From positions 360,954 to 424,953 of the forward strand of contig KV423915.1 in the NCBI GenBank assembly GCA_001632435.1: a DNA stretch of 64,000 bases, written 5' to 3'. The notes under the pieces were generated by a model that saw only the letters and a list, made by a program, of their open reading frames with translations, did not search any database and had not been told where the DNA came from. Every line of letters starts with the position of its first letter. The stretch's first letter is position 1. The DNA comes from Calocera cornea HHB12733. Lineage: Eukaryota > Basidiomycota > Dacrymycetes > Dacrymycetales > Dacrymycetaceae. The translations under genes and the position numbers were made by a program. This document shows, in pieces, positions 1 to 64,000 of the stretch.

Positions 1-620
1 ACAGGTGGCTTGGGGTATTCGTGGGTGTCACCAAGGAGAGACTGCGAGGGACCATCTTCTCCAACCGGTGCAGGGTCGGCACCCGCGATGTCGCGCAGGC
101 CGACCGACGGCTCGGGCCATCCACCGGTGTCGCCAAGGAGAGACTTCAAGGGACTGTCATCTGCAATCGGTGCAGGGTCGGCACCCGCGACGTCGCGCAA
201 GCCGACAGATGGCTTGGGGTATTCGTGGGTTTCGCCAAGGACAGACTTCGGGAGACGGACATCTCCAACGCGTGAAGGCACCAAACCGGGTCTGTCGAGC
301 AAGTCACATAGATCGCGTAGATCGGGTAGATCGCGCAGATCGACTGCTCGACCACGTGTATCGTCGCTCAGCGACAGTCCGATATTGCCTGTTTCACAGC
401 CTACGGCACTCTGAACCTCCACATTCTTTACAGAGGTCTCTACTGAGAGATGTGAGGACGTTTCTTCCGTTTGAGACCAACACAACGTACCGTCGTGTAT
501 ATAGTTCGCTCGTTCACTGCATCCATCGGTCACTCCCCTTATCTGACAGCCTTCTCCATCCCCAACCAGGTCGTCCATCGTCTGATAGGATGGTAAATCT
601 AGTCTTCGTTTCTACACATA
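1..620 (-). CDS. Partial paralogue of the PIF1-like helicase gene, N-terminal repeat region
   Basis: Read on the minus strand, this edge fragment matches the start of the large repeat exon of the helicase gene at 16,205-22,252, but in inverted orientation. Shared features are a peptide with CETGNIG and LSDDTRGRAVD, a run of arginine-aspartate-leucine residues (RDLxDLRDL), and then 34-residue units containing GDTHEYPKP and RDVAGADPAP. The intron before this exon is also conserved: the donor GTACGTTGTGTTG near 488 and an acceptor ending CTCACATCTCTCAG near 447 have near-identical counterparts at 17,454-17,503. Protein before the intron is much less similar. The gene leaves the window at position 1, so whether a helicase domain follows is unknown. 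That it belongs to the same multicopy family is directly visible; that it is functional is not. Confidence 0.6.
7..312 (-). repeat. 102-bp tandem repeat array (three units, runs off the edge)
   Basis: Units begin at 7, 109 and 211, exactly 102 bp apart, each with GGCT(T/C)GGG(G/C) followed 20-30 bp later by a TCxCCAAGGA block and then GTGCAGGGTCGGCACCCGCG. The third unit decays at its right end. The period is 34 codons, so unit-number changes keep the reading frame. The same unit is found in opposite orientation at 17,641-18,470. Confidence 0.85.
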
Positions 621-1343
621 TCTTATTAGCAAGAATGTAGCACGTCTAATAGATGCTTACACTATGTTTGTTGCGGGATGTTGTGAGATACCAGGTGGTC
701 GTTTGCAGCTAGGGAGGGAGGGCTTGCTCCTGGGACATAGGATCCGCAGAGGATCCGCTGGGCCCACATGCATGCTGTGCAAACCAGCAAGGCCTGTCAA
801 AGCCTGTCATGTATCACGTGATGGATAGTACTAAGACCCTGAAGACTTGACGCTCTCTGTGAGAAATAGTAGTCCTGGTCAGTCCAGATCACAACCTGAA
901 AAGCAATAGGCTCTGGCACGTCCAAATGTACCCTTTGCCCAGGTCTAAATGATACAGTAGAAGGCTGGCGATATTGCGACTGTCTTTTCTCGGTGTCGCA
1001 GTGATGCAGCGCAGCAGGTAACGCTCGTCGTACAGTAAGGCTGGTCGCAGATGTCCCATGATGATGAAACCCACGAATACCACTCCGTCGATACTCCGTC
1101 TTCTCTAGATAAGTGGTCAGAACACAGCCCATCATCTCTTACGCTGGTACTGCGCGCCTTACCATGGGATCGGAAGCGTATGTCGGCGACCACGTGCCAA
1201 CGGCCGCACCGACCAAATCCGCCGCTAGAAGCGGCCAAGGGTTCTTGTGGTCGCCCGTCCGTGGTCGGCTTTCGTTCCTCCCACTCCACCATCTCCTCCC
1301 ACTTGCCCATAAGAACTCTCGACTCACTTAAACACAAATTGCT
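621..1343. other. Intergenic stretch
   Basis: I see no gene supported by codon pattern or splice structure. The stretch lies upstream of both the edge helicase fragment (minus strand) and the membrane-protein gene (plus strand), so it may hold both promoters. Small open frames here read as shadows. Confidence 0.4.
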
Positions 1344-2630
1344 ATGCTGGCGGAGGTCGGAGTCGTCGATACTGGCGATCCACTCGCCGGCATGGCCTCC
1401 CTCCTCGACGAGGTCGTCAACGCCGAAGACGCCGTCGTCAATACCATCGACGTCACCGACGCAGCCAGCACCAGCGATGGTACAGGTGGCGTCGACCCCG
1501 ATGGCGTGTCTACCAGCTCCCGGAATGCTGATTTCGCCGTTCCCGCCTCCCCCACTTCCCCTGCGGTCCCCGCCTCCCCCGCCACACCTCCTTCATACCC
1601 CTCCCCCGAGTCACCGTCCTCCGAGCACACGTCAGCCCACGGCGACACGGACATCGTCGAACTGTCGCTATCTCAAGACCTCAGAGATATGCCTCGTCTG
1701 CGGCCTGGGCAGTACGAGCCGACGCCCCCGATTGCTCACCCGTCCATTAGCGCGGAGAACGCTGTGGAGTTTCTGGCGACGCCCTTGGCAAGAAAGGGCC
1801 GCTGGACCCGGATCAAGGAGGGCGTAGGATCGTGGTGGGCGAGACGCAGAAGATTGGGCAAAAAGAAGGCCAAGATGAAGTGTGACGAAGACCTCGAACC
1901 GGTGAGTACATGCATACGCGAGCGCCTTGCTTGAGGTATTCGTGGGCTGCGCCAGGAGGCAAGCTCGTGATGCCTTCTAGTATCGCCTTTCACTCGGGCT
2001 TTGCTGACATATCCCGCAGGGTATTGACCCAAACGAGCCGGAAGATGGTCAGGACGATAATCCAGTTCCAACATTCAATGTCTATCGCGCGCCGTGGGTA
2101 CGCCGGCGTCGCGAGCAAAAACGACACGACGCTATGGGCGCCTTCTGGGGTGCCGAAGCGATGATTCGCTTTTGGAACCGTGTAGACGCCAACACCGATG
2201 CTGGACTTCAGATCTATGAGGAGTTCAAGCTGGCAATTCGTCGGGGGTTCGCCTATCTTGTTGGTCTTGAAGCGATAACCCTTGCACGCGGTCTCGATTG
2301 GAAGATGTTCGGCGAGATCGTCCTCGGTCACGTCTGCCTCTGCATCTCGCTTCTATGCACCTTCTCGTGCACCGTCCTCGCACGCGTTGTCAATCGCCTC
2401 AAGAGTATCTACTGGCCAATTCATGCCTTCCTCGCGAAGTATGGCTGGTATTTGGTTGACGCCGGCGTTGTGGTTGCTCTGATCATCGGTGCGCTTTCTT
2501 TGTCTTAATGCTGCCGTAGGCCCGTGAACTAACCTCCAGTATAGGTCTCCTCGTGCTATTCAACCGACTCGGTATTTCTCTATCTTCCCTGCTTTCCCTT
2601 TTACGAGCACTGTGGGGTACCCTGTGGTGA
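1344..2630 (+). CDS. Hypothetical membrane protein, three exons
   Basis: Exons 1344-1901, 2020-2488 and 2545-2630 join in phase to give 370 residues. The first half is acidic and rich in serine, threonine and proline, with a repeated PASP/SPTSPA stretch, and ends in a basic patch (WWARRRRLGKKKAK). The second half has two clear hydrophobic spans, one around the MFGEIVLGHVCLCISLL segment and one formed across the last intron (LVDAGVVVALIIG joined to LLVLFNRLGISL), then a short hydrophobic tail. This suggests a cytosolic disordered head and a C-terminal membrane hairpin. I do not recognise the family. Intron 1 (1902-2019) contains a roughly 30-bp stretch near 1929-1960 resembling the helicase 102-bp repeat. 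Confidence 0.6.
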
Positions 2631-3414
2631 ACGCAACGAAACCCTCCACTTCATTTCTCCCCACTCGCGCCATAGAAACCTCTGATTCTCCACACCCACG
2701 CTCGTTTCAGATTGTCCGCTCTTTTTTGCATGTTGTAGTACTGAAATAAGATACATTTCAGATCTACTCTATCTAGGCAGAGCCCACGTCGGACTGTACG
2801 ACAGAGCGGGTGCCGGCCCTGCACCCATTATAGATGATGGTCCCTCAAAGTCGCTCCTTGGCCACACCCACGAATACCCCAAGCCATCTGTTGGCGTGCA
2901 CCATCTGCTATCACCGATTGAGCAGTGTACCACTAGAGCGCGCTGCGGCGCTAGAGACGGTCTCAGGCAGCTCAATGCAATCACTGCCCGCCCTGTAAGT
3001 GGGCTTGAGCCTCCCATGGACTTGCGGCCGAAGTTGATCTCGCGGGTGGAGCCGCAGCACGGCTCGTGCAGCATGATGGGATACTTCGGCTTAGTATAAG
3101 TAATGGGAATATACACGTCCTGTTGCCCCTGATGCCTCGGGCGCTTCATTCCGGCTTACTCAGACGCTTCTTCGTAGCCACTTCCGTCTTACCCAGTGGT
3201 GGTCGCCCGCTCTCCCCAATCCCAGGCCCTAGTCGCGGATACATGTCTTTCCATTCAACTCGTGTAATGACCGGGGGTTCGGGCAGGCAATAACATTCGG
3301 GAGACACTGTTCAATGCACTTCGAATCAGTATTTGAAAAGTGCTTGAAAACATCACACACCAAAACATGCATCGCAAGTAATGAAAAAGCACGCGGAGTT
3401 CTTGAGAAAGCATA
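2631..3414. other. Intergenic stretch with a repeat relic
   Basis: No gene seen. It contains one isolated unit of the helicase-type repeat at about 2766-2910 (separate entry). The remainder shows no coding pattern. Confidence 0.4.
2766..2910 (+). repeat. Isolated relic of the 102-bp helicase repeat
   Basis: The plus strand here reads as one and a bit 34-residue units (RAGAGPAPIIDDGPSKSLLG, then HTHEYPKPSVG), close to the units in the helicase gene at 17,691-18,470. No helicase domain or flanking exon is present nearby, so this is a stray fragment. Confidence 0.75.
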
Positions 3415-5939
3415 TCAAGCACGTAAAGCCATCTTCCCAAATGCACCATAGGTACCAAGTGCTTTGAGCGACAGTTTGGGCCCATCGCAGCTGACATGTC
3501 TGACATCGGTATGGGCCCCACGCAATCTAATTTGTGTCAGGGACGCTGTGGATTTCTGCGTACGAACGCTCACGTTCAGTACAACACCATCGTCCCACCG
3601 TACTTTCACCCATCCAATTCGGAGCACGAAGTCACGCAAGAACTTGTCTGGGCCGATTGCTTCTGGAACAATGTCGTGCCATCCCGCTTGGCCCATTGCA
3701 GCGGTATATTGAGGCAAGCCCAATGCTTTGCGGTTCAAGTGTGTCCAATGGAGCAATACAATTGGCTGTCCCAATATGCCCCATAAACCCCGTCTCGGAT
3801 CTTTCATAATTGGCACTGCTGAACGGATTGTTGGCGCTGCATCGGAATTAACAATGATGGAAGCATCTCTCCGAGTCGTTTCGAGCCGTTTGGGCCTCCT
3901 CCGTACACTGGCTCGTTTGCGTTTCGGCCTTCGGAGTGATCCCGCCCCGTTCGGCACCTCGTCATCGCTCTGGAACGCCGTGGGGGAGGCATCTTGCTCC
4001 ACATTGTTGGAGTTGACCTCGTCCGACGTTCCGCGTGCCAGTGTGGCGGTTGCTTCCTCGCTCGCGTGGTTATCGTCAGTGGACATTGCATTCATCCGCG
4101 TTGTCAGTTGGATGATATAGGCGTCAGCTTCTTCCATCGTCGCTTCATCCGAATAGCCGCAGATTGCCGCGTATTCTTGCCTCCACTGCCAACTGATTTG
4201 CTGGGTGTCTGGAAGACGATCCTTCAGTGATGGATAAGTGAGTGCTAATCGATGTGCCTTGTGTAAGAGACGCATAAGAAAAGCTTGGAACTTCGCATTG
4301 CAGGATGCTACCGCTTCCTCGTCAAAGGAGGCGAAAAACATACCCTGTTAGAAGTTAGATTTTAGCGCGGGACGCACAGAGCGGAGGATATATATATACC
4401 AAAAGACGGCAAGCTCCGCTGAGCCGTTCCGCCGCAGCCTCATCGTTAAGGTCGCCGGAGACCACAGACTTGTACTTGCTGTACATGGTGGCTGACCACG
4501 CAGCTTCGTCAAGACGATTCGATCCATGTGGGAGCAGGCCTCTCATGTTACGGCAGAAGGAAGCCAGCCCAGTCGAGAGCGCTTCCTCAGGCAGAAGCTC
4601 CCCGGGTATAGGTATCGCGATACCCTCGTCGGGGCGGAGAAGGGTCCGCAGATGGTTGAGAAGGCGGATCAGCATGACCAAAGCAAGTTTTGAGGGGGAT
4701 ATCCGATGCAGGTAACACTGGAGCAGGTATCGGACCTGAAACTTTAATGAGATTTCACCCTCAATGGCAGAGGCTAGAGGCGTACCCATCCGTCGGTGTG
4801 GACCAGAAGGTACCACATGATACTACCGGATGATCGGGGCCGCTCCCATACACCGACAGGGGATAGCATACTTCTGAGTTCGGGGAACATGTCGGCATCA
4901 AGATGCAGTTCGATATACTGCTGTCGGGCAAAGCTGGTTTCGGTCCACCACTGATGGACTTTGGCTTGTTTGCGGGAGGGTGCCTTCAACCACAAGGACG
5001 GCTCGCGGCCCATCGCAAATGAGTAGAACTCGTCCGGAACGTACTGCTGCTTGAGGATGGTAGTGCTGGTGTTGAGGGACCATGTCCAAATGCAATCGCG
5101 GCTATACAGAACGTCGCGGAGCAGTCGCGCTTGGAGGCGGCCGGACGATTGCTGAATGCCGAGAGCTCCTGAGGAGCGAAATACGAAATTCTACAGAGTG
5201 GGTCAGTGTATGTATGACAGCGCAAGCCGAATGTTTCATACCCACATGGCTTTCGTCCGAGCCAAATGTAGGTGGACATCACCGACATGGCTCGTGGAGA
5301 GGGGCGGAGGTGGTGGCATCAGATCCAGGAGGGCGATCCACATGTCCGCGTGCAGCAGTCGTACACGGTCTGCTTGATTGATCGAAAACGCCTTCCTTTC
5401 GTTTCCAACCGTGAGAACAATCGGTAGAACCCCAGTAAACAGGTTGATGTCGTTGGGAGGGCTCCAACAGTCCGCAAACGCCGTGAGAAACGGATATCGA
5501 TCTGTATAGTATTGCTGTCGACAGAGGAGTCCGAGATCGAGACCGCTGGGACCGCCGATGGGAGGATTACCGCCAGCATCGGATAGAGCCTGCATGGCCG
5601 ATAGTACGAAGTGTATCAACTTTCTCAGAGTTTTCGGTACATGGTTTGACATGAAGGTATTGAAAGCGAAATGAAGGAAGGCATTCTGTCATAGCCGGTT
5701 AGTGTCCATCGTTGTAATTTGGGCGGATATAAGCGTACCACAATCTTGCAATACTCTCTTAACTCGTTTTCAGCCTCGTCAGGAATATACACCCAGTCGG
5801 GTTGCCGCCAGCTCTGCATGAAGGTAACTGCCTCGCCCCAAACGGGCCAAAGATCCTTCTGTACTTTCTCCGTCAGACGGAGTGCTGCTAGGCGGTATCC
5901 TTCCATGTCATCCGCATCGTCTTGATGGAGAGCGCTCAT
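3415..5939 (-). CDS. Hypothetical protein, five exons, about 755 residues
   Basis: Exons read on the minus strand: 5939-5739, 5685-5242, 5190-4872, 4773-4400 and 4344-3415. All junctions are GT-AG and phase-consistent. The least certain is the intron 4774-4871, chosen because the two flanking frames do not meet directly. The N-terminal two thirds is a mostly helical, aromatic-rich sequence with no motif I recognise. The C-terminal exon has an acidic, low-complexity segment, then a basic patch (RRPKRKRASVRRRPKR) that could be a nuclear signal, then a globular tail. No transmembrane segment or signal peptide is visible. I cannot name a family; it looks like a lineage-restricted fungal protein. 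Confidence 0.55.
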
Positions 5940-6812
5940 CGTCGGACGAGTATGTGTCGAGCTTCAACTGAGAGAGAAGCATATATGCATGTCTCCGCCC
6001 GACCGCCAAGGGACGCGACGATGCGCGTACGACGCGATGGCTCGGAAGCAAATCACGCGCCCACGTCCGTTAAAGAGGCTTTCCTGCAGGATCTATAACT
6101 TGTCGCCTTCGCCTATTCTTGCCCTTCGAGCAGCAACCCAGCGTATCTGCGATCTTCCACCGCTCACTGTTACCCCTCAAAAACATGAAGACGTTTGTAC
6201 AGGTTGGGACAGCGAGAATGAGAGGGCGCTTTGCAGCCTCAGCACTCCGCAGTACCACTGTTCGCCCGAGTCTGTTATGGTTTGTCTCAGTATAAAGCCG
6301 TATAATGCAGTACAATCCAGTATAATACAGTACAATCCAGTATAATGCAGTATAATGCAGTATAAGACCGTATGATATTGTATCTACTATAACAACTTAG
6401 TCTACTGCAAAATATCGCTGAACGTGACCTCATCCCCACTGAGGTCAAATGCGGTTGATGATGAGCTATATGTAGTTATTGTTTGGCTGTTCACAGACCG
6501 TTCCCAATGGACTCTATAGATCGGGCCCGCAATCGGAGGTCACTCCCTGCCATAGTCACGGCCAACGCAATTGACAGTTTCACATGAAATCTATTCGGCG
6601 TCTATATCTTGCATTATCGTCAATAACAGGTACAGTGTCATTAAATCATGAGTTGTTCCCCATCTCCATATCCCCTCCATGCCTGTAATCGTACAACCAG
6701 ATCATGCGTGCGTGAACTCGTTCAGTATCGTAAGGTCGCTGATGCGGCGCAGCTTCTCTTCACCACGGAAGGATCTCGATCAAATCTGCAGCGAACAGCT
6801 TGCACGACGTGA
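5940..6812. other. Intergenic stretch
   Basis: Holds the likely promoter of the minus-strand gene ending at 3415 and a 10-bp tandem array (6290-6373, separate entry). No further gene is supported. Confidence 0.4.
6290..6373. repeat. 10-bp tandem array, consensus TATAATGCAG / TATAATACAG
   Basis: About nine consecutive 10-bp units (TATAATGCAG, TACAATCCAG, TATAATACAG and variants). They sit about 350 bp upstream of the start of the gene at 5939. A second array with the same unit occurs at 15,808-15,860, also upstream of genes. The 10-bp period is close to one turn of DNA. Confidence 0.85.
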
Positions 6813-8150
6813 TCATTCTTGACGGGCGACCATGTGTTGCAATGATTCGACCTGCCAAGATTCAATCAGCCTGGAACAGTGCTCTGCAGTGGGACCCACA
6901 AGCTCGACAAATCCCGGCTCTCGGACCACTTGCGCCACGTAGTTGTACAGGGCGTCCGGGGGCAGAGCATATATGCCGGTACGTTGCACCGTGGTGGCAC
7001 CCCAAGTGTCCAAGCCTGCGCTTGAGGATGGCACGGGTACCATAGTATCCTGGATAGTGTAAGCTGATGTCGCTGGCTGGATATGAATGAAGAATCAAGA
7101 TCGTGACGCATACATCTGCGGTGCGCTCAGTCCCTACCTCTGTGCGCCGTCCGGCTACTTGCAAAGCTGCTTGAAAACGGCCAGATATAGGTTTGATAGC
7201 ACGTGAAGAGAGATTCTGAGACTGAATAACTGGTCAGCAATGACGACCAGAACCTGTCGGTCGATGTGCATACATTCACAACTTGAGAAGTACTTCCCGC
7301 TGCAAACCTCATCGAGGCGCGTGAGCGTGGGGCAGGCCCAGGAGGAACAGCTCGAGCTGGGACCAAGAGGCTCGATTGACTCGTAACACCATGATAGCCA
7401 GACACGGGGCGTGCAGCATTTGTGAGTGAAAGGGCAATCTGGGTACCCGAAGCCTGCGTGGTCGACAATGCGGTCGTTTCACTGTGCGGTATAGTCCTGA
7501 CGCATTCAGGATAAGCCATCTTGAGACAGTCTATCACATCGAGCGCGTCCGAGTGAGTGTTCAACAGAAGAGTCAAGCGATTGTAATTCTGTCGAAACGG
7601 TCAGCATCACACACTCATGTCAAAAGGACACCTGCCGGCACACCTCCGAGTCGGATTCGGTGTGCGGCGTCCAGTGAAACAAGGCCAGCACGCCATCTCT
7701 GTGATAAACTCGTAAAGGAGGAAAGTTGTTGACAGTTGGCATCGTTGCGTAGGTAGCCAAGTCTAGTGTCACGAGCTCCGGCTCCTCGAAGTTTACACTA
7801 TCAGATACTTTCAGCGTACAAGCGAGAAGCGTCCCAGAAATCGTCCTTATGAGGTTGAGATGAAGATGATGCAATCCCTTGACCAAGGGAACTGCATCAG
7901 GTCCTGCTGGGCTGTAGGAGAAGGCGCGCAGTCCCCAACTGCGTTGTGTCGTGTTGAACGTCGGCATGATGGTGGTCGACAGACACAGCGGTGGAGACGC
8001 GTCTCTGATGCTCGCGTCCACTGTCTTATTGCCCCCGCGCACTCTCAGTTGCGGTTGCCATCTAGGAATGGAGAGGCTTTGGCGAGTGTGATCGAGCTGA
8101 AATGTATCAAGCGAAACTGCGACGATGCTTGCGGGACATCCGACACTGTC
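6813..8150 (-). CDS. Hypothetical protein, multi-exon, 5' end unresolved
   Basis: At least four exons read in phase on the minus strand: about 8150-7632, 7589-7274, 7222-7139 and 7051-6813. The first segment contains SLDTFQLDHTRQSLSIPRW and then a run with alternating hydrophobic residues (VTLDLATYATMPTVNN, PPLRVYHRDGVLALFHW), the look of beta-propeller or F-box-associated repeats in basidiomycete proteins. The last exon starts with DTMVPVPSSSAGLDTWG and ends near 6813. I could not find a convincing start codon; another upstream exon is likely. It is divergent from the gene at 8511. The F-box-like reading is an inference from pattern only; no F-box itself is seen. Confidence 0.45.
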
Positions 8151-8510
8151 TTAAGAATGTGCAACATGTTCTGCCTCAACCGCCAATTGGATAGACACAG
8201 TTTTCTGTTAGCTACCTGAATCTCATCATTTCAGACAGTGGCCTTCATGACTTCGCTCCTTCACGACGTCTTGCTTAGTCAACACTGGTGATGGCGCATG
8301 AGCCGAGCGGAAGCAATGTGGCTCTTTGGGTCAGTCCTTTGCAGTTCCTCCTTTGGGTTGCCCGCAAATTAAGACTCCGACTGCACATCTTGGTCATGTG
8401 AATGGGACCTGTCGGCCAGCTAACTATACAATGCGGTGTGCTTTGCCTCCGGCGCACCAGTACCTTCAGCCCACCCACAACCACATCGTCAGCCCCTTCA
8501 ATCATCAATC

Positions 8511-10836
8511 ATGAAGTTACAGTTATTGAGGAAGGAACGCTTGACCACGGTCGTCCTGTCGCAGCGTTCGGCCCGCAAGAACCTAATGCAGCATTTCCGG
8601 CAGTGGTTCGACAAAGGCTCGTCCAGCAGCAGCGGATCGGATGAAGATGCCGTATCTGGCGCCAATGCTGTCGTGGAGGCTGGACTGAGCGACGGTTCCT
8701 CACCTTCCAGCTCGCTCAATCTTCAGTTGTGCTGTACTCCGGCCTCCAATGCCGCTCAATTCATAGAAGGTCCCTGCGATGGCAAACCCGAGCACTCCAG
8801 CAATGATACCGCGAGCTCTATCCACCGCCAGCCATCCGCTGCGAAGGGCCCCATCGAAGACTTGTGTAGTAAGGGCGCAGGTGTGCCCTCTCCTCTACAA
8901 GGGATACAGGGCTCAACTGACACGCTGGTATTGTAGCGGCCTCTTCAAAACCATTCCGGCCATTTGGCAGACGGGCTTCTCTCGCAGCGCCCGCGGATGG
9001 TTGGATTATATGGTTCACCGTGATCGACGATACCATACTGCAGTCCTACTCCGATGGGACATTGCGGCTTTTACACTTGTATCCGTCTGCGGGTAAAGCA
9101 GACTTGATCGACACCTGGCGACCGTCAAACTTGGTCAATTTCGCAGCTAGCACCGGCGTCACCTTCGACAACGGTTCCTTGCTACGCGCTGTCATATCAT
9201 ATGACTATTTTCCTGAATGGTCATATGACGATGACATCGTCAATGAATCCGGAGATATCGGCCAATCTCACTCGTATCTGGTCGACATCAAGAACGACAA
9301 AATCAATGTTGTCCATCACAAACCCGGCTATTCTGACGCGGTTGCATTCAACGGCGATCTCAGTTTACATGGTGTTTTCGAAGGTCAAGTCGATTACAGA
9401 GTGGTGGTGTGGTCACAGAATGCAGAGGTCAGACTAGTCACTGCACACAATGTGAGTTAGACATCGGGCGTACAGCCGGAGAAATATGCTGATGTTCTTC
9501 AACAGGAGCAGTGCTACGCAGGCTTTATCGCCAAGCATCTCGTAATCGTGAAGTCCTTGGCCGTCGACGTCTACAACCTCCAATCCTTACAATCGCACGC
9601 TACAGCCATCGGGTCAGCTTCCTCGCGGTTGGAACCACAATGCACGCTTCATATGTCGCATCCCGTGGACGAAGGAATCGTCATACAAAGTCCTGAAGGC
9701 GCTTCGGGTATCGCCACCATCATAATCAGGAACAGCTCTACGATTGTGGTTCAACAACTGCTGCAGTCACCAAAACGAGATCAATTCCGATTGGCTCCAG
9801 TTTGGCAGATCTCAATCGATCCCTCAGAATATCTTACGGCTCTATCCATTGACACCCGCTCTTACACTGCATATTGGATTTCTCACGATACCAGGGCAGC
9901 AGTCTACGGTTGTCAAGAGGGCGCGTCAAGAATAGTCTCTGCGTCTCTTTCACCACTGTCTTCGACGAAGCGTGGAGCAGCGCCGATCCTGCAGTCCATC
10001 TATGAGGGATCGCCCGGCGATGCCCTTCTACACTGCGACAGGATGCAAGTAAGAACAGTGAATGGCACGATTATGGTGTCTCCACGCGTGTGTAGGAGGC
10101 CTCTCCTCCTGCACGGATCCGTGGCAAGTTCCAGCAGTGGCGTACGGTGGACGATACCCGCAGCTGGTTGGGATCAAGAGCCATTTCGCTCTCCCAGCGA
10201 GAGCGAACGTGCAGAGGCGAAAGATTCTGGCCTTCTGGTAAGCCTCTCCAAGACGTCTTCGATGCAAGGCTGAATGTCGTGCAGGAGTGTCAAATGGCAC
10301 TTAGGCAGTTCAAAGTACCGTCAACAGCGCTGTGCAGTAGACCTCGCGTGAAGGTTGAAGGTCTTCCCCCGGGGTTCCTGATGGATATCGATGACCTCAA
10401 GTCATATGTCGTCGACTTCCCGGAAGGGCCACTAGAAGCACTATTACGAGGTTATGGTGTCCGAACCTTACCTTCCCTCATTGCCTTCAAGATGGATGGT
10501 GATCAAGTCATTATGGGTCACCAGGTCGGCGATGAAGACGTGTTTTACCAGATAGCACCAACGCAGGCTGTGAATCATTCGGCTTTCAATGATGCTGAGG
10601 CTCAACATGGCGTCTATGAAGATGACCTCGACATTTCGGACAAATGGAATCTCGCTATCTGGAGAGTCAAACCATCTGCATCACTCTCCATCGCCCACAT
10701 GCCTCCAGCGCAACAGCATCTTCCGTTCAGCAGCAGCAACATTCTAGCTGATCGAGCGCTCGCGCACGATATTGAAATGCTTCGGCAAGGCTCCAGTGTG
10801 CAGCAGTCTGCCGCATGGCATAGACTGTGCCTCTAG
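8511..10836 (+). CDS. Hypothetical protein, F-box-associated/beta-propeller-like, four exons
   Basis: Exons 8511-8865, 8937-9451, 9506-10237 and 10285-10836 join in phase to 717 residues. An in-frame ATG at 8436 is an alternative start. After a serine-rich head, the protein has repeated short beta-strand-like blocks (HSYLVDIKNDKINVVHH, YRVVVWSQNAEVRLVTAHN, LVIVKSLAVDVYNLQSL), as in the C-terminal halves of many basidiomycete F-box proteins, though I see no F-box. A histidine-poor acidic region precedes the C-terminus. It is head-to-head with the minus-strand gene at 6813-8150, the two sharing the spacer of about 360 bp. It is convergent with the gene at 10,964, with 127 bp between the stop codons. 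Confidence 0.55.
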
Positions 10837-10963
10837 GCCCATTCCCACTGTTTTGGGCTATGCTGTCGACTTCTCGGACACCAGGGCTTTCAAATTTTCG
10901 GTTTTTTTCCCCCCAAATCTGCCCAATCACAATAGCTCTGCATGTACAGATGATACTACACAA

Positions 10964-12638
10964 CTAATCCAAATGTTCTTCTTGCAAGCTAGCCGTCCAG
11001 GCTTCACTCTGGTTCAAATGCAGCACCAGTTCATCGCACTCAAGCACATAACGCGCGACAAAGTCATCCAGCTGGTCCGGATTGTATAGCGGAACTGCGT
11101 CCCAACTGCCAGGCCGCAGCACCGGGATCGGAGAAGGCCTGGTTTCGGATGAATTGGCATCGCGATCTGTACGCTCCCAGTGCGTCACTTGCAGATGTGC
11201 CATCTGCATGGGCTCCAAGTGTCGATATACGGAAATCACCAGTCGACAAGTCAGACAACACTTCCCGCTGAAGTTCCTTGCCTGTGCGATGATACCGTCA
11301 AACTTCTGCTGAGCAGTCAGATCCGACTGGTCAAGTATAGCACGGGTTTTTGCTGCGCAGTACTGCCGATCCCAATTGAAGAACCGCAGCTCAATACCGC
11401 TCCACTTCGCATCGATGAGCTTGAGCTCCAAGAGTTCCGCGAGTCTATCGGCCATTAGCACACCTTCCCAACGTCGTTGAGCTTCAACTCACTGGGCTAG
11501 GATGTCCATTTCAGAGCAATGTCCGGTTGGCACATCGACGGAAGACCAGTCCAACAGCTCGCCGTTCACGTACGGAACTCTGAGAATAGAACATATTCTT
11601 GTGACGTTCTCCAGCCAGTACTGGATCTTCCCCATCCACTTCGCGCCGAGGAAGTGTTCGATCTTGGTGCGCCTGCTGGCTTGAGATAGTCGCTTCGCGC
11701 TCTGCTGGAACGGAGTGCCGGCTGGCCAACCAGAAGGCGCAAGAGTTGCCCCAGTCAGGATTGTGCAACTACCAAGGCGCATGTCCTTGAAGGCTGCGCC
11801 CAAAGTCCGTAGCGTATCTTCTGACAGTAGGTTGCCGTCTTCGTTGAGGAAAGCCGCCCCCGTGTACATCCGAGGGCATCGCTTCCACTTCAACGTGCCG
11901 AGGCACGGCGTGTGGGACGCGGCGATGTAGGCGGCAATGGTGGTTTCGACCATAATGCCTTCCCACGTTCGCGGGCGATAGCTTTCCATCCATGTGCGCA
12001 CTGTTGATCTCAGCAAGCAAACTTCGCACTTGCATTGTTCCACTCACTAAATGCGCCATGGAAGTCGGTAAACACAACCGTACCACCGAGTGTTTCCGTT
12101 GCACGCCGAACGATGCCGATTGCGCCAGGGTAGTTTGGTTGCATGCAGCGTTCTGATGAATTACCGTGGTGGACAGAAGCAGGTCCGGGAGACTGTTCTT
12201 CAGCGATTGGCGCGGGGAATAACAACGTGTGGCTTGAGGTTGGTGATGGAGTGTATACGGGTCCATAAGGAACCGAGTCGAGTTCACGGTCCAGAGTTCT
12301 TAGCGTCACCAGTGCGACCGCCGGCTGGCCAGGCCTATGTGTATCGTTTTGAATGATGACAACAGCATTGTTGTGAGGCACTGACTCTAGGATGGTATGG
12401 TGCAAGACCGGCTTGACGATGCCCGTGTACAACGCCTTGACCGAAGGATGCCCAAGGGAACGGCTCTCGACCACGAATTCCAGGTACCGGAAGCGCTAAA
12501 TACTGTGAGTGCAAACTCCCAGAGCCGAGCATGTGATTGCAAACGTACCTCATCAGGGGATTCCTTGAGTGAACGAAATCGAAGTGGGACGGGTCCTTCC
12601 GCTACGACTGTAGTAAGGTTTGGACGACGCCTTGGCAT
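10964..12638 (-). CDS. Hypothetical protein, four exons, 508 residues
   Basis: Exons 12638-12549, 12495-12048, 12000-11493 and 11444-10964 give an exact multiple of three with GT-AG introns of 47-53 nt. Two details fixed the joins. The acceptor for exon 2 is the second of two nearby AGs (CTATTTAG-type), which restores the frame FRYLEFVVESRSLGHPSVKA. Exon 3 begins by completing an ATG codon. The protein is globular throughout, with several histidine/proline-rich turns and a cysteine pair (GKCCLTC). No domain is recognised and no membrane segment or signal peptide is seen. The regular exon structure argues that it is a real gene. Confidence 0.55.
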
Positions 12639-13202
12639 GTGTCCTCCTTTTGGCGATGGTGACTGACGGGCCGACTGAATATGCGGGGATGGGGCCGGAC
12701 GGATGACGCGTGTACGGAAACGAGGAGCGGACAGGTCCCTTGCCCCTTGCACCAATGAGCCGCGTCTTACTACTGGCTCGTGGTAGAGCTGTCAACCTTT
12801 CGCCACTTGAAAATGGCAAAAGGTACACCGGTTCGCAGTGCGACCGTTCCGAAGCCCGCGGTGATGCCCTGTTACAGTCGAGAAGAGACGAAATGCGTGA
12901 AGTTCTATGAGAGGATGAATTTCTCAAGCGCTAACTTGCTTCCGCCAATACGAGCGCCGTTCCGGTCTGGCAAGCCGAGAAGGCGGATCTTCCGAGTCTC
13001 TGTGCATCTGCAGATTTTCGCGCTGTTAATGATATTGCGATGGGTAACTATAGTTGAACGTGACATATCAGATACGGGTGATACAGTTAATGGTAGAACC
13101 ACAGTCCACAGTACAGTACATATCCGATAATAATCCCTCAGAACGTGCACTGAAGCAATACACTCTTTGTGAGTGTTTCTTCACGGAGAGTTCACTCTAA
13201 CC
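12639..13202. other. Intergenic stretch
   Basis: Spacer between two minus-strand genes, likely the promoter of the 10,964-12,638 gene. A 124-codon open frame on the minus strand here has no coding character that I trust. Confidence 0.35.
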
Positions 13203-15123
13203 CTAAGAGCCGAAATCTACGTCTTGGTCATCAGCGGCAGGAACACGGCGACCATTCATCACCATAATCGCCTCTTGAACAGTAGTTGGATTTCTGTTAC
13301 GTTACATCGGTGAATGACATTGACAAAGCGGTGTTCGTGTGATCGCACATACCGACACATGCGACGGACCCTGCGAATCAATTTCTCGTAGCTGACCGCG
13401 TCTTTCTTCTGGAATCTTTCGAATATGTTCATATAGTGATCATGTCGGGCTCGTTCGATATTGTGATTGATGGGGAATGTCACCTTAATGCCCGTCGAAA
13501 AGTGCTCTATCGTATGATGAATCTGCCGTCAAGGCGGTGAATCGCGTACGCCGATCAAACGAAGTGATGAGCTCACCAGGACTGCAGCATGGGATAATAC
13601 ACCAACGGCGGCGGGGTCGAAAAGGTCAGGAAATTCCACTGCTTCTCCGGAGCCGCCACTGGGGGTGCAGTGCAGCAGAATGATCGTCCAAACCAGAATC
13701 GGATTGCGACCAAATCCGCAAGGTTGGCCCACGCGCTACGAAATCGAATCAGATGAGCCCCAACTGCCTGAACTACCAACTTACATCCGCTGGATTGATA
13801 TTCTCTTGCAGGAAATTGGCCTTCGACAAGAGAAGCTCGACAAGGTTCTTTACCAGCTCAGTGTCGTCGCTGTTCAACTCGGGCCAGTGCCTAGGGACGA
13901 GTTGCATGGTCTTCTCCCGACCCTTGGTATACAGCCATCGCATGTTATCTTCGAACTATTGGCATGTTCAACGACATACAGGGAAGAAAAGTCATGGGCG
14001 TACCATAGAGAAAATGTAAGGATAAATAATCATATCCAGCTTCGGGTCGTCATCTTCTGCTTCCTCATTTGTGGCTGCCACTGCTTTGCGCGCCACGAGT
14101 CTTCTGCTTTCGCTGGATGGGAAGGACAGGTGGCTGAGCTGCGAGATAAATAGTCGACAGTAGGCTTTGCCCCTTTCAGCGCGATTCTGAAAGGCGGAGC
14201 TGTACGCTTTAAGGGTGTAGGCCGGCCATTGACGAGGTTGGCGTAGATATGGACGTTCACTGTCGTATTCACCACTCGTGTCAGAAGTCGGACTTGATGG
14301 GGCGGTCGCATTGGTAAGTAGTTCAGGCGAAGCTCTTGTAGATATGGACTGAGTATCGTCCTACAATCAATATATCAGCCTGGAACCAAAGACAAGGACC
14401 ATACTATACCTCAGTGTTTTTCTTCTTACGCCGCTTCGACCGTCGCTGCCCAAACGATCATGAGTACAGGAATTTCACAAGAGAAGTCGCGGGCAATGGC
14501 TTGAATGAATGCGGGAGGTCGCACTCACTGAACTTTGCGAATCCGTCGCCGATTGAGATCGCTTTCTCTGTCCCCACGTCTGGCAAGAGTTGAGTGATGG
14601 ACATGGCAGAAAGTGGTACACGAACTCCGGCTTGCTTGCGAGGAGGCACATCTCCTATCTTGATGTGTCCGATATGCAAGTGATCGTAGAACTGGAAATA
14701 TATAAGCAAGGTGCATATGCATTCATGTTGAGACTCGAAGGTCACTGTTTCTAGGGCGGTCGGTGATTCTGCGATAGTGCATACAATTGAGTACATCGAG
14801 CGAGACATCCTTCAAGCTCAATGGTACGTACCGGGTGTATTAAGATCTGGATTTCCGTTGGATTCCTCAGCCCTTTGCCCATTCCATCCGCTGTCACTCC
14901 CAGGAGTGTTCATGCTATCCTGGGGGGTGTCAAGGAAGAGCTGAGATCCGGTAGGAGAACGGCGCGTGTTATCATCGTTGTTATGCAGCGAGTAGAAGCT
15001 TCCTTGTCGTCTTGGCGGGGCCTTCAGTGCTGCGCGTCTTGGCGTTGACGGCTGAAACACCCCTCCTAGGAGGTTCGCGTAAGCAGCGGGTGGGTGAGTC
15101 CCCGATGGTCCCTGGATGTCCAT
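13203..15123 (-). CDS. DUF6532 domain protein, about eight exons
   Basis: Exons on the minus strand: 15123-14832, 14768-14529, 14445-14410, 14360-14004, 13955-13785, 13735-13577, 13504-13353 and 13293-13203. The last six join cleanly; the junction between exons 2 and 3 does not keep phase with the obvious donor and is unresolved. The C-terminal half resembles the DUF6532 domain common in basidiomycetes: a segment with NPILVWTIILLHC, then GEAVEFPDLFDP, an alanine-rich helix AAVGVLSHAAVLHFSTG, and a final helix with HYMNIFERFQ and RRVRRM. The middle has a conserved-looking SERPYLRQPRQWPAYTLKAY. The function of DUF6532 proteins is not known. They are usually found in large, variable families. 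Confidence 0.6.
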
Positions 15124-15417
15124 TAACAATTCCAAACCCAACGAGCAAACGAAGCAAACGACGTACAGCAGAAGAAAGACGCGGATATCCACTGGTAGTC
15201 GAGCTAGAAGTCAATCAGCACCTCAAAGATAATCACAGAGGGCGATGCGAGGCGCACCTTGAATGTTGGCCAGGCGCCCGAAAATGTGGAATCGATTCCA
15301 GTTCTGGATCTATTTGCTGTAAAAGGCGTAGAGATGCTTTCGTTGTAGGTGTATCTGTCACTGAAGGTCAGGATATGTCGATGAAGAAGTACAAAGCCTG
15401 TGCGCACATGTAACTGA

Positions 15418-15459
<42 letters not shown>
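15418..15459. repeat. (CGT)n microsatellite
   Basis: About fourteen CGT/GTC triplets with one interruption (GCC) near the right end. Confidence 0.95.
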
Positions 15460-15807
15460 TCTATTCAGCCTGATTGCAAGCGGCTATGACACACTTGGAT
15501 GAGTCCAGCTAAGAGGCCTCGATTGTAAGATTATACCCTGTAAACATTGCCTCCAGTGAAGAGTGACATTGCTTAGCATGCGCAAATGCAGAGCGAGGAG
15601 TACAAAGCGGATGAGCGTGGATGAGGGCTCGTGATCGTCCCGAGCGAACGGTGCACGGGTGCTCAAGACACGAACCCAAGACGCGCGCCCAAGTCAGGGA
15701 CTACCCACGAGTGCCATGGTGAGCCCTGGAAGTCGCCACTTCGCGGCGCGCGCGGCACGCTACTTATTCAGGAAGAGACGTCGACCAGCGCACTCGAAAT
15801 AGACCGG

Positions 15808-15860
15808 TATATTATCGTATAATACAGTATAATACAGTATAATACAGTATGATACTGTGT
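15808..15860. repeat. Second 10-bp TATAATACAG array
   Basis: Three perfect TATAATACAG units flanked by degenerate units. It has the same unit and length as the array at 6290-6373. Confidence 0.85.
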
Positions 15861-16204
15861 ACGCTAGTTTACGGTGACCTTTTCCAAACAGTGAATGTTG
15901 GAGGAGTGGCATAGCCACTGCAGCCCTGACGCGCTTCTACACGGGAGAACGTCCTAAGGGGTGGCGTCAACTTTGACAGATAGAGTAATCGAGCGCGCGC
16001 TCGCTGCTCAACGGCTCCGTCTTCCCCTGCTTATGTCTCCTACACCACGCTTAAGAGCAGGACCTTCGCAACACCAGTTCAGCGCACGGTACTCTTGTGC
16101 TTGACAGCAAAGTCTATGCTCTCTTGGTGGTACGCAAATTCGGATGGAACCAGAAGAAGCTTGGTATCATACGCCGTGGACAGGACTCGCTCGACGTCCA
16201 CCTG

Positions 16205-19200
16205 ATGAGCAGACGACACACAGACCCATGCCAACTCCTCGACGATGAAGACAGACATCTGGAGTCGGCGCGGCAAAGGCGACATAGACGGATACAATCC
16301 TTACTCAATGCAAGTCAGCTGCGGACCTGCCTTCGGGTGGCACCTGTATGCATCCCGATCTACGCAGATAGCATACACCCCACGACTGTAGAATCTGACG
16401 CGGCGTCATCTATATCGTCTGAAGCGGAGGCATCCCAGCACTCTGAAGAGATAGAAAATGTTTCGTACGGTGCTTCACAGACGATGGAAGGGGTGGACGT
16501 GGGGCTAGCGGCGTTGGAGTTGCGCGAGGAAGGGCATGATGAAGGACAGTCGGGCTTAGTGCCATTTGGGGCAGAAAGTAAGGCGCGATCAAGTGCTGAG
16601 CTCACTATCTCTGCTTCATTAAATGCTGGCTGACTGAACGCAGAGGCACACCCGACGACAGGCCCAGTTGATCCTTTCCCGGTGATTGTCGATACTCGCG
16701 GATCGCTGGACTTTGGCGAGTCTAAAGCCATGTCAGGTGTTGCCTCGGAGCCTTCAGAGATGGCGAGATGGGTGCAGGCTCAGCCAACTGTACCGGACCT
16801 GGAAGAAGGAGCCCAGGACGGATGGACGAGCTTAGTGTCGTCCGGAGCGGAAGAGTACCGTCGACCGGGTGGTGCGCTCACCCCCCATACTTCATTTATT
16901 GCTGGCTGATTGTGTACAGAAATACCGCTCGACGTAGACACAGCTGATGTGCTCAGCATCGATGACCGCCAAATCCATACATCGCAGGACCTTAGCCCAA
17001 ACGCAGCATTTGAACCTGGCTCCCCTCTACTACTTAACCCTATCGGAATGGAGTCTGCGACTGCAACGGTATCAACAACGCTCAAGCCCCCCAGTGGTAC
17101 ACCATCGCCGCTGTGGTCGAGAAGTTCGTCTTCGACACCCGCCCGCGCGATTCCAGAACCACACACGGGGGTCAATCAGCGCAAGGCAGAAGCGGAGGCC
17201 AGCGCTGCCGTGTTTGCAACACCGCGCAAGACGGCCCAGAGCCGTCTTATTGATGAAGACCCGTCTCCAACGCGCCGGTCGCACGGAGTAACATCGGCGC
17301 CGTCGTCGCCAGGACCCTCACGGTCTCCGGTCCCATCTGTGGCTACGGTGCAACCGCCTTATCGCATCCAGCGGCGTGCAGCACAGTTCGATATGCGCGA
17401 GAGAGGTGAAGTGAACGATGGATACGGTCAACAATTGAACAATATGTGTGAAAGTACGTTGTGTTGCTCAGGCGATAACAAGGTTCCTCACATCTCTCAT
17501 CAGGACCCTCTCTACGCGCCGTGGAGTTGCAGAGTCCCTCAGGCTGTGAAACCGGCAATATCGGAATATCGCTGAGCGACGATACACGTGGTCGAGCAGT
17601 CGACATGCGCGATCTGCGCGATCTACGCGACTTGAGCGACAGAGCCGGTTTCGAGGTTTCGAGCAATGATCGTCCGTCCAAGTCTCTCCTTGGCGACACC
17701 CATCAATACACCAAGTCATCTGTCGACCAGCGCGACATCGCGGGTGCCGACCCTGCACCGGTTGGAGAAGATGGTCCCTCGCAGTCTCTCCTTGGTGACA
17801 CCCACGAATACCCCAAGCCANNNNNNNNNNNNNNNNNNNNNNNNNNNNNNNNNNNNNNNNNNNNNNNNNNNNNNNNNNNNNNNNNNNNNNNNNNNNNNNN
17901 NNNNNNNNNNNNNNNNNNNNNNNNNNNNNNNNNNNNNNNNNNNNNNNNNNNNNNNNNNNNNNNNNNNNNNNNNNNNNNNNNNNNNNNNNNNNNNNNNNNN
18001 NNNNNNNNNNNNNNNNNNNNNNNNNNNNNNNNNNNNNNNNNNNNNNNNNNNNNNNNNNNNNNNNNNNNNNNNNNNNNNNNNNNNNNNNNNNNNNNNNNNN
18101 NNNNNNNNNNNNNNNNNNNNNNNNNNNNNNNNNNNNNNNNNNNNNNNNNNNNNNNNNNNNNNNNNNNNNNNNNNNTCCTTGGCGACACCGGCGGATGGCC
18201 CGAGCCATCTGTCGACGTGCGCGACATCGCGGGTGCCGACCCTGCACCGGTTGGAGAAGATGGTCCCTCGAAGTCTCTCCTTGGCGCCACCGTCGGATGG
18301 CTCGAGACGTCTGTCGGCCTGCGCGACATCACGGGTGCCGACCCTTCACCGATTAGAAAAGATGGTCCCTCGAAGTCTCTCCTTGGCGACACCCACGAAT
18401 TCCCCAAGCGATCTGTCGGCCTGCGCGACAGATCGGGTGCCGATCCTGCACTGGAAGCGCGCGGAGAACAGGTGGATGCCTGCACCGCTCCACCACCCTG
18501 GTCTGTCCAGACGAGCGGAATATCGCCCATAGTACGACTACCCGGTGTCACTTCCACAAGACCCCCGGAGACTGTTTCGCCAGCAGTGGGGCCCTGCCCG
18601 CCTGTTGGTTCCGGAGTTTCTGCAGCGTATATGGAGCTGTCGAAGCATTTCTACATGGGCACATGGCGGGATGCAGCACAGTCGTGTTTGGTTCCTGAAC
18701 GGACATCACCAACGAACCCGGGGTGCCCGGTAACATTATCGGTGCCGCCACAGTCAACCTCACGGTCGGCGGTTCTTTCTGTGGCTACAGTGGGGCCGCC
18801 TGACGACATCGACCCAGGCGGACAACAGGTCGATGTCAACAACCCTGCAACGCCGAGACCTGTCCAGAAGAGCCGGACACCGTCCGTAGCGCAATTAGCT
18901 ACCGCGACCTCGACAGGATCACCGGAGACTGTTTCGCAAGCTATGGGATCTTCCGCTGCTTTGAAAGCCAGCAGCTCTGCAGACCATTTTGAGCTGTCGA
19001 AACATTTCTACCTTGGGACAAGGCGAGATCGGGTTGACGGCAAACCTCTACCCAGCGAAACGGAGGTAGCGTGTCAGGGAAGATCACGACCACTGCCTGA
19101 GTCCGCTATGGGCGCTGATAGGGGACAAGTGGGAAGCTATGCTACTCCGTCCCCTATACCAGCATATGATGTATCTCTGCCCTCGTCAATTGTGCCCTGC

Positions 19201-22200
19201 GTGGAGGAGGAAAGGGACGAATCTGTGGAGCTCCCCGCAGAGGAGCCGGCTTGTCAGTCGACGCTGGACATGGAGTTGTCGATAACAGCCAAATCAGCAG
19301 CATCGGCTAAACTCCCGGTGACACGGGCTAGTGCTGAATCGCTCACATCGCAGCCTGCGCTAGCCACACGATCCGGGATCCTGGACACGATAGACGAGGT
19401 TCCTGCGAAGGAGGAATCGGATTCACCATCGGCTGAAGAACCGGCGTGCAACTCGACCCTGGACATGGAGTTGTCGATATCAACGGTATCAGCAGCATCG
19501 GCTGGGCTCGCGGTGACATCGGCTGAGGTAGCATCGCTCACATCGCTGGCTGCCCTTGCCACGCCACCTGAAATGCCACACATCGAGAAGGAGGGCGCCG
19601 CCGAGACGAACAGGTCGCTGAGTCGCTTGTTACGATGGGCCGCAGGTGTGCCACGTACGTCGACGCAGCTGGGCAATATGAGTACCACTTACGGAGAAGA
19701 GGACGATGATGGACGAATGGATGGACTTTCACTGTCCCACTTGCCACCCCTTCCTGCCATGTTGTATCCGGACGCCACGGCAGAGTCGGAGAAAGCGCAA
19801 CTGGCTACTCCAGCCTCGATTGCCGCAGTGTCCTCTGATCGGTGTTCATTGCTTGATGGTCGTTCTCCATTCGTTCCAACTGCGAAAGTCAGAAATGCCT
19901 TTCAAAGACGGTCGCCCAGAAAGCATAAAAGTTCGAGAGTGTTGAGCACGCTGGCGGCGGCGGCGGCGGCTGAAGCAAGTACCCGGTTGGACGCAGCTAG
20001 GACAGTCACGAGTGGCAGTTCCCAGTCTCGACCACCTCCTACGGTAATGACACTTGGAGGGCAGGTGAACCCAACAAAGATTAAAGGGGCTGAGCGCCCG
20101 GCGCTGGATGACCGAACGAGAACCGTATTGGAAGAGCTCGACGCACGGGTCCAAGCATTACTTGCCGAGCGACGGGATATAGAGGCAACAAATGTCCCCA
20201 GTCCAATGGTCCACTCGACTTCGTCAATGCCAGGAACCATTCATCCAAGTGTGGCGAGCACACTGTCCCAGAGGCGGCGGTTGCGGATGAAGGAAAACAT
20301 GACATCGCTGCCTGATACATCCCCCGGGCATCCATCCCCGCCTCGGTCTCAGAACTCAAATATGCCCCCTACGAGCAGTCCGCAAGTAGAGAAGCCACGT
20401 TTCTGTCTCACGGCCGAGCAGGCGTACATCTTCAGACTTGTTCGACAAGGCTGCAATGTTTTCTACACGGGACCCGCTGGTACGTCTCCCTCACAAAGCC
20501 CACAGCTTGCGACCTGAACGGCGATTCATGTATGTCACAGGGTGCGGCAAAACTGGCCTTCTGAGAGTAATCATCAAGCATTTCGAGAATAGGTTCAGGA
20601 ATCTACCGAATGCATTGGCTATCACTTGTCCCACTGGAATAGCTGCTGTGTCTATCGGCGGCACTACAATCAATTCGTGGGCTGCAATCGGTTACGGAAG
20701 GGATAGTGCCGATGTCCGTGCGAACAAGATCCAGAACTGGCCTGATGCGTTGGCGAGGTGGCGGGACGTGAAGGTACTCATCATTGACGAAAGTGAGTGT
20801 GGAAAGCTCGGAAAGATGGGGCACCATTAACAGATCACGCAACTAGTATCAATGATGAATGGCATCCTGTGGGATAAACTGGAGAAGATGGCACGCCTCA
20901 TACGGAATGACCACCGACCATTTGGTGGTATTCAGGTACCGTACATGTATTGACTTTCTTGTGAAGTATCCTAATGCGGCGATTTGGTCCAGTTGGTAGT
21001 AACTGGGGACTTCTTTCAGCTGGGACCTATGCCTGTACCCGGTTACAAGGGGTCTCCCCTGTATGCCTTCGAAGCGCGCAGTTGGGATAGCTGTATGACG
21101 AAATCGTTCAAGCTCACACGTATCTTCCGTCAAAAGGATCAAGGTATGAACATAAACAAGTGATATGCTCATTTGCTCATGTCTATCCCGAGCATTCGTA
21201 CAGGCCTTGAACGAAATCCGGATCGGTAAAGTTAGCCCGAAGACTGCGAGCGCGTTTCGTTCTTGTAGTAGAACTCTACCCCATTCGGAAACTGTCAAGC
21301 CAACACGCCTGTGGGTCTCAAATTGGTTCTATTGCTCAAGCTTCGCATTCTAAGTACCGAATGTAGCTTTGCAACAAGAGCGACAGTGAAGATCCATAAT
21401 TCTGTGCAATACGGGGATCTGAAGGGTGAAGAGTACGAATACCTTGCGTTCGACAGCGGTAATCAAGACGATCTCGAGGAGCATGAGAACCGGGCCGGCA
21501 GCAGCCTACCGCCTGCGCGACTTTTACTCCGAGTCGGCACGCAAGTTATGATCACGAAGAACATACATGGGCGACAACTCTGGAATGGCACATTGGGCAA
21601 GGTGAGAGGTTTTATGACGATGCGTCAATGGAATCGCCGTCACGTCAAGGGTCGTTATCACCCTCCGCACTTGGAGGGAAGAGGTCGATTTGAGCACGGA
21701 AAGCAAGGCGATCTCGCTAATGAGAATACACTTCTTCCTTGGGTGCGTTTCAAGACACCGCACGGCACAAGAGACGAGTTGATCGGCTACGAACGATGGG
21801 ACGTGGAAGCATCCCATGGCACGATCGTCGCCTGCCGCGAACAGGTCGGTCGGATCGCACACCATGCCGTTCCAGGACTGCTGATGCCTTCCCAAGATTC
21901 CTCTGGTGTACGCCTATGCGCTCACGATCCATAAGGCGCAGGGACAAACCTTGCCTTGTGTGATCGTGGATCTTGAACATGCTTGGAAGCCAGGTACCGT
22001 GTCTTGCCTCTGTATTGTCCGTTTTGAGCGTCACCTACGTTATGGACAGGACAAGTGTACGTCGCACTCTCCCGAGTCAGTTCTTTTGGAGAACTCCAAG
22101 TTCTCCGTTGGAGGACAGATTATGTGAGTAGAATACCTCATAGGGTGGGGGGCACAGTGACTGAACCGTATGTCTAGGTGAAAACGGACCAGGTTGTAGT

Positions 22201-22252
22201 CCGATGGTATAAAACCCTGTTGACCGTGCCGGGGTGCTCTATAGGTCAGTAG
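16205..22252 (+). CDS. PIF1-like DNA helicase with N-terminal 34-residue repeats
   Basis: Twelve exons join in phase: 16205-16577, 16644-16868, 16920-17453, 17504-20479, 20541-20792, 20847-20935, 20993-21143, 21193-21310, 21355-21844, 21897-21993, 22050-22123 and 22178-22252. They give about 1,817 residues including the gap. The helicase core begins near residue 1,350 and is complete: Walker A GPAGCGKT (assembled across an intron), CPTGIAA, Walker B VLIIDEISMM, VVTGDFFQLGPM, FRQKDQAF, YALTIHKAQGQT and QVYVALSRVSS. This is the PIF1 set of 5'-3' DNA helicase motifs. The N-terminal half is low in complexity and holds tandem 34-residue units interrupted by an assembly gap, then two similar blocks of about 65 residues with LDMELSI. 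No Rep/HUH motif is visible, so it is not shown to be a Helitron. The first ATG in the open frame was used as start; an upstream exon is possible. Confidence 0.75.
17641..18470 (+). repeat. 102-bp tandem repeat array inside the helicase gene
   Basis: Visible units start at 17,691, 17,793, 18,180, 18,282 and 18,384, each pair on the same side of the gap being exactly 102 bp apart. Each unit encodes a version of LLGDTHEYPKPSVxLRDxxG followed by ADPAPVGEDGPSKS. Confidence 0.9.
17821..18175. other. Assembly gap (355 N)
   Basis: A run of N interrupts the 102-bp array. The spacing between the units flanking it is 387 bp, which is not a multiple of 102, so the gap length is an estimate and the true unit number is unknown. 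Confidence 0.95.
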
Positions 22253-22466
22253 CGAGGAGGTAGGCGGGCTACTGATAGAGGTGTATTGCTGCATTTGGGA
22301 TTAGGACTATAATTATGGGTAACAAACAATATGTGATTCGGCTTCTGCCGATGTCTTCCCCCGATGGTCCATGCTTCGTCCCTGGAATGCCGAAACTGTT
22401 TGGACTCATGGGAAACCGTCTGTGACCGCGGTGCAGGCCACGGACCCGGAAAACCCGGCAGCCGAC

Positions 22467-22520
22467 AGCTGCGTCGACTTCTTCGTGGGCTTCGCCAAGG
22501 AGAGACTTCAAGAAACAATG
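22467..22520 (-). repeat. Relic of the 102-bp helicase repeat (inverted)
   Basis: TTCTTCGTGGGCTTCGCCAA followed by GGAGAGACTTCAAG matches the minus-strand form of the repeat seen at 211-255. Confidence 0.65.
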
Positions 22521-22589
22521 GTTTCCAATGGCAGAGCGTCGCGACCAGCTCTGTGGTGCAGGCCGAGGGAGTTTGGGCACGGTACCACG

Positions 22590-23012
22590 GTGTCCGAAAC
22601 TGCCTTGGATGCTCCGAAACCGTGTTTGATGATGATGACCGTCAGGGTGGCACGGTCCTCGATCGTCCAACGAAAACCGTCTTTGTCGCTCGAAAACCGA
22701 CTTTGCAACAGTCGCGGGATGCCGCCTTTGGGCTGCGAGAGCAGAAGAGCACCGTCCTCTCGGAAACTGCCTTGGATGCTCCGAAACCGTCTTTCATGAT
22801 GGTGACCGTGAGGGTGGCACGATCCTCGATCGTCCAACGAAAACCGTCTTTGTCGCTCGAAAACCGACTTTGCAACAGTCGCGGGATGCCGCCCTTGGGC
22901 TGCGAGAGCAGATCGGGAGCAAGAGCACCGTCCTCTCGGAAACTGCCTTGGATGCTCCGAAACCGTCTTTCATGATGATGACCGTGAGGGTGGCACGATC
23001 CTCGATCGGTCC
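22590..23012. repeat. Tandem repeat, three units of about 167-176 bp
   Basis: The block GAAACTGCCTTGGATGCTCC starts near 22,596, 22,763 and 22,939, giving periods of 167 and 176 bp, and each is followed by CGAAACCGT, TGATGATG and GGTGGCACG blocks. Periods are not multiples of three, so this is not a protein repeat. Confidence 0.85.
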
Positions 23013-23029
23013 ATGAATTCCACGCAAAC

Positions 23030-23090
23030 CCACTGCTGGCTTGGGGTTTTCGTGGGTTTCGCCCAGGAGAGACTTGCAGAGACGTTCATC
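23030..23090 (-). repeat. Second inverted relic of the 102-bp repeat
   Basis: TGGCTTGGGGTTTTCGTGGG, then TTTCGCCCAGGAGAGACTT, matches the minus-strand repeat unit. It directly flanks the 170-bp tandem repeat. Confidence 0.7.
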
Positions 23091-23503
23091 TGGTGGCAGT
23101 AGGGTCAGCAACCAATCTGGGGCGCATGCGCCCGCGCCGGGGGGGGGAAGGGGTCAATCCAAAATAGCGTAAACTGCCTTTGATGCTCTGAAACCATCTT
23201 TGGTCGCGCTGCCGCCAGTGTCGCATGAGGCTCGGGTGCGGTATGAGAGCGCGTTGAAAGGGTCTTACTGATGGTGACCGAAACAAAGTAACCCTAATGA
23301 CGTCTGCCGGTGCTTAATGAGTGTGCTGCATTGTTGAAGTCGTAACTGGCGTTCATTAGCATGTAGATGTTACAGAGAAGGATAAACCAGTGAAGCGCCG
23401 GGGAGTAGTGACTAGAGAGATGTGGGAAGTGGACATAGATTGGGAGGGTATTTTGACGTAGATGTAGACTACGTGATCAGTGGAGATGGAGAGGGCCTAA
23501 ATA

Positions 23504-25628
23504 TCAGAGTTGACTGCTAACGCCACTGCGCCGTTCAGCGCCGAGCGCGATTGACCGAGGGGGTGCGAAACGGGGGAACAGTTGACCAAGCTTCCTTTGA
23601 ACCCTGTTGGCTGTCCAGCTGCCGGCTGTATGCATGATTTCACCATTGGGTGTGCCATCGACGATATGCGCACGTTGAGCTGGGGTTTGTGCAAGGGAGT
23701 AGCCCACAAGGCCAAGGAGGAGAAGCTCAGCCCGGCCACGTTCCGTCGAGTTTTCCTGAGAGTCCCAGTGGCCACGCTGGTTAAGGTATCGGGCTCGACC
23801 ATATTCCCACAACGCTTTGTATCTGTTGAGCCATCCTTTGTGACTGTTGAGAGTTCGTCGACTTAGGGTGACTCCTAATCGGTGGTTGGCAAACCAAGTG
23901 GCGATATGGTTGGCTGTAATGACGCCATCCCAGGGGTCGACCGGCGGGGCCCGGTAGGAATCGGTGGCTTTCGCAGAAGGCATTCCAAGCGCTGAACAAA
24001 CTTCACTGTACATCATGACACGTCGGATGAACCAGAGGAAGCTGGTTGGGGCTGTGGCCTGTTCTTCCGGGTCGATGCGGGTTAAGGCGGAAACAACATG
24101 CGGGAAGCGATTGTCGAGATAACGGCAGAGGTGAGGGAAGTACGGCTCGTTCAGAATATCGCTGGAGATTGACCGAATTGGCGCTGGAGTCAACGATGTG
24201 TCCATGAGGGGCTGTCCTTCTTCCTGGCTCCGAGAGACAGTCGGACTAGGGCGAGTCGTGGACGCGTCGGCAGGAGGGTGAGATTGACGTTCAACTGTTT
24301 CCGACATCGGGACGGTAGGGGGTAGGGAGCAGTACGTGTCCACCAGCTGCGCCTCGTCCTGGGATTCCCCGACGAGGTAGATGACGTAGACGATGCGGGT
24401 AAAGAGAATGGGTGGGATAGACGGCGGGAGACGTTCGAGGAATTGTCGAGTTTCGGGAAGAGACATGTCCATGGGCTCAATATGTTCGTTTGTCGCCGTC
24501 GCATCAGAAAGAATGTGTCGAAGCGTGCCCAGAAATCGGTGGCCCGGGAGAGCCCAGAACGGCGAAGGGTGGCGACCGTGAACAGAGGGGACCGTGGACG
24601 TGCCCACGTGGAAATGATTAAAACGTGGGGTCGAAAATTGTTCGAGGGCATGGGTGGGGATGGCTGCGGATGGCAGTAAGGCTCGGGGAAGAAGGAGAGC
24701 CACAGGAGGAGAATCAGGAAGGTCGCTCTTTGCGATACCAGCGCGGGCATACACAACGCCGTGTCGAGGTGATCCATCGAATAGAATGAGAAGAATCGAG
24801 CAGGAGTTGGCTGCGGCAGACGTCAGTTCTGGGTAGAAAGAGAGAGTGATTAATAAGTCGACGTTACCTCGAGGAGTAGAGCACTGTGTTACGAAAGTGT
24901 GATCGGGTGTAGCACGCGGATATGGAGTTTCCCCGTCGTCCATGGCCGAAGGGCTGCGCAAGGGAACCGGCAGAGGGGGGACGATGGGCTCAGAACCCTG
25001 ATGCACATCGGAGACGGCGACAGGCAAAGTGGATGCAAGGGGTGAAGCACCGTGTGGGTGAGACCTTGGCTGGAAAGGGTGGGATGCAGAGGTGCCTAAG
25101 GGGACGGGATTGGTGCGGGGTTGGAGACGCTGAGCACGTTCTGCCGCAAGGAGGGCGAGAAATCTAGTAGGGTGTTCAGCGGCCGAAGGCCAGAGGGGAT
25201 AATGCATGAGGTGCGCACTGATTCTGAACAGCATATTCGCCCATATCCGCAGCTCTCCGCGACAGATCCTCCTGAGAAGTAGATGAAGACAACTGATCAG
25301 ACCGCGGGGATGCCGTGCCGCTGGAGGAATTGTCTGATTCATGAGCCGAGGGGCCAACTGGAGACGGAGGCTCGTTGAGGAGAATTTCGGCAAGCTGAGA
25401 GTCATGTTCGTCTGTTGTGGGAGAGACAGGCTCTATCGGGGTCGGAGCAGCTGGCGGGTTCGAAGGATAAGGGGATTGGACTGGTGAGATGGTGATCTGA
25501 ATTTCTTGAGGCCGATATCGCAATCGTCGTCTAATGACACGATCGGGAAGATACTGATGCGAAAGGTCGGGAATACCTCCCCGGGAGAGGGAAATACTGC
25601 GTGTGATATGCTGCGAGCGTTGGGACAT
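23504..25628 (-). CDS. Accessory protein of the integrase element, unknown function
   Basis: Two exons separated by a GT-AG intron at about 24,830-24,867 (donor after CTCCTCGAG, acceptor CTACCCAG). The main C-terminal part, about 440 residues, has a proline/serine-rich head and a helical globular end with FLWFIRRVMMYSEVCSAL, RRTLNSHKGWLNRYKALWEY and a final basic tail (NRVQRKLGQLFPRF). Near 25,170-25,400 two frames overlap, so another intron or a frameshift lies there and the true start (25,628 ATG or upstream) is unsure. It lies 217 bp downstream of the integrase gene in the same orientation, which suggests that the two belong to one element. I know no function for it. Confidence 0.5.
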
Positions 25629-25844
25629 TAGGCGGTGCTCATCGAACAGAGGATGAGGAGACGCGTAAGTCAAAGGGGCGGAGGCAGATGTGATGTCAAG
25701 AAGCGTGGGCGCGAGGTGAATGTGGGTTATACAGTATCTCCGCGTGTTTAGCACATGTATGGATAATGTAGTGACTACTGTATGGAACGTAGCACTAAGA
25801 TGACTCAGGATAGATGTTGGGTAGTGTAGGGAAATAATATAGAC

Positions 25845-27573
25845 TTATGAGTGCGCAGTAAGGGGAGTGAATGTTGTACAGAGTTGATATGCTCGCCGCC
25901 ACCGCTCTGTGAGTGATGTATGATCTGAACCGTCAAAATGTCCTTCGTCTGCAAGTGTCCTTTGAAGAACAACGATATCATCGGGGCTAAACGGCGGACT
26001 GGGCGGAACGGCATCGATGGTATTGAGCCGAGACGGGATAGGATCTCCGATGGCAGGGGAGGAGTTCGAAATGGGTATGAATCCGAAGTTCGGCAAATAA
26101 TGAGGATCAGGAGGGAGCTGAAGAGAGTGAGACGCAGCTGCTGAGCCGTTGGTTGACGACATCGAATTAGATTCTTCATTTGGAGCAAGACAGTTGATAC
26201 CCCTCGCGCCAAGCTGAAGGCAACCAGCGAGAAAGAGCTCGGCGGGTCGCTGATTGGAACCCTCGAGCGAAAGCGTGTGGTAGTTCCAAGAATCTTGAAA
26301 CGAGATGGCGTCATCATTGATGTCGTCGATAAATAGCCATTGAACAAGCCAAATATGATCTTGGTTGAGAGGATTGAGGGCGTGGCTGGTCTCCAGCGAG
26401 TGGAAAAACTCGGCCCACTTTTCAGCAAACGAGTTGTTGACTTCAACCCACATTCTCTCTATACGAGTATTGTGGACAGATTTACCCCAGATATAGGAGC
26501 CACGGTTGGTGCCGCGGTGTTGAACCATCCACTCAGCAACGCGAAGGTTTTCTGCACCATGATCGCCCCGGACGCGGGATGGGGTGCCGTAGTAGCTCCG
26601 GGCTTCCTGAAAGACTTGGAAGACGGTATCGGCCCGGTTGTTGGGACTGACACGAATACCGAGAACACACCGGGAATAGCCGTCGACAAAACAATGAATC
26701 CACATTTTCCAACGATGGAATCGATGGTTCCCATCGTGATGCCATAGGGAGTTTGGCCCTGGAACCTTATAGCGACGTCGGGGTATGATACGACGCTCAA
26801 AGGTGCGACGAGTGACATCCAATCGGCGTAAAGACGCAGTGAGACGGTGCAGCGGGACGTGATGGCCAAGCGCCACGAGGTGACCGTTCAACATTCGGCG
26901 ACCGTTGTCATTGAAGATCGTACGCCATGCCCTGACAAGGTTGTCAAGTTGTAGGTCGGTGAGAGACCCGGGTCTCGGTCGTCGACCGATGTAACGTCGC
27001 CGCGCCCCAGAAGTGGTATTCGTTTCTTCGTAGATGCGCTGGCCAGGAGTTGAGAGGCCGCTTTCGAGAAGGCGACGTTGAAGAGTTTTGGGTGATATGT
27101 GCAAAAGACGTGCCGCCTTTGTGCGACTGGACAATAGCTTGATTTCTTGGAGGAAACGGGGATTTATTTGCTTGCGAGGTCGACCACGGCGACCATGAAT
27201 ATGATGGTTTGTGACGGCCTGAGGGACGCATCGCGGCAGATTGTCGAGGATGGAAGAAAAGGCCCCATCAAGCTGAAGCAGCATGGAACGAACGTCACGC
27301 TCTATTGCTGTGAGTTCAGCCGGGGTGAAGATATGAAGCACCTGGGGTAGTTGGATGAATGACAGTGCAGCAGTGAAGGCAAGAGGTGCTAACGGATTGA
27401 ATCGTCCTCCAGAACAGGACCACGGCAGAGCGTGTGGACTCTAACGCAGGCCTGTCACCGACATCGAAGCGAAGAGAGTGGACGACACGGCGCTGGAGAG
27501 CGTCAAATTCTTCTGCAACAGCATTGCAGGAATGTTCCGGCCGGGATAAGATGCCTTCTGGGTTGAGAGGCAT
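25845..27573 (-). CDS. Integrase core (rve-like DDE) transposase
   Basis: Exon 1 is 27573-27394 (60 codons) and exon 2 is 27341-25845, with a 52-nt intron, giving 558 residues. After an N-terminal helical region comes GRRGRPRK and a helix-turn-helix ([19 protein letters not shown]). The catalytic core shows the three acidic positions in [27 protein letters not shown] and the final [11 protein letters not shown], the pattern of the integrase core family typical of agaricomycete genomes. The reading frame is intact, with no stop or frameshift in the core. The partial gene at 63,534 shares both the N-terminal domain and the exact intron position, which supports the exon 1 join. Confidence 0.85.
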
Positions 27574-30079
27574 AGTACATGCACATAGCAAGAAGAGCAG
27601 GGTGAGCTGGAAAATGCATAGCGCCTAGATGCATCCGGTTGCGGGTTGAACGAAGACAAATCCGTCCAATTGGTTGATACGGTCGGTTGTGAAACGATGC
27701 CACAGAAACGAAGCAGAAGACGGATTCGGATACAGTGCGGAGGAGGGAAAGCTGATTGATCGGCTTCGCTTCGAAGCCTACTGATCGGCATCGCGCAGGA
27801 CGCTGAACGAAGCCGAATTTAACCGGTAGGTCGATACTGCCGGTTGAGAAGTAGCGCCACAGCAGTAAAGCGGAAATTCCTTTGTGATAGGACGGTGAAG
27901 TGGCAAGGCTGAACTGGTTGGCTTGGACAGGGATACGAAAGATCTGTGAAGAACCCAACGCGGAAGAGAAGTGTATGATGACCGGGTCCAGACTCGGGGT
28001 GGGACCCCAGTGAGCGGTGGCTGGCCGTCAAAAAGATAGTACGGGGCTAGACCCACGTGTACTGGCAGGTACAGCGGAGGAAATAAAGATCCGTGCACTG
28101 TCGTGCGCATTTGAGCAGTATTTGGAGTTTGATAGGCATTGTGGCATCAAACATGTGTGTGCAGGGGAGGACAAATGTAAGGCCGCGTTTTCGCGAGAGG
28201 GTGCGGAATGCGGGAGAAAGGGGTGCGTGGCTGTGCGGGGAGAGTGGGTGGCGGAATCGGGCAAACTGCGGGTGCGGGGAGGGACCGGGCCAAGGTCAGG
28301 CTAAACGGAGGGAGGAGGGAAAGGATGGGGGAGGGACAGTGCGTAGCGGAGGCAGAGGAGGTGAAGTCCATTTATGTCCCATATGTCACCTCATAGACTG
28401 CCTATTTATCGCCCGAGGACTCGGGCCATGGTGAACCCTGAATGTATTACTACCCAAGAGAAGCCCTCGATCTCGGAGGTCTGAGTGAGGTTCCGCTTTC
28501 TCGCTTTCCGAAAAGGGACTGGGTGACTAGCCAAGTTGGCGCTGTCGTTGTTGATGGGCTGTCCTTTCTTCTTTGTCCCCTTGCTGGTGTCGGACTATCG
28601 CTGATCCAAGCGTGGGCGCCTCGTTCCTTTAACGTCAGCGGTAAATTGATTGATCCAGAGTGTCGCTGCTGGCAGTTCCTTTACATGACGTACTGCGTCT
28701 TTCCAAAGACCTGGTCGCCTGCGATGTCTGAAGCACAGAGCCCACGGATGTTCAGGACCTTTCAGATTCTGCCTTTTTGAGCTACAAATGCTGTGTGTAA
28801 GGGTAGAATACCCTGCTCGGAGGGTACATATCTCGTCGAAGGCCTCCCGGAACCCAGAAAGGCGTCAGGCTATTGTGTTGCAGTTGCACTCGGAAAAGTA
28901 CTATGCTAACCCGGTGTACGCCCAAGAAGATCGCTCCTGACTCTTTGGGCAGGACGGCTGATTGCTAGTTGCCCATATACATGGCCCTTGACACGCCCAA
29001 GAAGCTTGTTCCTTATCCCCTCAGCACGACGGTTGACCGGCAACCCATATACAGGGTGAACAAACAGATTTCCCCCTGGGTGCAAAGTACCTGCAGCCGA
29101 CCTAAGCTCCTCGACCTGCAGAAGACAATAAGAACCACGTTACCCCAAGAAAAGTGCGGCCACAGACCGAGACCGAGACCGCCAACGCCCGCCGGTCCGC
29201 CTCACGAGCGATCCCAAAGACTCCTGCCCACTTCTTGCCTCTTGGCCGCTCTCGCAGCGCGGGCCCTCACAGCCCGGCCCCTCTCCGCGTCTGTCGCCGC
29301 TGCACAGACGACGGGCCACTGGGAGTGGTAGGTGCCCTTCCACCGGCCCGACCGAAGAACGATTCTGCACTTACAGTACGAAACGACGCCGTACGGGACC
29401 ACCAGCGGGACCGCCGCGTACTACAGTACACGCAGGAACTGTGCGGGACCGCTGTGCAACCTGTGTACAAGAGCTGGTTGGCAGCTACCCACGCGCGGTA
29501 CGTCCTCCTGTGCTGCTCACATCCAGTACATCGTCTCACCCACGCTCTCAGTCCCAAGGAATCAGGATGATGCGGCGCAGAGCCGAACTCCCACTCCCCC
29601 TGTGCTCAGCTGCTCGCGCGGCCAACTCCTTCCTAGGTGATGTGAGCGAAAATCGCCGTCGTTTCGCTTCGCTTCGTTCCAGTGCTCTGCGGTATACGCG
29701 TGTAACTCAACTCTAGCCGCTGCCTCCGAGGCTCCGATTTCCGCAACCTTCCCGCTTGGACTGGACGACTGACCGGCTCGTCTGCGTCATGTAACTGTTA
29801 CCGCCTGGTAGTGTTGATATATATCATCATCATCAGCTCGACAAGGTCGGAGGTCTCACCGCCGTATCCCATGTCCCCGTGTCCCCGTGTCCCCGTGTCA
29901 CTGCCGACCGCGTGCCCGCCCGAACCAAACAGACCGCCTCATCTCTTAACCGATACATCAGCGCCCATAGTACAGTACAGTATACAGTACAGTACAGCAA
30001 CTGCAAGAGCTACAGCAGCGCAAGCCGGCCGGCCGCCGCTCGCTCAGAGCCAGAGCCAGAGCCAGAGCCAGAGTCGGAC
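27574..30079. other. Gene-poor stretch between the integrase element and the hydrolase
   Basis: 27,660-27,960 holds two diverged copies of a roughly 175-bp block (a GGTTGxGAAxxxGCCACAG core near 27,685 and 27,842), perhaps the outer part of the element. An isolated 112-codon ATG frame at 28,442-28,780 has no recognisable feature. 29,960-30,075 holds short TACAGTACAG and GAGCCA repeats. Nothing else is supported. Confidence 0.4.
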
Positions 30080-31853
30080 TCAAAGCAGCAGCAGCTCCTC
30101 GACGGCCCTCCTACACTCGCCCTCGCCCCTCAGGCCCTTACACAGATCGTGCCCCGCGCCCTTGACGATGCGCCAGGCGACCTTTCCCCTGCCCACGGCG
30201 CCGCTCCAGATATCCCGCTGGACGCGCTGCCAGTTCGGTGTGCTGTCCATGCGCTCCCGGCTGGTCAGCACGAGCTGGGGCGTCGTGAACGGGTAGTCCG
30301 GGTAGGTGCTGTTGAGCGCGAGGGAGGAGGCCGAGTCGCGCCGGTGCGCCTGGAGCCGCTCGTCCAGGCGGGATTTTTGCAGCGCGTCCGCGTGAGGCCC
30401 GACCGTCCGCCACCAGCGCGTGTTCTGCGGGCGCTGGCCGCGGAAGAGGTCGCCCAGCCTGCTCCAGCCCAGGGGGGAGAGGGCGTAGGCCCAGAAATCG
30501 CCCAGGGCGGACGGGGGCGGCGGCTCGTAGAAGAGCGAGGGGTGCTGCGCCTCGATGTACAGGAGGGAGTGGGTCTGCTCCGGGTAGAGCGTGGCGAAGT
30601 AGCGGGATATGAGCCCGCCGTACCCCGCGCCGACGAGCATGAACGGCCCGCGCTCGTCCATCCTCTCCAGCGCCGAGTGGAGCGCTTCGGTCACGTGGGG
30701 GACATCGGAGCTGGGGGAGGAGTCGGAGAAGCCGTACCCCGGGCGGTCCCAGATGCACGCGCGGCCAACGCCTTCCTGCGCGAGGCGGATGAGCCACTCC
30801 CCGCCCAGAGTGCCAGGGATGCCGGACATGGACTCGTAGAGCATCACGGGGGGCTGCCTGACGGGCACGGCGGAGGCGGGCCAGGAGGCGGCGAAGGCGT
30901 CCCCGGAATCGAACGAGCCAGAGGAGGACGGGTGCACGGTGTTGTTCCTCTGCCCTGCGCAGGCAATATGCACGTTGTACGGCCACCTGGACGGGGGAGG
31001 CTGCACAGCTACCAGCTGGCTCTCGGGGTACGGCAGGTCGAGGGTCGAGTCCGCCCCTGCGACCACAAGGTTGAGCGTGATCATCTACATACAAGGTGCA
31101 TGATGAGCCTCCTATGCCGCGCTGAGACGCCGTTGACATGCTCACCAACAATGCGCCGGCACTGGCGAAGGAGATGAGGAACTCCAGCGCGACCTTGAGC
31201 GCCGTGCGCAGGCGCTTGCCCCAGTGCCCGCCCTCGGTCGCGATGAGCATCGCGCGCCGCTCGGCCTCCTCCTCCGTCATGGCGCGCCTGGCGAGCGCGG
31301 CCTGTGCATGCACGTGGTCCACATAGACGCTCGACCCCAGGGCGGTGCCTATCGTGGCGAGAAGCAGGAGGAGGGCTGTGGCGCCCAGCCAGGCCTCGCG
31401 GTGCCTGAGGGAGTTGACGCTGGCGAGGAGGAGGAGATCGAGGAGGGTGGAGGCGAGGCAGAACCAGAGGACCAAGCGGGTGAGGAGTGCGGGGGCGTCG
31501 AATGTGAGTAATGCGGAGAGAGCGAGGAGGGCGGCGAGGAGGGCGAGGAGGAGGGGTGTGCCGGTCGAGGAGCGGTGTGGGGGGAGGTAGGTGGCGAGTG
31601 CCGGGTGGATGAGTGCGAGGAGGAGGGTGAGGGTGAGGGTGAGGGCGAGGAATGCGAGGAGGAAGAGGAGGAGGAAGAGGAGGAGGCGCGGGAGGAAGGA
31701 CGGGCCGTGCCGGGACGGGTGCTTGGTGCCGGCCTCGACCTGGTGTGCGTGTGCGTGTGCGTGTGGGGGCGGCGGGGCCGCGACGGCGCTGTAGGACGGC
31801 GGGGCGGAGGGTGGGACAAGCGCGTCGATCTCTGTGGGCTGGTGCTGCGCCAT
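30080..31853 (-). CDS. Membrane-anchored alpha/beta-hydrolase-like protein lacking the nucleophile serine
   Basis: Exons 31853-31146 and 31084-30080 give 570 residues. The first exon has a proline- and histidine-rich head and four to five leucine-rich transmembrane segments. The second is an alpha/beta hydrolase fold: CIWDRPGYGFSDSSPSSD, then the nucleophile-elbow position VGAGYGGLISRYFATLYPE, then the late histidine region WRIVKGAGHDLC. In the G-x-S-x-G elbow, glycine replaces the catalytic serine (GAGYG), while the histidine segment is kept. It may therefore be a non-hydrolytic or altered member. The ATG at 31,853 begins the conserved frame; the open frame upstream lacks character. The 6.2-kb mobile element starts only 217 bp upstream of this ATG, so the promoter is interrupted or supplied by the element. 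Confidence 0.75.
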
Positions 31854-32064
31854 CTCGCCTGAGGACGTCGTCGACTGTCGAGCGAGCACGGGGGAGTGAG
31901 CAGGGGGGACGGGGACGAGCAAGAGAGCGCAGGGAACGCCAGGAGCGGCCTTCAACTTCTCATAGGGGATGCATGACCGCTTTCAATCATGGTCCCCTCC
32001 CACTACGTCATCGCCGCACCGCATCACGGCATCACGTGCTGGACGCCAGAGACTAGGCTTCAAC

Positions 32065-32069
32065 CAGTG
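32065..32069. repeat. Candidate target-site duplication, left (CAGTG)
   Basis: The CAGTG immediately outside the left inverted repeat equals the CAGTG at 38,256-38,260 outside the right one. Five base pairs is unusual for Harbinger-type elements, which typically duplicate three. Confidence 0.65.
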
Positions 32070-32086
32070 GATGACTTTCCGTAGAC
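32070..32086 (+). repeat. Left terminal inverted repeat
   Basis: GATGACTTTCCGTAGAC, identical to the reverse complement of 38,239-38,255. Beyond 17 bp the arms diverge but share AGATTTC and CCTAGAT words. Confidence 0.9.
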
Positions 32087-32355
32087 GTAGATCCTAAACG
32101 GAGGTAGATTTCGGAGGCAGAATCCTAGATAGGTCCCGCGTACCCAATCCGTAGGGTGCATGCGCGCACCCTCCTAGATCCTAGTTTGCTCACGTGCTCT
32201 ACACAGATCACGCCATTTGCTTCCGTTCTGGCCGCCGAGGGGGATGACAGCTGTCCATTCAGGTTGCGCCTCCCCCATACCCTCTCTCTCGGCTCATCGT
32301 CGCCCCCGATCGCCTCCTCGCTGTCTCGCCCCGTCCCCGATTCTTCCGTCCGCCA

Positions 32356-35087
32356 ATGGCATTGGCCAATTTCGTCCCTCAGAGCCATGCGCTCACCCCA
32401 GGCACGGCTCAGCGCATCGTCCACAACAAGCTGGACAGGCGCACCCTGCCCCACGTTCAGCTGTGGGACGTCAAGGAGATCACCCAGCCCAGTGGTCGGT
32501 CTCGAGAGCCTCCCTGCTTCCTGTGAGTCCACCAACGCCCCGTAGGATGCGCAACCTGACCGGCCCGTAGACTCTTCCTCAATGACGGCAAGTTCATCAT
32601 CGGCGCCGTCGCTGGCCTCGACGTCGTCTGGCAACTGCAGACGTACCGTCTCCGGCGATACGATGAGGTGCAGATCGTCGGCTACGATAACTGGCCTGTG
32701 CCCGGCGAGGCCCGAGGGTGCACATCCTGCTCTGTTTGCCTTCCCTCCCTCCCAGGATGCGCTGACGCAACCCACAGTGTCGTCTCCACCCTCATCCATA
32801 ACTTCATCCGAGTCAAGGCGCATCCTGGTCAGATTGGGGCCAACGCTGGTCGTCCGCGCGGGTACAAGCACCTCAGTCAGATCGCATACATCAGGTTGCG
32901 CCAAGAACCTCCCAAGTACGACTGGGTGGATCCCAACACGCAGCGCGACCTGGTCATTGCCCCGCGTCTCCTGACCGGTGGCGAGGCCAACATTCCTGTT
33001 GAGCTTGCGCAGCCTGTGCCGCTTGGCGGCTGGATGTTCACTGTCGGCCGACGCCTCCCCCAGCACGCGCAAGACTACATTACTCCGGGGCACTCCCCCC
33101 TCGACCCCGGTGGGCTCGTCCAGGATGGGCTGCAGTTCTGCCTTCATCTGCCCGGTCACGGCTACCGCTGGGGCCCATCCTTCCAGGCGATCATCGACGC
33201 CCAGGGTGCGCACCCTGTGAACCCAACCGCCAACCCCCTTAACCCAGATCCCGACCCCATTCCTGGTGAAGCCCCAACCCCTCCCAACAGGGCCCCGCCC
33301 CCCCCACCCACCCAGGGTGCGCTCACTGGGCTGCAGGGCCCCTTCAAGTATCCCGCCCACGCCGTACGCCCCAATCACCTGCACCCGGCGCATCCTGGCT
33401 GGGACAACGTGTCCCAGATCACCCTGGCCAGTGGCACGGTGGACGTCTGGGTGCGCATCAACCGCATTGACGACAAGGGTGTGACGACGGACCTTGTCGT
33501 CCACGACGAGACGGGGAAAATCGACATCGTGATCCGCCCTGGCCTCAAGCGTCATACTCGCAGGTTGCGCGTCGGTCGCTGCTATCAGCTGTACGGCGCA
33601 ACCTGCGTCCCTACCGCTATCTTCTGCCGCACGTTCCACCCCGTCCAACTCTCGCTCGACGAGGGTTGTCAGATCTTTGAGGTGAGTGTGCCCCCCGCCA
33701 GGTTGCGCACCCTACTGATGTTTGCCTCTAGTGTAACGAACCATCCATCCCAGAATGGATTATCGAACCCCGCAAGCTGAACCAACTCGTGCGCGGCGTC
33801 CCGAACAAGCCCATTGGTCCGTGCTTGCTGGCCAGGATGCGCACCCTGAAGCTGACGATTCCTGTAGACGTATGGTGCGTGATCATGAATACGAGCGAAG
33901 TGATCCCCGGCAAGGCCAAGGGCGATCCCACCAAGGTGAGGTTGCGCCATGCTCTTATTTGGCGCATCCTGGCTAATGTGTTTCAGGGCTGGGATAGAGC
34001 CCCCTCGTTGACACGCTGCGAGGTGTGGGCGACCGACAAGACCTTGACTGCTGTCCGAATTGTCGCTTGGGACGAGTTCCCCGAACAGCTCTACGGCCGC
34101 GATGGCGAAGTGGTCCTCCTCCACAACGTGACAATGGAGGATGGACGGCGCGATGAGATATGCTTGAAGACGGTCAGCGGGCTGACCGAGATCCTCCGTG
34201 GCCAGGATGCGCCCGAGCTCGCGCCGGCGTACAACGACATGATTGCCTGGTGAGTGGGGCGCATCCTCAGGCTGCGCCTGCGACTAGAGGGCGCAACCTG
34301 ATCCTTTCCTAGGTGGATCGCGGCCGCGGCGGACGACTCCACTCCCTGGAACGTCCTCGCTCTCAGCTGCAGCGCAGACGGTGCCAAAGCGCTGCAGCGC
34401 CTGGGACTCAAGACGAAAGCGCCCACCCTGGACATCACCGCCGTTCGCAGGAAGGGACTGGGCCGCCACCAGTTGCCAGACTTCTTCAAGATCGACGGGC
34501 GCATCCGTGTGCTGAATCCAGGCTCGGTCACATATGTAGGGTGCGCTCGCGATAACTGCAACAAGAAGGTGGAGCCAGCCGACCAGATTGCGCCTGGACT
34601 TTTCCAGTGTGCGCGCTGCGATCACCAGTTTGGCCAGGGGCAGGGACGGTGAGTCTGGCCGGCGCGCATCCTACGCTGGCGCATCCTGACTGTGTGCGTC
34701 CAGGTACAGGATGCGCGTGACAATCACGGATGGGAAGGGCGACATGGAGGACGCTGTCGCATTCAACACGGCAACCGAGGCAGTGGTAGGACTACCAGCC
34801 AGCAACATGCGCCAGACCATGGGAGTCAACCCGCTCGATGTATGCCGGAGTGTCTCTCACAGGTTGCGCATCCTCACTGACCCCTTCGCAGTTCGAACAA
34901 TACAACCTCGCGCGCTGGGCCATCGCGGCGGCGGAGCAGAAGAGATGGTTGATCAGCATTGAAGCACGTACTGAGGCACATGGGCCTGTGAGTCCGCAGG
35001 ATGCGCGCAACCTGCCCGGGCTGATCTTGTACACAGTTCAAGGGCAGGCGGCAATGGATTGTAACTCAGTTCGAGGAGAAGGTGTAA
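32356..35087 (+). CDS. Replication protein A large subunit (RPA1/Rfa1-like), element-borne
   Basis: Nine exons (32356-32522, 32571-32717, 32778-33681, 33732-33935, 33987-34249, 34313-34648, 34704-34839, 34892-34987, 35037-35087) give 767 residues, longer than the usual 600-650. The order matches RPA70: an N-terminal OB fold with LPHVQLWDVKEI and GKFIIGAVAGLD, a long proline-rich linker, DBD-A with WVRINRIDDKG and VVHDETGKIDIVI, DBD-B around the IVAWDEF region, and DBD-C with KGLGRHQLPDFFKIDGRI. A zinc ribbon near residues 638-665 reads CARDNCNKKV then FQCARCDHQF (CX4CX16CX2C). RPA1 binds single-stranded DNA in replication and repair. Introns are 48-63 nt and each holds the element's palindromic motif. 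The extra length is mostly linker, including AHP tripeptides encoded by motif copies. Confidence 0.85.
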
Positions 35088-35282
35088 CCAGGCGTAGGCT
35101 ATGTTTCTTTCCGTGTTCTCGTGTACGCGACGCGTCTCCGACGTGTCGTTTAATTGAAATGAATTTGTTTGTAACCCTGAGCGTGGCGACATGAATCTGA
35201 ATCACCAGGGTGCGCATCCTGAGGAGGCTCAGCACATCACCCATGGCAAACGATCACCACCTTTGTGGTGGGCAGAGCAAAC
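35088..35282. other. Spacer between the RPA1-like and transposase genes
   Basis: Short intergenic segment holding at least one motif copy (near 35,205); it probably carries the transposase promoter. Confidence 0.4.
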
Positions 35283-36636
35283 ATGCACCCCTGGCTGCAG
35301 GAGAGGATGCGCGCAACCTCTTCAGCATTCGAATCCTCGGACGATGAATCGGATGACGACACCTTCAACCAGCAATGCAGCGCAGCCTTCCTCGTCCTCG
35401 TGGAAGAACAGGCTGCGCATCATACCTCCAGGCACCGTCAGCCTCACCGTTCATACCTGACTCGTCGGGACCTGCTGCAAAACCCGAGGATGCGCACCCC
35501 CTTCCAGCAAGTCCTGATTGGGAAAGTCGACCGCGCTTATATCACCACCATGGGCTTGGATGTGACTACATTCCAGCGCATCCTGCGAGCAGGGTTTCAA
35601 GAGCTGTGGGATTCCGAACCAATCCCACGGACAGATACCTCAGCCTCAGGGGAGCCACGACCAACACAGCGCTCGCTGGACGCAGCTGGGGGCCTGGGCC
35701 TTGTACTCTACTGGCTCAACTCCACCATGTTGGACAAATCGCTCGCTCAAATATTCGCCCTGGTCCCCTCCACAATAACTCGCTACCGAGACTTTGGGCT
35801 AGACCTCTTGTTGCGCACCCTGAAGAGCATTCCTGAGGGTCAGATTGCTTGGCCCCATGAAGAAGAGTTTGGCGTGCTCTCAGACTTGGTGGTGGCCCGA
35901 CATCCCCTGCTCCAGGGGGCGTTTGGCTCGGTGGATGGCCTGAATCTGCCCACGGCAACATCCAGCGATGAACGCTGGCAGAATGCGCAATACAACGGAT
36001 GGTTGCATGGTCATTTCACCAGCAACGTGCTTGTGTTTTCCGCTCGAGGTAAGCCATAGAATGCGCGCAGCCTAAGGTTGCGCATCCTGACCTCAATGTA
36101 CAGGTGACCTGATACATGCCGCAATCAATGCCCCAGGCAGCTGGCACGATTCCCGGGTATCCAGCGCAATCTATGCCAAACTCGAGGAGAACACCCCCGA
36201 AGATTTCTACCTGGCAGCCGACACTGCGTTCCCACACAACAGAAACTCAATAAAGACAAAGATCAAGACACCCGTGAAGAGCGGCACTCGCACTACCAGG
36301 GAGCACTTACTTTTCCTCGACCAACTGGTATCATTTCGGCAATCCGCGGAGTGGGGAATGCGAGCCATCCAAGGCTCGTTTGGCAGACTGCGCCTACCAC
36401 TGGATGCCAATGATCCAGCAGCGCGGCGCACCCTGCTGGAAACTGTATTTCGCCTGCATCAGATCAGGGTGCGCCTAGTTGGCATCAATCAGCTTCGCAA
36501 CGTTTACGAACCCATCTGGACCGAGACATCAGAGCAGAAGCAGGTGTGGGGTTCCCTGCGGGAAATGTTCTTCCCCGACATTCGAAAGGCTGACCGCGTG
36601 GCCAAATTTCATTACATTGTCGTGGATGAAGACTGA
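35283..36636 (+). CDS. DDE_Tnp_4 (Harbinger/IS5-like) transposase
   Basis: Exons 35283-36048 and 36104-36636 give 432 residues. The nuclease domain has the expected order: GAFGSVDGLNLP with the first Asp near residue 217, a YNGWLHGHFTSNVLVFSARG strand split by the intron, NAPGSWHDSRVSS with the second Asp near 268, FYLAADTAFP near 294, and a candidate Glu in SAEWGMRAIQGSF near 337. Upstream is an acidic head with ESSDDESDDD and a helical region (ITRYRDFGLDLLL) like the winged-helix segment of PIF transposases. The reading frame is intact. The ATG at 35,283 was taken because upstream in-frame GTG codons are unlikely starts. Its 3' coding end overlaps the DUF6818 gene by 25 bp. Confidence 0.85.
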
Positions 36637-37915
36637 GCTTCATCCGCAGGCGACAGACTCATAGATTGCGCCATCAATTTACCCATTCCACCCATTCCCA
36701 GCAGCATGGTGCGCATCCTTTCCTGCATCTCGAGCTTGGCCTTCGCCACATCGAGCTCGCCCTGAACGACCAAGTGTGCGCGCGCATCCTGGAGTAGCTG
36801 TGTCCGAAGGGACTCGATCAGCTTGTCCTTCTCGAGGCTGACCGTGACCAGCTCATACTGCTTGTCACGGAGTTGAGCCTGGAGCGAGCTGATCTCGCTC
36901 TGAAACAGGCTGCGCTCGGCCCGCATGGAATCACGTTGTTGGAGCCGCTCGGCCTGCGTTTCGGGGTCGAATGCCCGGCTGACATTGGCCAGCAACGTCG
37001 AGGTTTGCAAATGCCGTCCGCTGGCCTTGGGGCCCGGGGTGACATGGCGGCGCTGTTTCAGAAGAACTCGCTCATCGGTGGTAGTTGTACTGGGCGTGTT
37101 GGAGGCACGCCCAGGTTGCGCCGCACGCTGCGCCCGAGGCGCATCCTCACGGTCAGAGGGAGGCCAATCGATTGGCTCTTCTTCTGCGTCCTCGGGCTCA
37201 TCATCGTCTTGCAGATTGCCCATATGGACATCGTTCTGGATTTCGCGATCAATGTCCTTGGCGCGGCGAATGAGATCAGGCATTTCACCCTCCCCAGTGG
37301 GCTTGGGCTTGTGGGACAGCTGTTGGGTGATCAGTACTGGAAGAGGATGCGCATCCTGGGGAGGGTGCGCACCTCAGCGAACTTCCGTTTCAGGCTCTCT
37401 GCAGAACGACCTTCCATCCCTTCTGTCGCCCAATAGCTCTGCATTCCCGCCATCACGTCCTCCCAGCCCCCAGGCCCAATCGGGCGATTGAGCTCTAAGA
37501 GCTCAATCAACACCGCCAACTCCCCGGTACTGTAGTTGGGTGCCCCCGCACTCCGGCCCTTCATCTTCTTGGGCTCGCGCGCACCCTCCGTGGTGGCTTT
37601 GGTTCCCTTGCGCTTCTTGGACGGTGGAGCAGGCTGCGCATCCTGAGCAAGAGAGGGAAGTGGATCGGGAGTCAGAGCGTAGCTGACAGCATCGGCGAAG
37701 GTGTGCGGAAGACCGTCAGAGTCGATTTGAGGGGAGTGGGGCATGCCGCCGGGGCTGCCGCTGTACGCGCTGCCAGAGCCCCAGGCAGACGCATGACCAG
37801 GCATTGGGAAAGGGACAGTTGAGTGCACATATGTTGGCGAAGGCAGCGGATAAGTCGAGGGGACAAAAGACGGAGTGGGGGCTGGCGAGGGTGCGCGGAT
37901 GGATGAATTCGACAT
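36612..37915 (-). CDS. DUF6818 (Myb/SANT-like) protein with coiled coil
   Basis: Exons 37915-37373 and 37319-36612 give 416 residues. A serine/proline-rich head is followed by a basic patch (PPSKKRKGTK) and a Myb-like segment with NYSTGELAVLIELLELNRPI, GGWEDVMAGM and RSAESLKRKF. Across the intron comes HKPKPTGEGEMPDLIRRAKDI. This combination is the DUF6818 layout (trihelix-like helices, then a KPTG-x-P-x-RxAK block). The C-terminal third is a long coiled coil (SEISSLQAQLRDKQYELVTV). Harbinger elements typically encode a transposase plus a Myb-like DNA-binding partner needed for nuclear import and end binding; this protein fills that place. The single intron holds two motif copies. Confidence 0.8.
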
Positions 37916-38086
37916 GGCTGGTGATGGTGGCTATTGCATAGCCAGGTTGCGCATCCTCTGTTGAGGTAAGAGCAAACGATGCCAAGATTGCAATGTACAA
38001 TGCCCCTCTGTGATTGGTGCAACCTGAGGCCAGCTGGAAACATCCGTTCGATGATGAGGATCCGTGAGGGTTTAGGAGACGCACAA

Positions 38087-38122
38087 AATCTAGAAGAGGG
38101 GGGGGGACCCCTCTTCTAGATT
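38087..38122. repeat. Perfect hairpin near the right end of the element
   Basis: AATCTAGAAGAGGGG at 38,087-38,101 and its exact complement at 38,108-38,122 make a 15-bp stem around a 6-nt G-rich loop. The stem contains TCTAGA/CTAGAT words that recur in the subterminal zones. Confidence 0.9.
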
Positions 38123-38238
38123 CGAAATCTAGGATGGGCGATAAGAAATCTAGGAGTGCGTCGGAGCTTGAAATTTGGCAGCGGCACCTCGGCAGACCCT
38201 ATGTGGCGCATCTAGGAGCCGGAAATCTGTGTATTTAT

Positions 38239-38255
38239 GTCTACGGAAAGTCATC
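38239..38255 (-). repeat. Right terminal inverted repeat
   Basis: GTCTACGGAAAGTCATC, the exact reverse complement of the left repeat, followed by CAGTG at 38,256-38,260 (the second copy of the candidate target duplication). Confidence 0.9.
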
Positions 38256-38260
38256 CAGTG

Positions 38261-38759
38261 ACATCCATTACGTCTCCCCGCCACTGCTTGCTACGCTCTC
38301 CATTGGAAAGCTCAGTCCTGTATACTACCACGCTCCAGCTCAGCGCAGCGATTTCACGTGAATGCAGGCGTATTGGCTACTATGGAACACAAGAAGGAAC
38401 GAGCGACAGCGTCTGATAGGCTATAGGGTTGCGGGAGATGGTAGGGACCAGTTAGTGCGGAAGGAAAGGGAAAGGGAAGGCAAGGGAAGGAAGGGAGAAA
38501 CATGCATACATAAATGAGGGTGTCGATGTTTTGGGGATATCATAAGTGGGATATAACGGTCCCCGGGGCGTGGGGGGGCCGTGGTAGACCGAAGAAAGGA
38601 AAGGAAAGGAAAAGAAGAAGACGATGGGGCAGGTACAGAAATTATTGGCAAATGGGAGTCGGAGTCGGAGTCGGAAGCGGAATCGGATCCGGGTTGCAGA
38701 GGAAAGGTCATTAGCGGGCGGCCCAGTCGCCCAGAGCATCATGCACACGAGGGCACCGG
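38261..38759. other. 3' flank of the kinase gene
   Basis: Purine-rich low-complexity sequence with GAAAGG and GGAGTCGGAGTC runs. No gene seen. Confidence 0.4.
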
Positions 38760-41700
38760 TCAGCGTTGGTGCTGCGAGTGGAACAGCGAGAGCACCTTCT
38801 CCGCGCCCTGCTCGGTGATTTTCTTCATCTTGCTCAGGTTCTTGTGCTTCTCCCGGCCCGTGGGGGACATCGGTCGCTCAGAGTCGCTGAACAGGCTGCG
38901 GTCGGATGACCCGCGCACGAGTGCCCCCGGCACGCCCTCGAGCGACTCGGACGACGTGGGCGACGTCACGTTGACCGACTCCTTGGACGCGCGCGTCGAC
39001 GGCGACGCCGTCAGGTGGAACGAGCTCGGCGGGGTCATCCGGTGCACGCTGCCCGGGTTCGACAGCGCAGCCAGACTCGCCTTCGTTACCGTCGACGAGC
39101 TCTGGGACATGGCCGGGTTGGGCGACTTTGGCCGCAGGAACTGGCCCGTGCTCCGCCGGATGCTCAGGCCCGTCGAGCGGCCCCGCTTGATCTTGCTGTC
39201 CGACGGCGTGGGCGAGTCCGTGCCGTCCAAGCGGTCTGTCGACCCGCCAAACATCCCGCTCGACGGCGTGCGAGAGGACTTGCCGCTGTTCGGCCGGCGG
39301 AACACGGCCAGCCGATACCGATCTACAACACCGCGGGCGAACAGGCTCGTGCCCTTGGTGCCGTTCGCCTCCTCGCCATGCGGCGTCTCCACCATGTCCC
39401 AGTCGTCGTCTTCCCGGTCAAAGACATCGTCGTCGTGCGACATGGTACGGTCCAATGCGGCAACGCCAGACTTCTCCTTTGGCCGACGGGGAACGAAGCG
39501 CGGGTGTTTGCTCCCTCCGGACTTGGGCGGCGTAGCAGGGGTCATTTCCGCGTGCGCCTCCTTGACAGGCGAATGGATCTCTACGTGACGAACCACGGCC
39601 GGCTTGATAGGAGACGACGGGACTTCGATGATCCGCGCGATGGGAGTTTCTGGCTTTGCAACAGGTGCTTCGATCGCTTCTGCCATGCCAGGAGGCATGG
39701 CCGAGGAAGCAGCCTCGACAGGCTCGGCTGGAGAGACTGTCGCGGTAGCCTCGCCAGAAAGCTCGGGCGCAAGCGGGGTTGCCTCGACCTCGAGATCTGC
39801 AGGCTCCTCAAGGATCGGCTCCGGCTCGGCCTTGACCGCTGTGCCATCCAGTACCGGCGAAGCCTCTTCCACAGAAGTAGGCGCGGTGGACCCTGTGAAC
39901 CTCGAGTCGTCCGTGTTCGTGCCGCTCGTGCGGATGCCGGAAGAGGACGTCGTCTCCTCGGCCACGCCCGCGATCTCCTCGGGCTCCTCCTCTACCTCGT
40001 CCATATCAAGGATGATCGAGTGCCGGGCCTTGTACGAATATCCATCAAACACATCTGGCGCCTCCTCCGCATCGGCGGCTGACGACTCGATCCCCGCGGT
40101 GCGCACAGACGACGTCTCGGTGTCCCCCGTGTCGGTGGTGGTGCCGTCGTGCCTCTCCCCCCCAGACTCCTCGGGCTCGTCATGGATGACAGGCTCCATG
40201 TCGAGGAAGGTCTCGTCGAAGTTTTGGGTATCGGACTCGTTGTGGGGATCAATGGGGGGGATATAGGGTGGGATGTAGCGCTTGTGGTACACATGGGTCC
40301 AATCTCTGCACGGACAAGGACAATCAGTATCCGCTGTACCCCAGTCCGTCGAAAGACGCACATCATTTGGAAATACGGGTGCTTCTTGATTCTAGGTTCT
40401 GCCATGCGAAGCGCAGGATTCCGTTGAAGCAGCTGCTCCGCGTCAGAAGCGCTTCTCACACCGTGCAGAGGCAGGACTCACCCCTCTGATCAAGCTCTTG
40501 GTATCCTGATCCATGGCCTTGTCGTCCGGGAACATCAGCTCGTCCTGGAGGACGCGGACGTACATGTCCGCGTGGTTATTAGCCCAGAACGGGGTCTGCG
40601 GCGCATCAGGCTCCCTCAATCCATGTAAACATCCCAAAAAAAGGAGGGACTTACGATGCCCGTCAACATCTCGTACAGCATCGTGCCAAAGCTCCACCAG
40701 TCCACTTCATAGCTATACGGCAGCCCCTGGATGACTTCGGGCGCGAGGTACTCGGCCGTCCCGCAGAACGTGCTCGTGACGTCCCGGTCCTTCTTCCCCC
40801 CGGTCCAGAAGCTCGCCGTGCCGTCCACGTACCCGTTCGGCTGGCCCCAGAAGGGGCTGTTGGAGCGCGGAGGGGTGCCGGGCGCAGAGTACAGGCTCGA
40901 CCCCAGGCTGTTGGTCGGCTGCGCCGCGCGCTTGGGGAACTCCTTCGACAGGCCAAAGTCCGTCAGGACGATGTGCCCGTCTGCGCCGATGAGGATGTTC
41001 TCGGGCTTGAGGTCGCGGTAGATCACGCCCGCCGCGTGCAGCCCTTCGACGCCCTCGACGATTTCGGCGGCGTAGAAGCGCGCGCGGTCGCGCCCCAGGC
41101 GGCCCCAGCGCGCGAGCTGCGTGGCCAGGTCGCCACCGGGGTGGAAGTCCATGACGAGGAAGAGGTTTTCGCGGTCGTGGAAGGACCAGTAGAGCTTGAC
41201 GACGAAGGGGTTTGCCTGGTCGCCCGCGGCCGCCATGCGCTTCAGCACGGCCTGCTCGGTGAGCGTGTGCTGCAGCTCCTGGTGCGCGAGCACATGCCGC
41301 TTCGTGATCGCCTTGAGCGCATACAGGCTCGCGGAGGCGCGGTGTTTGACGAGCAGGACCTTGCCCGCGCACCCCTTGCCGAGCACGCGCAGCATCTCAA
41401 AGTCCTCTATGCGGATCTTGCGCCCTTTCCCGCGTCGCTTGGCACCCTTCTCGCCCTTCTTGCCCTCAACGCCAGAGAGTAGCTCGTCCGCCGCGGCGGA
41501 CAGCGCGCCCGCGTCGGTCGCCTCGTCGTCCTCGGTCGTCTCGGCGATGTCCGTCTCGCTCGGCTGGTGCGTGAGCCCCATGTGCTTCCAGATCCGCTGC
41601 TGCCGCGCAGCGCTGTCCGGGTCGGCGGAGGCCGGGCGCGGGGGCAGGCTCGCGTGCGGGATGTCGGGGATGTGCGCGTGCGCCGCCGGCGCGGCCTTCA

Positions 41701-43386
41701 CCTTCGGCGTCGCGGGAGGCGTGAACGTCAATGGGCGCGTGGCGATGGTCGGGGTGTGCGAGGCGTCCAGTATCGGGAGCGCGGTGGCAGACGCCGACTC
41801 TGCAGGAGGGGAGAGCGGCTCCTGCCCAGCCATCATCTCCGCCGCGGCGCTCATGGTGTACTCCGGCTGCAGCTCCGCCTCCGCCTTCTTCTCCACGGTC
41901 GGGGAGACCTCCTCGACAGTAGGCAGGCCGTCCACTTCCGGTTTCGGCTCCTCCTGAGCCTCCTCCACTGTCACTTTCTCGTTCACCTCCCCCTGCTCCT
42001 CCGATATCGGTTTCGGCTCCGGCTGGGCCTTGTCAACAACCAGCGGCAGCTTCTCCACAAACTTGATGTCCTCCTCCCGCACATCCTCATCCTCGCTCTC
42101 CTCCATCATTTCCTTGAGTCCCTTCCCCTGGGGCGCGGTCCTGCTGGCACTGACGCCATTCACGCCATTCACACTGCCATTCACGCTCAAGTTGGCCGAG
42201 CTCCCATTATTGCTCCCGAGCCCGCCGATCCCGCTCTTGCGAGCGATATGCGCCGCCAGGTCGCTCCTCGCCCTCCGCACGCGCCGCTCAACGCGCCGGC
42301 TCTCCAGGTCCTCCGTCCGCACGCGCACGAACCGCCGCCACGGCTTGGCCGGCTTGACGCGCGGGTCGTTCGACAGCGTGGTGAGGTACTGTGCGACGGC
42401 GGTCGGGTCGGCGTGGACGTCGCCGCCCGAGAGCGGGTGGGAGCGGTTGAGCTGGCGCGCGCGCGCGCCGAACGAGGTGGGCGTGGTGTTGCGCGAGGGG
42501 GAGACGAGGCGGGAGACGGTGGTGAGGAAGGAGCGTTTGCGCGGAGTCGGGGAGACGGGGGTCGTGCTGCCGTTCGGGAGGAGCGGGTGCAGCGGCGAGG
42601 CGGGGAGCTTGATCCCTGGGAGGGCGGCTGCGAGCTGCAGGGGCGCATATACGTCAGCCATGCTTGTTTCTGGGAAAGGGGGCGATAGGGGAAAGCAACG
42701 CACCTTGACCTCGAGCTCCTGGATCTCGGCGATGCTTCTTGTCAGTGTCAGATGGTGCGTAGGGGCTGGAGGTTAGATAAGGTACAAAGGCGGGGTAGAG
42801 TTGGGGGAAGCGGCGGAGAAGCAAGCAGAAGCAGAAGCGGGATCGAGTCAGCACAGCACGTTGATGGGGGCAAGGAAAACGCACTCTTGACGTAGATGGT
42901 GTACGCGGCGCCCTCGGCGCCCTTGGCCTCGGCGACGCTCATGGTCCACATGCCGTCCTCGAGCGGGGCGACGATGGGGGGCGGTGGTGCGACGCCGTTG
43001 GCCTTTGTGTGCGGGAGGGTGGATGGCGCCTGCACGGGGAGCCAGCGCTTGACGCCCTCTGCTGCGCCTGCTGTTCCCGGCCGCTTTGCCGGCATGGGCG
43101 GCGGGGTGGACGGGCGGGTGGAGGACGGGGCGGCTGAGGACGGGGCGAGGGAGGCTGCGTCTGCGTCTGGTTCGCGGGAGGGGGAGAGGAAGGGCGCTGC
43201 GGGAGAAGAAGAGGGAGGGTCAACGACGGGCTGGACGCCGTTTGCGAGTGGAGGCGGCGGCCCACCATCACCCTCGACGTCGAAGGCCAGGCTTTCTATC
43301 TGGATGGGGGGCAGCTGGGGCGGGGGCGAGGGTGGGCGGGCTGAGCCCGCCGAGGGGGAGAGGGGCGGTGAGGTCACGCCGGGCAT
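38760..43386 (-). CDS. PX domain-containing AGC-type serine/threonine kinase
   Basis: Exons 43386-42885, 42765-42704, 42634-40655, 40595-40482, 40432-40362 and 40305-38760 give 1,424 residues. After a proline-rich head, a split PX-like domain runs from MWTMSVAEAKG and YTIYVKTPTHHLTL through SIAEIQELEVKLAAALPGIK to a distal piece with VAQYLTTLSNDPRVKPAKPW, interrupted by a serine-rich insert. The kinase domain starts near residue 598: LGKGCAGKV, YALKAITK, VIYRDLKPENIL, TDFGLSK, CGTAEYLAPEV and VDWWSFGTMLYEML. An insert follows the DFG region, and an AGC-like tail has HPYFQMIDWTHVYHKRYIPP and DETFLD. The C-terminal 480 residues are acidic and disordered. PX binds phosphoinositides, so membrane recruitment on endosomes is likely. 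It is related to PX-AGC kinases of basidiomycetes; no accepted gene name is given. Confidence 0.85.
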
Positions 43387-46300
43387 TTTGCTCGGTGAGG
43401 ACGGGTGTGACGACGGCGAGGGCGAGGGCGAGGGGGGTGGGATGTGTAGATGAGGCGGGAGCAGTGGAGTGGTGGTCGAGTCGAAAGAGGCAGGCAGGCA
43501 GGAGGGCTCTCGCTGTCCGCTTGGGGGATGCGTGCCAACCGGGGTAAGTGGTCAGCAGCGCGCGGGTGTGTGTGTGTGTGCTGCAGGCGGTGAGCGGGCA
43601 GGCGGGCAGGCGGTGGCGGTGGATGGGATGGGATGGGATGGGAAGGGAGCGAGGTTGGTGACAGCAAGCAGGCGGGGCCCGCGAGGCGACCGCGCAGTCG
43701 GGCTGGGCGGGGCGAGCGTGTCCCGGGTAGAAGGACGAGGGGGAGCGGGAGGGAAGAACGGTGCGCCGGCCGGGTGGGCGGGTGGCCGGGCAGGATCGTC
43801 CACCGATCCGGGAGGCGTGCGTGCAGCGAGGCGAAGAGCGGCCTTTGCCCCACCGGGCGGGCGAGGATGCGGGTGCGGTGGGGGATTCGACGAGCGCGAA
43901 GAACAGAGAGCCTGAGCGGGTGAAATGCAAACTGCAGGGATGCGGTGGGCAATCAGCCTGAGCCGTCTCACGACAAAACCACGTCCGTTTCGCGCCTCGA
44001 CCGGTGGCGCACACCACCACCGTCTGCTCTGCGCTTTTCCCCCACTGGCCGCACTCCGCTAGTCATTCGACGCCTATCGCTATACAACCCACAACCCACA
44101 ACTGACATTTTTAACATTCTGCAACTCCCACTGCCGTCCCATACCGTACCGCACAACCCGCCATCCCACCAGTCCCCTACCAGCAGCGAGCAAAATCCAT
44201 GTCCCTCCTAACCTTGTCCCCTGAGTGTCAGCTCCCCGCTACAGTACCGTGTCTCCCGCCCTCCAGCCTCGCCCCGTGCCCTCCCTCAGGTGCGGTGCGC
44301 AGCGCCTTCCCAGGCGAGGGGCGGTCCAGTGGCTGTGCCCACAGCCTCCGCTCCCCCCTCCAGGCTGGCGGGTCTCGAGGTGGAGGCCTATTTACCCGCA
44401 GACCCACCGATCACCCCTCCGCCAGCCGATCACGCGTCTTCGAGCGGGCCCGGGCCCTGCCGCGCGTCATGGTCAGCGGGATACAGTACGCCAGCCCTGG
44501 CGTGTGTGCCCACCGGGCGTATCATATCCATATCCCTATCGTGCCTCTGCAATGTCAACCCCCATATCCTCACACCCCCTAAGAGTCATAATCATAAGCT
44601 CGCACTAGCATACTTATCACGCAGTATCCTATCGATATCGATATCGGCCCGCGGCAAGGCCTAGGCTCCCGCTCTGGCTCTGGCTCTGGCTCGGGCTTGC
44701 CCTCTCCCGCGGCGGGCCCACGATGCATATATGCATATCCTCATGTGTAGGTACATAGGATAGGGCAAAGCAGCCAACGCCGAAAGCAGGCCAACGCCCA
44801 AACCTAGTTTCTCCGCGCTGAGCGCACCACTGGCCGCCGTACTGTACGTGCACCATCGCTCCATCGCACCGCCGCACCGCCGCGGCATGCATGCACACAG
44901 ACCCAGCCGCGAACCGAGGTCATACAGTAGTAATGATAACAATGTCCCCATATCAGAGCGAGCAACGTTCGCGGTCCTGCTCGCCACGCGTGGATGCCGT
45001 TGCGATTCGCGAGCAATTGGCTTCGCGGCTAACTTATAACCAGTAGTTAGGACTACAGTAGATGCCCCACTGGGTCTGGCCCCGGGTCGTCGCGGTCGAC
45101 AGGATGACGCGCTGCCGCACCACCGCCGGCGCACTCTTGCGCACCTGGATCTCACTATGTACGTAGTTCAGCACTGTAGTCTTTCTTCCTCCAGCCCAAT
45201 CTCAGTCCTTTTAGCCAAGTACAGCGCCCCGCTCCGCTCCAGCAAAAGGGAAAAGGGGGTGCGAAGCCTATCGGATAAGCTTCTGCTTATCATCCTCTCT
45301 CATGCCAGACCACGTACTGCTCCTTCTGTCCAGCGTATCCCAGGAGCCGCCTATGACAGCTGGTGGTTGTACGGCGGCTTTTCAGCTTCTCCCCACCGGC
45401 TTTCAGCAGTATGTGCAGTAGCCGAAGCTGCTGAAAATGCGTGGAGCGTGGATAGCAGAGGAGCCCTTTGACCATGCTGTCGTTGTCGCATATCGTACAC
45501 ACGCATAGACTCCCAACATACCGTCACATATCACACATCGTCGCAAGCCCGCAGCGGGAGGGGAAGCACTGTACTGAGATACAGTAAATGAAGACATATC
45601 CCCTCGCTCGGATTGGGCCCTGCGCTAACGGGCCTTCGGCGCACTACACACTAGTACTGCTGTAAGCACCCGCGGCCATCGCCGCGTTCAACAGAGTTCG
45701 TCCCCCCCCCGCCCGGCTCTCCCCGCACACACGCTCGTACGCATGCGCATACTTGCACCCAGGCCGAACCCGCACGAACGCCCGGGACTCCTGCCCTGAC
45801 CAGGTGAAGAAGAAGCCCCGGACACCGTCGAGTCAGACCTCGGCGGTCCCTGGGTTTCTAGAAGTTTCCCCCGCGGTACAACGGTATGACGGACTCGGCG
45901 GATCGGATCGGACGGATCGGATCGGGGCGGAGGCCGAGCGCGCCTCGCGGTTGCGGATGGGGAGTGGAAGAAGGGGATGATGCACGCGTTTGGATCTGGG
46001 CTGGTCCTGCTCCTGCTCCTTCTCGTGCGGAGATGAGTTGGGGCTGGTTATTTGGACGTCCGGCCTACTACTTGGCTAGGGCGCTCGACTACCCGGACGG
46101 GACGGGACTCGGTACGGGCTATGCCCTGTGCATCTGCATCACTTTCAGCAAGCAGCGCAACACTAGCGCTGGGCTAGGCGGCCATTACTAGATGTGGGAA
46201 GGGAAAGGGGGGAGAAGCACACCCTCAAGCCCCTCCTGCGAAGCGCTTCGTGGATGTCACTAGGTGGATTATGGTTGTTGGCTAGGTGGCCGATCGAAGT

Positions 46301-48088
46301 GGTTCCCGACATTGTTGTGGTCTGGGTTAGAGTGAGAAAGACCGCGGGCCTTAATGTGCTGTAGAACCCCTGGCCGTCTACTGCTGCACATGCGTCTGCC
46401 TCCCTTCTCATATTCATACTATTATGCAGCAGTGAGCCGCGCAGTAGTCAGCCTCGGGATTGCCTGTTACAGTAGCGGCGACAGTGTATCTCATCCAGGG
46501 TCACGTTGAAGGGCTTGCTGTAGCAAGGGGCATTGCTGTACTGTGGACATTGATGTGTAGCATCATACGTATGCGGCGTATTCCTCGTTGGTTGGAGACG
46601 ACTTCTGACGTGACATGACGAGATGAGCCTTGCTGTACAGTATGCCCTGCTCAAGCTATGCATCGATCCAGGCACGGGGCGTTTGAGGCGCTCGAGCTCC
46701 ACGAAGAGTCATCCAGTGTCCCTTGTTGGGAAACGAGAAAGAAGAAGAAGATCACTCAGCCTTCAATCAAGGAGGGCTTATCTTCGGGGAAACATCCGGT
46801 CGATCGCGGTTCGTTGATGGTCCGTGCGCGTGGTCTCGGCGCCCTGGCAACAGCTCTATTAGGTCCCGGTAGACAGTACTGTCCTCGTCCTTTCCCTCGT
46901 CCTCTTCTTATCGAGTAAAGTATCCCGGACAGACGCCCCGAATGTCGGGCGAGAAATTCGGCAGTCTACATCAGCAAATTCCAATTTGCTCCAGGAGATA
47001 GCGCGCTGCTCCATTTGATTTGGGGAGCGGCAAGGAGCAGACCCTTGTCTCCGGAGGCACCGGGAGCTCTCTTCCAGCTCGTCCCCTTTTGGGGGGCAGT
47101 GTCCAATCACGTGCAGCTTGCTTTGAAGCCCTGATGCGCGACTTTTGACATGTCAGTCGTGACTTTGCATCTTGCCAGCTTTGTCCTCCATCTCCTTTGG
47201 CAGAGCTTTGAGAGGTATGTATCACTGTATATTGTCTTATGACCCAAGCTGACACCTGTTCTTAGATTTTGCACTTGCATAGCACAGTATGTCTTTCTCT
47301 GCGCAGTTGACACATTGTTGATTTCATTTCAGGCTGTATCTATTCTGCCTGCCGCTCTGGAATATGGTGCGCACCTTGTTCAAATTTCATGTCCACAGTT
47401 ACTGATTAAACATAGATATGAGTACCACATACATACAGGTAGGAACCTGTGGTAGTTTGTACCATATATGTATAGAAATGAGCATATGTAAATATATGCG
47501 AGACTTCAGAGTGCGTGGGAGCTGCCAGGAGCATGAGAGCTGGGGAGACGTAGGAGCTGCATGCAGGGTGCAGGAGCACTCTGGACTGCTCTAGAGAGGG
47601 GACCTGCCTCATAGTGCTCCCAAACTCCCTGCAGCTCTAGAGACATCTGGATCCGGCTCCAAATTCGCTGATGTAAATCGGTCTTCCTGTGAGATGGCTG
47701 TACATATCATCCGCCACAGCTTCGGTCTATGGCGCTCGAGGTGGGGTTCCTGATATGATGTATGTTTCGCAGTCATCAACCCGCGGATTGCTCACTTGAG
47801 CGCGCAGGCCCAAGCTCTGATTCTGCCAGACTGTAAGCTTCAATTGCTAGAGGGGCGGCAGGGGACTGGGGGAACTTCTTTTCTGGTTTGGTGACTCGGC
47901 AGTGTCATGTATCTCTTTGTCCTGGCTATGAAGGCAATGTGTTGATACACTCTCCTGATGTCAGCTGGTATGCTGCATCCCTCGCAAAGACTTGCAAGTT
48001 TTCTGGTTCCTCTAAAAGATGGTGGCAAAAGAATGTGCGGGTCCCCTACATCACTCTAGGGAATGCGGGTAGGTCGCGGAACTGGAGG
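43387..48088. other. Long gene-poor stretch
   Basis: About 4.7 kb with no gene I can support. 43,387-43,960 is GC-rich probable 5' leader or promoter of the kinase, with a GT microsatellite near 43,565-43,580 and GATGG repeats near 43,620. 44,000-47,300 is dotted with TACAGTA, TACTGTA and CTGTAC words (for example 44,241, 44,480, 44,838, 44,920, 45,054, 45,569, 46,468, 46,535, 46,632, 46,872). A GGATCG tandem is near 45,900. Open frames on both strands look like shadows. A non-coding RNA gene or promoter cluster could be present, but nothing in the sequence shows it. Confidence 0.4.
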
Positions 48089-48090
48089 TA

Positions 48091-48122
48091 CAGTACGCGA
48101 CAAAAATAATGTCACAGTCAGG
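48091..48122 (+). repeat. Tc1 left terminal inverted repeat
   Basis: 32 bp, ending GTCACAGTCAGG, identical to the complement of 49,399-49,430. Confidence 0.95.
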
Positions 48123-48228
48123 GTCCTACAATGACATTACAATGCCGTTCGTCTCATTGTCCACGGCCAATTCCAGCACAACATGCTTATAAAATGATTG
48201 TCTGTATTAATGGGAGTTGTAGACATGC

Positions 48229-49281
48229 TTAGTAACGTGTATTCTGGCCTTTTGCTTTGACCACTGCTGCAACCCTGCGTGTCATAGAGGCATAGAGATT
48301 TTTTATGAACCCAACGTCGGTTTTGTACCACTCATCTTCAATGACTTCCCAAAGCTCATCCTCGCCCTTTGGATCTGGGAGACGCCAGTGAACACGTTTC
48401 TTGAGGTGTGCCCAAACATGCTCGATTGGATTCAAGTCGCAGGAATGAGGTGGCCAGGTGAGAGACCACACATCGTGTTCTTCAAACCAGGCGCGGGCGA
48501 CCAAAGATGTGTGGGGTGAAGCGCCATCCTGCTGGAACATGAGGTCCCAGGGCTCCTTCTGGAGGTTGTGGAGGGTTCCTAGGAATGCCTCGTCAAGCAA
48601 GTCGCAGTAACCGGGACCGTCCAGAGTGCCCTGAATGCGATAGATTCGACCAACCCCTTGCGACGTGATGCAGCCCCAGACCATCACCCCGCCGCCGCCG
48701 CCATACTGCCAAGTTGGCCGCACATACTGCGGCAAATACCCCTCTCCCTTCTTCCTATAGCACCAAATCACCCCATCCGAGCCCTTGAGTGTCACCTGAC
48801 ACTCATCCGAGAAGATAACCTCGTCCCAAGTCTCCGCATCCCAGTTGAGATGGTCCACTGCCCATCTCTCCCGTTTTCGAATATGTTGCTCGGTTAATGC
48901 TGGCCGTTTCTTCATGATATAGGCAGACAGGGGGGTGGTTTCTAACCAGCACTGAACGGTTCTGACAGAGACATGTGGAAAGAGCTGTCGTTGGACATCT
49001 GCTGCATTGCGCGCTTTTCGGGTTCGGAGCAGAATGACTGCATGACGAAGATCGGCCTCAGAGGCTTGCCGCTTGCGCCCACGACCAATAATTGGTGCCT
49101 TGATGGACTCTTCAGTCTTACAAAGAGCATTCCGGTAGACAGATCGAACACTGATGCCAAATTCGTTCGAAAGTGCCATTGCGCGAACACCATTCTGAAG
49201 GGCGAAGGAACAGGCACATCATTTGGTTGGTGTACAGTAGATGTGCTTCTTTCGTACTTTCTCAGGAGTGACAGGGGCCAT
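48229..49281 (-). CDS. Tc1/mariner-family transposase (DD34E)
   Basis: Exon 1 is 49281-49258 (MAPVTPEK) and exon 2 is 49194-48229, with a 63-nt GT-AG intron. Together they give 329 residues. Without the intron, an in-frame TGA separates the two parts, so the splice is needed for the full N-terminus. A tandem helix-turn-helix region (ALSNEFGISVRSVYR, then the AADVQRQLFPHVSVRTVQCW segment) precedes the catalytic triad: IFSDECQV, LMFQQDGASPHTS and SCDLNPIEHVWAHLKKR. There are 34 residues between the second Asp and the Glu. A glycine-rich WQYGGGGGVMVWGC lies between the first two, as in Tc1 relatives. All catalytic residues are present. Confidence 0.93.
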
Positions 49282-49398
49282 CAGTCAGTGCAGAAGGTAA
49301 GGTCCGGCTGACAGCAATTTGGGGCACAGCTATGTAATGTGATTTTCGAGAATGGCAACAAACAATTTTCATTACAGACGCGACGCGACGCGTCAAAT

Positions 49399-49430
49399 CC
49401 TGACTGTGACATTATTTTTGTCGCGTACTG
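49399..49430 (-). repeat. Tc1 right terminal inverted repeat
   Basis: Exact complement of the left repeat; TA follows at 49,431-49,432. Confidence 0.95.
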
Positions 49431-49432
49431 TA

Positions 49433-50410
49433 CAGACACCTCTGTCATACAAATATAGAGACGACACTTAGTACCTGGGACAGCTGTGTGCTATCGCCGC
49501 ATTGTGAAGCAGCGAGCATCGCGCTGGAGATTCTGCAGCGAGGCAAGTCTGGGGAGGGAACTTGCTGGAGGATCGGCTACGTAGCAGTGAGCTGGCATTG
49601 TTGTGCTTTACGGCCATCAGCGTCCATCAACCCTTGGTCTCGCCGAGTGGAGACCTTGCCGCGACAACCTCTAGACGAGGCACATCTTTCACTCTTGATT
49701 GGGCGTACCATATCATGCACTTCGCTCTATCGACATATTCCGACCATCGTATAAATGTCGTTTTTGGGGCCCGGATCAGAGATCAGCACCTGCCAACCAG
49801 AAGAGCACCGTAATCATTGCACGGTATCTTGTTGACCCCTTGCTTCTCTTCCACTGACGGCGCAATGATGTGAGAGACATCTATCAGTTCCCTTTAGATC
49901 GTGGTGCTCCTTTTACGATTGCCAGGTTGTCGTCCGGGCGTTTAACGTTCTGCCCGATATACATGACGTCGCTGTCTGAAGGCGTGAGCCGTCTGGCGTT
50001 CCTTTCCCCCTGAACATCTTCGATGTCCGGCTTCTCGTGGTCCAAAACCAGTCGTCGGCCTTGTTTGGTTCAGAGTCCGAGGCGTTGCAACAAGTGTTTG
50101 TTAGCCGTTATCTCTCTGTGGTGGGATCTTCCGTTCTTCTCTTCGACCTTGGTAAGTAGACTATCAAGGCTCTGTGCGGAGTTATCTTCTAGAATACGTC
50201 TAAATTTTTGATGGAGGCATATAGGTGCATGGCCAGGAAAGGGGAGTTGGCGCTCAACCAGCGTGCCCGCACATCAATCTGCTGCAGCGGCGGGGTGTGG
50301 TGCATTCCGTCTGCCCAGCACGAACATCACAATTGCCCACAGCCATCTTCGGTAACTGTGCACAAGCGCATGTGGATCGCCTCTTCAATGCACTGTTTGT
50401 ACTTTTCGAC
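49433..50410. other. Intergenic stretch
   Basis: No supported gene. Plus-strand frames near 49,488-49,813 lack start context and splice structure. Confidence 0.35.
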
Positions 50411-51167
50411 CTAAGCACGTTCAAACCATATACCGCCCCTGCCGGCCTCCGCATCTCTCTTCAAGTCCACGCCCGTTCGAACCCCCACTGCGCCAAACGG
50501 CACCCCGCTCTGCACGCTCTCTTTCGCCTGTCCCCACCCCTTGCTCAACCCGTATCTCTCATCCAGCTCCTGCTTCCTTGTGTCCCCTCCGGCCAAACGG
50601 TAGGCGTAGGAGAGCCAGCGAGTGCCGGGTTGGCCTGGGAGGTAGGTGGCTAGGGTGAGGAAGGGGAACGAGGCGTAGAATGCAGTCCATGCTGTGTAAA
50701 ACACGCACACGATATCAGATCAACAGTCGGTGCAATCAATAATCAAGCTTACCAGCGGTCTTGGCGGTTAGGAAAGCCGCCCTCACCCCTAGCTCGGGGA
50801 CGATCCCTACGATGCTCGCTCCCCTAGGCTGGGCGCTTGCCCAAGTCAAGCTTCCCACCCGGAACACCCCGCTCACTGCCAGGTCCTCCCCTTTTCGGCT
50901 TGTCACCCGCAGCCTAAAATACCCATCCCCACTCGCCACAGGTATGTGTACCAGGAGGGTTTGCTGCAGTGTTTGACCAGGGGCTGAGGCAGAGGAGAAC
51001 AGGTGAGATATGTCGGCGTCATATTGTGCACGCTGTTTGGTGGTCAGGCGGGTGGTTGCGCTCCAGACGTCGTGAGTTTGTGGAGTCACATCCCATCCTG
51101 GGAGATGGGCGCCGCCTAGTAGACTACCGAGTGTCCAGCCTCTGGGTGGCTGAATTAGACTCCGCAT
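50411..51167 (-). CDS. Hypothetical protein, two exons, 231 residues
   Basis: Exons 51167-50753 and 50691-50411 join in phase across a 61-nt intron. The first exon is soluble in character, with alternating beta-strand-like stretches (LVHIPVASGDGYFRLRVTS, VSGVFRVGSLTW). The second opens with a short hydrophobic span (WTAFYASFPFLTLATYL) and ends in a charged tail (KRDAEAGRGG). An open minus-strand frame continues upstream to about 51,400 and could be an extra 5' exon. I do not recognise a family; a C-terminal membrane anchor is possible but unproven. Confidence 0.45.
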
Positions 51168-52388
51168 CTTTGTTATTAGAACGAGAGACCATACAATAAG
51201 CCCGTCCGATACCCTCTCCTCTGGAGGAAGACCTTCCTATCATCTGGCAGCGGCTCCTTTCCAAAAACAGATATAGGAACGACTGTTCGAGTCCCCGCAT
51301 AGTAGATGAACGGCCGTGTGTGCCTCAGGGTCGAGTACTTCTTCCCATAGCACATCTCGCCATCGCTACCGCGTCGGGTCAATATGTTTTCCTCCAAATA
51401 AAGGCAACAGTTACTTCAGATACTGCAAAGTTTCCACCGTATAATTATAAACTGCTTGCAGCGCTTGAGGGGCCATCTTGGGGATTTGCGAGCCTAAGAA
51501 AATGGCGAGGACTAGGAAGGCGAGTGACGTCAGGAGCAGAGTCGCGAGCATCGTTGGGCGCGCATCGCCGATCCCTGGCGCTTATTTATCCCGTTCGGCT
51601 CCGGAGGCAAGAGTTGCTCCGGGCATAGGATATTTACTACTGTAGCCGAAAAATTGCACAAGCTTGTAACCAAACCTGTTGGTAAATAACCAATAGAGAT
51701 TGGACCGAAGGACACGGGTCACATCGTCCGTTGCTCGAAGTGGCCTCACATCAAGATACAGTATGTGACCACAGCGGGGTGTCACTATAAACAACGGATA
51801 TCTGCACGTGAAACCCTGAGAACATCACAAGCGTTGCAGAAATGGATACGAGAACACAGTCATGAACATGAGCCAAAGACGCAGGCTGGATTGGGACAGC
51901 CGGAGGGGAGCATGCCGATTTACCACCGAGTGTCAGGGACAGGTTCCGACGCACCGCCCTGGGCCTCGGAACCCTTCGGAAACTCGTAGCCGCCCAACGA
52001 GTATAAGTACAGACCCGCTGCAATCGAGGTCCCCTTGTCATGTCAACTCTCGTCATCCCCCTCTGTACCTAGCCTAGTCTCTGAATCCACCCAGTTTCCC
52101 CCTCTGCCTAGTCCCCGTCCCTGCCCCCGGCTCGGTATAACCAATGCCCGCCAGAACCTCGGAACCTCCCCGCTCTCCCCTCGGAACCTTGCCCCTGCCC
52201 ATCCCTGACACCGAGCTCCCACAGCAACAGTGTCCTTGCATTTGGCAGGTTCCCGGCACAAAGAGCAACAGCATAACAAATGACTTCTTTCGGGTTTTAA
52301 GCATGTACCCCCGTAAGCCTGCAGAGCCGTCGGAGATTTGTTACTGTCGCCGCCCGCCATGCCAACTCGGGATGGCCGTTGCTTCGCC
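51168..52388. other. Intergenic stretch
   Basis: No supported gene apart from a possible 5' exon of the minus-strand gene at 50,411-51,167. Contains CGGAACC words around 51,960-52,190 with no clear structure. Confidence 0.35.
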
Positions 52389-52637
52389 TCTAGTCATCCT
52401 CACACGTACCCGTGTTGCAGCCAGGGCAGATGGGCGGCTTGTTCACTCATCAGAAACGCTCCCCGTCAGTAAGATACGGGTTCTCTGCAAGGCTACGAGC
52501 TGCATCGCGGGTCAATATACTGTAGTACAGGTGAAGGGCAGTCGGTGAGTGAGCAGCTCACTTTTGGAGCTGAGCACTAGAGCGTATGTGCTGCTCAGGA
52601 GAGCAAGGCACAGCACGAAGAAAGTGCGGGCGTTCAT
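52389..52637 (-). pseudogene. Small secreted protein, copy 1, probably broken
   Basis: The ATG at 52,637 opens a signal peptide (MNARTFFVLCLALLSSTYAL) very close to that of copy 2 at 53,733, followed by a donor GTGAGC at the matching position. Downstream, a frame with TRSLAENPYLTDGERF leads into two adjacent in-frame stop codons, and past them lies a cysteine-rich end (KPPICPGCNTGTCEDD) resembling the CGPAC end of copy 2. Either an unusual splice joins them or the gene is dead. A TATA-like box lies about 60 bp upstream (TATAAAG on the minus strand near 52,700). Confidence 0.45.
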
Positions 52638-53090
52638 GACACTGACAATGAAAAGACAGGGAGGAGTTGGGATGCACTTGGGTCCAACTGACACTTGTCT
52701 TTATACCTAAGGGTAACATGCGAGCCACTGCTTTACAAACGAGATCTGCACCAGGGCCATGCCGAAGGGGCCGCGTAAAATCGTGGTTCCGCATTTGCGT
52801 ATGGTCGACGCGCGACTTTTCGTAGGCGAGGCTCACACCCTGCGTCTCTGAGCAGGATTTTCCGCGATGGAGGGTATTGCGTCTCGAGATCGGAAGTTGG
52901 CGCAAGAAACCACATTGTTCATGTGTTATTCATCAGAACAACCAAGCTTTCCTCGGGGCACACTGACCTTCTGTTGTCCCGCCAAGAAGATCGGCTTATC
53001 CTATGCCGTCCGTGTTGTGTATTCTTGCTGTTCGACTTCCTGCACCCAGGCTTCCTAAGATCTCCCGCATTGCGCATGGTGCGGCCAATG
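52580..53090. repeat. Tandem segmental duplication, copy 1
   Basis: This segment and 53,670-54,180 align over promoter and first exon of the small secreted-protein genes. Shared blocks include GAGCAAGGCACA, GGAGTTGGGAT, a TATACCT motif, TTCATGTGT(T/C)A(T/C)TC and CCCGCATTGCGCA/CCCACATTGCGCA. The copies are about 1,095 bp apart and clearly diverged. Confidence 0.7.
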
Positions 53091-53462
53091 GTCTGTCTCC
53101 CCCCTTTCTCTCTTTCGTATACCACCAATGCACTGTAAGCGAGCAGAATCCTTCGTGCATCAGTGGGAATGATCAGTGGGAAAAGTGGGTGACCTGTTAC
53201 CGGAAACAGGGGGAACCCCGCTTGTAAATGCAGGTCACGGTGCGCAACAAGCTTGTCTAGAGCGTTGAGACGCAGTGGCGGACAACTTTAACGCTTCGCT
53301 TTCTATGGGAACGGCAGGTAGGAACGGTACATCTCAGTAATTAAGTCTACTCAGAGGACCTATAGAGCGTTCGCCGGCACTCTCGCGCCTGAGGCCTCCA
53401 CTACGAGCCAATAATCACAGCACCTCCGGCCGTCCACCCTGTTATCAGAGTGCCGTGCCTTC

Positions 53463-53733
53463 CTAATCAGCATGCGTGCATGCCGGTCCGCAATTGGGCT
53501 GCAATCCACCCTCAGACCGTATACCATCACTACAACCATTACTTACCGGAAGATATCTTCCTTCGAGATCTTCTCCGACAACTCGAACTATTTCAACGGG
53601 TTAATGTTGTGTCATTCCAACCGGGCATGCGCAGTCCCGGAGTGAAAATCGGCTCACCTTCGGGGTTGATCACGAGGGCGGCAGTGCCGCTCAGGAGAGC
53701 AAGGCACAACGCGTAGAAGGTGAGGGGGTTCAT
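53463..53733 (-). CDS. Small secreted cysteine-containing protein, copy 2
   Basis: Exons 53733-53658 and 53587-53463 give 66 residues. An N-terminal signal peptide (MNPLTFYALCLALLSGTAAL) is followed by a short mature chain with VVGEDLEGRYLP, SNGCSDG and a C-terminal PNCGPACTHAD; three cysteines lie in the mature part. Size and layout match small secreted proteins of fungi, which include effectors and pheromone-like peptides, but no function can be assigned. The chain does not end in a CaaX box. A TATA-like box lies about 65 bp upstream of the ATG. Confidence 0.6.
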
Positions 53734-54180
53734 GGCGGTGATATTGACGAGGTGTGGGAGTTGGGATACAGTTCTGTCAATCGCGTGCTTGTACTTATAC
53801 CTGGAGGCATCATGGTTGCCCAGGCTGGCGAACCACCCCCCAAGCGATTCAGGCAGCACAATTATGCTGTAAGCGTCGCGTAGGATTGCTGTCCCGCAGT
53901 CTCGTACGGTGCAAGAGTATGTTTTGCCAAGCGAGTATTGAACCATGCGGTCATCAATAAGCTTGTCCAGGATGGAAATGGGCTGCTTGCAAGGAAACAC
54001 CATGTTCATGTGTCACTCGTCGGAACGCGCACGGTTTTGTCGGGACAGGGTCACCTCTCTGCCATTCCATCAAAGAAGAGCTGTCTATCTCGTGCAGTCC
54101 ATGTCCCAAGTTCTTCCTATCCGACTTGCTTGCGTTGAGTCTTGCCAAGTTCTCCCACATTGCGCAGGTGCGGCACGTGA
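53670..54180. repeat. Tandem segmental duplication, copy 2
   Basis: Partner of 52,580-53,090, including the promoter and signal-peptide exon of the small secreted-protein gene. Confidence 0.7.
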
Positions 54181-54516
54181 CCTTACGGCATATTGATGAT
54201 CGCGGCGGCTGGTGGATTCGGCCGGCTTGATGTGATCGGCAACAGCTGTGCCCAAGTGTTGCGGATTGTGGTGACGACGCTCAGTGCCAGTGGACCAACA
54301 GGATGAGGATGGTCGACGGGGACGGTGAGCGGAATCACTGACGCGCGCGTCGCGGAGGGGAACGCGTCGGGAGAGGGATGGCTCATTATTTTTGTAGTGC
54401 CTTCTGCGGCCAGGGCCCACCTTGCATGCACGCCTCAGTCCGCGACCACCACCTTGCCGCTCCGTTTCATTAGACCGGCTTCAGCGGGCCTAAGATAGAC
54501 ATCGACTCGCTACATC
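54181..54516. other. Promoter region of the ISWI gene
   Basis: No gene seen. It lies just upstream of the ISWI start and past the duplicated block. Confidence 0.35.
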
Positions 54517-57500
54517 ATGGCTCAAGTACGATCAGTGGAGAATGGGCGCGGAATGGATGCTAATACACTTGGACAGACACCAACGCTCTCTGCCATACCC
54601 CAGCATATGCTCTCCGTCCCCGACGAGGACCCGGGCATCCTCTCCGATGTCATGCCAAGCGCGGATCCGTCGCGTCCAGTACGTCTCGCTATCTCATTTC
54701 ATCATGACTCGTGCTGAACGTTGACGGCAGGCATCGACTGCGCCCGAAACGGAGTCGGACATAGAGGGGAGCGATGTCGATATGGATGATTCTTACGAGG
54801 TGCGCGCTCACCCACACAACCCATGCCCATGCTTACGCAGCATCATCCAGCCCAACGGCGTCGACTCGACACCACAAAGCGCCAAGCTCCGCGCGCGGCA
54901 AGAAGCCGCGTCGGCACGCCAGGAGCGCCGGACCCAGAAGCAGGCGCAGGCCGGCCAACTGTCGGAGCGGCGGTACGAGCTCGACAAGCAGAAGGTCGCG
55001 ACGGCTATGAAGCGGTACAGCTACCTTCTGGGGCAGACGGATCTCTTTCAGCATTTTATGGATGCCAAGGTGCGTGGAGGACGCGTTTGGAGCCAGCGTA
55101 GGCGCTGACGGAGGACTATAGCAAGAACGCGATCCCGAGCTGAGCAACCTGCTCGAGCCCCAGAAGAAGACTAAGGGCAAGAAAGCCGCGTATGTGCTGT
55201 TTGAATCGTGCTTGGACCGTTTTCTGATAGGGTTGGTAGCACGGCTGAGCATCGCCACCGGAAGAGCGAGAAGGAGGAGGACGAGGAACTACTGAAGGAG
55301 AACGAGAAAGAAGACGAGGAGGACGAAGCTATCGTATTTGAGTCATCACCGCCTTGTACGTGCACCACCCTGGCTCTTCGCATCTGTAATTTGCTGATGG
55401 TTTATGGCAGACGTGACCGGGGGTACTCTGCGTGACTATCAAATCCAGGGTCTCAACTGGCTGGTAGACCTGTACCACCACGGCCTCAACGGAATCCTTG
55501 CCGATGAGATGGGTCTCGGAAAGACGCTCCAGACCGTGTCCTTCCTCGGGTACCTCAAGTACTACCGAGGGAAGGGCGGTCCCCATCTGGTTGTCGTACC
55601 CAAGAGTACGCTCGACAACTGGGCGAGGGAGTTTGCAAAGTGGGTCCCCGACTTCAACGTTCTTGTGCTGCAAGGGACGAGGGAGGAGCGCGTATGTGGA
55701 CCAAGCTCACCATTCACGACTGGAACTAACTTGTCTGCAGGCACAAATCATTCAGGAGCGACTCCTTCCCCTGAAGTTTGAGATCTGTGTCACATCATAT
55801 GAGATGTGTCTGCGCGAGACCTCCTCGCTCCGCAAGATGTCCTTCGGCTACATCGTTATTGACGAAGCCCACCGTATCAAGAACATCAACTCGATCCTGT
55901 CGAAAATCGTGCGCGAGCTCGCCTCTGAGGGCCGTCTGCTCATCACCGGCACGCCATTGCAGAACAACCTGCAAGAGCTGTTCTCCTTGCTCAACTTTAT
56001 CTGCCCGGAGATCTTCACGGACTACGAGGACTTGGAGAGCTTCCTCCACAAGGACACAGGCGGGAGCGGGGATGTCGAGATGGACGATGACGAGAAGAAC
56101 ATGCGGGTCGTCAAGGCTCTGCATAAGATCCTGCGTCCGTTCTTGTTGAGGCGTGTGAAGAGCGATGTAGAGAAGAGCTTGTTGCCAAGTGCGTCCATTG
56201 TGCGAATCCAAAGTGATAGGAGCTGACGACCGTTACAGAGAAGGAGATCAACCTCTACGTCGGCCTGACCGAGATGCAGCGCAAGCTGTACCGCAGCGTG
56301 CTCGAGAAAGATATCGAAGCCGTCCGTGGCATGACCGGCAAGAAGGAGGGCAAGACCCGCCTGATGAACATCGTCATGCAGCTGCGCAAGGTCACCTGCC
56401 ACCCGTACCTGTTCGATGGTGTCGAGCCCGGTCCGCCGTACACGACCGACGAGCACCTGGTCGAGAATGCAGGCAAGATGCTCATTCTAGACAAGCTGCT
56501 CAAGGCGATGAAGGCAAGGGGCTCGCGTGTGCTCATCTTCAGCCAGATGAGCAGGATGCTGGATGTGCTCGAGGATTACTGCATGTTCCGTAACTATCGT
56601 GCGTACATTCTAGCCACTTCGTTGAGTTTATACTGAGAGCAAATCAGAATACTGCCGAATCGATGGTGGAACCGCTCACGAAGACCGTATTGCCGCTATC
56701 GACGAGTACAACAAGGAGGGCAGCGAGAAGTTCATCTTCCTCCTGACGACGCGTGCCGGTGGTCTTGGTATCAACCTGACCACGGCTGACGTTGTGGTGC
56801 TCTACGACAGTGACTGGAACCCCCAGGCGGATTTGCAAGCCATGGACCGTGCGCATCGTATTGGCCAGACGAAGCAGGTCTACGTGTACCGGTTCATCAC
56901 GGAAGGCAGTGTGGAGGAGCGCATGCTGGAACGTGCGGCGCAGAAGCTCCGTCTCGACCAGTTGGTCATCCAGCAGCAGCGTGGGGCTCAGCAACAGCAG
57001 AAAGGTGAGCTATCTGACCTTGAAGGTCGGACATCTGGCTGATACTTGTCGTTCAGCCGCGAACAAAGATGAGTTGTTGGATATGATTCACCACGGTGCT
57101 GAGAGAATTGCCAATTCCAACGAGGAGTGAGTCGAGTCACACATCCATTGACGACATGCACTCATCGAAACCGTTTAGTCTGCTTGTCAATGACGATATT
57201 GAGGAGATCATTGCTCGTGGCGAGAAGATGACGGCCGAGCTCAACAGCAAATACGAGCAGCTGAACTTGGATGATCTAACCAACTTTAAAACCGAGTCGA
57301 CCATCCAGACGTGGGAGGGTGAGAACTTTGAGGGGAGGAAGTTCATGCCCCTTTCGCTGAACTGGCTCGAGCCTGAGAAGCGAGCACGCAAGGCCAACTA
57401 CTCGATCGACCAGTATTACAAGGACACGATGCGCGCTGGACCTGTCGCTGCGCCGAAGCCAAAGATGCCGAGGGCACCAAAGCAGATTGTTGTGTACGTG

Positions 57501-58531
57501 CTCCCGTATATGGAGCGCTGCAGATGCTGACAACATTTGATAGCAACGACTATCAATTCTTCCCGCCTCGGCTCTCTGAGCTGTATGAGAAGGAGTCGAA
57601 CTACTTCCGCAAGACTCAGGACTACAAGGTGCCTCTGCCCGATCCGGAAAATGAGGAGGATACGATGGAAGAGCGAGAGGCACGGCGGCAGAAGGAGCAG
57701 GAGACGATCGACAATGCCGTCCCTCTGACCGAAGAGGAGATTGCCGAGAAGGACGAGCTGTCCACGCAAGGCTTCCAGAACTGGCAGCGACGAGACTACC
57801 AGGCCTTCATCCGCGGCAGTGCCGACTTTGGGAAGGATGCGTGGGAGGATATCGTGAACGAGATCGGCAAGGACAAGACTGTTGAGGACGTGCAGGAGTA
57901 CGCGGCGGTGTTCTGGGAGCGGATCGACGAGCTGGAGGACAAGGAGCGGATCCTGCAGCGGATTGACGAGGGGGAGCAAAAGCGGGAGAAGACGCGGTCG
58001 ACGCAGGAGATCCTGGACCGCAAGGTGAAGCAGTACACGTACCCGATGCAGGAGCTCGAGCTGCACTACAACGTGACGAAGGGCAAGGTGTGGAGCGAGG
58101 AGGAGGACCGGTACCTGCTCGTGCGCCTGCAGCACTACAAGCTCGCGCGCGAAGACGTCTTCGATCTGATCAAGAAGGACATCTCGCAGTTCCCGCAGTT
58201 CCGCTTCGATTGGTTCATCAAGAGCCGGACGTCTGCCGAGATCAGCAGACGCTGCACGACGCTGCTGAACATGCTCAGGCGCGAGGTGGGCGAGGCAGCG
58301 GACGATGATGATGATGAGAAGCCGGCGAGGCAGACGAAGAAGTCTGCGGACAAGGAGAACAAGGGCAAGGTGCGTGTTTCCGTATCTCCGTCCAGCGCCT
58401 CGCTAACGAAGAAACAGTCAAAGCGCAAGCTGGACGACCTCAAAGCGGAGGACGGCACGCCCTCGCACGCGTCGCCCGCGCCGTCCATGCAGTCGAACGG
58501 CACGGGGCCGAAGAAGAAGTCGAAGAAGTAG
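54517..58531 (+). CDS. ISWI-family chromatin remodelling ATPase
   Basis: About a dozen exons give roughly 1,100 residues. After an acidic head ([16 protein letters not shown]) and a helical region with [17 protein letters not shown] come the SNF2 ATPase lobes: [27 protein letters not shown] (Walker A), [10 protein letters not shown] (DEAH), [34 protein letters not shown] and [12 protein letters not shown]. The C-terminal part has the autoregulatory and HAND-SANT-SLIDE order: [36 protein letters not shown] (SANT) and [13 protein letters not shown] to [12 protein letters not shown] and RCTTLLNML (SLIDE). A basic tail ends in KKKSKK. ISWI slides and spaces nucleosomes by binding linker DNA. Introns are short and phase-consistent; exon 3 begins at 54,851, not at the nearer AG. 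Confidence 0.93.
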
Positions 58532-58690
58532 GCGATACGTTTACCGCTTCCCCCGCGTCTCCTGCACATGCGCATGCGCGACGCTTGTTGTACATCAATA
58601 TTGCATACCTACCAGCATTACTTCTTCCTGCAATACTATCTCTCTGTAGACTATCTCCGGCCCCTGCTCCTGCTTCTGCTTCCTGGGGCA

Positions 58691-59524
58691 TTAGGGGTAC
58701 TCAACCCCGGCGAGGGCCATCAGATCCTTCACGTCCGTATCTGCTCTCCGCATCAGCACCGCGCCTCCCTTAGCGGGGCAAAGGAGAGAAAGGGCTCACG
58801 GTCCGCAGTGTGCGTCATCCTCGACACCCAGGTGCACTCCCCCCCAGGCTGGAAGAGGAACTCGCCGCCGAGCTGCTGGATGTCCCCCGCCTTGATAAAC
58901 GACAACGGGTGGCTGAGCGGCCCTGCCTGTCCCACCAAGCAAAGGCAACCCACCGAACCATCAGTCTCCTTCCCAAACCCAACCGACAAAGAAAATGGGG
59001 GGAACGCACCAATGCGCCCCTTATAGCGTACTGCAAGTACCCCGCGCGGACGTAGTCCTTCCGCTCCTCCCCCTTGGGCGTCGCGGCCAGGGTGCGCTTG
59101 GTCATACCCAGGCAGAGGTAGAGGGATTTGGAGGGATCGGCGTAGACGGGGCCCTTGTAGCCTGTTGTTTCTGTGTTGGGGTTAGCTGGGGCGAGGGGCA
59201 GGGCAGGGCAGGGAGGGAAGGCACACCTCGATACTCCTGGATGACGGTGTGGTCCCCACAGCCTATTACTACAAGCTCGAGGCCGGCAGCAGTCAGAGCC
59301 TCCTCCCTGACGCCCGCGAGGAGGGTGATGTAGTCCTGGCAGACGCAGCAGTGGAAGTGCCGTATGAAGATGACGAGGGTCTTGCCCGTGCTGGAGAGGA
59401 GGGCGGAGAAGGGCAGCTGGGAGCCGGAGGAGGTGAAGACGGGGAGGGCGGCGGCGGCGGCGAGGTCGGCCGGGGTGGGGAGGGCACGCGGGGAGAAGGC
59501 GTTGGCGTCGGCGTCGGCGGCCAT
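58691..59524 (-). CDS. AhpC/TSA-type thioredoxin-fold protein (PRXL2/FAM213-like)
   Basis: Four exons (the first 59524-59227, the second starting at 59161, the last ending at 58691). An alanine-rich head leads to FSALLSSTGKTLVIFIRHFH then CCVCQDYI, the CxxC redox site at the start of the helix after the first strand. Next come VVIGCGDHTVIQEYR, GYKGPVYADPSKSLY, and then GDIQQLGGEFLFQPGGECTW with a final HTDVKDLMALAGVEYP. This is the AhpC/TSA antioxidant family seen in fungi and animals (PRXL2). It likely acts as a thiol-redox protein in the cytosol. It is head-to-head with DUS1, 261 bp apart, and convergent with the ISWI gene. Confidence 0.85.
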
Positions 59525-59785
59525 GATTCACCACCGTTATGCAGCACGGCCGGGTGTGGTCGGTGGTCGTGAGAGGTTGGCAACCGCATCTCATGTCCGC
59601 CGGTCGCCGCTCCGAGGGGCTGTGCTGCCCAAGCAAGCGCCCACAAAATCTCCTGCTGGCTGAGTGCATCACCCACTCCAGAACACACTCGCTCGTACCG
59701 GCAGCGAGGAAAGAGCAGCCCCGCCCTGGCCTGGTTCACCCGTGGCCACAAGGCGCTCCGCTCCCTCATCACCCTCCTCAACCCC
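59525..59785. promoter_or_regulatory. Bidirectional promoter of the PRXL2-like gene and DUS1
   Basis: 261-bp spacer between divergent ATGs. GC-rich and without a clear TATA box. Confidence 0.6.
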
Positions 59786-61493
59786 ATGGCCCACTTCGTC
59801 CCGCGCCCTTCCCCCAGCACCAGCACCAGCACCACCGCCGGCTCTGGCCCAGTCAGGAAGAAGCTCGGCGGGTACGACTTCTATCGCGACGTTTTGGGCT
59901 CACCGAAGTTCGTTGTCGCGCCTATGGTGGATCAGAGCGAGCTGGTGCGTGCCCTGCTTGCCCTGCCCTCGTCTACCGGCACCGGGCTGGGAGAGGGATG
60001 CGATGCGATGCGAGCTGACACCCGCTGCAGGCCTGGCGCATCCTCTCCCGGCGGTACGGTGCGCAGCTCGTCTACACGCCGATGATAAACGCCAAGATGT
60101 TCCTGTCCTCCTCGCTGTCGCCCAAGTTCCGGCGCAAGGTGTTCGACCAGCTCGCGGGCGAGGAGGGCGGGCCCGAGGACCGCCCGCTCATCGTCCAGTT
60201 CGCCGCGAACGACCCGGACACGCTGCTCGAGGCCGCGCGCCTGGTCCAGGGGAGCTGTGATGCCGTCGACATCAACTTTGGGTGCCCGCAGGATATTGCC
60301 AAGAAGGGCCGGTACGGGTGCTTCCTGCAGGACGACTGGGACTTGGTGTTTTCCCTCAGTGCGCACTTTTATTACTCCACAGCCTTCCTTCAAGCCAGCT
60401 ATGCTGACCAGGACGCAGTAAACATCCTGCACGAGAACCTGGACGTGCCCGTCACAGCCAAATTCCGCGTCTTCCCCAGTGTCGAGCGCACAGTCGCCTA
60501 CGCGCAGCTGATGGAGCGCGCGGGCGCGCAGCTGCTGACAGTGCACGGGCGCACGCGCGAGCAGCGGGGCCACAACGCGGGCCTGGCGGACTGGGCGCAG
60601 ATCGCCGCTGTCAAGCGGGCGGTCAAGGTCCCTGTGTTCGCCAACGGGAACGTGCTGTACTTCGAGGACGTTGCGCGGTGCCTCGAGGCGACCGGGTGCG
60701 ACGGGGTCATGTCCGCCGAGGGGAACCTGTACAACCCCGCGCTGTTCGCGGGCACCCACCCGGCGCACTGCGACCTCGCGCTGGAGTACCTGGGCATCGT
60801 GCGCCGGCTCAGGACGCGCACGGCGCCCAGCGCGGTCAAGGGCCATATATTCAAGCTGCTGCGGCCCGCGCTCGAGGGGAACAAGGATCTCAGGAACCGT
60901 ATTGCGGAGATCACGGGCCGCGGGGACCTGGAGGGCGTGGTGGGGGAGTATGAGGAGGTCGTGCGCGAGTTTAGGGGGAGGATGGAGGCAAGTCTTTTCC
61001 CTTGTCTTCCCGCTTGTCTCTGCCCTCTGTTGGGCGCTTCGGGGCTGCAGCTGACGCGCCCGCGCAGAAGGACGCCGCGGCTGCGGGCGACCCGTCCCCG
61101 CTCGGCCCGCTGACAGACGGAAAACGCGCCGTCCCGCACTGGCTCGCACAGCCGTACTTCCGCCCCCCGCCGCCGACCAAGGAGATGCAGCAGGGGGCGG
61201 TGAAGGCCCCGCCTAGGCGGGCGCTGCCGCCTCTTGGGAGCGGGGGGGAGGGGGCCGGGGGGCTGCTTACGCCTCCGCCGGAGCTGGAGGTCGACGCGCA
61301 GGCGGCGAGGGCCCGTGAGGGCGTGCACGACGAGGGAGTGGAGGGCTTGCGTGCGGGGGGGCGCGAGGAGGCGCGGGAGAGGGAGCAGGAGCAGGAGCAG
61401 GAGCGGAAGAGGAAGAAGAGCGATTTGGAGGAGGAGAGGGAGAGGGAGGGGAAGCGCGTGCGGGAGGGGGCGGGGTCGCCCGTGTTTGTGTAG
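59786..61493 (+). CDS. DUS1: tRNA dihydrouridine synthase 1
   Basis: Four exons. Motifs in order: KFVVAPMVDQSELAWRILSR (the FMN-binding start), YTPMINAKMF, PLIVQFAANDPDTLLEAARL, DAVDINFGCPQDIAKKGRYG (the active cysteine in the NFGCPQ loop), TAKFRVFP, LLTVHGRTREQRG (HGRTR) and VFANGNVLYFED. The intron near 60,363-60,418 is supported because removing it restores SLINILHENL. The open frame continues without it, so an intron-retained reading is also possible. Dus1 reduces uridines 16/17 in cytoplasmic tRNA. The last exon adds a charged lysine- and glutamate-rich tail (REQEQEQERKRKK) beyond the usual core. It is convergent with MCR1. Confidence 0.92.
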
Positions 61494-61697
61494 TGTAGGC
61501 TTGTGTGGCTCTGGAGTGCGCACTGGGCCGGGGCGGGCGATGTGTGCTGTGCGCTCGGAGCAGAGGACGGGTTTCGTGCGTGCGCGTGCGCGTGCGGCTG
61601 TAGACAGGGAGAGGCAAGCCGCGTACTGTGTTGGTATTATTATTCTCTAGCGCCACGCTCCGGATCTATCGGCCTATGTACCCCCGTCCGCGTGCGG

Positions 61698-62897
61698 CTA
61701 GAACTTGAACACCTGGTCCTCACTGTAGCCGAGCTCCTTGAGCGCCCCACCCAGGGCGCCCTGCTTCATCCCCTGCTTCTTGCCGGCGAGGGCGCTGACC
61801 TGGCCGGGCGGGCCACAGACAAAGACCTTTACCTTTTCGCCCAGCTCGGGGCCGGCCAGGTGCTCCTTAAGCAGCTCCTTGGTGACGTAGCCTGTTGGGC
61901 CCGTGAAGGCCGGGTCGGGCTTGTCGAGGATGTAGACGAGCTTGAGGCGGTCCGGGTGCTCCTTCTGCAGCCGGTCGAGCTCGTCCTTGAGCAGGATATC
62001 GCGCGCGGTGACGTTGGCGAACAGCAGGGTGAACCGGGTGCGGTCCTCGGGCAGGGAGAGCGAGTGCGTGAGAAGCTGGTACATCGGCGTGATCCCCGAC
62101 CCGCCAGCGATGAGCCCCACAGAGGCGAACGCGTTCGCGCTCCAGGCGTGCTTCGGGAGAGGGCCTTTGATGGCGATCTTCTGCCCGGGCTGGAGGGTGG
62201 ACAGGTACGGCGTGAACAGGCCCGTGTCGTACTGGGGGGGTGTGAGTGGCTGGGGGGGGGGGGGGGGGGGGGGAGTGGGAAAAAGGCGCAAAGGGGAAAG
62301 CAGCAGGCTCCCAACGCAACGTACCTTCTTTATCAGAAAGTCGACCTCGCCCTCCTTCTCGCTCGGGCTGATCGGGGTGTACGGGCGCACGACGGGCTTG
62401 CCCTTGTTGTCCTTGGGCGCGCGTGCCTCGTCCTCCTCCGCGGGCTTGAGGAGGACGCAGGCGGCGACGGGGAGCAGGGTGGCGTGGCCCTCTGGGAGCC
62501 TGAAGACGTACTTGGCCGTGTTGTGGTTGTAGGGCACGGTGCGGAGCAGCTCGAACTCGCGGAACTCGTCCGGGTCCAGGGCGGGGGCGAGCGGCGTCGG
62601 CGGGGGGGGCTGGAGCGGCGCCATGGGGTCGCGCACGAGCTGGCCCGTCTTCTGCCAGTACACCCACAGCCCAAGCCCCGCCGTGCCGGAGAGCGCGAGG
62701 TACAGCGGCCAGTTCGCTTGGGGTGGCGGTGGGGGTGGGGGTGGGGTGGCGGTCGGGGTTGGACTCGCGCTCGCTGTGCTCGCTGCTGGGGCGGGGGCGG
62801 GCGGGGGCGGGGTGGAGAACAGCCGGCGACCTGGGCGGGAGAGGGCGGGGATGCGCGGGGCGGCGCGGAGGGTGGGGAAGCGGGTCAGCATCGCCAT
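61698..62897 (-). CDS. MCR1: Mitochondrial NADH-cytochrome b5 reductase
   Basis: Exons 62897-62325 and 62231-61698 give 368 residues. An arginine-rich presequence (MAMLTRFPTLRAAPRIPALS) and a proline-rich linker lead to a single transmembrane anchor (WPLYLALSGTAGLGLWVYW), as in Mcr1 of the outer membrane and intermembrane space. The flavin fold has VVRPYTPISP (RxYTxx(S/T) for FAD) and, for NAD, VGLIAGGSGITPMYQ and FVCGPPGQVS. It ends in QVFKF, matching the family C-terminus. Mcr1 transfers electrons from NADH to cytochrome b5 and reduces erythroascorbyl radicals. The intron holds a 22-nt G run, which on the transcript strand is a poly-C pyrimidine tract. Confidence 0.93.
   Translation of the reverse strand: MAMLTRFPTLRAAPRIPALSRPGRRLFSTPPPPAPAPAASTASASPTPTATPPPPPPPPQANWPLYLALSGTAGLGLWVYWQKTGQLVRDPMAPLQPPPPTPLAPALDPDEFREFELLRTVPYNHNTAKYVFRLPEGHATLLPVAACVLLKPAEEDEARAPKDNKGKPVVRPYTPISPSEKEGEVDFLIKKVRCVGSLLLSPLRLFPTPPPPPPPQPLTPPQYDTGLFTPYLSTLQPGQKIAIKGPLPKHAWSANAFASVGLIAGGSGITPMYQLLTHSLSLPEDRTRFTLLFANVTARDILLKDELDRLQKEHPDRLKLVYILDKPDPAFTGPTGYVTKELLKEHLAGPELGEKVKVFVCGPPGQVSALAGKKQGMKQGALGGALKELGYSEDQVFKF
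62252..62273. repeat. Poly-G run of 22 bp inside the MCR1 intron
   Basis: 22 consecutive G on the plus strand; length is likely error-prone in the assembly and unstable in the genome. Confidence 0.95.
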
Positions 62898-63533
62898 GGT
62901 GGTTGGGGAGGGCCGCCGCTATGACGGGTTATCGTGGACAATTATCGTCGGAAGCAGATCCGTCTACCGTTCAGGGTCTGACATCCCCCCTCATCAGCCC
63001 CTTCCTTCTAAGTTCATCTACAACCCGGCTTGTCCTCCCTTCTCCCCGCTGATTCCCGCCAATCCGACCCTTTCCTCGGCAAACCCTTCTTCAATGGCGC
63101 TTCCCTGTGCTTTCTTTCACCGCGACCTGCTCTATCCTGGTAACTCCTTCCTCGTCCCACCTCCAAAATGGGGCCTCCCCATCCTCCCCGACATATCCCT
63201 GTCAAATCCGCTATTTCCCCCTTATCCACGCATCTTCTATTCTCCTGAACTCTCTTGACTACTTTCGTTCTCACGCAGGACTCTGTCCCTACCCGGTTCT
63301 TCCTAGATCTCATCACTATCGTTGTTATTGGACGGATCATGCATCACTTAATCCAGTGCTTCTTCCCGCTCTCATCTGCCCGCTGCTTAAGGGGTCCTCG
63401 TCTGGCATCAACTTCTCGGCATCTGCGCTATTCTCAATGACCAACCAGCGAAGCTCCTTCTCAACTGCACCCTTCAAACCGCCAACCTGGGCAACTCCAC
63501 GCAAGCTGTCAATGCGTTGCTGTCACCTCCGAG
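62898..63533. other. Spacer between MCR1 and the integrase gene
   Basis: No gene recognised; it may contain the left end of the second integrase element. I found no inverted repeat here matched to anything in the window. Confidence 0.35.
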
Positions 63534-64000
63534 ATGGCTCATCCCTCACCTACAACTGCTGAGATAGTATCCCAGCTGTCTACTCGAATCGATAGACTTT
63601 GCTCTAGAGTTTCTGCCAGTATTCGCTTGGATCAAGGTGTCCATGATCGTCTTCTCGCCTCTCGGCGAGAAGTGCTTGACCATTGGAAAGCCGCAAGCCA
63701 GGTCCGTCTTACCCGATCCACTCTTCTATTTATGCCTCACACCACATTGTAGCTCTATGAACATCTTTCTACAGAAGAGATTTCGTTGCTCGAAAATGAC
63801 TTCGATCTAATGCTCAAGGGGATCGATTCCGCCTTCTACAAGGAAAGCGATCCAATCCCTCGCCAATACCCAGTCTTTGTCACCCCTCAATTTACGGGAA
63901 GACGTGGTCGGCCCAAACTGAACATCCACTCCGCTGTACTGAAGGACCTCGTTCCTGGCCGCTCCAAAGCACGCATCGCTCGTCGACTAGGCGTCTGTGC
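63534..64000 (+). CDS. Integrase-type transposase, 5' part (runs off the edge)
   Basis: Exon 1 starts at 63,534 (MAHPSPTTAEIVSQLSTRID) and ends at 63,701; a 51-nt intron (63,702-63,752) follows. Exon 2 opens with LYEHLSTEEISLLENDF and reaches GRRGRPKLNIHSAVLKDL and ARIARRLGVC, the start of the helix-turn-helix. This matches the N-terminus and intron position of the integrase at 25,845-27,573 ([18 protein letters not shown]). Sequence identity is moderate, so it is a related family, not a recent copy. The catalytic core lies beyond the window. Confidence 0.75.

Follow-up and report, generated by a model that had tools for sequence, protein, structure and literature searches.

What is a short palindromic word doing when it is scattered over the whole coding body of a transposon, and what reads it? 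We analyzed a 64,000-nucleotide stretch of the Calocera cornea HHB12733 genome (contig KV423915.1, hereafter the window), in which such a word fills a PIF-Harbinger-type element (Table 1). A preliminary description had reported about fifty sites, one every ~120 bp, inside a single transposon, and had proposed selection on the DNA itself. Our main reading, to which we give a probability of roughly 0.4, is that the word is a reader code, probably of a transposon RPA1-like protein, that it is exploited by other transposons, and that it most resembles the VANDAL/VANC system.

Table 1. Features of the word-bearing element, in window coordinates
Feature	Position	Strand	Description
PIF-Harbinger-type element, whole	32069..38256	.	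18-bp perfect terminal inverted repeats (TIRs) GGATGACTTTCCGTAGAC
Half-site zone	32164..37957	both	61 AGGnTGCGC / GCGCAnCCT, 40 clusters
Exact 16-bp full sites	33202..33217, 33833-33848, 35206-35221, 37630-37645	.	
RPA1-like gene	32356..35087	+	10 exons, 9 introns, 750 aa, open; own gene model
Example intron, 48 bp	32523..32570	+	full site AGGATGCGCAACCT inside
DDE_Tnp_4 transposase	35283..36636	+	2 exons, 432 aa, open; own gene model
DUF6818 protein	36612..37915	-	2 exons, 416 aa, open; own gene model

The element and conservation of its sites as DNA

The element was assigned to PIF-Harbinger from its TIRs, its 3-bp target duplication (AGT at 32066-32068 and 38257-38259) and its DDE_Tnp_4 transposase (PF13359, 39 bits, cut-off 24.8). 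Matching ANT duplications flanked most of its other copies and MITEs, and matching 3-bp duplications were also found at L011, L012 and L015/16. Gene models were our own, built from GT-AG introns and open frames without transcripts, and the Pfam matches of the frames were RPA1, DDE_Tnp_4 and DUF6818, the last at 25.5 bits, just below its cut-off of 27; this protein is the candidate for the second, SANT-like DNA-binding protein of PIF-Harbinger elements. The RPA1-like protein has the OB-folds and zinc-bearing C-terminal domain of RPA1, with a Rep_fac-A_C match of 32.4 bits (cut-off 28.5), two OB matches that both fell under their cut-offs, and a match to RPA1/RPA70 in the PDB (E 3e-9). It is not the host's own replication RPA1: the best-scoring Rep_fac-A_C gene of the genome is a separate locus (C3:197135-197979), 22% identical to that of the element, which from this score we take to be the probable host RPA1.

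We counted 29 copies of AGGnTGCGC and 32 of its reverse in the element (61 half-sites), against a mean of 0.41 and a maximum of 3 in 200 first-order Markov shuffles and 3 half-sites in the remaining 57.8 kb of the window. Half-sites were often paired as the 14-bp AGGnTGCGCAnCCT (10 such 14-mers), with 4 exact 16-mers CAGGnTGCGCAnCCTG; a full site presents the whole 9-mer on each strand, the two overlapping on GCGC. AGGnTGC was followed by GC in 61 of 64 cases. In the non-element pieces of the window, 19 of 20 stayed at z <=7.5, and the 20th was a one-strand tandem repeat. Clusters had a mean spacing of 148 bp (101 bp per half-site), so that the reported number and frequency were right in substance, and were more evenly spaced than random (CV 0.52 vs 0.78, p 0.002). 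Sites indeed lay on both strands, in coding sequence, introns and spacers, and spared the TIRs, the first being ~95 bp from the left end and the last ~300 bp from the right end. Density, however, was not uniform, at 40.9/kb in introns vs 6.5/kb in exons and 7.3/kb in spacers under our gene models. Exons held 31 of the 61 half-sites, and the motif was present in 11 of 11 introns, with at least one half-site in each of the nine of the RPA1-like gene and three each in those of the transposase gene (36049-36103) and the DUF6818 gene (37320-37372).

To assess conservation, we aligned the element with three full-length copies of ~65% identity, each of which kept 42-46 of the 61 half-sites in the same column (~70%). 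Whether in exons, introns or spacers, the specified motif bases were 0.89-0.91 identical, whereas identity outside the motif was 0.67, 0.52 and 0.66 respectively, and the internal free n drifted (0.33 in introns). At third codon positions, motif bases were 0.86 identical vs 0.46 elsewhere, and intact half-sites in introns were kept in 53 of 72 comparisons vs 4 of 612 for control 9-mers. These comparisons show that each base of a site is constrained at the DNA level, save for one free position. Both checks that had been proposed, shuffling and copy alignment, came out in favor of selection on the DNA itself; codon use cannot account for the motif, given the shuffles and the conservation at all three codon positions and in spacers.

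Same and changed words across transposon lineages

Genome-wide, the 16-mer occurred 44 times vs 0 for the reversed pattern, and 43 of these copies lay in loci that turned out to be dense in the motif; the remaining one was on C13 (L006). Single half-sites numbered 1242+1308 vs 755+684 for the reversed pattern; many are background, and it is the clusters that stand out. Contrary to the view that the motif is confined to one transposon, the same word was found as 48 half-sites in L005, a MULE with an RPA1-like gene, and as 18 half-sites each in L013, of Tc5 type, and in L018, a SANT-Harbinger that represents a second Harbinger family; shuffles of the three gave means of 0.28, 0.17 and 0.14 respectively. 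No gene was found to be shared among the same-word elements (MULE with RPA1, Harbinger with RPA1 and DUF6818, Harbinger with SANT, Tc5 type). Clusters spaced by ~150 bp were more even than random at p 0.002 in two of five elements and p 0.021 in a third (p 0.057 and 0.108 in the other two).

Changed words in several transposon lineages share one scheme, A-x-y-n-z-GCGC, among them AACnnGCGC in L040 (17 copies, shuffle mean 0.28, maximum 3 in 500) and ACCnnGCGC in L044 (15 vs 0.9). Six of the 17 and 4 of the 15 shared column and orientation with AGGnTGCGC in the sister element, against circular-shift means of 0.08 and 0.09 respectively (maximum 3 in 2000); since changed words lie partly at homologous sites, one word gives way to another in place between sister elements. 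Site retention was low from L056 to L052 (4/13) and from L018 to L010 (5/14). This scheme is not the sole one, as L045 carries an unrelated dense word, GACCAGC. A fifth candidate code, CGGnAGCA (L047, z 10.9; L049, z 9.6), was dropped because its arrays were largely one-strand and resembled ordinary MULE subterminal repeats. L048 (z 7.6) was also largely one-strand, and GATnATCT in L060 (z 8.3) was clumped locally. No word was over-represented above shuffle level in L050, L051, L058 and L059, shuffles being run for part of these loci. Of the 28 DDE_Tnp_4 and 39 MULE matches in the genome, the word analysis covered a minority.

Nine MITE-sized elements with the same TIRs as the window element contained 2 half-sites in 4.2 kb vs 41.6 expected, which counts against a cut-and-paste role. 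We also used CpG depletion as a proxy for past methylation. CpG observed/expected was 0.84-0.88 in the window-element family, 0.48 and 0.63 in the same-word L013 and L018, and 0.32 in a dead copy (L027), whose 3.5 kb lack any half-site; taken as an indicator of protection, it is suggestive for L027 and inconsistent among word-bearing elements, and we did not retain it.

Candidate readers of the word

Among the non-host loci fetched, 12 had a related RPA1-like gene (about four families; the sample leaves out C219, C9:272868 and C3:150554), and each of the 12 carried a word of the A-x-y-n-z-GCGC scheme; a two-strand dispersed word was present in 0 of 6 among the host RPA1 and five RPA1-like loci outside the related set. 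Because C21, C36 and C258 were fetched partly for their full palindromes, selection on RPA1 similarity can be claimed for C118 and C140 alone: C118 had ACTnnGCGC 20 times vs 1.05, and C140 had CAAnnnGCGC 20 times vs 2.1 and AACnnGCGC 17 times vs 1.5, one AACNNGCGCNNGTT palindrome ~5 kb from C140 having already been listed before this choice. Within one family, RPA1 and word may be merely co-inherited, and the sole cross-superfamily case is the MULE plus the window Harbinger. These two grouped in the RPA1 tree with a UFBoot of 76; after adding three sequences the split had 73 and included L059 (placement support 58), the RPA1-like locus nearest to the group, which has no word at all. In L056 the top word was strand-skewed (16 of 20 on one strand), and none of the frames scanned in L052-L056 matched a transposase. 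Our genome search found no RPA1-like gene in several kinds of word-bearing element, for which use in trans must therefore be assumed.

Under our main reading, the motif would be a code, dispersed over the whole coding body and kept by selection, that a sequence-specific DNA-binding reader recognizes. The candidate reader is the RPA1-like (OB-fold) protein, which would bind the 9-mer on either strand; against this, RPA1 is classically a single-stranded DNA binder without strong sequence choice. The SANT-Harbinger and Tc5-type elements would retain the code of a lineage that has RPA1 and rely in trans on the protein of that lineage, and occupancy along the element might keep expression on by holding silencing marks off, by analogy with VANC. 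Of the functions first suggested, RPA loading and a silencing-escape mark would fit best, through the 12 related loci and because the closest known parallel works against silencing. Slightly more tentatively, the word could be a genome-wide "passport", with transposon-encoded RPA1-like proteins turned sequence-specific readers, one 9-base word per lineage on a common scheme, and unrelated transposons of at least three superfamilies that write the word dozens of times into their genes and introns and re-spell it in place, which would let a transposon change allegiance.

An unlikely alternative, although the best of the rivals, is that a host DNA-binding family (e.g. a nucleosome-excluding general regulatory factor) reads the word and that transposon lineages evolved dense sites independently. 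It would suit a word common to elements with no common gene found and the even ~150 bp spacing (p 0.002 in two of five elements), but words differ between lineages, so that several host readers would be needed, and it does not predict the word in 12/12 related RPA1-like loci vs 0/6 others. Marginally less probable is that recognition of the word by the RPA1-like protein serves to replicate or repair the element, with loading on both melted strands, and not to counter silencing. The protein's kinship to RPA1, the presence of an intact 9-mer on either strand of full sites, which suits single-strand reading, and the RPA-like gene that the available text of PMC4683698 describes in many plant Helitrons are consistent with this, whereas TIR-sharing MITEs, which would gain from copying too, are almost without sites, and elements without RPA1 keep theirs.

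We regard it as improbable that the SANT/DUF6818 protein of the window element is the reader. A Myb/SANT protein is known in the Nuwa lineage of Harbingers (PMC12730594, available text), L018 has a Myb/SANT domain, and in comparable stretches of L010, L040 and L044 the presumed recognition helix is not the same from one word to another; yet residues cannot be assigned to words from four sequences, and neither the same-word MULE nor the Tc5-type element matched SANT or DUF6818 in any frame scanned. The suggested DUF6818 site stays as a rival, weakened by the MULE. Transposase-binding sites, also proposed initially, for transposition or against self-insertion (target immunity), are highly improbable: a body-wide distribution nearly absent from short MITEs could be allowed by self-protection, but three unrelated transposase types (DDE_Tnp_4, MULE, Tc5-type) share the word, terminal repeats are avoided, and the word is missing from MITEs that share these ends and target duplications. 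We attach a negligible probability to composition, codon use, tandem duplication or an RNA/splicing signal: the shuffles and conservation at all three codon positions and in spacers exclude the first two and chance, no tandem repeat was found when searched for in the element, and a splicing signal, for which the motif-bearing introns would speak, is excluded by unbiased orientation (exons 16 sense and 15 antisense, introns 10 and 14) and equally constrained spacers.

Comparison with known systems

En/Spm and Ac carry subterminal repeats with many short binding sites for transposon proteins per element. The window element likewise has many short sites, at which binding is putative, but the repeats of En/Spm and Ac are limited to the ends, which here are free of sites.

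In plant Helitrons, a transposon-borne RPA-like gene also forms its own branch beside the host gene; that case concerns Helitrons, in plants, and its available text mentions tandem-repeat blocks, not a dispersed word (PMC4683698). TET/JBP genes are common to 11 DNA transposon lineages in fungi, Harbinger among them, and similarly represent one epigenetic accessory gene passed between unrelated superfamilies; the available text of this account is without a dispersed DNA word, and the terms "RPA" and "replication protein A" are absent from it (PMC12730594).

The closest parallel is VANDAL/VANC of Arabidopsis, where sequence-specific anti-silencing has been shown for VANC and where AT9TSD1, though unrelated, carries the VANC6 motif (PMC5735166, PMC10398659, available text). 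Both systems have a short motif dense in a transposon lineage and strongest in introns or other non-coding parts, motifs that differ and change together between related lineages, and occurrence in an unrelated element; we found here both the lineage-specific dense motif and concerted change between relatives. VANC motifs sit in tandem repeats of non-coding DNA, as described there, and YAGTATTAY is by inspection not palindromic, whereas the word studied here forms dispersed single sites, half of them in exons, that make a 14-bp palindrome, is carried by three transposase types, switches in place at homologous sites and is linked to a gene whose Pfam match is RPA1, where VANDAL elements have VANC; an anti-silencing role for it is proposed by analogy. 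If our main reading is true, transposons have in common a recognition code that they can switch and whose reader others exploit, self-versus-host discrimination by selfish elements and the evolution of anti-silencing become directly testable, and stepwise change in DNA-binding specificity could be tested on matched reader-word pairs within one genome. RPA1-like proteins would then solve the same problem as VANC in a second, unrelated way, and would do so across superfamilies of transposons.

Half-sites in the window element and its copies

The window element, a PIF-Harbinger-type transposon, carries three genes, for an RPA1-like protein, a DDE_Tnp_4 transposase and a DUF6818 protein, all open in models predicted from GT-AG introns and open frames alone. 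We counted 61 half-sites (the 9-mer AGGnTGCGC or GCGCAnCCT) in the element against a shuffle mean of 0.41, with 3 in the remaining window, which agrees with the preliminary description's claim of an unexpectedly high motif density. The motif is present in 11/11 introns (about 53 bp each; 24 half-sites in 587 bp), and orientation relative to the genes is even (exons, 16 sense and 15 antisense; introns, 10 and 14). AGGnTGC is followed by GC in 61 of 64 cases, and the 9-mer was therefore taken as the unit. Facing half-sites, pooled over loci without L009, have an offset of 5 in 69 cases and 7 in 15. A full site has one 9-mer per strand, overlapping on GCGC, a layout that suits a GCGC-centred two-armed dimer or single-strand reading of each strand. 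For five elements, mean cluster spacing ranges from 148 to 165 bp; its regularity exceeds that of random placement in three (p 0.021 or less).

We aligned the element with three full-length copies from the same genome (L011, L012 and L015/16; about 65% identity outside motifs) and a partial one (L017). Per full copy, 42-46 of the 61 half-sites are kept in the same column; L017 keeps 24 of the 44 within its aligned part. Across the three full copies, identity of the specified motif bases is 0.893 in exons, 0.906 in introns and 0.892 in spacers, versus 0.671, 0.524 and 0.658 outside motifs. Whole half-sites persist in 64/93 exon, 53/72 intron and 13/18 spacer comparisons (control 9-mers, 0.068, 0.007 and 0.093). 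Identity at third codon positions is 0.859 for motif bases and 0.460 for the rest. Together with the high identity in introns and spacers, this upholds the earlier proposal of a sequence selected on the DNA itself: judging from these alignments, the half-sites are selected as DNA. Since the internal n has an identity of 0.33 in introns, the site holds a free base within fixed ones, the footprint expected of protein contacts.

Shared and changed words

AGGnTGCGC is common to unrelated transposons: a MULE with an RPA1-like gene (L005/L009), a locus with HTH_Tnp_Tc5 (L013), and Harbinger-type loci with DDE_Tnp_4 and Myb_DNA-bind_3 (L018) or DDE_Tnp_4 (L010/L041, L046). MULE L005 has C as the free base in 45 of its 48 half-sites. 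Three relatives of the window element, each of 2.9 kb (L007, L008, L014), are 99.3-99.8% identical to one another and were probably active recently; L007 has TGGATGCCTTTCC ends. A search of L007 and L014 gave no RPA1-like match; L008 (99.8% like L007) lay outside that search.

Other lineages spell the word differently. L040, 65-68% identical to L018, has one AGGnTGCGC and 17 AACnnGCGC (shuffle mean 0.28, maximum 3). Genome-wide, AACNNGCGCNNGTT occurs at 56 places versus 37 for the reversed control, and clusters at two L040-type copies (at least four on C1 and at least five on C6 among the first 50 places listed). L044 has 15 ACCnnGCGC versus 0.9, and ACCNTGCGCANGGT occurs at 14 places versus 5 in the control (two on C34, four on C64, two each on C243 and C258, and four singles). 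When five sequences were aligned, a sister's AGGnTGCGC was found at exactly the position of 6 of the 17 sites in L040 and of 4 of the 15 in L044 (circular-shift means 0.08 and 0.09, maximum 3); one column reads AGGCTGCGC in L018, AACTGGCGC in L040 and ACCTTGCGC in L044. At some of its positions, then, the word has been re-spelt without moving. Tables of the bases flanking GCGC give a common scheme, A(-5) x y n z GCGC, in which x, y and z depend on the lineage.

L057 had no Pfam family match among four scanned open frames and is possibly another transposase type. SANT-like segments of sister Harbingers L010, L018, L040 and L044 vary with the word in the presumed recognition helix, four sequences being too few to judge. 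The word of L045 is without the GCGC core and may belong to a separate code system.

RPA1-like genes and the scale of the code

A genome search with the C-terminal part of the element's RPA1-like protein gave matches on 14 contigs, a host-like RPA1 (C3) and 13 others. Twelve of the 13 non-host contigs were fetched, and a word of the scheme was present in 12/12 loci, which represent about four families and should not be counted as 12 separate cases. A Pfam search added L054, which resembles L053. A two-strand dispersed word was found in none of six further loci, the host-like RPA1 (L042) and RPA1-like L047, L051, L058, L059 and L060, the last with a local clump (z 8.3).

In the RPA1 tree, the L053-L055 group and L052+L056 each had UFBoot 100, and the window family grouped with the MULE at 76; with three more sequences the window-MULE split had 73 and included L059, itself weakly placed (58). 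In other pairs of loci, sites were retained above background in 44/48 (L005 to L009; control 0.36), 10/13 (L010 to L046; 0.15), 24/37 (L053 to L054; 0.19), 23/31 (L053 to L055; 0.045) and 4/7 cases (L052 to L056; 0.042), and less often in L056 to L052 (4/13; 0.040) and L018 to L010 (5/14; 0.030).

We also scanned for over-represented gapped words, z-scoring collapsed counts. The 15 dispersed-word loci, including L045, reached z 10.5 to 35.4 with both strands used, and shuffles (ten per locus) at most 7.2. Nineteen of 20 non-element window pieces were at 7.5 or less, another being skipped for Ns; the exception (11.0) is a one-strand tandem repeat. MULE-linked L047, L048 and L049 gave 10.9, 7.6 and 9.6, their words lying mostly on one strand, and the CGGnAGCA arrays of L047 and L049 look like ordinary MULE subterminal repeats.

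Features and words discussed (window, C2:360954-424953 of the 32.1-Mb, 302-contig assembly)
Feature	Locus	Position	Details
Window element	window	32069-38256	18-bp TIRs GGATGACTTTCCGTAGAC, AGT duplication
Tandem repeat	window	22596-23013	167-bp unit, 2.4 copies
RPA1-like	window element, L011, L012, L015/16, L017, L043		AGGnTGCGC
MULE with RPA1-like gene	L005, L009		AGGnTGCGC
RPA1-like	L052		AACnnGCGC 13 vs 0.83
RPA1-like	L053		ACTnTGCG 15 vs 1.12; top dyad TGCGCAG 26 vs 1.47
RPA1-like	L055		ACTnnGCGC 20 vs 1.05
RPA1-like	L056		CAAnnnGCGC 20 vs 2.1; AACnnGCGC 17 vs 1.5
Word locus	L057	C64:136600-139600	ACCnnGCGC 14 vs 0.86
Harbinger transposase	L045	C16:88000-90500	dispersed palindromic GACCAGC/GCTGGTC, 16 vs 1.1 expected, both strands
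RPA1-like	L047	2040-2410	CGGnAGCA array, mostly one-strand
MULE	L049	2426-2668	CGGnAGCA array, mostly one-strand
Cytosine methylase (PF00145)	C177	23357-28991	
Cytosine methylase (PF00145)	C104	36870-37217	

A putative anti-silencing role

Most simply, the half-sites would be binding sites of a protein with lineage-dependent specificity. The best candidate is the RPA1-like protein, because its related genes coincide with the words and because a MULE and a Harbinger have both gene and word in common. Elements other than carriers of the gene would use the protein in trans.

The word could serve transposition proper or keep the element's genes on. Nine MITE-sized elements with the window element's terminal repeats hold 2 half-sites in 4219 bp, versus 41.6 at the full element's density. 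Both ends were seen in seven, five of which have matching ANT duplications, and the length of the two one-ended elements was assumed; seven of the nine form one family (identity 94% or more), so the set represents about three independent cases. As these same-ended elements are nearly free of half-sites, the word is dispensable for cut-and-paste. We favour anti-silencing over transposition proper, since MITEs are without the word and coding elements retain it.

No half-sites were found across 3.5 kb of the broken copy L027, and its CpG observed/expected ratio is 0.32 versus 0.84-0.88 for intact copies, a depletion that suggests CpG-methylation-type decay. For cytosine methylase (PF00145), seven matches were found on two contigs, those on C177 possibly being two adjoining genes.

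TET genes are described as shared among fungal DNA transposons in the matching part of PMC12730594. No published account of such a transposon word code was found among the matches listed, preprints and most subscription journals being outside the scope. Anti-silencing through short motifs is described for VANDAL transposons in the matching parts of PMC5735166 and PMC10398659, and the proposed use in trans resembles that of Arabidopsis AT9TSD1, which, in the former source, has the VANC6 motif.
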